Virus record (IMG/VR): IMGVR_UViG_3300042905_002313
Coordinates: 1-38,350 of that record
Source: a virus
Strand: one strand, 5' to 3'
DNA: 38,350 bases
Part shown: piece after piece, positions 1-38,350 of the stretch
Numbering within the stretch: the first letter of the stretch is position 1
Layout of the letters: every line of letters starts with the position of its first letter
The notes under the pieces: model-generated
What the model saw: only the letters and a program-made list of their open reading frames with translations
Databases searched by the model: none
Told to the model about the DNA's origin: nothing
Position numbers and translations under genes: made by a program

Positions 1-127
1 AGACCGTCTCTTCGGACCAGGACCGGACGTAGAGTTCGTTGCCGGACGCCGCGAGCGTCACGCCGCTGTTGTTGATGAGCGACAGCCGCAGCGAGAACGG
101 CGGCAGGTTGGCCTTCTGGATGCCGAC
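1..127. repeat. Left copy of 127-bp terminal direct repeat (circular closure)
   Basis: These bases are identical to 38224-38350. A gene reading leftward out of base 1 is completed by the bases preceding the right copy (TAA formed by base 1 plus 38223-38222), which shows the molecule is circular or circularly permuted. The length 127 equals a common assembler k-mer, so the repeat is more likely an assembly overlap than a packaged terminal repeat. Confidence 0.95.
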
Positions 128-409
128 CTTGGCCGACGCGCCGGAGGTCAGCGGGAACTGGACGATCTCGCCGCCGATCTTGTCGGAGGTGTCGGTGCCG
201 TCATTGATCGTCACGCGGATCGAGACCGAGCCGCCGGTCGAAGGCGTGATCGAACCGAGCTTGAGCGTCAGGATCGAATACGGATCCTTGTTGCTGCTGT
301 TGTCGTAGGTGACGGTCGAACTTTCCGACCCGTTCGCGAGCGAATTCGCGACGGTCGAGAGGATGTTGCTGCTGCGCGTCCTCGGCGTCGTGTACTGAAT
401 CGAGGGCAT
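1..409 (-). CDS. Putative virion-associated protein spanning the circular junction
   Basis: The reading frame from ATG at 409 gives 136 residues (MPSIQYTTPR... ending ...YVRSWSEETV) and runs off the left edge. Its TAA stop is formed across the junction (equivalent to 38224-38222 in the right copy), so it is whole in the circular genome. The sequence is rich in Ser, Thr, Gly and Val in a beta-sandwich-like pattern, with no catalytic motif; I do not recognise the family. Its start overlaps the stop of the upstream gene (TGATG), and its stop overlaps the ATG of the LamG-like protein at 38222 (TAATG). It sits between structural genes, so a virion role is inferred. Confidence 0.8.
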   Translation of the reverse strand, partial: MPSIQYTTPRTRSSNILSTVANSLANGSESSTVTYDNSSNKDPYSILTLKLGSITPSTGGSVSIRVTINDGTDTSDKIGGEIVQFPLTSGASAKVGIQKANLPPFSLRLSLINNSGVTLAASGNELYVRSWSEETV

Positions 410-846
410 CACCGACCTCCGCGCGCAAGCCCAACGGCCCGCGCGTCAACCGTCACACCATTGGCCTCGGCCCACGACGGATGCCGCGTGCGCCGCGAGA
501 GCGCCAGCAGCGCCTCGCCCTCTTCGGGCTGAAGGATGCGACCGGCGACCAGCACCTCTAGCTGCGCGCGGGCCGATGGCCGGGAGAGATCGAGGCCGGA
601 GCCCCGGATCAGTTCCAAGCCCCACCGGACCACCGGCGTGGTCTCGGCCAGGGTCTCCAGGGCGTCGAGGAACGTCGCCCCGGCGGTCGGCCCGAGCGCG
701 TCGAGGATCGAGCCGATGCCGATCTGCGTCGGCTCCCAGGTCTCGACCGCCGGGAGCGTCGGGTCGGGCTCGTTGAGCGCGGCCGCAGCCGCCCAATCTG
801 GCAGGTCCGCGAGGTCGGATTGGGCGAGGCGGGCGGCGAGCGTCAT
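409..846 (-). CDS. Hypothetical structural-operon protein (145 aa)
   Basis: A soluble, Ala/Leu-rich, mainly helical protein (MTLAARLAQS...) with a weakly acidic middle and no recognised motif. The start ATG at 846 overlaps the stop of the 54-residue gene by four bases (ATGA), and its own stop shares a base with the next start at 409. This tight coupling on both sides supports a real gene. It lies in the block between terminase and portal that also holds adhesin-like proteins; such blocks often encode virion or fiber-assembly proteins, but no function can be assigned from sequence. Confidence 0.75.
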   Translation of the reverse strand: MTLAARLAQSDLADLPDWAAAAALNEPDPTLPAVETWEPTQIGIGSILDALGPTAGATFLDALETLAETTPVVRWGLELIRGSGLDLSRPSARAQLEVLVAGRILQPEEGEALLALSRRTRHPSWAEANGVTVDARAVGLARGGR

Positions 847-1007
847 GAGATGCCTCGCAGGATTTCGAGCGTCGCTTCGGTCTCGGCGATCTCGTCATCG
901 AGCACGCCGACGCGCACCGCGTCGCCGTTGCGGTCAGCCGTCGCCCGTGCAGAGTTGAGCGTGGAAAGACGGTTCTGCGCGAGATGGATCAGATCATCGA
1001 TGGACAT
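843..1007 (-). CDS. Small hypothetical protein (54 aa), helical
   Basis: The short frame from ATG at 1007 encodes MSIDDLIHLAQNRLSTLNSA... ending ...EATLEILRGIS. It is predicted helical, with heptad-like Leu/Ile spacing and an acidic second half. The start shares one base with the stop of the 536-residue gene (TGATG), and the stop overlaps the next start (ATGA), so translation is probably coupled on both sides. Size and position resemble small assembly or chaperone-like proteins next to fiber genes, but that is only inference. Confidence 0.75.
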   Translation of the reverse strand: MSIDDLIHLAQNRLSTLNSARATADRNGDAVRVGVLDDEIAETEATLEILRGIS

Positions 1008-2617
1008 CAGAACAGGACCACCAATTCCTGCGTTACCGTCGAAAGATGCGACTGGAGCAGGATCACGTCGTACTTGTCAGATCCGTCAATCGCGGCGAAA
1101 GCCGCCATGCGCTGACCGACTGCAGCGCCGCCGGACTGCAGGAAGTCAGTCGAAACATGCGGCGAAAGCACCCGGTTCTTCGCGTCGAAACGGTAGATCT
1201 GGTTCACCTGCGAGGCGACGTAGATGTTCATATAGGTGAAGCGCCCCTCGCTCCCGTATGGCGCATAGCATCCAGTCGTGCCCGCGCCCGTTGCGTTCTG
1301 CGCGCCGTCGTAGGTGATCGCACCCGTCCATGTGCCGGTGATCGTGTTTGCGATGTCGAGGACATCGAGCGTCACTGCGCCGCCACGGAAGAAGTAGTTG
1401 AAGCTGTGGCGAGCGTTGCGCGCGGGATCGGGCTGGATGCCGAACGAAGGAGCCCACAGGCATCCTGCTGCATTGTTCGCCGGGCCAGCGGCGAAATACG
1501 CCGTGGACCACGCATTCGCCGCGATGCTGTTGGTGCCGTTGTTGATGGTCGCATCGGTGTAGTTGTAGGTGTAGGTCGTCGTGTTGCCGCTGGTCCGCAG
1601 GACGATCAAATTCGGCTGCTCGATGACGTATTTCGCCGTGCTGCTAGGCGTCGTCGTCCATGCGGTGCCGAGCGTGTAGACCGGGCTCGCGCCAGCGGTG
1701 TGCGATGCGATGATACGCCGCTGGCCCACCGCAGCGGGCGTGCCCGTGTCCTGAACGATGCGGATCTGGAAATTGCGGTATTCGTTCGCGACGACCACGG
1801 CATCGCCGCCCGTCGCCTGTCCGGTCAGCGAAGACGCGCCCGTCGCGGTGGCAGTCAGCGCCTTCCTCGATACGATGTTCGTGTCGTATGTGAACGCACC
1901 CTTGATCATCCCCTCGCCGGGCTCGCAGTCGTAGGGCGTGTACTGCTCGTCCATGACGAGCAGCGCGCTATCCGTGGCGACAGTGGCGACGAGGTTGGTC
2001 GTCGTCAGGTTCGTCAGCGTGTTCGTGGCGACCTCGTAGCTGCGCCAGGACGCCGCCGCGAGCGCGCCGCTCGACAGCATGATGACGCGGCCCGACAGAA
2101 GCTCGTATCGCGCGCCGCTCGCAGGCGTGAAGGTGAAGGCGTTATCGACGGTGATCGTCGGCGTGGTGCCTGCGGTGTTGCCGACGATGAAGCGTTCCTC
2201 GACCTTGCCCGCCGTGGTGTCGGTGATGCGGATCTTGAAGCCGTAGTCACCGGAACCGCCACGGTTCGCCAGCATGTTCACGCCGACAGCGGTGCCAAGC
2301 GCGGTCGAGAGCGTGAACGATGTCGTGGTCGCTCCAGCGGCGATGGTGCCGACAGCGGCGAAGCTGGGAACAAATGCCATTGCCGCGCCAGCCGCAACAC
2401 CAGCGACGCCGGGGTTGACAGTCAACTGCCACGCTTTCGTGACGATGTTGTAGCGGTTCAGGACCGTGGTCGAGATCAAGTTCTGCACGAACGGATGACG
2501 CGACACATCGCTCCGCATGTCGCAGCACATCATCGTACCGGCAGCGTGCGCGTTTGGAGACGGCATCGACTGGATCCATTCGAGCCTGTCGATCACCTTC
2601 TTGAACGTGTTTGCCAT
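1007..2617 (-). CDS. Large virion structural protein, fiber/adhesin-like (536 aa)
   Basis: A Thr/Ala/Gly/Asn-rich protein with many beta-type segments and repeated patterns such as TAGTTPTITV and TAGASPVYTL separated by short loops. It has no signal peptide or membrane segment. The N-terminal part (about residues 1-60: FKKVIDRLEWIQSMPSPNAHAAG...) is the most conserved-looking portion, and later parts resemble tandem beta modules with Tyr/Trp patches. Lying between terminase and portal with other low-complexity virion-like proteins suggests an appendage or capsid-decorating role. I do not recognise a named family. Confidence 0.75.
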   Translation of the reverse strand: MANTFKKVIDRLEWIQSMPSPNAHAAGTMMCCDMRSDVSRHPFVQNLISTTVLNRYNIVTKAWQLTVNPGVAGVAAGAAMAFVPSFAAVGTIAAGATTTSFTLSTALGTAVGVNMLANRGGSGDYGFKIRITDTTAGKVEERFIVGNTAGTTPTITVDNAFTFTPASGARYELLSGRVIMLSSGALAAASWRSYEVATNTLTNLTTTNLVATVATDSALLVMDEQYTPYDCEPGEGMIKGAFTYDTNIVSRKALTATATGASSLTGQATGGDAVVVANEYRNFQIRIVQDTGTPAAVGQRRIIASHTAGASPVYTLGTAWTTTPSSTAKYVIEQPNLIVLRTSGNTTTYTYNYTDATINNGTNSIAANAWSTAYFAAGPANNAAGCLWAPSFGIQPDPARNARHSFNYFFRGGAVTLDVLDIANTITGTWTGAITYDGAQNATGAGTTGCYAPYGSEGRFTYMNIYVASQVNQIYRFDAKNRVLSPHVSTDFLQSGGAAVGQRMAAFAAIDGSDKYDVILLQSHLSTVTQELVVLF

Positions 2618-2626
2618 CTGACGACC

Positions 2627-3061
2627 TCAGGTAATGCAGGCGCGGACGTTCGCGCGCCAGGATGCGCGAGCCATCGCGCGGGCCATGATCTGCGGCTGTT
2701 CATTGCCGAAGGCGGCGAGATTGGTGACAGAGGTCACCGTCGAGCAGGTCGTTACCGTCGAGACCGTCGTGATCGTGCCGCTCTCGACGATTGCCGTGCT
2801 GCGCTGGCGCTGCTGCGATCTGTCGTAGCCGCGCGGGGACGCAAGCATTTGGTAGATGCGGTTGAGCATCCACCAGAGGCTGCTGTCTTGCGTCGGCAGC
2901 GGCGTCGCCTCCGAAACATCCGAGACCGTCTTCGCGTCATCCGCGCCCGCGACCGTCGCCAGCGCGACGACCTGCATCTGCGCGGTCTCGCCCGAATAGC
3001 TGACCTCGCGGCTGGCCGCTTTCGCGCCGCTGCCGGGGGTGATCGCGACGTTATCGGCCAT
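2627..3061 (-). CDS. Hypothetical virion-block protein (144 aa)
   Basis: The frame starts MADNVAITPGSGAKAASREV, rich in Ala, Thr and Val. The middle (about residues 50-85) holds a helical WWMLNRIYQMLASPRG segment, followed by a Thr/Val-rich stretch and a basic end. Its layout (N-terminal strand region with repeated Thr/Val) resembles small proteins upstream of fiber genes in other siphoviruses. It lies 9 bp upstream of the 536-residue gene and directly after the 145-residue gene at 3064. No family assigned. Confidence 0.7.
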   Translation of the reverse strand: MADNVAITPGSGAKAASREVSYSGETAQMQVVALATVAGADDAKTVSDVSEATPLPTQDSSLWWMLNRIYQMLASPRGYDRSQQRQRSTAIVESGTITTVSTVTTCSTVTSVTNLAAFGNEQPQIMARAMARASWRANVRACIT

Positions 3062-3063
3062 GG

Positions 3064-3501
3064 TCAGTCCTCGGTCACGACGGTTCCGGCGTTGATGCGC
3101 GGCGTGACGCCGTTACCGCAGACGATGGACGGGCTCAGAGCGCCCTTATAGAGCAGCTTCGTCGCGCCGCTGGCCCCCACACCGATTCCAAAATGCGTCG
3201 CGGTACCGGAGCCGCCAGTGCCCGCCGGGAAATCGACGTTGGCGGCGAAAGCCACCGCGTTGGCGGTGACGGTGAAGTTGCCGCTGGTGCGCGCCGATTG
3301 CACGCGCGCGTAACCAGTGTAAGCGATTTCGTTGGTGCTCTGGTTCCCCGCTTCTCCGGGGTCCGCGCTATGCAGCGAGATGGACAGGTTGCCCGCCGTG
3401 GTTGAGCCGCGCAGGCCCGTGGCGTCGCCGATGTTGGCGGCGTTCGTGTTGTTGAAAACGAGCAGCAGCAGGTCGTTTTCCCAGTCGTTGGTCTTGCTCA
3501 T
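3064..3501 (-). CDS. Hypothetical phage tail-fiber-like protein (145 aa)
   Basis: Gly/Thr/Ser/Asn-rich protein (MSKTNDWENDLLLLVFNNTN... ending GTVVTED). The segment LSISLHSADPGEAGNQSTNEIAYTGYARV (split here only as a description of residues about 40-69) is typical of a family of small phage proteins often annotated as hypothetical or tail-fiber related. No catalytic residues or membrane segment are visible. It starts directly after the terminase large subunit stop and precedes the other fiber-like genes, which supports a virion role by context only. Confidence 0.75.
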   Translation of the reverse strand: MSKTNDWENDLLLLVFNNTNAANIGDATGLRGSTTAGNLSISLHSADPGEAGNQSTNEIAYTGYARVQSARTSGNFTVTANAVAFAANVDFPAGTGGSGTATHFGIGVGASGATKLLYKGALSPSIVCGNGVTPRINAGTVVTED

Positions 3502-5415
3502 TTAGGATCTCCATCCGTTCATCCAGCCGCCGCGGGCTGGCCGCACGAAAGCTGGTCGAGGCGCTGGCCTCGGGGCCGGTGGCGGGGCTGGCTGTTCCGC
3601 CGGTTGATCGATCTGCGCCGCAGGCTCCGCCGGAGCCGCGCGACGAAATGTTGCGCTGGCCGAGGCCAGCCGGGACCAGTTGACCGCGAGGGCTTGAAGC
3701 GCCGCATAGGCATAGACGCGGCAGTCCAGTGCCTCGTTGCGAGCGCCGGGTCGCTTCGTCCAGACGCGGACAGGAAAGCCCTTCGTGTAGCGCGTGCTGA
3801 TCGTCTCGGCGGTCAGCTGCGCGAAATAGTCGGCCTCGCGGTCCGCCGGGAAATGGCAGAAGCCCGCGCCCGGCCGCGCGATCTTGAGCCGCGCGTAGAC
3901 CGCTTCCTTCGCCGCATCGACGCCGACTAGGAACAGATTGACCCGTCCTGAATTGTTCTTGCTCGCCTTCTTCGGCCACACCGGACGCCCCGGCCCGGCC
4001 ATGCCCTTGATCGCATAGACGCGCCGCCGGTAGCGGTCGCGGCAGTACGCATACACCGCTTGCGTGTGGTGCCCGCCGCTGTCCACCGCCGCAGCAGCAA
4101 TCGATAGCTCCGCGCCATCCTCGCGCCGCAGCGGCGTCGTCAGCAGGCGGTCTAGGTCAGCCCAGAGCGCCGGTGCAGATGGGTCTCCATGGATGACATG
4201 CCACCCGAGCGACCAACTCTCCTCGTCCCGCCCCCAGCCGACGATCTCGACCTCGAGGCGGTTGTCTTGAACGTCCACGCCAGCCGTCAGCACCAGGACA
4301 TCGGCTGGTGCGTCGGACCATTCTTCGCGGCGGTCCATCAGACCGGTGTCATCGATGCGCTCGCCGGCGTCTTCCCAGGTTTCGCCCAGGCTGGTGTTCG
4401 TCCAGGCCTTGAGCGTCTCGGGAGATTTCTTGGCCTCAATGAACGCCTGCGCGATTTCGCCGATCCTGGACCATGGCGAGTACAATTCCGACAGATGGAA
4501 GCCCGCGACGCTGTTCGTCGGCGCTTCGGCGCGCCATTCGCCCTTTTTTATCGCGGCCCACCGCTCGACATCGGTCCATTCGCAGCCGCACGCCACGCAA
4601 TGGATCGCCGCGCGGTGCGGCTCTGTCGGCGGCCAGCGTACAGATGACCACCGCAGCACCTGATGCTCGCCGCAATGCGGGCATGGCACCCAATATCGCC
4701 GCTGATCCGACGCTTCGAACGCCATTTCGATGCGCGATCCGCCCTTGACGGTCGGCGTCGATGTCAGAACCAACTTCCGGTTCCAGAATGTCGCGCTTCT
4801 CTTGCGCGCCAGCGTCACCGGGTCGCCTTCGGTGCCCGCCGACGCCGGATATCGGTCAACCTCGTCACAAAGTACGACCCGAATGGGCCTCGATGCGAGC
4901 GACGCGGGGCTGTTTGCACCGCAGATCGTCAGATGCCCGCCGGGAAAGCTCTTGTGCAGCAACGTGTTGCCGCTGTCGCGGCTCCGCGCGTCCTTGATTT
5001 TGCCTCGCAGTGCCGGCGTATCCCGCAACATCGGCGCGAGACGGTCTTTCGACCATGCTTCGCCAAGCTCCAAAGTCGGCATCAGCACCAAAACCGGCGC
5101 TGGATCCTGCGCGACATGGAACCCGATGACGTTGTTCACGATTTCGGTCTTGCCAACCTGGGCGCTCGACATCACCACGACGGTGTCGATGCGCGGGTCG
5201 CTGATCGCATCCATGATCCCGCGCTGGTATTCCGCTCGGGAGGTGATCCAGACGCCGGGCTCCGCGCTGGCCTCGGGGCTCAGACGCCGGTACTGGTCAG
5301 CCCACTCGCTGACCGTCAGTTTGGGCGGGGCTTTCAACGCCGCCTGACGGATCGCTCGCACTCGCGGCCTCAATACCTGCCGCGATTTCTCCAGCATCTC
5401 GAGCGAGTTCATCAA
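3502..5415 (-). CDS. terL: Terminase large subunit, GpA-like (lambda family)
   Basis: This packaging motor translocates and cuts the phage DNA at the portal. The N-terminal ATPase shows a Walker-A-like SSAQVGKT (residues 83-90) and Walker B VVLCDEVD (180-187). A zinc-type CPHC...CVAC pair lies around residues 245-280. The C-terminal RNase H-like nuclease has TAGVDVQDNR and AAVDSGG acidic positions. The length of 637 residues is normal for GpA-type proteins. The motif LTVSEWADQYRRL (33-45) is conserved in this family, so the start must lie upstream of it, forcing a roughly 119-bp overlap with the small subunit gene. Confidence 0.95.
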   Translation of the reverse strand: MMNSLEMLEKSRQVLRPRVRAIRQAALKAPPKLTVSEWADQYRRLSPEASAEPGVWITSRAEYQRGIMDAISDPRIDTVVVMSSAQVGKTEIVNNVIGFHVAQDPAPVLVLMPTLELGEAWSKDRLAPMLRDTPALRGKIKDARSRDSGNTLLHKSFPGGHLTICGANSPASLASRPIRVVLCDEVDRYPASAGTEGDPVTLARKRSATFWNRKLVLTSTPTVKGGSRIEMAFEASDQRRYWVPCPHCGEHQVLRWSSVRWPPTEPHRAAIHCVACGCEWTDVERWAAIKKGEWRAEAPTNSVAGFHLSELYSPWSRIGEIAQAFIEAKKSPETLKAWTNTSLGETWEDAGERIDDTGLMDRREEWSDAPADVLVLTAGVDVQDNRLEVEIVGWGRDEESWSLGWHVIHGDPSAPALWADLDRLLTTPLRREDGAELSIAAAAVDSGGHHTQAVYAYCRDRYRRRVYAIKGMAGPGRPVWPKKASKNNSGRVNLFLVGVDAAKEAVYARLKIARPGAGFCHFPADREADYFAQLTAETISTRYTKGFPVRVWTKRPGARNEALDCRVYAYAALQALAVNWSRLASASATFRRAAPAEPAAQIDQPAEQPAPPPAPRPAPRPAFVRPARGGWMNGWRS

Positions 5416-5833
5416 GCGCCTCTGTGATGCCGCGTTCGATGAGGTCGCGGCAGGTGATTTCGTCGGCCTCGATGGCGACCATCGGGGCTAGTTTTCCCGG
5501 CAATGCCAACAGCTTAGACCGGACCGCCGCGTATTCCTCGGCGACGACGTTCTCGACGGACGAGATATCGACCAGCTCGCCGCGCATCCGGTCGCGCTGC
5601 ATCTCCGCGATCTCGGCCTCGGCGGCCAACTTGCGGCTGCGGGCTTCGTCGGCGTCGGCTGGAGCCTTGGCCGGAGCCAACTTCGCCAGGACATCTGTCA
5701 GCCGGTAGAAGACCGACCGTCCGTCTTTTCCGATGGGGGTCAAATCGGCACAGGCCGCAGCGATAGTGCGGCGGTCGCGATCAAGTTCGACGGAAAGAGC
5801 CGAAATGCTCCAACCCCTTGGAACCATTGCCAT
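5297..5833 (-). CDS. terS: Terminase small subunit, Nu1-like
   Basis: The N-terminus (GWSISALSVELDRDRRTIAAAC, residues about 7-28) is a winged-helix/HTH of the Nu1 type that recognises the packaging site. A long charged helix (about 60-95: ARSRKLAAEAEIAEMQRDRMRGE) follows, as in small terminases that oligomerise and bind the large subunit. The 178-residue length is typical. Its 3' end overlaps the large subunit start by 119 bp in another frame. The ribosome binding site AGGTGG lies inside a near-perfect palindrome (5833-5852) just upstream of the start. Confidence 0.88.
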   Translation of the reverse strand: MAMVPRGWSISALSVELDRDRRTIAAACADLTPIGKDGRSVFYRLTDVLAKLAPAKAPADADEARSRKLAAEAEIAEMQRDRMRGELVDISSVENVVAEEYAAVRSKLLALPGKLAPMVAIEADEITCRDLIERGITEALDELARDAGEIAAGIEAASASDPSGGVESPAQTDGQRVG

Positions 5834-5852
5834 TTTGGTGGTACCACCTAAA
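5833..5852 (-). promoter_or_regulatory. Palindrome covering the terS ribosome binding site
   Basis: The sequence GGTGGTACCACC (5837-5848) is a perfect 12-bp palindrome, flanked by TTT and AAA that extend the pairing with one mismatch. On the minus strand the AGGTGG Shine-Dalgarno of terS is one arm, so the mRNA could fold the site shut; as DNA it could equally be an operator. This is sequence-based inference. Confidence 0.45.
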
Positions 5853-5982
5853 GTTGCTGGCGCTAGATAACCCTCGCGGTCGCGCGTTACCCGAGTTAAC
5901 CTTTGTTAACAGGGACCCGTTTGGCACGGTTCTTGCCCTAGCCCGCCCATGCTGGGCGTGTGGGTATGCCGTCCGCCCGCTG
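5853..5982. other. Intergenic region with two GTTAAC palindromes upstream of terS
   Basis: This 130-bp spacer is one of the few gaps in the leftward unit. It is locally AT-richer and holds GTTAAC-CTTT-GTTAAC at 5895-5910, readable as both direct and inverted repeat. It could hold a late promoter or regulator site, or part of the packaging site; I could not find a convincing -35/-10 pair. Confidence 0.4.
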
Positions 5983-6585
5983 TCACCGCGCCGTGGTGAT
6001 GGCCCGCGCCATCGAGGCCGCGAACTTCAACTCGGCGCGCCGCTTGACCAGCCTTTCGGTGTCGTCAAAAACCATCCACCGCTTGGGGATCTGGGCCTGC
6101 CGTTCCAGGACATACGCCAGCTTTACGCCGCTGCGCTTGCCTCGCCCCGTGCGGACAAGGATCATGTCCTGGCCCCGGCTACGGACGCGGAACGACCGCG
6201 CAAGCGCTTTCGGCCGCATGGACTTAGGAACGCCCGCCGATTTCCTCTTTGCCAAAAATTCCTCGGACGGGATAGCTACCGTCCGGCCTCGCGGGGTCTT
6301 AATGCCACCCATGGCCTGCGTGGTCAGGTAGTCCCGGCCCAGCTGATCGTAGATCGTGGCGACGAGATTGTCCTTGGTCGCCGCCTGAACGCGCATGGCG
6401 ACACCGAGGAACCGCCTGTTGCGGATGCGGAAATCCCGTGGGCCAGCCACCTCTACGATGTGCCGGCGCGCTTCATGGGCAAGAGCCGTGAGGGTCCTGG
6501 CGACGGCAAACGGGATCTGCCTGCGGTGTATGTCGGCGATCTGGCGGGTGGCGGTCGAGAAATCAACCGTGATGCTGATCTGCAT
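5983..6585 (-). CDS. Hypothetical phage protein (200 aa), basic
   Basis: A basic, soluble protein (MQISITVDFSTATRQIADIH...) with an N-terminal helical segment (IPFAVARTLTALAHEARRHI, residues about 28-47) and many Arg/Lys residues. The pattern 'native enzyme-like helix, then RFLGVAMRVQAATK' resembles phage proteins of the minor tail or head-completion kind encoded elsewhere, but I cannot place it firmly. The start at 6585 is preferred over the upstream ATG because AGAGG lies at good spacing before it. It lies between the DUF6456-like gene and terminase. Confidence 0.7.
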   Translation of the reverse strand: MQISITVDFSTATRQIADIHRRQIPFAVARTLTALAHEARRHIVEVAGPRDFRIRNRRFLGVAMRVQAATKDNLVATIYDQLGRDYLTTQAMGGIKTPRGRTVAIPSEEFLAKRKSAGVPKSMRPKALARSFRVRSRGQDMILVRTGRGKRSGVKLAYVLERQAQIPKRWMVFDDTERLVKRRAELKFAASMARAITTAR

Positions 6586-6633
6586 CGCGCACCTCTTCCG
6601 ATTACCCACATCATAGGCCCAGCCCTCCCCGCG

Positions 6634-7206
6634 TCAAGTCCATTCGCGGGCCAGAATATCTAGGGCCTCCCGCAGCATAGCTGACGCCCGCCCGCTGCGT
6701 TGATGATGGATCCTGTCCCATGCTCCGAGAGCCTGCCCAAGGCCCAGGATGTCGATAACGATGGACGCCAGCGGCCCGCGCCCGCCGAGGCGCTCCAGCG
6801 CGGCCGCAACCGCCCGCCCTGCGTCCACCCGACGCTGGATGCCGCCGTCGCCACCCCCGCCGCCCGGTGCCCGGTCGAGCGGCGCGGCCCCTATACCCAC
6901 GAGCCCGGCGATCTCGTAGAGCGCCCTAAACCGCTCCCCCGCCGCCCTCTGCCCGGCGTCGATGCTCCCGGACCGTTCCATCGCCGCCAGCGTGTCTACA
7001 ACCCGCCACGGCCGGGACGGCCTGCCTTCGGCGTCGGTGTATGCCCGCCCACCGCCGCGCTCGGTACGCTCTGGCTCTGCGACCTCGATGCCGTGTTCGG
7101 CGTGCTGCACTCGCTCCAAAGTCGGCGGAATGACCGGCTCGGTAGGATCGACGCCGGGGCGGGTTTTCCGGGCGCTGGGGCGGGGTTGGCGGGTCAGGCT
7201 AGGCAT
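6634..7206 (-). CDS. DUF6456-like DNA-binding-type protein (190 aa)
   Basis: The C-terminal half (about residues 85-188) carries AGERFRALYEIAG, ALERLGGRGPLASIVIDIL and REALDILAREW. This order is typical of the alphaproteobacterial DUF6456/helix-turn-helix family found in chromosomes and phages. The N-terminal 60 residues are Pro/Arg-rich and probably disordered; a Gly-rich GGGGGDGG linker lies near 115. In known members this domain occurs in transcription-regulator-like proteins. In this genome it sits just before the terminase block, where a late-gene regulator would fit, but that is inference. Confidence 0.7.
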   Translation of the reverse strand: MPSLTRQPRPSARKTRPGVDPTEPVIPPTLERVQHAEHGIEVAEPERTERGGGRAYTDAEGRPSRPWRVVDTLAAMERSGSIDAGQRAAGERFRALYEIAGLVGIGAAPLDRAPGGGGGDGGIQRRVDAGRAVAAALERLGGRGPLASIVIDILGLGQALGAWDRIHHQRSGRASAMLREALDILAREWT

Positions 7207-7221
7207 GGGCGGGGGCTCCTC

Positions 7222-7749
7222 TCATCCAGCCATGGTGGGCGGCAGATCGTCGCCGCGATCCCAGTCTACAGGCGGCGACCTGACCGCCACGACCTCGGCA
7301 CCTGGGAACACCGCCTTGGCCGCGCTGACCGCCTCCGCGCGGTGCAAGGCGACGCGGACCAGTTCGTCTAGCGTCCACACCTCAAGGTTGCGTCCATCGG
7401 ACGCCACCGCATGGGCCTCGGCCGCCGTCCGCACGACCGAGATGACCCGGCCGTCGTGCTCGGCCTCCCAGACCACCGGCTCGATGGGCTGCGCCCCGGC
7501 AGCGGTCGCCGCTGCGTCCAGCGCCGCCACCGCACGCCGGGTGGCAGCGCCGTGCCGCTGGATGCCGCCGAGGTCGTTGGCCTCCACCGCCCGGCAGTAG
7601 GCCAGCCATTGGCGGTCCCACCGTGCCCGTAGGTCGTCGGGGACCAGCAGCCGAAGGCGGTCCACGCCCCACCGGCGCTCGGAGGCGGCGATCACCGCAT
7701 CAACGCCGTCGAGGATCGCTTTGGCTAAGGAATAATCTGACTGGTTCAT
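7222..7749 (-). CDS. Hypothetical phage protein (175 aa)
   Basis: A soluble mixed alpha/beta protein (MNQSDYSLAKAILDGVDAVI...) without motifs I can assign. It has an Ala-rich middle (ATRRAVAALDAAATAAGAQ, about 70-88) and ends with VDWDRGDDLPPTMAG. A good Shine-Dalgarno (AGGAG, 6 nt before ATG) is present. Its upstream side is the TGTCGGA repeat cluster at 7760-7872 and the replication gene, so a replication-related role is possible but unproven. Confidence 0.7.
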   Translation of the reverse strand: MNQSDYSLAKAILDGVDAVIAASERRWGVDRLRLLVPDDLRARWDRQWLAYCRAVEANDLGGIQRHGAATRRAVAALDAAATAAGAQPIEPVVWEAEHDGRVISVVRTAAEAHAVASDGRNLEVWTLDELVRVALHRAEAVSAAKAVFPGAEVVAVRSPPVDWDRGDDLPPTMAG

Positions 7750-7759
7750 CTGTCGCTCC

Positions 7760-7872
7760 TGTCGGAGACACCCTGTCGGAGATGTCGGATCCCTAAAGGG
7801 ATCTCCGACATTTCCGACAAACGTCGGGAGTGTCGGAAGTGTCGGTTTCCGACATTTCCGACATTTCCGACA
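7760..7872. repeat. Cluster of ten TGTCGGA heptamers, possible iteron origin
   Basis: TGTCGGA or its complement occurs at 7760, 7774, 7783, 7804(c), 7813(c), 7831, 7840 (TGTCGGT), 7848(c), 7857(c) and 7866(c). The last three are spaced exactly 9 bp apart as TTTCCGACA. The left half also forms a long hairpin (about 7776-7818) around CCCTAAAGGG. The cluster fills the gap between the Prim-Pol/helicase gene and the next gene. Iterons beside a replication initiator are a common origin design; a regulatory operator or terminator are alternatives. Confidence 0.55.
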
Positions 7873-7873
7873 G

Positions 7874-10024
7874 TCACGGAAGCCACGCGTATTCCTCGGT
7901 AAGGCCGATCAGACCGGCGTCGCGGAGCGCCCGCTTGCCGTCGGACCAGCCATTGCGGGACGCGGCGTGGCCGCGATCCAAGACGCCATCGAGGAAGCAC
8001 TGTTCTTGCCACATCCGCACCCTCACGCACCTGACGGTCGGCATACCTGCCTTCGGCACGGCGGCGACTGCCCCATCCCCGGCCAGCATCTGCGCCAGCA
8101 CCCGCATCATGCCGGGCTGATACTTGCCCTTGGGCCGCGCCACCCTGTGCATGGCGGCATCGACGGCATCGGCTGGCGGCTCGACCGCCACGCAGCTGGT
8201 CAGCGGTTTGCCCCGGCGATTGACGCCGAGCGTGACGACCTCAAGCCGGAAGGCGACATCGTCGCCGCTCTCAAGCTCGCGCTGCTTGGTGACCCGCATC
8301 ACCGACACTTCCGACATTTCCGCGCGGCTGATCTCGATCTCTGTGTCGGTGGCTGCGCGGAGCAGCGAGTGCCCGCGCGCGCCCTTCGCGGTGTCCTTGC
8401 CCGAATGATGGACGTAGGCCAGATGCGCGCCGGTCTCCTGCCGCACGAGGTCGGACGACCTGACCAACGCGCCCATATCCTCGGGCGAGTTCTCGTTGCC
8501 GCCGGCCAGCGCGCGACTGAGCGTGTCGAGGCAGATCATCTTGACCGGCCGCCCAAGTTCGGCCTCGGCGGCCTTGATGGACGCGATCAACCCAGGCACA
8601 TCGGCGGCGGCATCTAACATGTTGATCGAGCTAGGTATTACAACCAGAGGCAGCGACTGCCGGTCGGCCTTGATCCCGTAATGCTTAAGCCACGCGGCGA
8701 TACGGTTCCTGATGCCCGCGATACCTTCCAGCGCGCAGTACACCACCGCGCCCTGGTCCACCTCCCGCCCGCGCCACGGACGCCCGAGTGCGACATGGAT
8801 GGCGACATCCAGGAGCGCGAACGTCTTACCGACGTTGCTGTCGCCGTACCAAACACTCATCCCGCCCTCGACCAGCAACCCCTCGACGAAATCGAGCGCG
8901 GCGTCGCCCGCGTGGATCTCGTCCGCGTAGACGAGCGGGAAGTGCGTCGGCGGTCGCGGCGTTTCGGCGTGCCCCTCCCCCGCCCCGCCGGATGCCTCTT
9001 CCTGCCGATTTCCCGGCCCCTGGCGCGGCTGTTCCCGCCGCTTGGCCTGATAGGCCGCCACGACATCCTCCAGCGCTCCCATATCGCCCCTTTCGGCCTT
9101 GGCGGCGATCTGGGCGCACTTGGCCCGCATCTCGGGCTCGGCGTTGTCGCGGGTGATCCGGCCGGAACGGTTCAGGTCTGCCCCACGGCAGAACTGCGGC
9201 CAAGCGACCTCAAAGATCTCGTCTGCGGTCGGCCACGCGCCATGCTGGCCTGTCAGTTCAAGGAAGACGGCGAACACCGTTCGTGCCATGTAGTCCTCGC
9301 GCCCGTCCTCGACCGCAGGCGGCAGCACCCCGAGGCTTCCTGCGCCGACCGGCGCTCCAAGCGGCGGCGATGACGCGACGCGCTCTCGCGGCCCTGGCCC
9401 GACAGCGGGCTCGGCACGGACTAGATCGAGCAGCCACGCCGGAGCGTCGGCAATGCCCTCGGCCAGCGTGTTGGTCCAGGACCAGACATAGGGCTGACCG
9501 CTCGCATGGAACGACGGCGGCGCGACCACGAACCCGCCCTCGCCTCGGATGTCGAGACCGGGGCCGAGTTGCCGCGCGCTGTTGCGGATCGCCACGCCCT
9601 TTGGCGCGCGGAAATACAGGTGGAGCCCGCCGCCGCCCGTGCGGACCTCGGCGGTCTCGGGCAGGTCGCCGTGGGCCAGCTGCAGCGCGCGGAGGCTGTC
9701 GTCGCCGTCCTTGCCGGGCCCGATGTCCACATCGAGCACGAAGATGTTGCCCGATGCCGAGCCGGTTAGGATGCCGACGCCATAGCGAGCCCGATCACCG
9801 GACCACCAGTCGGCGACCTCTTCGCGCGGCGGACGGCGCTTCTGAAATTGGCTCCAGGTCATCGTCGGGTGCTTGCCCGGGCTCGCGCAGCCATCGCGCG
9901 CGCCGCAGGAACACACCGGCTTGCCTTCGCGGATCTGGACAACGCGGTGGACCGGAATGGGCATCAGCCCCCGGTCGTAGTAGTCGATGGCGGCGTCGAG
10001 CGGCGTCTGTGGTGTCGGTGTCAT
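7874..10024 (-). CDS. Primase-polymerase / RepA-like helicase fusion (716 aa)
   Basis: The N-terminal part (about residues 8-205) is a bifunctional DNA primase/polymerase (Prim-Pol) domain with a CxC...CxxxxxH zinc-type site (38-52), the DVD metal-binding triad (98-100) and GGGLHLYF (131-138). The C-terminal part (about 365-600) is a RepA/AAA_25-type helicase with Walker A GDSNVGKT (394-401), Walker B MICLDT (496-501) and YVHHSGKD (537-544). One protein can thus prime and unwind, as in many small siphoviruses. It begins at ATG 10024 with GGAGG before it. The heptamer cluster after its end could be its binding site. Confidence 0.92.
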   Translation of the reverse strand: MTPTPQTPLDAAIDYYDRGLMPIPVHRVVQIREGKPVCSCGARDGCASPGKHPTMTWSQFQKRRPPREEVADWWSGDRARYGVGILTGSASGNIFVLDVDIGPGKDGDDSLRALQLAHGDLPETAEVRTGGGGLHLYFRAPKGVAIRNSARQLGPGLDIRGEGGFVVAPPSFHASGQPYVWSWTNTLAEGIADAPAWLLDLVRAEPAVGPGPRERVASSPPLGAPVGAGSLGVLPPAVEDGREDYMARTVFAVFLELTGQHGAWPTADEIFEVAWPQFCRGADLNRSGRITRDNAEPEMRAKCAQIAAKAERGDMGALEDVVAAYQAKRREQPRQGPGNRQEEASGGAGEGHAETPRPPTHFPLVYADEIHAGDAALDFVEGLLVEGGMSVWYGDSNVGKTFALLDVAIHVALGRPWRGREVDQGAVVYCALEGIAGIRNRIAAWLKHYGIKADRQSLPLVVIPSSINMLDAAADVPGLIASIKAAEAELGRPVKMICLDTLSRALAGGNENSPEDMGALVRSSDLVRQETGAHLAYVHHSGKDTAKGARGHSLLRAATDTEIEISRAEMSEVSVMRVTKQRELESGDDVAFRLEVVTLGVNRRGKPLTSCVAVEPPADAVDAAMHRVARPKGKYQPGMMRVLAQMLAGDGAVAAVPKAGMPTVRCVRVRMWQEQCFLDGVLDRGHAASRNGWSDGKRALRDAGLIGLTEEYAWLP

Positions 10025-10145
10025 GCGTGCCTCCTATGCGGTCCGGGCAGACCGATGCCGGGGATGTCGCCCCGGCTCGCTCGCCACTTTGCCCAGCCGG
10101 TAGGCGACACCGGCACCAGCGCGGGGAGGACCGCGCCGATCTCGT
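10025..10145 (-). other. Short spacer with a possible coding frame lacking a standard start
   Basis: The minus strand stays open for about 45 codons (...LNEIGAVLPALVPVSPTGWA..., ending GPHRRHA before 10021) and has protein-like composition. No ATG, GTG or TTG lies at its beginning after the stop of the upstream gene, so I do not call it a gene. It could be a CTG-initiated or translationally coupled peptide. Confidence 0.3.
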
Positions 10146-10802
10146 TCAGAACTCGGTGTCGTCCGTGACCGCAGGTGCGGCCGCAGGTTTCGCGACGGGC
10201 GGCGTCGCGACCTTCGCCCCGGTCGCGGGCGGCGCAGCCGCCGGAGCTGGCGCAGCCGCAGCGACCGGCGTCGGCCCAGAGGTCAGCGGCAGATCGGCCG
10301 GACGGGCCACCCAGTTGACGATCTGGAGGACCGGCTTGTAGTTCGTGCTTTTCGCGCCGCCGGACATCGCCTGCGTCACCGCCTCGGTGCTCGGGCACGC
10401 CACCACCGGCAACTTGCCCTCTTTCGCCTCGGGCGCAGCCATGTAGGCGTCGTGCAGCTGGTCGATGGCAGCCATCACGATGCCCGCCTGCGTGAGCAGT
10501 TCGCGGACATCGCCGCCCGCCGACTTGGACAGCTTGAGCATGAGCCGCACCGACCGCTTGTGATCCGGCGTCGGCTGCGGCGGCATCTGCGCGGGGACGC
10601 GCGCGAAGCTGGTCGAGGGCGGCGCGCCAGCGGCGAAGAGCGCCCAGCCGATATCGATCTGCGCGAGGTCGAAGACAGCGGTGAACCCGTTGCTGATGTC
10701 CACAACGCTGTCCTTGCCATCGACGCGGAACCACCGGCCCGCGCGGGCGTCGTATTTCACGATGGGGGTGCGGTTCGTGTTCGTGGGAATACCGAGTGCC
10801 AT
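10146..10802 (-). CDS. Putative single-stranded DNA-binding protein (218 aa)
   Basis: The first 165 residues form a compact domain (VKYDARAGRWFRVDG..., VVDISNGFTAVFDL..., ...YKPVLQIVNWVARP). A long Ala/Pro-rich linker (about 165-210) follows, ending in an acidic TDDTEF tip. A flexible linker plus acidic, Phe-terminated tail is the hallmark of SSB proteins, which use it to recruit partners. The position between a RecB-like nuclease and the primase-helicase supports a role at the fork. The domain itself is not classical OB-fold by eye, so the call is moderate. Start at 10802 has AAGGA upstream. Confidence 0.6.
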   Translation of the reverse strand: MALGIPTNTNRTPIVKYDARAGRWFRVDGKDSVVDISNGFTAVFDLAQIDIGWALFAAGAPPSTSFARVPAQMPPQPTPDHKRSVRLMLKLSKSAGGDVRELLTQAGIVMAAIDQLHDAYMAAPEAKEGKLPVVACPSTEAVTQAMSGGAKSTNYKPVLQIVNWVARPADLPLTSGPTPVAAAAPAPAAAPPATGAKVATPPVAKPAAAPAVTDDTEF

Positions 10803-10856
10803 TTGCGTTGTCCTTCTGCGTTTCACCTGACTGGAAAGCGCCAGTCGCGCTCCGGC

Positions 10857-11600
10857 TCAGAAGCCGAACAGGGCCAGCCCGTTCGCCCGCGTCTGCGGGT
10901 CGGACCAGTAGAAGCTGTCGTAATCGGGGCAGACGATGGCAGCGAGTTCCTGCGGGTCCGCCGAGATCGACAGGAACTTGTCCAGCCGTCTCGCGATGTT
11001 CGCGAGCGCCGCGAGATGATCCGCCGGGTTCTCCAGTATGTAGACGGCATGCTTCTTTGGCGTCGCGTACGCGAACAGCATGGCGTAATTGCCGAAGGCC
11101 CGCGCGTATACCGCGCCCTGTCGAGCGTGGGCGACCTTGATGGCGCTCGGCAGCGTGCCCGATGTCTTTAGATCGATGACCGTGCCGTGCGCGTGGAACA
11201 CGAAATCGGTGTACCCGATGCATGGCACCGGCACGCCCTCAAGCTGGACCTCGACGCGGTGTTGGCGTCCGTCCTCGGGCACATCGGGCGCGCCGTAGGG
11301 CGACAGGGCCGCGTATGCCTGCCGGACCATCGGCGCGATCTTTTCGCGGGCGTCGGGATCGTCACAGAGCAGATCGTAACGCGCGCCAGCGAGTAGGGCG
11401 GCCCACCCAACCCCATCGACTTCTCCCCGCAACGCCGCCTCGACGCCAGCCTCCACAGCGGTCCCGACATGCGCGGCCGGACCGACTTTGCCCCGCCTGC
11501 CGCAGAGCCGTTCCATCACCCAGAGCGCGGGCTCGGCGGCGAACAGGTTGAGCGAGGATGCGGACACATGCTCGATGCGGTGCAACTTGAGCCCGCTCAT
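10857..11600 (-). CDS. PD-(D/E)XK nuclease, RecB/Cas4-like (247 aa)
   Basis: Catalytic pattern visible: GTAVEAGVEAAL with H44 upstream, GYTDFVF (D132) and VIDLKTSG (D143, K145), the standard D...DxK core. No helicase domain or four-Cys Fe-S cluster is evident, so it is a stand-alone exonuclease-type domain as in phage recombination modules. It probably processes DNA ends for recombination or replication together with the neighbouring ssDNA-binding protein. Its start overlaps the stop of the DUF6378-like gene (ATGA). Confidence 0.85.
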   Translation of the reverse strand: MSGLKLHRIEHVSASSLNLFAAEPALWVMERLCGRRGKVGPAAHVGTAVEAGVEAALRGEVDGVGWAALLAGARYDLLCDDPDAREKIAPMVRQAYAALSPYGAPDVPEDGRQHRVEVQLEGVPVPCIGYTDFVFHAHGTVIDLKTSGTLPSAIKVAHARQGAVYARAFGNYAMLFAYATPKKHAVYILENPADHLAALANIARRLDKFLSISADPQELAAIVCPDYDSFYWSDPQTRANGLALFGF

Positions 11601-11926
11601 ATTTCCATGCTCCCGGTCGCGGGGATCGACAACGACATCTCATACTCGCCCTCGGCCAGTTGCTTGTCGATGATCCGCCCGGCCAGCGCGATGTAGCCAA
11701 GGGCGTCAACGTAATCGTCGCGGTTGGTGTCGCCGTGCTGGGTTCTGGCTATCTTGAGCAGAGCGAGCATGACCAGCACCTGATCGGTGCTGATCGCGAG
11801 CCCGCAGCCGCGCCCGAGATAGGCTTCCCAAAGCCGCGCGACGGTCGAATGCAGCGCCTCCGCGTCGCCGTGCTGCCGCGCGCGGTCGCCGTCGATCAGT
11901 TCCTTCGCCTTTTCGAGAGGGTCCAT
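11597..11926 (-). CDS. DUF6378-like protein (109 aa)
   Basis: The order KAKELIDGDRARQHGDAEAL, WEAYLGR, TDQVLVMLALLKIART and DDYVDALGYIALAGR matches the DUF6378 family of short phage proteins (typical length about 90-110). The function of the family is not established; its HGD and DDYVDALGY motifs could bind a nucleotide or metal, but that is inference. A clear AGGAG lies before ATG 11926. It is coupled to the nuclease gene by a 4-bp ATGA overlap, suggesting co-expression in replication. Confidence 0.82.
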   Translation of the reverse strand: MDPLEKAKELIDGDRARQHGDAEALHSTVARLWEAYLGRGCGLAISTDQVLVMLALLKIARTQHGDTNRDDYVDALGYIALAGRIIDKQLAEGEYEMSLSIPATGSMEI

Positions 11927-12070
11927 CGTTGTCTCCTGGGTTGGGTGAGGTGGCGGGAGCGGTCATCAGGTACGATGCTAGCCGGGAGTGCCTGTTAACT
12001 CGCTCGCCGCGAGCTGAGCCGCTTGGGAGGCGCGGCCCGCCGGCCGCGCACGGGAGGAGGCTCCCGGCTG
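11927..12070. other. Spacer with tandem GC hairpins
   Basis: Between the GapR-like gene end and the DUF6378-like gene are two perfect stem-loops: GCGCGGCC-CGCC-GGCCGCGC (12030-12049) and CGGGAG-GAGG-CTCCCG (12051-12066). No U-tract follows on the minus strand, so they look more like mRNA-stabilising or attenuating structures than classical terminators. Confidence 0.5.
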
Positions 12071-12322
12071 TCAGATGTCGAGGCGCAGCTGCACGCCGAG
12101 CCGGTCGGCGTAAAGCCGGACCAGCGCAAGGCGCGACTCCTCCCGCTGCCGCCGCTTTTCGTTGTGCCTCATTTCGACCACGCGCACCAGCGCGCCGCCG
12201 TCATAGCCTGCGCTGGTCGCCTCGGCTTTGATCGCGGCGAGACTTTCGCGGGCGTCCTCGATCTCCTGAAGCGCCGCCTCGATCCGGTCGGCGAAACGGG
12301 AAAGGTCGTCATTGGTCGTCAT
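12071..12322 (-). CDS. GapR-like nucleoid-associated protein (DUF2312 family)
   Basis: The 83-residue protein (MTTNDDLSRFADRIEAALQE...) has the two-helix coiled-coil layout and the phrase IKAEATSAGYDGGALVRVVEMR followed by a basic, then acidic Leu-rich helix. This matches the DUF2312/GapR family, which in Caulobacter binds over-twisted, AT-rich DNA ahead of forks. Phage copies are common in alphaproteobacterial phages. Here it would help replication or alter host nucleoid behaviour. It overlaps the RusA gene by 14 bp. Confidence 0.82.
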   Translation of the reverse strand: MTTNDDLSRFADRIEAALQEIEDARESLAAIKAEATSAGYDGGALVRVVEMRHNEKRRQREESRLALVRLYADRLGVQLRLDI

Positions 12323-12680
12323 CGGTCATCTCCTCCAGGCTGATCACCGCGCGCGGATTGTCGCGGTCTAGGTGGTGGTGCAGGTGCATCTCTTTCACCT
12401 GCCGGTCGTTCTCATACGCGATGCCTTGCAATGCGTCGAGGATCAGCGACACATCGAGATCAGGGCGGCGGCTTGCATAGTAGACATGCGCGGTCATGCG
12501 GATATCGCCGGTCATCAGCGGCTGCATCGGCCGCACCTGCTCGCGCAAGCTCGCCACATAGTCGAGCGCCTTCTGGCTCTTGATGAAGCGGGCGCGCCCG
12601 CCGATGGTGACTAGGCGGCGGGAGTTGGCCTTGCTCGCGGGCTCGCCGATGATCGTGTAATGGACACTGCGGCGGATCAT
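12309..12680 (-). CDS. rusA: RusA-family Holliday junction resolvase
   Basis: The protein (123 aa) has GEPASKANSRR (12-22), RPDLDVSLILDAL (73-84) and NDRQVKE (91-97). The acids D74, D76 and D92 match the RusA catalytic set (D70, D72, D91 in E. coli RusA). RusA dimers cut four-way junctions, here resolving recombination or replication intermediates before packaging. Length is normal. Start overlaps the preceding stop as ATGA. Confidence 0.9.
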   Translation of the reverse strand: MIRRSVHYTIIGEPASKANSRRLVTIGGRARFIKSQKALDYVASLREQVRPMQPLMTGDIRMTAHVYYASRRPDLDVSLILDALQGIAYENDRQVKEMHLHHHLDRDNPRAVISLEEMTDDDQ

Positions 12681-12865
12681 GACATGGCCCTGTAGGGATG
12701 GATGCGATAGCTGCCGTCGCCGAGAGAGCAGCGCCGAGGGCTTGGGTCATTGAATGGAATATTGCTCATCGAGGATTGCAATGTCCCAATAATTGGCCAC
12801 GGTTGCAATCCGAACCACTTCCTGCCCGGCTCGTCGCGCTCGTCATCCTCGGGCCGGTCAATCAT
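12677..12865 (-). CDS. Small hypothetical protein (62 aa)
   Basis: The frame from ATG 12865 encodes MIDRPEDDERDEPGRKWFGL... ending ...RIHPYRAMS. It has an acidic N-terminus and a hydrophobic-aromatic middle (KWFGLQPWPIIG). The start overlaps the upstream stop (ATGA), and its stop overlaps the RusA start (ATGA), which makes a coupled gene likely. No recognised family. Confidence 0.72.
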   Translation of the reverse strand: MIDRPEDDERDEPGRKWFGLQPWPIIGTLQSSMSNIPFNDPSPRRCSLGDGSYRIHPYRAMS

Positions 12866-13374
12866 CTGGACGCGACCAGCATAGCGGCGGCGCAGCCGGT
12901 CGAACTGAACAGACGATGCTGCGGCACCGGCCTGCGCCACAGCGCGTGGCGCTCGGCGAGGCTGCGCGGCTCGTCCTCGTAGAGCGCGTCGCCCATCAGC
13001 TGGGGCCACAGATGCGAGCGATCAGGGACCGGGCGGTCGTCGCGCGACGCGCGAACTGCTGGATAGTCGCGCTTTGGCCTTGCGTCGGGCGGCACCTCGC
13101 CGCGCGCAATGGCGACTGCGATAGCGCCGCCACGAGGCCTTCCGCCGCCGGTGCGTTTCTTTGCCCCCGGTGCCCGGCGCGACTTGAACACCGCGTCGAG
13201 CCGCATCGAGTACGAGATCGGGCCGGCTATGTAGCCGCCGCTGATGGCGTTGCGGACGGCGTTGGTCAACGTGACCACATCGACATCGTAGAACAGATCG
13301 CGGATCTGCGCGCCGGTCATCGTCCTTGCATCGTAAACCGCCAGCGCGACGCGGCGGTAAAGGCCAGTGGTCAT
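12862..13374 (-). CDS. Hypothetical early protein with N-terminal winged-helix-like region (170 aa)
   Basis: Residues about 1-65 (MTTGLYRRVALAVYDARTMTGAQI..., ...VVTLTNAVRNAISGGYIAGP) resemble a short helix-turn-helix/winged-helix fold as seen in phage DNA-binding proteins with 'TGAQIRDLF...LTNAVRNAI' spacing. A basic, Gly/Arg-rich linker (KSRRAPGAKKRTGGGRPRGG) follows, then an Arg/Trp-rich tail. It is coupled to the regulator by ATGA (13374-13371). It is probably DNA-binding by composition and neighbourhood, and may act as a replication or transcription accessory. I cannot name it. Confidence 0.68.
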   Translation of the reverse strand: MTTGLYRRVALAVYDARTMTGAQIRDLFYDVDVVTLTNAVRNAISGGYIAGPISYSMRLDAVFKSRRAPGAKKRTGGGRPRGGAIAVAIARGEVPPDARPKRDYPAVRASRDDRPVPDRSHLWPQLMGDALYEDEPRSLAERHALWRRPVPQHRLFSSTGCAAAMLVASR

Positions 13375-13556
13375 TGCATTGCCTCCGGGTTGCATTTGAA
13401 CCCCGCCCGCTCGGCGATCCTGACCGCCTCCAGATGCCGCGAGCGCGGAATTGCGCGGCGGCGGATCCAGTTGGAGATCGCCTGCGGCGAGCAGCAAAAC
13501 AGCCGCGCAGCGGCGGCAGGCCCGCCGAGGCGGGCGATGAAGCGGACGATGGTCAT
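13371..13556 (-). CDS. Cro/YdaS-like helix-turn-helix regulator (61 aa)
   Basis: The whole protein is one HTH domain: LGGPAAAARLFCCSPQAISNWIRRRAIPRSRHLEAVRIAERAG (residues about 10-52). It has the typical 'AA.L..S.Q.ISNW..R..IP..R' pattern of Cro and YdaS-type regulators. It is the first gene of the leftward unit and probably binds operators in the divergent region 13557-13712 to balance the two units. Its promoter -10 sits so close to the ATG that the transcript would be leaderless or nearly so. Confidence 0.85.
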   Translation of the reverse strand: MTIVRFIARLGGPAAAARLFCCSPQAISNWIRRRAIPRSRHLEAVRIAERAGFKCNPEAMQ

Positions 13557-13563
13557 GGGATCG

Positions 13564-13591
13564 AGGATACACCCGCTGTTACATCTGTCAA
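13564..13591 (-). promoter_or_regulatory. Leftward sigma70-type promoter for the regulator operon
   Basis: On the minus strand TTGACA (13591-13586) is followed after 16 nt by TATCCT (13569-13564). The -35 is perfect and the -10 matches four of six. The expected start is at about 13557, directly next to the regulator ATG at 13556. Confidence 0.65.
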
Positions 13592-13636
13592 GCGCCGGGC
13601 GCATAGCGGCATGCGAGGATTGCATGGCGATTGGCG

Positions 13637-13664
13637 TTGCGGATCGTAACGGGCGGTGTATATT
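13637..13664 (+). promoter_or_regulatory. Rightward promoter for the accessory operon
   Basis: TATATT at 13659-13664 is a good -10, with a weak -35 (TTGCGG, 13637-13642) 16 nt upstream. The 16 bases GTAACGGGCGGTGTAT (13646-13661) match 13 of 16 positions of GTAACAGCGGGTGTAT on the opposite strand (13582-13567) at the same place relative to the leftward -10. The two promoters therefore share an element that one regulator could bind. Confidence 0.5.
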
Positions 13665-13712
13665 CCCCTCCATCGCAACCGGCCGACCCGGCCGACAACG
13701 GAGGACCAGCAG

Positions 13713-13931
13713 ATGACGATCAAGGGCAAAGTCTGGATCGCCGGGCGACAGCGCCGGGTCCAGGGCAAGAGCTTGGATCGTTTGTTCCGGAGCGTAGCTC
13801 ACAAGTTTGGGCTCGCGACGGGCTACGAAGCTCGCCGCGTAAGCGCCTCCGACTGGGAGGTGAAAGTGTGGCAGAGCGACCACGACCGCAGGTTACTCGC
13901 AATCGTGGATCTTACGATTGAGAGCACCTGA
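13713..13931 (+). CDS. First gene of the rightward unit, hypothetical (72 aa)
   Basis: Small basic protein (MTIKGKVWIAGRQRRVQGKS... ending ...RLLAIVDLTIEST) with a predicted beta-alpha-beta pattern. GGAGGA lies 9 nt before ATG 13713. Its stop (TGA, 13929-13931) is embedded in the first copy of a duplicated hairpin repeat. As the first gene after the divergent promoter it is probably expressed early. No recognised family. Confidence 0.78.
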   Translation: MTIKGKVWIAGRQRRVQGKSLDRLFRSVAHKFGLATGYEARRVSASDWEVKVWQSDHDRRLLAIVDLTIEST

Positions 13932-13997
13932 CCCTCCCTGCCGCCGCCCCGCGTTTGGGCGGCGTCGGGGAGCGTCAGGCTCCAGCAACGCAACGGA
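13926..13997 (+). repeat. Intercistronic hairpin repeat, copy 1
   Basis: This copy starts at the stop codon of the 72-residue gene. Paired segments CTGAC/GTCAG, CTCCC/GGGAG and GCCGCC/GGCGGC (13927-13977) form a long stem around a 12-nt loop. It ends in CAACGGAGG, the ribosome binding site of the next gene. A nearly identical copy lies at 14273-14347. No U-tract follows, so it looks like a processing, stability or attenuation element. Confidence 0.75.
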
Positions 13998-14007
13998 GGA
14001 ACAGCAG

Positions 14008-14277
14008 GTGATCTCGATCCAGATCCACGGCAGCGCCATTGACACCGCAGAAGATCATTGCCGCGCCGAGGAGGCCGCGATGAAAGTGTTTGCCGAAGCG
14101 CGCTGCACGCCGCGCCAGGCCGAGGCCGAGTACCACCGCCAGTTTGACCGCCTCGATTGCGAGGTCGGAATGACTGGGCTCGCGAAGACGTGGCTGGAGG
14201 CGCGCGAGGCGGCAGAGCGTGCGGCACGTCGCGGCTGGCACAACCCTCTTAGCTGTCATGTTTCGATGCGCGCCTGA
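14008..14277 (+). CDS. Hypothetical early protein (89 aa), GTG start
   Basis: Encodes MISIQIHGSAIDTAEDHCRA..., a mostly helical, charged protein with many Ala and Glu. The start is GTG 14008 because GGAGGA lies 8 nt before it, the same leader as the preceding gene. The end lies in hairpin repeat copy 2. Part of the rightward accessory unit. No recognised motif. Confidence 0.75.
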   Translation: MISIQIHGSAIDTAEDHCRAEEAAMKVFAEARCTPRQAEAEYHRQFDRLDCEVGMTGLAKTWLEAREAAERAARRGWHNPLSCHVSMRA

Positions 14278-14347
14278 CCCTCCCTGCCGCCGCCCCGCTA
14301 CTGGGCGGCGTCGGGGAGCGCCAGGCTCCATCGATCAACGCAACGGA
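14273..14347 (+). repeat. Intercistronic hairpin repeat, copy 2
   Basis: It matches copy 1 (13926-13997) almost base for base across the CCTGACCCTCCCTGCCGCC arm, the GGCGGC arm and the CAACGGAG end; the loop differs (GCTACTG instead of GCGTTTG). It again starts at the stop codon (14275-14277) of the upstream gene. The duplication probably arose together with the gene-leader cassette. Confidence 0.75.
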
Positions 14348-14374
14348 GCCGCGAGGCTCCAGAAGGAGAAGACG

Positions 14375-14614
14375 ATGCAAGCGACGATTTGGTTGAGCGA
14401 CGACGAAACCGGCCACATCGAGGCCAAAGCGGTGTGGTCCGTCGAGGCGGCTGCGACGCCGTTCGAGCAGAACCGCATCGTGGCCTATTGCGGCAACATG
14501 AGCCTGTCGATGAACGTCGATAAGGCCGAACGCCTCGGCCGTGCGCTGCTCGATGCCGCCACCGCTCGTCGCGAGGAGATCGAGGCGCTGGAACAGGAGG
14601 CGTCCAATGAATAG
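14375..14614 (+). CDS. Hypothetical early protein (79 aa)
   Basis: MQATIWLSDDETGHIEAKAV... ends ...EIEALEQEASNE. It looks beta-rich at the N-terminus with a helical tail (RALLDAATARREEIEALEQE). AAGGAG lies 6 nt before ATG 14375. Short proteins with the 'single strand pair plus helix' arrangement are common in alphaproteobacterial phage early regions, but I cannot name it. Confidence 0.78.
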   Translation: MQATIWLSDDETGHIEAKAVWSVEAAATPFEQNRIVAYCGNMSLSMNVDKAERLGRALLDAATARREEIEALEQEASNE

Positions 14615-14909
14615 GTTTCCCGAACCCACCGCCGCCGCAGACGCGGCGACCGCGCGGCGCGACCGCGCTCAGGCGCTGGAGCTGCGCCTGCGGATGGCCG
14701 AAGCCCGCGCCATCGCCGCGTGCGCGGTGGCGGTCACCGGGCTCGCCGCCGCGCTGGTCGAGGCGGCGGAGCAGACCGCCGGGGCTCCGGCGCTTGACCG
14801 GCACGCCCTGGTTCAGCGGATCATGATGGATGTCTCGGCCGCCCTCGAGGTCGAGGCGAGCGAGCAGATCGAGGCGATCTGCGAGGCGATGGAGGACGCC
14901 AATGCGTGA
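14607..14909 (+). CDS. Hypothetical helical protein (100 aa)
   Basis: A helical, Ala/Glu-rich protein (MNRFPEPTAAADAATARRDR...) with long amphipathic helices and a moderately hydrophobic segment around residues 38-55 (AIAACAVAVTGLAAALV) that might be membrane-active but is interrupted by small residues. It overlaps the preceding gene by 8 bp and the next tiny gene by 8 bp. Function unknown. Confidence 0.7.
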   Translation: MNRFPEPTAAADAATARRDRAQALELRLRMAEARAIAACAVAVTGLAAALVEAAEQTAGAPALDRHALVQRIMMDVSAALEVEASEQIEAICEAMEDANA

Positions 14910-14991
14910 GCGCATCGAGCGTCAGATGAGACTGTTCCTGGCCGGCGGCGCGGCAGGGGCGGTGGTGGGAGTGCTGGCGGGGTTCATCTAG
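14902..14991 (+). CDS. Tiny membrane protein (29 aa)
   Basis: The sequence MRERIERQMRLFLAGGAAGA then VVGVLAGFI has a positive N-terminus and one hydrophobic Gly/Ala/Val segment (residues 11-29), a single-span membrane peptide. It starts inside the end of the preceding gene. Its stop (14989-14991) lies in the degenerate first half-unit of the repeat array, so array and gene touch directly. Confidence 0.65.
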   Translation: MRERIERQMRLFLAGGAAGAVVGVLAGFI

Positions 14992-15747
14992 CAGCCAAAG
15001 GAGGCGAACATCATCACGGTCGAGCGAGCCACAACACCGGAACATCATCAACCGCGGAGCGAGCCAGCGCCACCAAACATCAGGGCGCGAGAGCGAGCCA
15101 AGTTCGATGAACATCAAAGCTGCCGAGCGAGCCACGCGCAGCGAACATCACACCGCACGAGCGAGCCACGTTGGGCGAACATCAGTGCAATGGAGCGAGT
15201 CAGGGCTTTCGAACATCACAGAGCGAGAGCGAGCCATCGCGTAAGAACATCATTGGTCTGGAGCGAGCCAAAGAGGCGGAGCATCATGCACAATGAACGA
15301 GCCACGTTCGCGGAACATCAAGGCTGAAGAGCGAGCCAGTCGGAGCGAACATCAAAGTGTGCGAGCGAGCCATTCTGCCGGAACATCATCGGTGAGGAGC
15401 GAGCCACGAATTTGAACATCAGGGAGCGTGAGCGAGCCAAAGCGTTAGAACATCACCGAGTTCGAGCGAGCCACCGGTTTTGAACATCAAGGCCAGGGAG
15501 CGAGCCATGGTTCAAGAACATCATCGCCTGGGAGCGAGCCAAGAGAGGCGAACATCACATGTCCGGAGCGAGCCAAATCGTCCGAACATCAGCGTGGAAG
15601 AGCGAGCCATCAAGCCAGAACATCACTCGGGCCGAGCGAGTCACGCCCTGCGGAACATCATGAGCCCGGAGCGAGCCAGAGGATTTGAACATCAGCGAGT
15701 CGGAGCGAGTCAGTAGGCCCCGAACATCAGAGAACATGAGCGAACCC
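14988..15747 (+). repeat. Tandem interspaced guide RNA (TIGR-like) array
   Basis: About 22 units with 34-bp period (three of 35 and one of 33). Block A GAGCGAGCCA (starts 15022, 15057, 15091 ... 15669, 15703) alternates with block B GAACATCA (15006, 15040, 15075 ... 15687, 15722). Both spaces between them are variable, usually 8 nt (range 7-9), and I found no spacer twice among about 43. Blocks vary only slightly: GAGCGAGTCA at 15193, 15634, 15703; GAACGAGCCA at 15295; AAACATCA at 15075; GAGCATCA at 15279. Edge units are degenerate (AGCCA at 14993; GAGCGAACCC at 15738). Two different repeats with two short spacers per unit is the TIGR format, not CRISPR. It fills the only gap longer than 300 bp and is followed by a Tas-like gene. 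Confidence 0.88.
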
Positions 15748-15759
15748 CACTTAACCCTC

Positions 15760-15774
15760 AAGGAGGACATCATG
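15760..15774 (+). promoter_or_regulatory. Ribosome binding site that fixes the Tas start
   Basis: AAGGAGG (15760-15766) lies 5 nt before ATG 15772. Upstream in-frame ATGs at 15685 and 15736 lie inside the array and lack such a site, so the start at 15772 is chosen. A start at 15736 would add MSEPHLTLKEDI. Confidence 0.8.
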
Positions 15775-16686
15775 GATATCGAATCAGTCACCCGCATGAG
15801 CCGCGACATTCGTGCTGCGGCCACCACCCTGAGCGCCGACGAGGCCCGGTTCCTCGTGGACTCGTACTACCAACAGCAGGAGAACCGGATCCGGTCGTCG
15901 CATCAGGTCCGCACCCTGTCCGAAGGCGGCGAACCGCATTCGGTGCTGTCCTGGCTGGCGTCGAACAGCGACACGCTGGAGACCCAGATCGCCGGGGCTC
16001 TCGACCGTTACTCGGCCCATCACCCGGTCGGGGCGTGGATGCGGTCGCAGAAGGGCGTCGGCCCGGTCATCGCCGCTGGTCTGCTGGCACACATCGACAT
16101 CACGAAGGCCATCACCGCCGGTCACATCTGGAACTTCGCCGGTCTCAACCCCGAGATCGTCTGGAGAAAGGGCGAGAAGCGGCCCTTCAATGCGGCGCTC
16201 AAGACGTTGTGTTGGAAGCTGGGCGAGAGCTTCGTCAAGGTCAGCGGCTACGAAGACGCCTTCTATGGCCAGCTCTACAAGCAGCGGAAGGCGCTTGAGA
16301 CGGAGCGCAACCTGCGCGGCGAGTTCGCCGAACAGGCGGCGCTGGCGCTGACGAAAAAACAGATCGGCAAGACCACCGACGCCTACGCTTGGTACGCTGG
16401 CCGATTGACTCGCGAGCAGGCGGTCAAGTTGCTGGACGACAACAGCGCGGGCAAGGCGGCGAAGCAGGGCGGCGAGCCCGGAAGCGGGCAGGCGATGCTT
16501 CCTCCGGCGCATATCCACGCGCGGGCCAAGCGGGCGGCGGTGAAGCTCTTCCTGGCCCACATGCACGAGGTCTGGTTCGAGATCGAGAACGGCCGGAAGC
16601 CTGCGCGTCCCTACGCGCTGGAGCATCTCGGCCACGCTCACCAGATCGCGGTGCCGAACTGGCCGATGGTCGAGGGGGTGGCATGA
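15772..16686 (+). CDS. Tas-like Nop-domain protein, nuclease-less (TasA-like), 304 aa
   Basis: Residues about 17-90 are helical. Residues 93-125 (QKGVGPVIAAGLLAHID..., ...HIWNFAGLNP) are the helix-hairpin-helix with aromatic 'W.FAGL' seen in IS110-type transposases and in the Nop-domain Tas proteins. A basic patch follows (WRKGEKRPFNAALKTLCWKL, 131-150), then a helical region and a conserved end LPPAHIHARAKRAAVKLFL (243-261). Known Tas proteins bind processed dual-spacer tigRNAs and target DNA; some carry HNH or RuvC domains. Neither those motifs nor an IS110 DEDD RuvC domain is visible here, so DNA binding without cutting is inferred. It stands right behind the array and is coupled to the next gene by ATGA. 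Confidence 0.82.
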   Translation: MDIESVTRMSRDIRAAATTLSADEARFLVDSYYQQQENRIRSSHQVRTLSEGGEPHSVLSWLASNSDTLETQIAGALDRYSAHHPVGAWMRSQKGVGPVIAAGLLAHIDITKAITAGHIWNFAGLNPEIVWRKGEKRPFNAALKTLCWKLGESFVKVSGYEDAFYGQLYKQRKALETERNLRGEFAEQAALALTKKQIGKTTDAYAWYAGRLTREQAVKLLDDNSAGKAAKQGGEPGSGQAMLPPAHIHARAKRAAVKLFLAHMHEVWFEIENGRKPARPYALEHLGHAHQIAVPNWPMVEGVA

Positions 16687-16859
16687 CCACCCACACCCCC
16701 ACCCTCGCCGCCCGCCTTGCGCGGGCGGATGTAGGGGACGCACAATGGCGGCGGATCACGCCGCAGTTTCGCCACCACGCCACCGCGCGGTGGGAGGACA
16801 CACTGGACACGATCCGCCGCGCTGGGCTGGCGGTCGTGGAAGCGGAGGACGGACGATGA
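16683..16859 (+). CDS. Small hypothetical protein coupled to the Tas-like gene (58 aa)
   Basis: MTTHTPTLAARLARADVGDA... ends ...AVVEAEDGR; basic and aromatic in the middle (QWRRITPQFRHHATARWEDT). The start overlaps the Tas-like stop (ATGA), so both are likely made from one mRNA. It could be an accessory to the RNA-guided system or an independent phage gene; sequence alone does not decide. Confidence 0.7.
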   Translation: MTTHTPTLAARLARADVGDAQWRRITPQFRHHATARWEDTLDTIRRAGLAVVEAEDGR

Positions 16860-17095
16860 AAAGAAAATCGGTGTGTGTCGGGTGCTCATACGCGAAATGG
16901 GATCGTGACCCATCAGGCCGCCTCAATAGGCGCAAGAGCGGGTACTGCACATGGACGCTGCCTGAGATCAAGCTGCCGAAGGCATTCGCTTGGATCTACC
17001 CCTCGAAACCAGTGGGCGGCTGGATCAATCGCGAGCATCCCGAAACGCTCAAGACACAATCACAATGCGATTTCAGGAAGGAGGACGGACGATGA
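16856..17095 (+). CDS. Cys-containing hypothetical protein (79 aa)
   Basis: Contains CVGC at residues 7-10, GYC near 31 and CDF near 72, in a basic context (MKRKSVCVGCSYAKWDRDPS...). Four Cys in this layout could hold one zinc ion. It starts with ATGA overlap and is followed by another such overlap at 17092. Family not recognised. Confidence 0.72.
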   Translation: MKRKSVCVGCSYAKWDRDPSGRLNRRKSGYCTWTLPEIKLPKAFAWIYPSKPVGGWINREHPETLKTQSQCDFRKEDGR

Positions 17096-17184
17096 ACGAC
17101 GACCAGATCGCAGCGTTGACCGCGCTGCTTGGGGCCGGCGCAGCGGTGCTTGCGGTGGTGCTGGCGGTGAGGTGGTTCTCATGA
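17092..17184 (+). CDS. Tiny membrane protein (30 aa)
   Basis: MNDDQIAALTALLGAGAAVL then AVVLAVRWFS: an acidic N-terminus followed by one strongly hydrophobic helix of about 20 residues and a basic end, so a single-span inner-membrane peptide. Coupled by ATGA at both ends. Such peptides in phage early regions are often of unknown role. Confidence 0.7.
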   Translation: MNDDQIAALTALLGAGAAVLAVVLAVRWFS

Positions 17185-17357
17185 CCGCCGATCCCCTCCC
17201 CCGCCTTGCCCGCCTCGCGGGCTGGTGGCGCGGCGCGGCCAGCGTGCGCGTGGCCGAGGCCGATGAATACCCGGCGCAGTCGGACGCGCGGCGGCGGAAT
17301 CTATTGATCGCTGCGCAGTACGAGCGGCGGGCGCAGGAGTTGGAAGAACGGAGATGA
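17181..17357 (+). CDS. Small hypothetical protein (58 aa)
   Basis: MTADPLPRLARLAGWWRGAA... ends ...YERRAQELEERR, an amphipathic, strongly helical and charged protein. The start overlaps the previous stop by four bases. No family recognised. Confidence 0.68.
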   Translation: MTADPLPRLARLAGWWRGAASVRVAEADEYPAQSDARRRNLLIAAQYERRAQELEERR

Positions 17358-17360
17358 CCC

Positions 17361-17570
17361 ATGATCAGCAGATTTGGCTGGACCTTGTCGGAGGATCACA
17401 CACTGGTTCAGATGTGGTTGCGAGGGGCGACAGCAGCCCTGATCGGCGAGAGGCTCGGGAAGAGCCGCGACGCGATCCTTGGCAGGATTCGACGCCTCGG
17501 CTTGAACCGACAATCATCAGCATCAACGAGATTAACCGGCGGCTTCTCGCGGCAGGATGCAAGCCGATGA
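17361..17570 (+). CDS. GcrA-like HTH protein (69 aa)
   Basis: Residues 1-51 (SRFGWTLSEDHTLVQMWLRG..., ...IGERLGKSRDAILGRIRRLG) match the N-terminal Myb/SANT-like DNA-binding part of GcrA-type proteins: W-x-x-x-x-D, then 'G.ta..IGerLG.sr.ai.gri.RLgl'. In alphaproteobacteria GcrA works with sigma70 at methylated promoters. The copy lacks the longer C-terminal sigma-binding domain. After RLGLNRQ the frame ends with low-similarity SSASTRLTGGFSRQDASR; a more protein-like continuation lies in the -1 frame (to 17599), so the 3' end may be shifted. Confidence 0.78.
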   Translation: MISRFGWTLSEDHTLVQMWLRGATAALIGERLGKSRDAILGRIRRLGLNRQSSASTRLTGGFSRQDASR

Positions 17571-17595
17571 CGCGAGAGGAACTGGAGGCCAAGCT

Positions 17596-17847
17596 ATGAG
17601 CGACGATATCCTGACCGAACTGAAAGCCGACTGGATGGAGTGCGCGTGTTACGAGGGCTCGCTCTCCGTTGACCGCGAGGTCATCGACCGCGCCGCCGCC
17701 GAGATCGAGCGGCTGCGCGCCGAGATCGCTGGATACAAGGAAAATGAAATCCAGCTAGAGAGCCGGATCGAGTGGATGCGCGAGCGCATCAAGGAAATGG
17801 AAATCGACAGTGTCAGATCCGCACGGTTGGTCGGATGGCGACTGTAG
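17596..17847 (+). CDS. EIERLRAR-type coiled-coil protein 1 (83 aa)
   Basis: MSDDILTELKADWMECACYE... contains the module AAAEIERLRAEIAGYKENEI, a heptad-pattern coiled coil (residues about 33-75). Three further genes downstream share this module at nearly identical DNA. Starts with ATGA overlap with the stop (17597-17599) of the alternative frame. Probably dimerises through the coil; function unknown. Confidence 0.75.
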   Translation: MSDDILTELKADWMECACYEGSLSVDREVIDRAAAEIERLRAEIAGYKENEIQLESRIEWMRERIKEMEIDSVRSARLVGWRL

Positions 17848-17863
17848 ATCTGGAGACCAAGCC

Positions 17864-18133
17864 ATGAGCGACGCCAAGATGCCCCAGCGATATGACCTAG
17901 TCGGGGAGTACGACAGCTACATGTCGCCAATTGAGGAGGGCGACTATGTCCGGGTCGAGGATGTGCTCGCCGAGATCGAGCGGCTGCGCGCCCGCGAGGC
18001 GTCACTGTGGGAGGCACTCGGGCTGCTGACCACTCTTGCGCCACGAATGGAAATCGATACGTCCGACCCGATGAAAATGGCGAAAACCATCGAGGCGACT
18101 GTGCGCGCCGCGCTTAAGGAGGCCCAGCCATGA
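17864..18133 (+). CDS. EIERLRAR-type coiled-coil protein 2 (89 aa)
   Basis: MSDAKMPQRYDLVGEYDSYM... then VLAEIERLRAREASLWEALG. N-terminal half is a strand-rich acidic segment (SPIEEGDYVRVEDVL), the second half a coiled coil and helical tail ending KEAQP. The next gene starts in its stop (ATGA). It belongs to the repeated module family of this region. Confidence 0.75.
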   Translation: MSDAKMPQRYDLVGEYDSYMSPIEEGDYVRVEDVLAEIERLRAREASLWEALGLLTTLAPRMEIDTSDPMKMAKTIEATVRAALKEAQP

Positions 18134-18462
18134 GCGACGATTTGGTTTCCCGACTGCGTTCACCCGAAGAAATCGTCTTCCCCGCCGGTACGGAGAGCGC
18201 TGTCTGCGGCTGGACGATACGAACCTTGGAGCCATTCTCCATGTGGAGCAGCAGCAGCGACAAGCTGGAAGCCGCAGACGAGATCGAGCGCCTGCGCGCC
18301 CGCGTGGCGGTGCTGGAGCAGCACCTGCGCGACGCAGTCTCTGTCGCCGACATGGCAATGTCGGACGCTAACGGGTGCGATTGCCGTGCCGAAAAGAAAT
18401 GGGATCGGGAAGCAGAGTTAAGGGTGTTTCGCGACGCACTGGAGGCCCAGCCATGTGCATGA
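18130..18462 (+). CDS. EIERLRAR-type coiled-coil protein 3 (110 aa)
   Basis: MSDDLVSRLRSPEEIVFPAG... with the module ADEIERLRARVAVLEQHLRD at about residues 49-68 and a late CDCR segment. The ribosome binding site AAGGAGGCCCAGCC before ATG is the same as that of paralogue 4. Overlaps both neighbours. Function unknown. Confidence 0.75.
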   Translation: MSDDLVSRLRSPEEIVFPAGTESAVCGWTIRTLEPFSMWSSSSDKLEAADEIERLRARVAVLEQHLRDAVSVADMAMSDANGCDCRAEKKWDREAELRVFRDALEAQPCA

Positions 18463-18836
18463 TCGACACCAACGACGGCTTTGCCACCGTCGTCGGCGAC
18501 CGCTACGTCGTCGCGCGCAAGCCCCATCGGTGCCTTGAGTGCCACCGTCAGATCGATGCCGGAGAGCGGTATTTCCGCGAAACGTACATCTACGAGGGCG
18601 AAGCCTGTCGTCACAAGACCTGCGCTCATTGTTTGGCCGTGCGTGAGTGGTTGCTGGCAGAGTGCGGCGGGTTCATCTACGGCGGCGTGCGGGAAGACGC
18701 GAAGAATCACGTCGTCGATAACCCCGGCTGCTACGACGCCAAGCTCTATCGGGCGGTCGTCGGGATGAAATGGAAGTGGCGCGCGAAGAGCGGGCGTTTG
18801 CTGCCTGTGCCTGCGCTCAAGGAGGCCCAGCCATGA
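18453..18836 (+). CDS. Cys-rich zinc-ribbon-type protein (127 aa)
   Basis: RKPHRCLECHRQIDAGERYF... followed by ACRHKTCAHC gives C-x-x-C and H/C-x-x-C pairs (residues about 28-31 and 54-61) with spacing suited to one zinc-ribbon or LIM-like site. After it comes LAVREWLLAECGGFIYGGVR. Similar zinc-binding proteins are widespread in phages of alphaproteobacteria with unknown targets. Overlaps paralogues 3 and 4. Confidence 0.75.
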   Translation: MCMIDTNDGFATVVGDRYVVARKPHRCLECHRQIDAGERYFRETYIYEGEACRHKTCAHCLAVREWLLAECGGFIYGGVREDAKNHVVDNPGCYDAKLYRAVVGMKWKWRAKSGRLLPVPALKEAQP

Positions 18837-19078
18837 GCGACGAAATCACATTTCCGCCGATGAAGGGATCAGGCTCCGCCGTCGCCGCCTTTGCCATCGG
18901 GGCAGACGGATCGACGTTGGCGATGGTGCCGAACGGCGACACCGTGGTGTCCTACAACACGCTGAACGCCGAGATCGAGCGGCTGCGCGCCCGCGTCGAG
19001 GTGCTAGAAACTGCGCTGCGAGACATCGTCGGAGATGAACGGTACGACCGCTGGATGCGGGGGGAGCCAAACCCATGA
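18833..19078 (+). CDS. EIERLRAR-type coiled-coil protein 4 (81 aa)
   Basis: MSDEITFPPMKGSGSAVAAF... with NAEIERLRARVEVLETALRD (about residues 46-65). The N-terminal segment (AFAIGADGSTLAMVPNGDT) forms a beta-rich domain distinct from the other paralogues. Same start context AAGGAGGCCCAGCC-ATGAGCGA as paralogue 3. Its stop overlaps the next start. Confidence 0.75.
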   Translation: MSDEITFPPMKGSGSAVAAFAIGADGSTLAMVPNGDTVVSYNTLNAEIERLRARVEVLETALRDIVGDERYDRWMRGEPNP

Positions 19079-19239
19079 TCATCCTCGCCGCCATCTACCT
19101 CGCCATCTGCGGCCTCGCCACCGCGCTGGCTGGCGTCGCGCTGCTGTTCGAGGCGCGCGGCGACAGGTTCGTCATGCGTTTGGGCGCGGGACTGCTGATC
19201 GGCGGGTTGGGCGGCGTGGCGCTGGCGGTGGCGATATGA
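19075..19239 (+). CDS. Small two-span membrane protein (54 aa)
   Basis: Two hydrophobic helices (MIILAAIYLAICGLATALAG, and LGAGLLIGGLGGVALAVAI) are joined by a short charged turn (FEARGDRFVMR). A hairpin membrane protein in the inner membrane is likely. Coupled to its neighbours by ATGA at both ends. It lies next to the lysis genes of the opposite strand, so a holin-like role is possible, but the location in the early unit argues otherwise. Confidence 0.72.
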   Translation: MIILAAIYLAICGLATALAGVALLFEARGDRFVMRLGAGLLIGGLGGVALAVAI

Positions 19240-19502
19240 CCCACCGCCCCGCCCCGCTCGTCATCCGCTGGTGGCTCAAGGCCACCGGCTACGAGGCGAT
19301 CACGATGCCCTGGCGCGTCGCGTACTACCGCGACTGGCCTCCCGACCACGGGCTCGTCGCGCATGAGGCCGTCCACCTCGAGCAGATTGAGCGTTACGGC
19401 CCGTGGGGCTTTACGGCGCGGTATCTGTGGCTGCTGATGCGACACGGATACGAGGCGCACCCGATGGAGATAGAGGCGCGGATCAGATCGGGGCACCGCT
19501 AG
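19236..19502 (+). CDS. Mini HExxH metallopeptidase-like protein (88 aa)
   Basis: HEAVHLEQIERYG at residues 43-55 is an HExxH zinc motif, and acidic residues follow at 78 and 80 (HPMEIEAR), as in minimal 'gluzincin' or DUF4157-like domains. The rest is aromatic and basic (WWLKATGYEAITMPWRVAYY). Protein this small may be a metal-binding inhibitor or a compact protease. It ends the rightward unit; its stop overlaps the stop of the endolysin on the other strand (19499-19502). Confidence 0.65.
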   Translation: MTHRPAPLVIRWWLKATGYEAITMPWRVAYYRDWPPDHGLVAHEAVHLEQIERYGPWGFTARYLWLLMRHGYEAHPMEIEARIRSGHR

Positions 19503-19879
19503 GCCGGATAGCTATCCCAAGGCAACTGAAAATGCGGACCGTCAAAGAATCCGCGAAAATCACCACCCCAACCAATAGGCACCCCCTCAGCCGCCGCCGC
19601 AGCCTTCACCCGCGCGGCCAACGCCTCGTAGGCTGGCCGAGCCCAGGTCACGCGCCCGGCCTCGTCCAGCGCCGCGAGATCGACCGCATGGCCGGTCAGG
19701 TGGCGCGAGCGCATGGTCTGCGACTTGCCCGCGCGGACCAGTTCGGCCTGCCGGTCCATCGTCCGAAGCCCTTCGATGACCCGGAATTTAGTTCCATCTT
19801 TCGCCGCGCGCTCGACCACGCGCACGAGGTCGGGGTGGACGCCAGCGAGCCGCTGGCCGCAGCGGGCGGTCAAGGTCAT
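19499..19879 (-). CDS. M15-type peptidoglycan peptidase, endolysin (126 aa)
   Basis: SRHLTGHAVDL (58-68) gives the metal ligands H60 and D67, and GPHFQL (114-119) gives H116: the typical M15 (VanY / L-Ala-D-Glu peptidase) set. The N-terminal IEGLRTMDRQAELVRAGKS is also conserved. It cuts peptide crosslinks or stems of peptidoglycan at lysis. No signal peptide, so it needs the adjacent holin (19876-20283), to which it is coupled by ATGA. Confidence 0.9.
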   Translation of the reverse strand: MTLTARCGQRLAGVHPDLVRVVERAAKDGTKFRVIEGLRTMDRQAELVRAGKSQTMRSRHLTGHAVDLAALDEAGRVTWARPAYEALAARVKAAAAAEGVPIGWGGDFRGFFDGPHFQLPWDSYPA

Positions 19880-20283
19880 TTCGCCGCCCTCTCCTGCGCC
19901 TTGTCGTAGCTGCGGAGTGCGCCGAGCCCGAGCATGCCGAACATGAGTTCCCACAGATTGCCGTCGAGCACCGGCCAGCGCGGCACCGGCTGGCCCATCA
20001 GCGTGAGCGTGAAGCCGACCAACGGCACGATCATATAGCTGTAGGCCAGAGCGGCGGCGCATATCCAGCCGATGGCCGGTCGCCAGCCAGCAACGAAAAC
20101 GGACTGGTGGCCCGCCTCGGTCTTGTTCACCTCGATCTGCGCCAGCGCGCCGGTGGTCGCCGCGTCGAGTAGTTTGGCCTGCATCTCGAGCTTGGCCTTC
20201 TCGGCCGCAGCGCGGTCGGGAATGACCTTGTCGATGACGCCGCCGAGGAGCGGCAGCAGCGTGGTTACGAGAGCGGGGATCAT
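19876..20283 (-). CDS. Holin, 3TM/GTA-holin-like (135 aa)
   Basis: An amphipathic N-terminal helix (MIPALVTTLLPLLGGVIDKV) is followed by a charged helical segment (RAAAEKAKLEMQAKLLDA), then WRPAIGWICAAALAYSYMIV and LWELMFGMLGLGALRSYDK. This matches the 3TM holin family of alphaproteobacterial phages and gene transfer agents ('GWRPaiGwicaaalay'). Forms pores in the inner membrane, releasing the endolysin encoded just after it. Confidence 0.88.
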   Translation of the reverse strand: MIPALVTTLLPLLGGVIDKVIPDRAAAEKAKLEMQAKLLDAATTGALAQIEVNKTEAGHQSVFVAGWRPAIGWICAAALAYSYMIVPLVGFTLTLMGQPVPRWPVLDGNLWELMFGMLGLGALRSYDKAQERAAK

Positions 20284-20483
20284 GCGTCCACCTGTTCGAT
20301 CAGGATTGAGTACCGATGATGGTGCGTCACCATCTGATCAGCCACGCGCCAGCCGGCGGGCACGGGCTCGTTTCTTGGATGCCACCGCAGCACGACGGTA
20401 CGCCTCTGGGTCAATGCAGAACCCGAGCGGCCCGCGCTTGGGCTGGAACGGCGTGCCGGGTGGATCGGCGGATCGTAGCTCAT
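20280..20483 (-). CDS. Hypothetical protein (67 aa), start uncertain
   Basis: The last half (RTVVLRWHPRNEPVPAGWRV, ADQMVTHHHRYSILIEQVDA) has the look of a compact phage domain. The first 25 residues overlap the preceding gene in another frame and look like shadow sequence. A GTG near 20392 could be the true start, giving about 37 residues. Its stop overlaps the holin start (ATGA). No function known. Confidence 0.5.
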   Translation of the reverse strand: MSYDPPIHPARRSSPSAGRSGSALTQRRTVVLRWHPRNEPVPAGWRVADQMVTHHHRYSILIEQVDA

Positions 20484-20568
20484 GGATCGAGCCCTGCATC
20501 ATTTCGCCGGTGTGCGCCGCTGCCTCTTGCCAGTCGGGGTCGTCGTACTCGCCCTTTCGCCTCGGCAT
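20338..20568 (-). CDS. Hypothetical basic protein (76 aa)
   Basis: MPRRKGEYDDPDWQEAAAHT... ends with KKRARARRLARG. A basic, Arg/Lys-rich tail follows a domain with PKRGPLGFCIDPEAYRRA. The start at 20568 lies within the end of the phosphoesterase gene. The composition suggests nucleic-acid or membrane-surface contact. Real gene likely, function unknown. Confidence 0.6.
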   Translation of the reverse strand: MPRRKGEYDDPDWQEAAAHTGEMMQGSIHELRSADPPGTPFQPKRGPLGFCIDPEAYRRAAVASKKRARARRLARG

Positions 20569-21692
20569 GATGCCTCCCAACGCTGGCGCTTGAAGGACAG
20601 GATCTCGACCGCCTCGGCGAGATCGGCATAGCACTGGATCGCAGCAGGTCCGGTGCGCGACGGATCGACCACAACGGCGATCACCGCGCCGTGCTGCTGC
20701 GAGGCGTACTGGTGCCGATCAGCATGCGGGTCGAGATATTTGTATCCCCGCGCGCGGATCAACCAGTGCGGACGATGGCTCTTGTCGGCGTCCTCACCGC
20801 TGAAGATCTCCCAGTGGTGCTGGTGACCCGCCGCCAGGATATCGGCTTCGCCCGCGCTGAACCGCGCCGCGCGCATGGGGCCGTGCAAGGGATTGTACAT
20901 CGACTGCCCCTTGAAATCATGCGCCGCCCATATCCGCACGACATGCTCGCCCGCCGCGACTTCGAACTTCGCCGACCAGTCCTCCAGCGCCGCCGAGCCG
21001 CGTGCCATCCAGTCGAGCGGGTCGCCCTGGCCGTGAGACTGCGACCAGATGTCGTGGTTACCTTTCAACAACATCAGCCACGGCACCGCGCGGAAATACC
21101 ATTCCGCGAGCTTCCACGCGCGGTCGCGCGTGACATCCTGATGCGCGTAGAGACGCTGGAGCTTGCCCGACCAGTTGTTCGTGACATCGCCGAGCATCAC
21201 GCCATGCACATGCGGCGTGCTCATAAGCGCCACATCGCGGCGCAGCAGCGGCCAGTTGCAGCCGTTATCGTCCAAGTGCGGGTCGCCCACGAAGGCCAGC
21301 AGATACGGTCCGGGATCGCGTAGAGCAAAGCGCATCCACCGCTTCGCCTCTGCGTTCTCGGCGCGCCGCTCGAAACGCTCGCTCAGCTGCTCGATCAGCT
21401 GCTCGACCGGCACATCATCAGCCGGGATCGTCGGCGGATCGAAGCGCGGCGCAGGTGCGGGTTGCGGCACTCCCCATTCGACGCGCCGCCCGGCGGCGGT
21501 CTCGATGCGGGCGATGTCGTCGGCGCTGTACGAGGAATGCTTGATCCCGAGGCGCTGCCATGCGGTGCGGATCGCTGACTGCTGGCCCCTGCGCGCGACC
21601 ACGCCCATCGGCGTGCAGCCATCGCGCAACGCTTGCTCGATAGCCTCGATGCGGCGCAGGGCCTCGTGGCGGGAGATCGGCGGCGTCGGCAT
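20499..21692 (-). CDS. Metallophosphoesterase with N-terminal HTH region (397 aa)
   Basis: Metal-binding blocks are VGDPHL (D137, H139), LGDV (D169), GNHD (211-214), AAHDFKG (257) and AGHQHH (288-293): a complete calcineurin-like phosphoesterase. The first about 70 residues (HEALRRIEAIEQALRDGCTP..., RTAWQRLGI) resemble a homeodomain-like HTH, so it may act on or be tethered to DNA. Candidate activities are nuclease or phosphatase; the lysis-region position gives no further hint. Start overlaps the upstream stop (TGATG). Confidence 0.85.
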   Translation of the reverse strand: MPTPPISRHEALRRIEAIEQALRDGCTPMGVVARRGQQSAIRTAWQRLGIKHSSYSADDIARIETAAGRRVEWGVPQPAPAPRFDPPTIPADDVPVEQLIEQLSERFERRAENAEAKRWMRFALRDPGPYLLAFVGDPHLDDNGCNWPLLRRDVALMSTPHVHGVMLGDVTNNWSGKLQRLYAHQDVTRDRAWKLAEWYFRAVPWLMLLKGNHDIWSQSHGQGDPLDWMARGSAALEDWSAKFEVAAGEHVVRIWAAHDFKGQSMYNPLHGPMRAARFSAGEADILAAGHQHHWEIFSGEDADKSHRPHWLIRARGYKYLDPHADRHQYASQQHGAVIAVVVDPSRTGPAAIQCYADLAEAVEILSFKRQRWEASCRGERASTTTPTGKRQRRTPAK

Positions 21693-21961
21693 CAGATGCC
21701 CCCGCGCGTGAACTCGCGCCACGCTCGACCATCCGCCGCGACACATGCGCGACCGGTCGGCGACACGACCAGCACGGTCCATGTCGAGCCGTCGCGAGCG
21801 GTGTAGATCAACACGCGGCCGTTTCGCATGTCGCCAGACGCGGCGGGCGTCTCGCGATGCTCATCGCGCAGGATCTTGTCGAGATCCTCCAACGGCGCGC
21901 AGACGGAGGCGTTGGCGATTGCTGGCGTCGCCGCCAGCAAGAGGGCGACGAACGCGCGCAT
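21692..21961 (-). CDS. Secreted hypothetical protein with signal peptide (89 aa)
   Basis: MRAFVALLLAATPAIANASV is a typical Sec signal with an A-x-A cleavage site near residue 18-20. The mature part (CAPLEDLDKILRDEH..., ...VLVVSPTGRACVAADGRAWR) has two Cys that may form a disulfide. It is located between lysis-type genes and could be a periplasmic lysis accessory; it lacks a lipobox and is not a clear spanin. Confidence 0.75.
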   Translation of the reverse strand: MRAFVALLLAATPAIANASVCAPLEDLDKILRDEHRETPAASGDMRNGRVLIYTARDGSTWTVLVVSPTGRACVAADGRAWREFTRGGI

Positions 21962-21964
21962 GAA

Positions 21965-22180
21965 TCACCTCAGAGGTAGGAATGGAAGGAGCTTGATTGC
22001 GATGGCCGAGATGGAGCCGGAGATCGCCCCGACGGCTACCAGCACCCGCCAGCCGCCGCCCGCTGCGTCGAGAGCGGATCGCACGGCTTTCAGGTCGGCG
22101 GACATGGCATCCACGCTTCGAGTAAGATTTTTTACTTCAGCCTCTAAGCGGCCGAATTCGCGCGGGTCTATCTCGCTCAT
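21965..22180 (-). CDS. Coiled-coil plus membrane-anchor protein, holin-like (71 aa)
   Basis: A coiled-coil N-terminus (FGRLEAEVKNLTRSVDAMSA) and a C-terminal hydrophobic span (WRVLVAVGAISGSISAIAIK, then LLPFLPLR) are typical of XhlA-like holin accessory proteins. Overlaps the fiber gene stop by ATGA. With the 3TM holin and the M15 endolysin it makes a plausible lysis cluster. Confidence 0.72.
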   Translation of the reverse strand: MSEIDPREFGRLEAEVKNLTRSVDAMSADLKAVRSALDAAGGGWRVLVAVGAISGSISAIAIKLLPFLPLR

Positions 22181-23058
22181 GGGGCGATCTCGGTGACCAT
22201 CAGCGACGACGCGGCGACGCCGTCGAAGAGTTGGGTGCCGCTGTTGTTGGCGTTCATGTAGATCGTTGCCGATGAGGCAGGACCGGCGCGGAACTTGAAG
22301 GTCGTCGCGCTCGTCGTGCCTGCGGTCATGCGATGCCGCAACACACCAACGGCTGGAGCAACCAACGCAGGGGCAGGCATTACCCCGGCTGCGATGGCAT
22401 TCGCCGTGCTGTCCTGATGCAGATGCGTGACGATATTCTGGCCGCTATTTGTAGTCAGGAGAACAGCAGCCTCGATCAGCAGGATATTGCTGGAGCTTGA
22501 AGGCGTTATGGTGACCGTCAAGAACTCCACGCCCTCGGTGTTTTGCGGCTTCGTGTTGTCGTATGGCGTTGTAGTCGTGCCGCTGACCACCGACGACGAT
22601 GTCGAAATGACCTGTTGCAGCAGCTTGCCGCTGGTGATCGTCGCGCGCTTCAGTTTGTTGCTGTCGCTCGCATCGAGGATCAACACCTGATCGCTCGCGG
22701 CGAACGTCACCGACGCCGGGCTGATGTTCGCCAACTTCGCGGGCGTCAACGCGCGCGTGTCGTCGGTGCCGTTGTTGGTTTCGGTCTGCGTCGCGATCTC
22801 GATGCGCCCGGCGGCGCTCTCGGTTGCATCAGCAACCCCGAGGTTCGTGCGCGCTGCGCTCTCGGTCGATGCGCCGGTGCCGCCGTTTGCCACCGAGAGC
22901 GGGATCGCTGCGGGACCGCTGGTGATGGTCGAGAGGTTGAGATGCGTGAGCAGCGCGTTGAATTTGTCCACCAGATCGGCCAGTTCCGGCCGAGCCTGTT
23001 TTGGATCGTCGGTCGCTGCGTCGAGGTAGACCTTCGTCGCGGATGCCGGGAGCGTCAT
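22177..23058 (-). CDS. Tail fiber protein (293 aa)
   Basis: Carries the fiber signatures VANGGTGASTESAARTNLG (57-75) and GRIEIATQTETNNGTDDTRA followed by LTPAKLA (84-110). A Thr/Ser/Val-rich beta region follows that ends MVTEIAP. It is coupled to the tail tip gene upstream. In related phages such proteins form trimeric fibers attached to the tail tip and contact the host. Confidence 0.87.
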   Translation of the reverse strand: MTLPASATKVYLDAATDDPKQARPELADLVDKFNALLTHLNLSTITSGPAAIPLSVANGGTGASTESAARTNLGVADATESAAGRIEIATQTETNNGTDDTRALTPAKLANISPASVTFAASDQVLILDASDSNKLKRATITSGKLLQQVISTSSSVVSGTTTTPYDNTKPQNTEGVEFLTVTITPSSSSNILLIEAAVLLTTNSGQNIVTHLHQDSTANAIAAGVMPAPALVAPAVGVLRHRMTAGTTSATTFKFRAGPASSATIYMNANNSGTQLFDGVAASSLMVTEIAP

Positions 23059-25862
23059 GCTTGCGGTCCTCTCAGTTCAATATCGACGGTCGCGTTGGCG
23101 AGCGTGTTGCTGGAGTTGTAGACCTTGAATTCAGCCGCAGGCTCGCCGTTCACCGTCTGCGTTTTCGAGATCAGTTCCCACGACCATCCAGCGCCGACGT
23201 TCTGGAGCGCGAGGATACGCGCGGTGCTGATCGCCGCCAGCTGGCCGCGCGCCCCGATCTTGAAATGCCCCGCCGCAACCGACGAGAACCACGACGCCGT
23301 CTCGGTCGCCGTGTTTACATCTTCATAGGTGTCGGTGTAGCTGCTGGATGAGATGATCGTGGTCAGGCCGGACAGGACCGGCGTCGTGTCCGCGACGCTC
23401 GCACGGATCTGGACATACCGCTTGCCCTCGGACAGCGCGAGCGCGACCCATGAGCCGGTGACGGTGCCATCGGCGGTCGTGCCGGTCTTCATTTCCAGCG
23501 TGACGGTGCCATTCGCGACCGCCGTCACCAGCGGCGTGAACGTCACATCGGCCCCGAGGTCGAGCACCGGCGTCTCGTAGCGAAGGGGACTGTTGTTGGT
23601 GAGGATATTGTCCCAGGTCGCAGGCAGCGACGACCATGCGCCCGGGAGGTTCGACCAGTTCTGCGAGGACGTAGCGTGCAGCGCGTTGTCGGTGTCGAGG
23701 AAGCAGCTGGTCTTCGTCCCCGGCCATGACAACGACTGCTCGATCCGCTGGAGCAGGACATCTCGCAGCGGCGGATCGCCGAGCACGGCGGACGCGATGA
23801 AGCGCGCATCGGTGCTTTCGTTGCCCGACGAGTCAACGGTCTTGATTGCGAACCAGTACGTCCCCGAGGCCAAGTCCGCCGTCTCGTAGGGCGACGAGAT
23901 CAACAGCCCTTCATGCAGCGCCGTCATCGAGGACCAGTCGGTCGTGCTGCTGGTCTTGTATCTGATCCGGTAGCCGCCGCCGCTGCGGACATCCGCCGGG
24001 ACGGTGGCTAGGCTCCAGGTGAAGCGCCGCGTGCCGTCCGCGATACGCGCGACCTGGAACGTGTCAGGGCGCGGCGGTGGCGCGCTCTTGCCCTCGACAA
24101 CATGGCCCGTAACGGTCACCCAGCCCGACACCACGCCGAGGCCCGAGATCGAGCGGACCCGCACATCGTAGGCGGTGCTGTCCTCGACCGGCGCGATGTA
24201 GCCGACCGAGACCGCCGCCGACGACAACACGCTATCCCATGTCGCCTCGGTCGATTTCTTCCAGGCCAGTTCGTACTGCGCCACGCGCGCATCGCTCGGC
24301 GCGGTCCAGGTCGCCTTGATCCGCGACAGGACCGAGCCCTCGGCCAGTTGCAGGATCTCGGCGTCGCCGGACGCCAGGACAAGCGACGACGGCGCGCTGA
24401 CGCTGAAGGGGTTCGGCAGGTCGGTATCTGGCGCGGGATCGATATCGACTTCGTCGGTGCCAGCGGTCCAGTCATAGACCGTGGATGCGATCTCTCGCAG
24501 ATCGAGATCGACGCCGAGACTGCCGTCACCGTCGGCCACGAAGCGCAGGCCGGTGACCTCGAAAGGCTTCGCCGTCCATCCCATGCGAATGTTCGTGAGG
24601 CCGACCACATCGCCCGGCACCAGCCGATACGCCGTCAACTTCGCCGCCAACTGCACGCTGATCTGCTGCCGCGCGCGGCTCAACTCGATGCGCGCAAGAC
24701 GCTGCGCGGTGGCGGCGCTGGTCGTGAAGGGGAGATCGATATCGCGCCAGAGCCGCTCGCCGCCGTCGTCGGTGACGGCGGCAGAACTGGACACCGGCGG
24801 GAAATCACTCGCCTGCCACTTGTTGTCGGGCGAGACGAAGGTGCCCTTGACCCCGTTCGCCAGATCCCGGCGGCTCAAGCGCGACGACACGCGGATCGGC
24901 CCGCGCAGATCGGCTTCGGTCAGCGTGATCGACGGCGCGGTGTATGCGCCCGCGAAAATCGACCATGTCCCACCGACCAGCGACGCGCGGCCAGCCATCG
25001 CGCCGGTCATCGAGGCGATGATGTCTCTGGGCCTCTGCGAGGTGTCGAAGGTGCCGTTCATCGTGTAGCGATCTTCGGTGCCGCCCGCCGCCAGCGTCAC
25101 GTTCTCGTCGCACACATTCGCGGCGGCGATCAGGTCCGTCTCGTCGATGCGCGTGGCGTAATCGACGCCCAGGCCGCGCACCGGATCGGTCAGGTAGTCG
25201 GCCAAGCAGAGCGCCGCGTTCGCGCTCCATGCGGTCGTGCTGGTGCGCGGGTCGTAGACCTTCTTGCCCTTGATCACCGCCGTGATGTTCGGAATGCCGC
25301 TCGCAAACAGGTCGGAGTTGTGCGTCAACCTGACGTACACACAAGCGCGGCCGCGCTGCCGGTGATCAGCGGTCCATTTGTCGGACGCCTCGGTGATGAG
25401 GTCGGCGAACGCCGTCTGCCCATCGGTGCCGAGCTTCTTCTGCACTCGGACATATCCGGCATACTTGCCGGTCGCGTTGCCGTTGCCATCAAGCGGGACG
25501 ACCTCGTCGTCAAAATAGATGTCACCGATCTCCTCGCACTCATGACCGGCGAGCGTGATGATCAGGTGCAGCTTGGAATTGCTGTCGGTGGTGTGCAGGA
25601 ACGTGATCGCACCGCCGGTCCGCACCTGACCATAGATCACGCGCCATGGCGTGATCGGCTCGCGCACGGTCTGCGTGCGGGCGGCACCGGCGAAAGGATC
25701 GCTGAACTTCGGCTGCTTGGGTTTGAAAATCGATCCGGCGATAGCCGAGAGCGTCATGGACACGGCGAGGCCGCCAGCTATCCCGACGATGCTCGCGACG
25801 ACGACGCCGCCAGTGCCGATTATTCCTGATGCGGCGGAAATTGCTGCGGCGATGTATGGCAT
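23055..25862 (-). CDS. Tail tip/host attachment protein, gpJ-like (935 aa)
   Basis: The start at 25862 follows the NlpC-like gene stop. Residues about 5-45 are hydrophobic (ISAASGIIGTGGVVVASIVG..., AGGLAVSMTLSAIAGSIF), like the hydrophobic part seen near gpI/gpJ. Then come tail-tip domains with TPWRVIYGQVRTGGAITFLH (about 72-91), a hub part with LADYLTDPVRGLGVDY, and fibronectin type III-like modules (ATWTAPSDARVAQYELAWKK and VRSGGGYRIRYKTSSTTDW). It forms the central tip and binds or senses the receptor. Confidence 0.9.
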   Translation of the reverse strand: MPYIAAAISAASGIIGTGGVVVASIVGIAGGLAVSMTLSAIAGSIFKPKQPKFSDPFAGAARTQTVREPITPWRVIYGQVRTGGAITFLHTTDSNSKLHLIITLAGHECEEIGDIYFDDEVVPLDGNGNATGKYAGYVRVQKKLGTDGQTAFADLITEASDKWTADHRQRGRACVYVRLTHNSDLFASGIPNITAVIKGKKVYDPRTSTTAWSANAALCLADYLTDPVRGLGVDYATRIDETDLIAAANVCDENVTLAAGGTEDRYTMNGTFDTSQRPRDIIASMTGAMAGRASLVGGTWSIFAGAYTAPSITLTEADLRGPIRVSSRLSRRDLANGVKGTFVSPDNKWQASDFPPVSSSAAVTDDGGERLWRDIDLPFTTSAATAQRLARIELSRARQQISVQLAAKLTAYRLVPGDVVGLTNIRMGWTAKPFEVTGLRFVADGDGSLGVDLDLREIASTVYDWTAGTDEVDIDPAPDTDLPNPFSVSAPSSLVLASGDAEILQLAEGSVLSRIKATWTAPSDARVAQYELAWKKSTEATWDSVLSSAAVSVGYIAPVEDSTAYDVRVRSISGLGVVSGWVTVTGHVVEGKSAPPPRPDTFQVARIADGTRRFTWSLATVPADVRSGGGYRIRYKTSSTTDWSSMTALHEGLLISSPYETADLASGTYWFAIKTVDSSGNESTDARFIASAVLGDPPLRDVLLQRIEQSLSWPGTKTSCFLDTDNALHATSSQNWSNLPGAWSSLPATWDNILTNNSPLRYETPVLDLGADVTFTPLVTAVANGTVTLEMKTGTTADGTVTGSWVALALSEGKRYVQIRASVADTTPVLSGLTTIISSSSYTDTYEDVNTATETASWFSSVAAGHFKIGARGQLAAISTARILALQNVGAGWSWELISKTQTVNGEPAAEFKVYNSSNTLANATVDIELRGPQA

Positions 25863-25863
25863 G

Positions 25864-26277
25864 CTAGACCGACCACGCAGCAACGATCCGATGCGCGGGC
25901 ACCATGACGAGCCCGACCTCGGTCGTGCAGGCCACACGCGACCCAACCACGACGCCAGCCGCCTCCACGCCGCCGATCTCGACCAGCGCCACATCGCCCC
26001 GCCGGGCCATCTTGACGTTGTTCATGGCCGGGCCGAGCGCCTTGGTCCACGCCGCCCGCAGCCCGCCATTGCTCAGCAGATACATGGTCTCGACTGCCCC
26101 GGCCTCGTCGCTGTACTGGCCGCGATACATCGCCGCCGGGTCAACGTCGGTCATCGCCAGGACGCAATCGGCCGCGAACAGGCCGCAGTCGTGCGTGCCC
26201 CATTGGAAGGGCTTGTCGCGCGCCGCCTCAAGCGCGGCGGCGAGCCTGCTAGGCCAGTCCTCTCGGCGGGTCAGCAT
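25864..26277 (-). CDS. NlpC/P60-type tail-associated peptidase (DUF6950-like, 137 aa)
   Basis: FQWGTHDCGLFAADCVLAMT (24-43) gives the catalytic Cys31 in the 'HDC..F.aD.v.' context, followed by ARRGDVALVEIGG and a late His (PAHRI). This is the small NlpC/P60-like (DUF6950) peptidase found between tail genes, comparable to lambda gpK. It probably cuts peptidoglycan during DNA entry. ATG 26277 is preferred over the upstream one because it forms a TGATG overlap with the previous stop. Confidence 0.85.
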   Translation of the reverse strand: MLTRREDWPSRLAAALEAARDKPFQWGTHDCGLFAADCVLAMTDVDPAAMYRGQYSDEAGAVETMYLLSNGGLRAAWTKALGPAMNNVKMARRGDVALVEIGGVEAAGVVVGSRVACTTEVGLVMVPAHRIVAAWSV

Positions 26278-26831
26278 CAGCGGCCCCACGTTATCTGCGC
26301 GTCCTGGAGCGCGGCGACATAGTCGAACCCGAGGTCGCCGGGGTAATCGATCGATTGATCCTCGGGAGTATAGCGCCGTTCGCGAGCCCTTTCTAGATCG
26401 ATCAGTTCGCTCTCATAGCTGATCGAGATTGTGGCCGTGGTCGGGCCGTCCTCGATGGCAGGAACGTCGAGCCTGCCCTCAAATTGTAGCACCGGGTCCG
26501 CCACGATGGAGCCACCCGAGAAGAAGGCGAGGTAGACGCGGCCGGTCTTGCCCGACCGCGCGTCCCCGAGGGCGGCGGCGAGCAGGTCGGACGGGATGCC
26601 TGACAACGAAACAGTCAGGCCCGAGGCCCGGATCTCGTTGGTCTCATCGATGCTGGAGATCCCGAGCAACGTTCCGACGCCGGACCAGGTCTGCCCATTC
26701 CAGGACAGGTTCCCGACGCCGGACCACAGACGGACCCAGCCCGAGGCGAATTCGCCCTCGAACAGCAAGCCGACCTCGACGGACGCGGCTTGCAGCTGCG
26801 TGATGACGCCAGCGGTGAGGTCGCGCGCCAT
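26277..26831 (-). CDS. Tail tip/hub minor protein (184 aa)
   Basis: MARDLTAGVITQLQAASVEV..., with LWSGVGNLSWNGQTWSGVGT, IDETNEIRASGLTVSLSGIP and YESELIDLERARERRYTPED. The 'W.g.gtl.gi....et.....g..v.lsgi' series is seen in minor tail proteins of siphoviruses and gene transfer agents, located before the NlpC peptidase. It shares one base with the previous gene's stop (TGATG at 26831). Structural role at the tail tip is inferred from order. Confidence 0.82.
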   Translation of the reverse strand: MARDLTAGVITQLQAASVEVGLLFEGEFASGWVRLWSGVGNLSWNGQTWSGVGTLLGISSIDETNEIRASGLTVSLSGIPSDLLAAALGDARSGKTGRVYLAFFSGGSIVADPVLQFEGRLDVPAIEDGPTTATISISYESELIDLERARERRYTPEDQSIDYPGDLGFDYVAALQDAQITWGR

Positions 26832-27439
26832 CAGATAGCCTCCACCGCCCCGAATGTCAGCCCGTAGATCGACGCCTCGTCCACCGACCACTCGGTGTCA
26901 TTGGACGCGAGGCGGAACAGCCCGACGGTGCTGGTCGTCACGACCACCGCGTTGTCCGCCGGGCTCTCGCGCAGCCTCGGCCAGATATCGAGCGTCATTG
27001 CGCCACCGGCGGCCGTGGCGTCGGCCAGCACCTTGTAGAGCCGAGCCGAGCCGCCAGTGCCGATCTGGACGTAATCGCCGCGCTTGGCCGTTGCGCCACC
27101 GGAGAACCCATCGACCGCCAGCGTCTCGCCGGTCTGCCCGGCTCCGTTGACCAGCGGCGTGCCAGCCCATGTTCCGCGCGGCGCTGCTCCGGCTGGATCG
27201 CCGAGCAGGAACGTGCCCCATCTGCCGCGCAGCGAAGCCAACATGCCGATCCATTCCTCAGCGTCGGCGCGCTTCATCGGCGGGAGCGTCACATCCGCCT
27301 CCCACCACGCGCCCTGGTGGCGGACCAGCTGCTGCTGGCCGGTGAACGGGCTGATCGACGCGCCGACGACATTGCGAGCGCGCAACGAGATCGACCGGAT
27401 GCCGGTGGACGGGATTGCGAGCGGGTAGGTGATCGGCAT
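26831..27439 (-). CDS. Distal tail / minor tail protein (202 aa)
   Basis: YPLAIPSTGIRSISLRARNV..., WWEADVTLPPMKRADAEEWI, LASLRGRWGTFLLGDP. The pattern resembles minor tail proteins that follow the tape measure and form the distal end of the tail tube. Length is normal for this position (about 200). ATG 27439 follows the tape-measure stop by 2 bp. Confidence 0.82.
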   Translation of the reverse strand: MPITYPLAIPSTGIRSISLRARNVVGASISPFTGQQQLVRHQGAWWEADVTLPPMKRADAEEWIGMLASLRGRWGTFLLGDPAGAAPRGTWAGTPLVNGAGQTGETLAVDGFSGGATAKRGDYVQIGTGGSARLYKVLADATAAGGAMTLDIWPRLRESPADNAVVVTTSTVGLFRLASNDTEWSVDEASIYGLTFGAVEAI

Positions 27440-27441
27440 GG

Positions 27442-29112
27442 CTAGGTTCCCATGGCGCTTGCGAATGTGCCGCCGCGCATGCGCGCATCGGCGACTGCAT
27501 CGACGGTCTGACGCTTGATCGCCGGCATGAGGGCAGCGATCTCCGCGCGGACGGTCTGGGCGACGCCGACCGAGATGTTGATGGTCTGATTTACCACGGT
27601 GCCGCCAGCGGATTGACCGTTGGGGATGATTTGCCCATGTCCCCGGGGCACGAACAGTTCCGGCCCTTCCTCTCCGACGATGATGGGCCGCCCTCCAGCG
27701 ACCGGCCCGCCATCGGCGAAGCCGGGCAGTCCAAGATCAGTCGGGCCAAGCGCAGCGCCAACAGTTGCCGTTCCAGGCCCGAAGAGGCCGCCGAGGAAGC
27801 GAGACGCCATTCCGGCCAGCGGCGTCGTGACCGTCTGCCGCAGCACCAGCCGCGCCATGTCCTGGGCGATGCCGCCGAGGACGTTGCGGAAGCTCTGGCC
27901 CTTGACGATGGCGTCCTCAAAGGCGCTTTCGAAGGTCAACCCCAATTCGCGCGCGATGTCCTTGGTGTCGGCGGATGTCCGATTGACCCGCTCCCATGCC
28001 TGTTCCGCCGCGCGGGCGTACTCGTCATGGGTGAGGCGTCCGGTGTCGAGCAGTTCGTTGAGCCGGGCCAGTTCCTCGGCGTATGCAACGGCCGGGTCGA
28101 TCTGAGCCTTGATCCGCCGCGCCTGTTCATCGAGCGACTGGCTGTGACGGTCTATCGCCGTCGTGGCGTTCTGGTAGTTCTCGGCCGCGCGGGCCAGGAG
28201 CGCGTTGTATCGCTCCTGGTCGATTGATCCGGCCTCCAGGGCGTCGCGCAGCATCACCTGCTGCCCGGCGTATTTCTCGGCGGCGGCGGCGACCGGGTCC
28301 AGTGACAGGATCGTCTGCCGGATCGCGGCGGAGTATGCCAGTTCCTGCCGCGTCGCTTCCTCGGCCGCGCGAGCGGCGGCGCGGACTGCCTCGGCTTCGC
28401 GCTTCGTCTTTTCCTCTATATCTTCAAAGTCTTTCTTCTTGTTCGCCGCTTCTTGGGCGCGCTTATCCTCATTCAGGATGAGCTTGTCATAGGTCGAAAT
28501 CAGATCGTTCAACGCCTTGATCTGAGCCTGGATCGCGGCAACCTCACGCGCAGACTGCCCTTCGACCACACCGCCGAACTCGGCCGACACGCCGCCAGCG
28601 AAGGCAGACTGCGTGCTCTCAAGGGCGCGCCGCTGCTCGATCAGATCCGCACGCAGGTCTCGCATGCGCTCGACAGCGATGATGCCCGGCTGCGCCGGGC
28701 TGCCCTCGGCTTCTTTCTGGAGTTTTGCAATCGCCGCCTCAAGCGTCGAGACGGCATCGGTCGCGCCTTTGGCGGCAGAGGCGGCTTCCCAGATCTTATA
28801 CCCGAGCGCGCCGATAGTGATGATCGCGCCGGCAATCGCGCCCCCAGGTCCGAACGCGCCGAGAAATTGGCTCGACTGCTGAGAAAATGCCAGCAGCGCC
28901 GATTGCCCACCCTGCACCTGGACAGCGAAGTCCTGCACTTGGTAGCCAGCAGACTGAAAGGTGCCTCGCATCATCCGGCCCGAGCCGGAGACGGTAGCCC
29001 CCATCTGCGATGCGGTGCGCTCAGTCTGCCGCATCGACTGCTGAACCGATTCAAATGCGGCGCGCGTTTCGTCGGTCGCCTGGATCCCTAGTTTCAGCGG
29101 CGGCACGGTCAC
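27442..29112 (-). CDS. Tail tape measure protein (556 aa), GTG start
   Basis: Helical N-terminus (AAFESVQQSMRQTERTASQM), a hydrophobic segment near residues 86-110 (GAFGPGGAIAGAIITIGALG), long Glu/Lys/Arg coiled-coil regions (about 190-400) and a C-terminus with lambda-H-like ADGGPVAGGRPIIVGEEGPE followed by LFVPRG. It sets tail length and is ejected with DNA. At 556 residues it predicts a short tail (roughly 80-90 nm by the usual 1.5 Å per residue rule). The GTG at 29112 overlaps the chaperone frame by GTGA. Confidence 0.92.
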   Translation of the reverse strand: MTVPPLKLGIQATDETRAAFESVQQSMRQTERTASQMGATVSGSGRMMRGTFQSAGYQVQDFAVQVQGGQSALLAFSQQSSQFLGAFGPGGAIAGAIITIGALGYKIWEAASAAKGATDAVSTLEAAIAKLQKEAEGSPAQPGIIAVERMRDLRADLIEQRRALESTQSAFAGGVSAEFGGVVEGQSAREVAAIQAQIKALNDLISTYDKLILNEDKRAQEAANKKKDFEDIEEKTKREAEAVRAAARAAEEATRQELAYSAAIRQTILSLDPVAAAAEKYAGQQVMLRDALEAGSIDQERYNALLARAAENYQNATTAIDRHSQSLDEQARRIKAQIDPAVAYAEELARLNELLDTGRLTHDEYARAAEQAWERVNRTSADTKDIARELGLTFESAFEDAIVKGQSFRNVLGGIAQDMARLVLRQTVTTPLAGMASRFLGGLFGPGTATVGAALGPTDLGLPGFADGGPVAGGRPIIVGEEGPELFVPRGHGQIIPNGQSAGGTVVNQTINISVGVAQTVRAEIAALMPAIKRQTVDAVADARMRGGTFASAMGT

Positions 29113-29251
29113 GACGTTTTCTCCCGCCGGATCTTCTCGTAGGCGATCCAGCCTCGATACTCGTCAACGGTCATCGCCATGACATCGGCGACGCGCATGT
29201 GGAGCCGATCCGCGAGGCTGTAGAGCGCCATCTCCTCGGGATCGGCCCTTA
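29109..29251 (-). CDS. T-part of the tail assembly chaperone, -1 frame extension
   Basis: This frame has no good start of its own. It is read by -1 frameshifting at G-GGA-AAC (29258-29252), just before the stop of the first chaperone (TAA, 29251-29249). The fused product gains LRADPEEMALYSLADRLHMR, VADVMAMTVDEYRGWIAYEK, IRREKTS and totals about 159 residues. This is the lambda G/GT arrangement directly upstream of tape measure. Confidence 0.85.
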
Positions 29252-29587
29252 GTTTCCCGCTCGTTCCTCGACGGTCGCCACGCGCGAAATCTCCGCCGCC
29301 ATCCATTGCACGATGGAAGCCGGACAGCGGCGCATGAGCGTGTCGCGGTCCTCCAAGGAGAACACCGGCTCGCCCTTCTCGTCGCGCGCTTTCATGATGA
29401 TCGCGCCGATGAGGTAGGAATGCGGGTCGTCCTTATAGCGGCGGGACAGCTCGCGCTGCTCCGCCACCGTCATCGGAGAGACGTAGATCGCGTATGCCCT
29501 CCCGTCCGGCTGGACGACCTCGGGCACCTCGATGCGGCGCGCGCCCATGTCGGCGGCGCGCGCCACCAGTGCGTCGATGAGCTTCAT
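29249..29587 (-). CDS. Tail assembly chaperone, G-like (112 aa)
   Basis: MKLIDALVARAADMGARRIE..., with GRAYAIYVSPMTVAEQREL and DDPHSYLIGAIIMKARDEKG, is typical of alphaproteobacterial-phage tail chaperones of this position. It coats the tape measure and is not in the virion. The end carries the slippery heptamer GGGAAAC right before TAA. The upstream in-frame ATG at 29674 lies in the tail tube gene and is not used. Confidence 0.87.
   Translation of the reverse strand: MKLIDALVARAADMGARRIEVPEVVQPDGRAYAIYVSPMTVAEQRELSRRYKDDPHSYLIGAIIMKARDEKGEPVFSLEDRDTLMRRCPASIVQWMAAEISRVATVEERAGN
29252..29258 (-). promoter_or_regulatory. Programmed -1 ribosomal frameshift site GGGAAAC
   Basis: On the minus strand the zero frame reads gcG-GGA-AAC-TAA. 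Slippage to GGG-AAA keeps both tRNAs paired and continues CTA-AGG-GCC into the T frame. The heptamer is a standard X-XXY-YYZ and differs from lambda's GGGAAAG in one base. Confidence 0.85.
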
Positions 29588-29589
29588 GG

Positions 29590-29988
29590 TCAGTTCGTCT
29601 TCGTGAGGGTGCCGGTGCCCTGGAAGCTGTAGGTGGCTTCCACCATACCGTCGAACGACGCCGAATGGCTGCACCCGGTAACGACGACCGTCCCGGAGTA
29701 GGTCGTCGCGGCGGTCGCGGTGCCCTCGGGCAGGAACGTGACGCTGGCCGTGCCTGCGTTCGTGCCGAGCGGCAGGAACGCCATCTGCGCGTTCGCGTCG
29801 GTCTCGTCCCAGTAGCAGGTCAGCTGGCCCGACCAGGACTTCATGCCGACCGTGTAGGTGCGGAACGTATCGCCGAGGGTCGTGTCCTCGATGGTGTCCT
29901 GCACGATGTCGAGCGAGTACGAGCGCAGTTCCGCGACGGCATTGGTGCCGACGCGGACCAGCCCTTCTTGACCACGATGGTTCGCCAT
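29590..29988 (-). CDS. Major tail tube protein (132 aa)
   Basis: MANHRGQEGLVRVGTNAVAE... with VAELRSYSLDIVQDTIEDTT, SWSGQLTCYWDETDAN and SFDGMVEATYSFQGTGTLTK. The 'lg.v...s...........W.G.l......da.' arrangement is seen in short tail tube proteins. It forms the stacked hexamer rings of the tail. GGAG before ATG 29988 is good. Located upstream of the tail chaperones as expected. Confidence 0.88.
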   Translation of the reverse strand: MANHRGQEGLVRVGTNAVAELRSYSLDIVQDTIEDTTLGDTFRTYTVGMKSWSGQLTCYWDETDANAQMAFLPLGTNAGTASVTFLPEGTATAATTYSGTVVVTGCSHSASFDGMVEATYSFQGTGTLTKTN

Positions 29989-30000
29989 TTTGAAATCTCC

Positions 30001-30444
30001 TTAGCTGGCAGCGGTGGGGTTGTTTTCCGCCGTGCGGTAGGTCACGGCGAACGTGAGGCGGACGACGCCGAGCGGCTGGTCGCCGCCGTCCACGATCTCG
30101 ATCTCGGTACCGGTCAACGTGCAGTCGCGCGCGTTGCCGGACAGCTGCGACCCGCCGATGGCCGTCTCGACCTCGGCGGCGATGTCATCGAGCGTCTCGT
30201 CCACATCGGCCGTGGCCCGCGCGAAGCCCTCGACTACGATCTCGCAGCGGCGGATAAGCTTTGTCGCAACGCCGATGATGACCTCCCGCTCGCTGGTCTC
30301 TCCGCTGGAGTAGATCAACAGCGCGGGCAGCAGGTGCGAGGCAATCGGATAGACCCTCGACCGATAGACCCGCGTGCTGGTCGTGGTCAGGCCCGTGCAA
30401 GCCGTGACGACGGCGTCGCGGATCGCCTCGCGGTGGTGAGGCAT
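30001..30444 (-). CDS. Tail terminator / minor tail U-like protein (147 aa)
   Basis: REAIRDAVVTACTGLTTTST..., LLPALLIYSSGETSEREVII, ...RCEIVVEGFARATADVDETL, ...VRLTFAVTYRTAENNPTAAS. It has the helix-then-sheet layout of gpU-type tail terminator proteins ('R..i..av...l.......v.......p...LPal.vy'). It caps the tail tube at the head side. TGATG overlap with the upstream stop. Confidence 0.85.
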   Translation of the reverse strand: MPHHREAIRDAVVTACTGLTTTSTRVYRSRVYPIASHLLPALLIYSSGETSEREVIIGVATKLIRRCEIVVEGFARATADVDETLDDIAAEVETAIGGSQLSGNARDCTLTGTEIEIVDGGDQPLGVVRLTFAVTYRTAENNPTAAS

Positions 30445-30755
30445 CAGGTCTTCTCCAGCATTAGGGTGGTGATGCCGGTCCCGTCAGCCTGCACCACGCG
30501 GATCGTGTAGTTGGTCGAACCGATACGCAGCGCGTCGCCCTCTTTCGTGCCGCTTGGCAGATCGGCGGTTGCGGCGACGAAGCGCGGCGACGACACCGCG
30601 AAGGGTACGCCGCCGCGCGCATCGACAGCCTCGTAGGCGTCGTCGTAGATGCCGGGGATCGTTCTGCCGACCGTCTGACCGGCCAGCGTGACGCGCGCCG
30701 AGACGCCGAAAATATCGACATCCAGCAGCGCGGCGATATCACCTTCGATGTTCAT
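30444..30755 (-). CDS. Head-tail joining protein, gpFII-like (103 aa)
   Basis: IAALLDVDIFGVSARVTLAG, ...GIYDDAYEAVDARGGVPFAV, ...SGTKEGDALRIGSTNYTIRV and DGTGITTLMLEK match the small beta-sandwich head-tail attachment proteins (lambda gpFII family). It bridges connector and tail terminator. Starts with ATGA overlap with the glycosyltransferase fusion gene, which shows that gene is inserted in the morphogenetic order. Confidence 0.85.
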   Translation of the reverse strand: MNIEGDIAALLDVDIFGVSARVTLAGQTVGRTIPGIYDDAYEAVDARGGVPFAVSSPRFVAATADLPSGTKEGDALRIGSTNYTIRVVQADGTGITTLMLEKT

Positions 30756-32296
30756 GCGATGGGCTCCAGTTTCCCGCTCTTCTCCAGGTACTCGATCACC
30801 AGCTTGGCGATGGTCTCGGGCCGCGCCAGTGCCTGACACGCCGCAGCCTTGGTCGTCGTGTCGCGGGCGCAGAACGAATAGTTCGGCGGGTGGACCCGGT
30901 GGCATGGGTAGCAGCCGAGCGCCAGCGGCTCCGCGCTTGCGGTGTTGATCCAGTGCTTGGTCAGGTTCTCGACGCTGCTGTGCGAAAGCGTGATGACCTT
31001 GAGCATGGGCTCGAAAGCCACCGCGTTGGCGATCAGACTTTCGGTCGCGACCACCGCATCGGCCTGGAGCGCGTAGGCCAGCGCATGCCGCACCGGCCAC
31101 TCCATGCCAGCATAGATGCCGTAGGGCTCGACGCCGAGGACGCTCTCGTCCTTGATGTCGCCGAGCGCCACCGAGTAGATCTTGCGCTCGGCGAGTAGCT
31201 CCATCAGCCGCTGCGTGTAGGGCCAGTATTTCACCGGCCCGCTGCCCGCCGGATTGATCACGACGACCGGGCCGGGAAGTTCCGCGCGGATGCGCTTGGC
31301 CCAGGCTTCCTCGGCGGCGCTGGGGTAGTACCGCTGCAAGAAATTGGTCGTCGGCAGGTCCGAATAGGCGTGGACCATTTCGAGATAGTTGGAATTCATT
31401 AGCCGATGCCGCACGCTCTGCGGCAGGAAGAATTCATAGCTGGTCTCATGCGGCAGCAGTCGGTTCTCGACGCTGCCGATTAGATTGATCCACTTGGTGT
31501 GGCGCTTTGCCTGATGGCACCAGAACGCCACGGCCTCGTCGTTCGGGATCACGGTATCGCTGAACACGACGAGGTCATCGATGTTGGGGTCGTTCTTGAG
31601 CACCGCACCGCCGGTCGGACCGACGTAGCAAGTGACATGATAGCCGCGCTCTTTGTAGTTCGCGCACACGCTCGACGCCCAGAGTGCGTCGCCGTGTCCG
31701 CCGACGCGCACGATGCCGACGCTCTTCTCGGGCTTCGGCTCGCTCGCCTTGTCGCGTTGGCCTTCGCCGATCTTCTCCCGGCGGTACACCTGGAGGAATG
31801 AATACTCGTCGTCCTGGTCGCGCGTTTCGTTGACCAGCAGCGTCCAGTCCGGCGCGATCTCGCGCATGGCCGCGACGATGTCCTCGGGCGCGAAATCGTG
31901 CTTGTGGTCGGGGTTCGCGCCGGGCTGGCCGATGCGCGGGTACAGATCGCGGTGCGGCAGGTAGAGCGTCAGATGCCCGCCGGGCGCGATCACCCGCCAC
32001 CACTCACGCAGCGCGGCCTTGTAATCCACGATGTGCTCCAGCGTGTGGCTCGAAAACACCGTGTCGAACGACCCATCCGCGAACATCGCCAGCCTCGACG
32101 CATCGCTGATCGCGATATCGGGCCGCATGCGGATGCCGAACAGTTTGGTGTCGGTCAGGTTATCGACACCGATCAGATGCGGCCAGACCTTGCGTGGCCC
32201 GCATCCGATGTCGAGGCCGCGATTGCAGTACCGCAGAACCTCATACTTGATCTTGCTCGCTTCGTCTCCGTTGCTCGTTTCAAGACGCCAAACCAT
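30752..32296 (-). CDS. SAM methyltransferase-GT9 glycosyltransferase fusion (514 aa)
   Basis: Residues about 1-175 are a class I methyltransferase: GLDIGCGPRKVWPHLIGVDN (28-47), FDTVFSSHTLEHIVDY and VIAPGGHLTLYLPHRD. Residues about 190-510 are like GT9 (heptosyltransferase): VGIVRVGGHGDALWASSVC, VVVINPAGSGPVKYWPYTQR, ...ADAVVATESLIANAVAF, and a Cys-rich C-terminal part (CYPCH, FCARD). It lies inside the virion operon between capsid and head-tail joining genes, so it may glycosylate virion proteins or alter surface sugars. It follows a hairpin terminator at 32310-32350. Confidence 0.85.
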   Translation of the reverse strand: MVWRLETSNGDEASKIKYEVLRYCNRGLDIGCGPRKVWPHLIGVDNLTDTKLFGIRMRPDIAISDASRLAMFADGSFDTVFSSHTLEHIVDYKAALREWWRVIAPGGHLTLYLPHRDLYPRIGQPGANPDHKHDFAPEDIVAAMREIAPDWTLLVNETRDQDDEYSFLQVYRREKIGEGQRDKASEPKPEKSVGIVRVGGHGDALWASSVCANYKERGYHVTCYVGPTGGAVLKNDPNIDDLVVFSDTVIPNDEAVAFWCHQAKRHTKWINLIGSVENRLLPHETSYEFFLPQSVRHRLMNSNYLEMVHAYSDLPTTNFLQRYYPSAAEEAWAKRIRAELPGPVVVINPAGSGPVKYWPYTQRLMELLAERKIYSVALGDIKDESVLGVEPYGIYAGMEWPVRHALAYALQADAVVATESLIANAVAFEPMLKVITLSHSSVENLTKHWINTASAEPLALGCYPCHRVHPPNYSFCARDTTTKAAACQALARPETIAKLVIEYLEKSGKLEPIA

Positions 32297-32309
32297 TGGA
32301 CCTCGCAGG

Positions 32310-32350
32310 TTAGAGAAGGGGCGGCGCGCGACGGTTGCCCGCCGCGCGCC
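32310..32350 (-). terminator. Hairpin after the capsid gene
   Basis: On the minus strand GGCGCGCG-GCGG-GCAA-CCGTCGCGCGCC (32350-32323, one mismatch) is followed by CCGCCCCTTCTCTAA. This makes a strong stem with a pyrimidine-rich tail. It could reduce read-through after the abundant capsid message. Confidence 0.5.
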
Positions 32351-32365
32351 GTAGTCAGTCGTTCG

Positions 32366-34168
32366 TCAGGTCAGCTGGTCCAGCATCACCGCGAAAGCGC
32401 CCGGCTGGCGGACGCCAAAGTCGGCGAACTGGTTCAGCGTGATCTTCACCTGACCGGTGTCGGACTTCGTGTACGGGTCCACGACGATGTCCGGCGCACC
32501 GAACAGGCCGAGCACCGCCATCGACCAGTCGGACGAGAAGAACGTCGCCGAGCAGACGGTGGTCGAGGTGCCCTTGGTCAGGTTGGACGGGACGTTGTTC
32601 GTCACGGCGGCGCGGTAGCCGTTGATGGGCTGCGCCCCGTTATCCCAGATGAACGGCAGGTTCGTGCCGCGCTGAACCTGCTTCGAACGACCGCGCACGC
32701 GGGTGTTCGTCAGGTAGCCAGCGAGACGATCCGGTTCGGCGTTGGCGTTCGCCACCGCGCTCTCCAGATCGACGAAGTGCGACCAAGCCACGGTCGCGCC
32801 GTTGGTGCCAGCGGCGACGGTCGAGAGCGCCGTGGTGTTGCGGAGGCCCAGGATGTTCGGGGCCGTGCCGTTGCCGTTGATCGCCTGGTTCTCCAGGAGG
32901 ATCGCAGCACCCATGAGCAGATCATCGCGGATCATGGGTTCCAGAGCCATCGCCGACTGGATGATGGCCTGCTTGCTGACTTCGACATACGCGCCGATGC
33001 GCTTGGGCGACAGCGTCAGCTTCGCGATGTTCGGGTTGGTCTCGGAAGCCGAGCCGATTTCGGTCAGCATGCCGAGGGTCGAGGCGACCGACTTGCGCGG
33101 GATGTCGATGTTGCTGGTCAGGCCCGGCAGGATGCGAACGCCGAGACCGGCCATCACCATCGCGTTACGCAGCGCATCGACATAGAGATCGCCACGCAGG
33201 TCGGTGGCGACGAGGTTGCCAGCCTCGGTCGAGGTGCCGACGTTGAAATCGCGGCGGTAGATGTCGAGGGGAATGTAGAAGCCCTCGGGCGCGCGGCCCA
33301 TGATCTTCGCCACGGCCTCGCTGGCCTCACGCTCCAGGCCCGCGTCGGACCAGTCGCCGAGCACCGCCGCGCGCAGCGCGCGGCCGAGGCTGTAGCGCCG
33401 CGCCTCGGTCTTCGTCATGCCGATGTGAGCGGCCGACGTATCGGTGTGCCGCGTCTCCATCTTCGACATGATGAAGTCGCGGAACTGCTCGACGCTCTTG
33501 CCGTTGCGGACAGCGTCCGCAGCGTCACGCGCGCCCAGATATTTGCTGTACTGGTCGCCGAGGTCGAGGATCGAACGGACGCGCGCGGATTCGATCTCCG
33601 CGCCGGCCGGCTGGGTGTTGTCGGTCATTTTCTGGTTCCTTTCGAAGTGAGGTTCCGGGGCCACCTTCGGCGGTTCCGGCAGTTCAGGCTGGGGATCGTC
33701 AGCCGAGCGGCCCACGCCGACCGTGGGATCGGCCGGGATGGCTACGAGCGACAACTCGTAGGGTTCCCAGTCGGTCACGCGGACTTCGCGCGACCCGCGA
33801 ACGGGTTGCGCGTCGTGGACCATGTAGCCAACGGAGACATGCCGGCGGATGCCGTCCTGCACATCCCGGAACGCTTCCTCGGCGAGTTCCGACCGGCCGA
33901 AACGCACGACAGCGCGCCCGACCTTGTCCTCGTCGATGGAAGCCCGCTCGATCACGCCGATCAGCCTTGACGGATCGTGATCGAGCAGCAGCGCGCCGCC
34001 TCCGGCCAACCGGCCGAGGCGAACCGATTGCGGCGCGTGGTCTAGTACCTCCAGACCGAAGGACCGCTCGTAGGGCTCCTCGGAGGAGAATGCGATGGGC
34101 ACGGTGCGTGCCTCGATATCGACGCTGCCACGTTCGAACGTGGCGACGCGGGTCTGTTTGCCCTTCAT
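32366..34168 (-). CDS. Prohead protease-major capsid protein fusion, HK97-like (600 aa)
   Basis: Residues about 1-160 are the S78-type prohead protease with LLLDHDP (H64), RRHVSVGYMV (S112) and EPYELSLVAIPADPTVGVGR. After a Pro-rich linker comes a helical region (190-260), then the HK97-fold capsid domain (about 300-600: IPLDIYRRDFNVGTSTEAGN, ...VRILPGLTSNIDIPRKS, ...FGVRQPGAFAVMLDQLT). An in-frame ATG at 33628 (residue 181) has AAAGGAA at good distance, so capsid protein without the protease may also be made. Overlaps the portal gene by ATGA. Confidence 0.92.
   Translation of the reverse strand: MKGKQTRVATFERGSVDIEARTVPIAFSSEEPYERSFGLEVLDHAPQSVRLGRLAGGGALLLDHDPSRLIGVIERASIDEDKVGRAVVRFGRSELAEEAFRDVQDGIRRHVSVGYMVHDAQPVRGSREVRVTDWEPYELSLVAIPADPTVGVGRSADDPQPELPEPPKVAPEPHFERNQKMTDNTQPAGAEIESARVRSILDLGDQYSKYLGARDAADAVRNGKSVEQFRDFIMSKMETRHTDTSAAHIGMTKTEARRYSLGRALRAAVLGDWSDAGLEREASEAVAKIMGRAPEGFYIPLDIYRRDFNVGTSTEAGNLVATDLRGDLYVDALRNAMVMAGLGVRILPGLTSNIDIPRKSVASTLGMLTEIGSASETNPNIAKLTLSPKRIGAYVEVSKQAIIQSAMALEPMIRDDLLMGAAILLENQAINGNGTAPNILGLRNTTALSTVAAGTNGATVAWSHFVDLESAVANANAEPDRLAGYLTNTRVRGRSKQVQRGTNLPFIWDNGAQPINGYRAAVTNNVPSNLTKGTSTTVCSATFFSSDWSMAVLGLFGAPDIVVDPYTKSDTGQVKITLNQFADFGVRQPGAFAVMLDQLT
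33626..33642 (-). promoter_or_regulatory. Internal ribosome binding site and start within protease-capsid fusion
   Basis: AAAGGAA (33642-33636) lies 7 nt before ATG 33628-33626, at the junction between protease linker and capsid part (product MTDNTQPAGAEIESARVRSI...). Internal starts of this kind raise the capsid-to-protease ratio. Confidence 0.55.
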
Positions 34169-35733
34169 GTGCGGGGCTCCTGTCCGTTATCGGTTTCGTC
34201 CTCGGCCTGGTCTTCGGCCTCGTCCTCGGGGCTGTCCTCGACCTCGACCTGAACGGGCTGATCGCCGAGCACGACACCAGCGGCGGCGATCTTCGCCTGC
34301 TCGTCGGCCAGCTCGGCGAGTATCTCGTCGAAGTCCTGGCCGGTCTTCGCCGCGATGCGGCCGCGCGAGGTCAGCCCGGCGGCGAGCAGCGCCTTTTCGG
34401 CCTCGGCGTCCTTGAGCGGATCGACCCACTGCCAGCGGCGTCCGAGGAACGTGCTCGCGTCCGAGAACTTGGCGAACCGATCCGCAGGCAGCGCGCGGCC
34501 AGAAGCCGGAAGGCGGATGTCGCCGCGCACCAATGCGGACGCCAGCCACTCGCGATAGATCGGCATGACGAGGCTGTCGATGAACCAGCCTTGGAGAACC
34601 TGCCACTGGTCGCGCGTCTCGATGGTGCCCGCGCGCATGCTGGAGTAGTTCACCGCCTCCAGGTCGTTCGCGAGCGTGGCGTAGTCGATGTCGAGGCCCG
34701 CCGCGATGCCGCGAAGGCACCCCTTCATGAACGACTCGAAATTGGCGTGCGGATAGTCGGGGTTGAACGACTCGAAATCGTATCCCGGCGGCAGTTCCCA
34801 CATCTCGCCGGGCTCGACCTGCGCGGACAGCGAACCCGCGATGTTCTGATCGGCCAACTGCCCGGTGGCCTGTCCTGCGTAGCCGCCATCCTCGGCCGCG
34901 CGCTTGAAGAAGCCCATTTTGCTTGCGCCGACGCGCGCAGCGACGACGGCGGCTTCTTCGTATGAGTGCAGCATGCCCATGCGGATCAGCACGGCGTGGA
35001 GCCACGAATATCCGCGCACCTGCTCCGCGCGTTCCGGCAAGAACACATGCCAGATCTGATCCGCCGGGATGCGCTCGTAGCCGGGCATCGTCCAGCCCCA
35101 GCTTTCACCGGGATGCGAGGTCTTCACATGGTAGGCGATGGGCCTCGACATGCTGTCGATCTCGACGCCCATGCGGATATTGAGACCGTCCGGCGTGACC
35201 TTGTTCAGCATTTCGTCAAGCCGGTCGATCTCAAGCAGTTGGAGCGCGAAGCCGTTCGGCAGGTCGCGCCGCCGCACGATGCGGACCAGCGCCTCGCCGT
35301 CGCGGGCGACGGCCTTGATCGTAACGCGCAGGAGGTGCGCGAAGGTCATGCGTCCGCCGATGTCGGCCGTCTTCTGCCACTTCCACCACGACATCTCGAC
35401 GGCGCTGTTGGCGACGCTGTCGAGCAGCCCGGCGTTCGTCAGAGCGCGGACCTGGAGCGTCGGGCCGTCTGCACCGACGATGTGCGTTGCGGTGAGCGAG
35501 AGAAAGCGCCGCGCGTATTCGTGATTGTTGCAGAGCGCCCGCGCGCGGGCGCGCAGGATCGCCAGACCGTTCTCGGCGTCGCTGTTCGCCGAGCCGCTCC
35601 AAGTGGCGAGCGATTGCGTCAGCCGGTTGACCGCAGCGCCAGCGAAGCCCGCCGACTGTTGCCGCACCATGCGGCGCGGCGCGGACGCGGGCTTCCCGCC
35701 CGCTCGAAACCACTTCAGCGGGTTGAGTTCCAT
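34165..35733 (-). CDS. Portal protein, lambda gpB-like (522 aa)
   Basis: Portal signatures: ALCNNHEYARRFLSLTATHI, ...FAHLLRVTIKAVARDGEALV, ...PADQIWHVFLPERAEQVRGY, and LRGIAAGLDIDYATLANDLE followed by AVNYSSMRAG (the typical 'G....Y..l..d....nySS.R' box). The C-terminal tail is acidic (VEDSPEDEAEDQAEDETDNG). It forms the dodecameric DNA gate that the terminase docks to. Length is normal for the family. Confidence 0.93.
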   Translation of the reverse strand: MELNPLKWFRAGGKPASAPRRMVRQQSAGFAGAAVNRLTQSLATWSGSANSDAENGLAILRARARALCNNHEYARRFLSLTATHIVGADGPTLQVRALTNAGLLDSVANSAVEMSWWKWQKTADIGGRMTFAHLLRVTIKAVARDGEALVRIVRRRDLPNGFALQLLEIDRLDEMLNKVTPDGLNIRMGVEIDSMSRPIAYHVKTSHPGESWGWTMPGYERIPADQIWHVFLPERAEQVRGYSWLHAVLIRMGMLHSYEEAAVVAARVGASKMGFFKRAAEDGGYAGQATGQLADQNIAGSLSAQVEPGEMWELPPGYDFESFNPDYPHANFESFMKGCLRGIAAGLDIDYATLANDLEAVNYSSMRAGTIETRDQWQVLQGWFIDSLVMPIYREWLASALVRGDIRLPASGRALPADRFAKFSDASTFLGRRWQWVDPLKDAEAEKALLAAGLTSRGRIAAKTGQDFDEILAELADEQAKIAAAGVVLGDQPVQVEVEDSPEDEAEDQAEDETDNGQEPRT

Positions 35734-35745
35734 GCGGCGGTCCCT

Positions 35746-36306
35746 TTACAGACGAACTTGGAGCAGCAGCGGCGACGCTTTGCCGGTGTTCAGCCGTGCG
35801 GCGGCTTCCTCGTTGGCGAGCTCGCGCTGCCACATCGACAGCAGCCTCATCATTTCGCCGAGGCTTTCGAACTCGATGTCGCGGCCGGCGATGCTGTACC
35901 GCTTCACCCGGCCGCCGGTCGCCTTGAACGTGGCGAGCGCGGTCCTGAGGTCGTCCACCGCCTTCGCGGCCTGCGTGCGGAATTCCTGCGGAACAGGGTT
36001 AGCCGGGTCAGCGGTGACGGTGAACGTGCCGCGCTTGACCGTGAACCTCTCGGACACGCTCTCGACGTAGGAGGTCCAGTTGTAGACTCCGGGTGCCCAT
36101 GTCGCCGTGTCGCTGGCGTTGACCTCGATCAGGTGGTCCGCGCCGCTGGGGGTGCTGACGATGTCGTAATGATTCGTTGCGTTGCGGAGCGCGTAGTTGA
36201 GCGTCCAGCCATCGGTCGCCAGATAATCGTTCAGCGTGACCTGCCATCGCAGCGTGTCGCCCGCGATGATCGTGGTCGGTTCGACGGTCGGCGTCTCGGC
36301 GGCCAT
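35746..36306 (-). CDS. gpW-like head-tail connector with N-terminal Ig-like domain (186 aa)
   Basis: The C-terminal part (about residues 120-180: AKAVDDLRTALATFKATGGR..., KRYSIAGRDIEFESLGEMMR) has the helix-hairpin-helix layout of lambda gpW. The N-terminal about 105 residues (EPTTIIAGDTLRWQVTLNDY..., ...TFTVTADPANPVP) look like an Ig-like beta domain. gpW alone is about 70 residues, so this is a fusion. Order before portal fits a connector. Start at 36306 is chosen for its spacing to the previous stop (36308). Confidence 0.75.
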   Translation of the reverse strand: MAAETPTVEPTTIIAGDTLRWQVTLNDYLATDGWTLNYALRNATNHYDIVSTPSGADHLIEVNASDTATWAPGVYNWTSYVESVSERFTVKRGTFTVTADPANPVPQEFRTQAAKAVDDLRTALATFKATGGRVKRYSIAGRDIEFESLGEMMRLLSMWQRELANEEAAARLNTGKASPLLLQVRL

Positions 36307-36307
36307 G

Positions 36308-36583
36308 TCAGCGGCTCCGGATGTGGAAGACGGCGGTTTCTTCAAGCGTCTGCGCGTCGCTTGTGGTGACCTGAGCCGTGAAGGTGTAGCCCTTGCCGGT
36401 CGCGCCGCCGCTGATCCGCACGCTCGCTACCGAGCCGCTCACTGATGGGCTGGTGTGTGTGATGCCGCCGGGGTGGTGGCTCCATGTGACGGCAGTCAGC
36501 GTCACGCCGCTGTCGAGCCGGTCGGCGAAGTCGATGCCGTACCTGACGACCTCATCGGCGTCCTTGTCGGGCCACTGGATCAT
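36308..36583 (-). CDS. Fiber-tail adaptor-like protein (91 aa)
   Basis: MIQWPDKDADEVVRYGIDFADRL (residues 1-23), then SWHHPGGITHTS-like region and VRISGGATGKGYTFTAQVTT followed by SDAQTLEETAVFHIRS. The 'wp.Kd..evl.y..d....l' start and 'v.lsgG..g..Y.v...i.T..G....r...i.v' end are the pattern of phage fiber-tail adaptor proteins. It lies next to adhesin-like genes, which suits that role. Confidence 0.8.
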   Translation of the reverse strand: MIQWPDKDADEVVRYGIDFADRLDSGVTLTAVTWSHHPGGITHTSPSVSGSVASVRISGGATGKGYTFTAQVTTSDAQTLEETAVFHIRSR

Positions 36584-36593
36584 GCTGTGAACC

Positions 36594-37415
36594 TCACGCG
36601 CTGCGGGCTACGCGCCCGGCGTCTTTCGAGAGCGGGCGACGAGATGTCGAAACGCTGCGACCGATTCTTCCTGGCGCGACCGACGCCACGATCCGGCTCT
36701 GGGCCGGGTTGAATGTGCCGCCGATGTCGCCCTGGCCTTCCACAATCGCCAGACCAGCGGCCGGGACTGCTGTAGCAGCAGCCGTGGCCGAGCCGGTGCC
36801 AGATACCGTGGCGTCTCCTGCGGCCGCCGTGGCCGTCGTGGCGACGATTGCCGAGCCCGCCGCAGAGACTGCGGCCGCGCCTGCCGCCGCCGTGGCGGTG
36901 GCGGGTGCGAGGCCGGTAGCAGCGGCCGAAACCGTGGCGGTGCCTGCCGCTGCGGTCGCAGACGCAGCGGCGATTGCCGCCCCGACCGCCGAAACCGTGG
37001 CTACGCCTGCCGCCGCGACCGGGTTGGCCGACTGGATCGAGCCGCCGGTCGAGCCGACGCCCGACACGGTCGCGACGCCCGCCGCAGCGGTCGCCGTCGA
37101 AGCGGCGGTGGACGCGCCGACGCCGGATACCGTGGCAGAGCCTGCCGCCGCGACCGGATCCGCAGCCTGCACCGAGCCTGCGGTCGAGCCGACTGCCGAG
37201 ACCGTGGCGGTGCCTGCCGCCGCGACCGGGTCAGCCGCCGCGATGGACGATCCGACCGCCGAGACGGTTGCGGTGCCCGCCGCCGGGACTGCGTCCGCCG
37301 ATCCAGCCGCCGCGCTGTGCCCCAGCAGCGGCGAGAAAAGGAACGAGAGGCCGCTGAGCGGCTTCGCCGCCTGCTGCGCGAACAGCGCCGATCCTGGCGT
37401 CCTGACGCGCAGCAT
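36594..37415 (-). CDS. Ala/Gly-repeat virion-type protein (273 aa)
   Basis: Residues 45-235 hold nine degenerate repeats of 20-25 residues with the core AAGxATVSxVGS (starting near 45, 67, 91, 111, 136, 157, 178, 198, 219). The N-terminus is LRVRTPGSALFAQQAAKPLS, the C-terminus basic (RIGRSVSTSRRPLSKDAGRV). The DNA shows matching repeats with GCCGAGACCGTGGCG-type segments. Such proteins may form extended fibers or linkers. Neighbouring adaptor and lectin-like genes support a virion appendage, but the family is not recognised. Confidence 0.72.
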   Translation of the reverse strand: MLRVRTPGSALFAQQAAKPLSGLSFLFSPLLGHSAAAGSADAVPAAGTATVSAVGSSIAAADPVAAAGTATVSAVGSTAGSVQAADPVAAAGSATVSGVGASTAASTATAAAGVATVSGVGSTGGSIQSANPVAAAGVATVSAVGAAIAAASATAAAGTATVSAAATGLAPATATAAAGAAAVSAAGSAIVATTATAAAGDATVSGTGSATAAATAVPAAGLAIVEGQGDIGGTFNPAQSRIVASVAPGRIGRSVSTSRRPLSKDAGRVARSA

Positions 37416-37418
37416 GGC

Positions 37419-38222
37419 TCAGTCTCCGATCAGCGGGGGGCGGTTGGCGTATGGATGGTCAGCGGCGAGGGGGATGCCCCATTTCCATGATAGGTAGCCG
37501 ACGATATCGGTCCGCTCTGGCAATGACATTGCATTACCAAAGACGAGCATTTCGCCCATTTGCATATTCCAGCACCGACCGGTAGTTGAAAACGTATCGG
37601 CGCCTATGCAAAAAATCTTCGTTCCAGAGGCTGTGTTGGATATCAAGTTTTCGACAATTACCCAATTTGTTACCGGAGATGGAGGCGGCGAGCCGGTGTT
37701 GAAGTTGTTCCAGTTTGACAAGCTTGCGACTGGCTGCGCGTTGAACTCTGCGAGGGTAGAATCTCCTGCGGCGTTTTGCCAGTTATTGCCGTTTATATCC
37801 CATCCAATGATAGAGGTTAGGTCCGAAGCCCCTGTCCTATTCGCATTTGGCGACACTCGCGCGGAGTAGAGACATGGGAATGTATTGAAGCCGGTTGAAG
37901 AGATGTTCGACTTGAAGGCTATGAAATAATGCCTAGCCGCATAGCTGCTCGATGCGGTCTGCATCCAGTCATCCGAGCCATCAAACGATAGCGAGTTCAG
38001 CCCGTTGACTGTGCTGGCAGCTATGCCGGGCTGCAAAGATCCAGTCGTTTGCGACGCATGCCGAGCATTGCCGCTCTTGTCCCGCCACTCCGAAACGCCC
38101 GTTGCAACCGAAATCGTGGACAGATCCGCCGCATCAAGCCAAAGCGCGGGCCTCAACACCTCCGGCGTCCACAGCCGCCCCTGAATGACCGCGCTGTCGT
38201 AGTCCGAGAGCCCGCGCGGCAT
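37419..38222 (-). CDS. LamG/concanavalin-like domain protein (267 aa)
   Basis: PALWLDAADLSTISVATGVS, EWRDKSGNARHASQTTGSLQ, ...LNSLSFDGSDDWMQT, and the end ERTDIVGYLSWKWGIPLAAD, HPYANRPP match LamG-like/ConA-type lectin domains of phage adhesins. The middle (about 37500-38000) is clearly lower in GC than its neighbours and uses more A/T-ending codons, hinting at recent transfer. It may decorate the virion or bind host sugars. Starts with TAATG overlap with the junction-spanning gene. Confidence 0.83.
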   Translation of the reverse strand: MPRGLSDYDSAVIQGRLWTPEVLRPALWLDAADLSTISVATGVSEWRDKSGNARHASQTTGSLQPGIAASTVNGLNSLSFDGSDDWMQTASSSYAARHYFIAFKSNISSTGFNTFPCLYSARVSPNANRTGASDLTSIIGWDINGNNWQNAAGDSTLAEFNAQPVASLSNWNNFNTGSPPPSPVTNWVIVENLISNTASGTKIFCIGADTFSTTGRCWNMQMGEMLVFGNAMSLPERTDIVGYLSWKWGIPLAADHPYANRPPLIGD

Positions 38223-38223
38223 T

Positions 38224-38350
38224 AGACCGTCTCTTCGGACCAGGACCGGACGTAGAGTTCGTTGCCGGACGCCGCGAGCGTCACGCCGCTGTTGTTGATG
38301 AGCGACAGCCGCAGCGAGAACGGCGGCAGGTTGGCCTTCTGGATGCCGAC
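38224..38350. repeat. Right copy of 127-bp terminal direct repeat (circular closure)
   Basis: Exact duplicate of bases 1-127. It encodes again the C-terminal end of the 136-residue virion-type protein that is read leftward from 409. It should be removed when counting genome length or genes. Confidence 0.95.

What the first reader, a model, noticed from the sequence alone, without database searches (positions are those of the whole stretch)
14988..16686. TIGR-Tas-type RNA-guided system carried by a phage
Seen: about 22 units of roughly 34 bp with two different conserved blocks (GAGCGAGCCA, GAACATCA), each separated by variable segments of about 8 nt, followed 5 nt after AAGGAGG by a Nop/IS110-like protein without a nuclease domain. 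Known: TIGR-Tas systems encode arrays with two repeats and two spacers per unit, processed to about 36-nt tigRNAs, with Nop-domain Tas proteins, some lacking nucleases, in phages. Inference: this is a TasA-like system whose bound RNA could repress or mark DNA of rival phages, plasmids or the host rather than cut it.
Basis: partly seen in the sequence, partly recalled or inferred. Interest (0 to 1): 0.96.

Follow-up and report, generated by a model that had tools for sequence, protein, structure and literature searches.

The report
TIGR-TasA RNA-guided system in phage
This phage carries a complete, nuclease-free member of the recently described TIGR-Tas RNA-guided DNA-binding systems (a 22-guide array plus its TasA protein), and comparison with its many relatives shows that the guides are selected as single RNA units and gives one candidate natural target, in a rival prophage, which makes the open question of what these systems do testable.

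Summary
Window 14993-15745 is a dual-repeat array of 22 units (edge GAGCGAGCCA, 8-nt spacer A, loop GAACATCA, 8-nt spacer B). It starts and ends with truncated edge repeats. tasA (15772-16686) follows. The 304-aa protein passes the curated NCBI TIGR-Tas model (210 bits, cut-off 100), and its predicted fold matches solved TasH (Z 18.7) and TasR (Z 17.6). The N-terminal nuclease is missing, so it is a TasA. Faure et al. 2025 already described phage TIGR-TasA systems, so this is a new member of a known kind. Three additions came from relatives. (1) In 578 units from 51 loci, the two half-edges of one predicted tigRNA covary, whereas the halves of the same DNA edge repeat do not: evolutionary evidence for cutting once per unit, mid-edge. 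(2) The cassette is absent from syntenic kin phages, and guides turn over almost completely between close relatives. (3) The guides match no phage DNA searched above chance. However, one guide of a sister TasA prophage matches its own host chromosome 16/16, inside the excisionase gene of a second prophage-like element. Best reading: RNA-guided binding that silences rival mobile elements. The targets of this phage remain unknown.

The parts
14993..15745 (+). TIGR array, 22 units of edge (GAGCGAGCCA) / spacer A (8 nt) / loop (GAACATCA) / spacer B (8 nt); box D = GA, box C = CA in both repeats
   Evidence: architecture as in Faure et al. 2025, PMC12045711
14993..14997 (+). 5'-truncated edge repeat AGCCA (start of the first tigRNA)
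   Evidence: sequence; 5'-truncated first edge is typical of TIGR arrays
15738..15745 (+). 3'-truncated edge repeat GAGCGAAC (end of the last tigRNA)
   Evidence: sequence
15760..15766 (+). ribosome-binding site AAGGAGG, 5 nt before the tasA start
   Evidence: sequence
15772..16686 (+). tasA, 304 aa, Nop-type Tas protein without HNH or RuvC domain
   Evidence: NF052498.1, 210 bits; model pLDDT 87
14326..19235 (.). accessory stretch that differs between this phage and its syntenic kin; the tas cassette lies in it and is absent from kin
   Evidence: kin align up to 14325 and from about 19236; no TasA and no array in kin

Best explanation
The locus is a complete TIGR-TasA system. The array is transcribed with tasA and cut once in every edge repeat, probably by a host RNase, into 22 tigRNAs of about 34 nt, each running from mid-edge to mid-edge. 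A TasA dimer holds one tigRNA through the GA (box D) and CA (box C) motifs of the edge and loop. Spacer A pairs with one DNA strand and spacer B with the other, at a site of the form 5'-A-(0-2 nt)-rc(B)-3'. Because TasA has no nuclease, it bends and occupies the site, and so blocks transcription or replication there. Most likely the array is a swappable set of guides against competing mobile elements in the same host. Shown here: gene identity, array anatomy, fold, and covariation of half-edges. Taken from the published relatives: processing, dual-strand pairing, DNA bending. Inferred: silencing, and rival elements as targets (one candidate case in a sister prophage).
For: NCBIfam NF052498.1 TIGR_Tas, 210 bits vs cut-off 100, and all 34 aligned relatives match it. 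Solved TasR 9mty 3e-14 and TasH 21kl 5e-10 by sequence. Predicted fold (pLDDT 87) matches TasH Z 18.7 over 221 residues, TasR Z 17.6 over 193 at 2.7 A, and IS110 recombinases Z about 12. The match runs from model residue 18-21 onto TasR residue 112 and TasH residue 64-66, so the nuclease domains have no counterpart. The array has every sequence hallmark of the published dual-repeat arrays except a terminator. In 578 clean units from 51 loci, half-edges of one tigRNA pair above within-locus shuffles (505 vs 469+-5; 527 vs 480+-5; 0 of 1000), while the halves of one physical edge do not (458 vs 464; 458 vs 460). Box C changes from CA to CG jointly in edge and loop of the same locus. The cassette is absent from syntenic kin, and guides turn over nearly completely between TasA proteins 94% identical: cargo with fast-changing specificity. 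In the TasA prophage of Acidobacteriaceae KBS 96, 1 of 6 guides matches its host chromosome 16/16 with gap 0 in the predicted geometry (5 guides and all reversed controls 0). The site is nt 26-41 of an excisionase-family gene in another integrase-bearing prophage-like element.
Against: No target was found for this window's own guides: no exact match in itself or in 2 Mb of kin phage DNA. A faint excess of near matches (90 site families vs 63+-10, P 0.012 uncorrected) is not convincing. Across 1251 parsed spacer pairs from the clade there is no excess of matches in TasA phages or kin. The KBS 96 match is a single case; about 0.06 exact matches are expected by chance for its six guides, and three guides of another MAG gave none. 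No terminator-like site was found between array and tasA. RNA processing, RNA binding and DNA binding of this protein were not measured.
Confidence: 0.72

Rival explanations
1. The same RNA-guided binding complex acts on the phage's own genome or on its host to time gene expression or to help an integrase or recombination (DNA bending), not against rivals.
For: TasA has no nuclease, so self-binding would be harmless; the published TasR bends DNA by about 180 degrees and an integrase aid has been proposed. Two guides match the window's own tail gene J with one mismatch (24067 and 24769).
Against: The two self matches are GC-rich, lie in a structural gene and have mismatches; over all TasA phages there are no more self or kin matches than with permuted guides. 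Fast guide turnover is not expected of guides to fixed own sites.
Confidence: 0.15
2. It is an IS110-type transposon, or a degenerate one, with a tandem repeat beside it.
For: Pfam Transposase_20 weakly (19.2 bits, cut-off 21.3); PHROG labels the family transposase; the fold is shared with IS110 recombinases.
Against: NCBIfam IS110 model scores 20 bits vs cut-off 140; the DEDD N-terminal catalytic domain is absent; the repeat is a guide array with conserved architecture in dozens of phages.
Confidence: 0.02
3. The array and TasA are real but serve as a counter-defence or decoy, for example guides binding host defence genes.
For: Counter-defence is one of the roles left open by the discoverers; the cassette sits in the accessory region of the phage.
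Against: No host gene target seen; the only exact chromosomal match of a TasA guide lies in a second prophage-like element, not in a defence gene.
Confidence: 0.1

Closest known systems
TIGR-TasA systems (Faure et al. 2025, e.g. Flavonifractor plautii FpTIGR; phage and provirus loci)
   Same: solo-Nop Tas protein of about 300 aa, dual-repeat array with truncated terminal edges, box C/D-like motifs shared by edge and loop, phage location
   Different: 8-nt spacers (34-nt unit) instead of mostly 9 (36 nt); box D GA and box C CA instead of UG and CCA; two extra edge base pairs (2+2) instead of one; array lies upstream of tasA and runs into its ribosome-binding site without a terminator-like site; 22 units against the usual 5-15
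TIGR-TasR (9mty) and TIGR-TasH (21kl, 9w04)
   Same: Nop fold, same dimer and RNA-binding region by structure (Z 17.6 and 18.7); TasH (SpTIGR) also has 8-nt spacers
   Different: no RuvC or HNH domain at the N-terminus, so no cleavage expected
IS110/IS621 bridge-RNA recombinases
   Same: shared C-terminal RNA-binding fold (Z about 12)
   Different: no DEDD domain, no transposon ends sought or seen, array of guides instead of one bridge RNA

Membership tests
TIGR-Tas | protein of the Tas (Nop-domain) family | tested here: met
   NF052498.1 210 bits, cut-off 100; PDB TasR/TasH by sequence and fold
TIGR-Tas | array of two alternating 8-12-nt repeats with spacers of about 9 nt | tested here: met
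   10-nt edge, 8-nt loop, 8-nt spacers, 22 units
TIGR-Tas | array begins and ends with truncated edge repeats | tested here: met
   AGCCA at 14993-14997, GAGCGAAC at 15738-15745
[quoted passage not shown]
   GA...CA in both; edge and loop both change to CG in six of seven deviating loci
TIGR-Tas | rho-independent terminator after the array | tested here: inconclusive
   none found between array and tasA by a simple consensus scan; here tasA follows directly
TIGR-Tas | processing into one tigRNA per unit, cut in mid-edge | tested here: inconclusive
   no RNA data; indirect support from half-edge covariation within units and not within edges
TIGR-Tas | RNA-guided DNA binding with each spacer pairing to one strand | not testable with these tools
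   needs biochemistry; target searches gave no statistical support
TasA subtype | no HNH or RuvC domain | tested here: met
   fold alignments begin at model residue 18-21 against TasR residue 112 and TasH residue 64-66; no nuclease hit in Pfam, NCBIfam or PHROGs
IS110 transposase | DEDD catalytic N-terminal domain and full-length family match | tested here: not met
   NF033542.1 20 bits vs cut-off 140, only residues 57-128
CRISPR-Cas | single 25-36-nt repeat, spacers of similar size, cas genes | tested here: not met
   two short repeats, 8-nt spacers; protein is Tas

The most novel reading that the evidence does not exclude
TIGR-TasA arrays are nuclease-free weapons between mobile elements: a prophage uses tigRNAs to sit on early or excision genes of rival prophages in the same cell and keep them silent. 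The KBS 96 guide that matches the start of a co-resident element's excisionase gene 16/16 would be the first natural TIGR target. The 8-nt-spacer clade, down to loci with two solitary tigRNAs and no array, shows guides evolving as single closed units.
Probability: 0.4. Interest if true: 0.88.

Novelty: new member of a known kind. Interest (0 to 1): 0.6.

Why it matters
The natural targets and role of TIGR systems, above all of the nuclease-free TasA that is their commonest form, are open in the founding paper. This locus adds a compact phage example with 22 guides. Its relatives provide a test of guide processing from sequence alone, a picture of rapid guide turnover, and one concrete isolate (Acidobacteriaceae KBS 96) in which a TasA guide and a perfectly matching site in a second prophage-like element lie in one chromosome, so that the role can be tested directly. 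A silent, PAM-free, two-strand DNA binder of 304 aa is also of practical use for repression tools.

Tried and rejected
Agnostic phase scan of all arrays against 0.9 Mb of locus DNA: no geometry stands out. All parsed guides against 2.76 Mb of TasA-phage DNA: 2 exact matches vs 4-8 for permuted pairs; restricted to related phages, 2 vs 2.8+-1.7. This set still contained some loop-to-loop pairs, which lowers power but does not bias it. Window guides against itself, 94%-identical-terminase kin and 2 Mb of kin: 0 exact, weak excess only. Same-sample phages: none. One exact match (guide of L041 on a TTGACA-N17-TATAAT promoter in related phage G015) is eye-catching, but the number of exact matches is at chance, so it is not used as evidence. 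The KBS 96 target 16-mer in all viral contigs: 33 hits, none in a relative of the excisionase, i.e. background. A first covariation test mixed edge and loop chains and was replaced by the cleaned test. The two solitary tigRNAs of L005 have no match better than 2 mismatches. Host of the window phage could not be named. Rfam gave no relevant match.

Full report
1. What is there. The array at 14993-15745 holds 22 units of edge GAGCGAGCCA, spacer A, loop GAACATCA and spacer B with a 34-nt period. Exact copies of the two repeats are confined to the array on the + strand. It opens with a 5'-truncated edge (AGCCA) and closes with a 3'-truncated edge (GAGCGAAC). A Shine-Dalgarno sequence and a 304-aa gene follow directly.

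2. The protein. P0001 passes the NCBI equivalog model for TIGR-Tas (210 bits, cut-off 100), while the IS110 model is far below its cut-off (20 of 140). By sequence the nearest solved structures are TasR and TasH. An AlphaFold2 model made with 34 phage relatives (pLDDT 87) matches TasH (Z 18.7, 221 residues), TasR (Z 17.6, 193 residues, 2.7 A) and, lower, IS110 recombinases (Z about 12). Alignments start at model residue 18-21 against TasR residue 112 and TasH residue 64-66: the nuclease domains have no counterpart. This makes it a TasA, although the NCBI model name says endonuclease.

3. Anatomy against the published system. Faure et al. 2025 (PMC12045711) describe alternating 8-12-nt edge and loop repeats, spacers mostly of 9 nt, truncated terminal edges, box D (UG) and box C (CCA) shared by both repeats, cutting in mid-edge, and pairing of spacer A to one strand and B to the other. 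Here box D is GA and box C is CA, in both repeats. Loci of the same clade that change CA to CG nearly always do so in edge and loop together, as expected if both bind the same symmetric protein. From the reported 3' overhangs I derive the target as 5'-A-(0-2 nt)-rc(B)-3' (inference).

4. Relatives. A profile search found 293 relatives in viral contigs (80 fetched) and 4 in sequenced genomes. Most of those fetched have arrays of this type. Two near-identical contigs (L005, L006) have single tigRNA genes on both sides of tasA instead of an array, each with matching half-edges: AGCCA with GAGCG, and AGTCA with GAACG.

5. Evidence on processing from evolution. If RNA is cut in mid-edge, the 5' half of edge i and the 3' half of edge i+1 end up in the same tigRNA and should pair, whereas the two halves of one DNA edge part company. 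In 578 clean units from 51 loci the former pair far above within-locus shuffles (505 vs 469+-5 and 527 vs 480+-5; 0 of 1000 shuffles) and the latter do not (458 vs 464 and 458 vs 460). This supports the tigRNA as the selected unit in this clade; it is not an RNA measurement.

6. Genomic setting. The phage has large and small terminase, portal, major head protein, tape measure, J-like tail protein, primase, RusA, endolysin and a repressor-like gene. Many contigs encode the same structural proteins at 90% identity or more. In those that span the region, sequence similarity stops at 14325 and resumes at about 19236, and neither TasA nor an array is present. The cassette is therefore accessory cargo. 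Its closest relative (TasA 94% identical) shares only one recognisably similar guide. Other close pairs share a few units in the same order, some of them differing by one base.

7. Targets. Window guides have no exact match in the window or 2 Mb of kin. Near matches show a faint excess only in the predicted geometry (90 vs 63+-10 site families, P 0.012, uncorrected). Over the whole clade there is no excess in TasA phages, kin or same-sample contigs. The exception is Acidobacteriaceae KBS 96, whose TasA prophage (L089) has six guides. Guide 2 (TAAAAGCA / TTCGATTC) matches the 6.69-Mb host scaffold once, 16 of 16 with no gap. The other five and all reversed controls match nowhere. The expectation for all six guides is 0.062. 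The site (6329962-6329977) is nt 26-41 of an ORF of the excisionase family (phrog_66), next to a repressor-like gene and an integrase, with a small terminase beyond; nucleotide similarity to the TasA prophage is confined to short 68-71% stretches. One case is a lead, not a proof: three guides of a second MAG gave none.

8. Conclusion. Identity as TIGR-TasA is near certain; function as a silent, guide-directed DNA binder is likely by homology; use against rival elements is the best-supported biological role but rests on one candidate target, cargo location and rapid guide turnover.

Noticed in passing
L005 4870-4950 and 5960-6010 (also L006): tasA flanked by two solitary tigRNA genes (one unit each, with compensated half-edges AGCCA/GAGCG and AGTCA/GAACG) instead of an array; not described in the paper read here.
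   Followed up: partly
L491 7963-7978 (KBS 96 scaffold 6329962-6329977): Exact 16/16 match of a TasA prophage guide inside the excisionase gene of another prophage-like element of the same bacterium.
   Followed up: yes
L138 11791-11806 (contig G015): A guide of related phage L041 matches exactly the spacer and -10 box of a perfect TTGACA-N17-TATAAT promoter; number of such matches is at chance, so unexplained.
   Followed up: partly
L063/L064, L070/L083, L011/L013 arrays: Close relatives share a few units in the same order, and several guides differ by a single base, as if guides follow drifting targets.
   Followed up: partly
NCBIfam NF052498.1; PHROG 4285: Public models call this nuclease-free family an endonuclease and a transposase; the labels mislead annotation.
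   Followed up: no
window 13991-14325: Stretch 93% identical to several kin contigs although its surroundings are not, with a strong G+C-rich inverted repeat around 14262-14335; possible regulatory or exchange site at the edge of the accessory region.
   Followed up: no
window 30752-32296 (-): 514-aa ORF beginning with a methyltransferase domain (PHROG matches to residues 59-119) and a long further domain not identified, between structural genes.
   Followed up: no
window 36923-37298: 135-bp tandem repeat (2.8 copies) in an alanine-rich ORF at the end of the structural genes.
   Followed up: no
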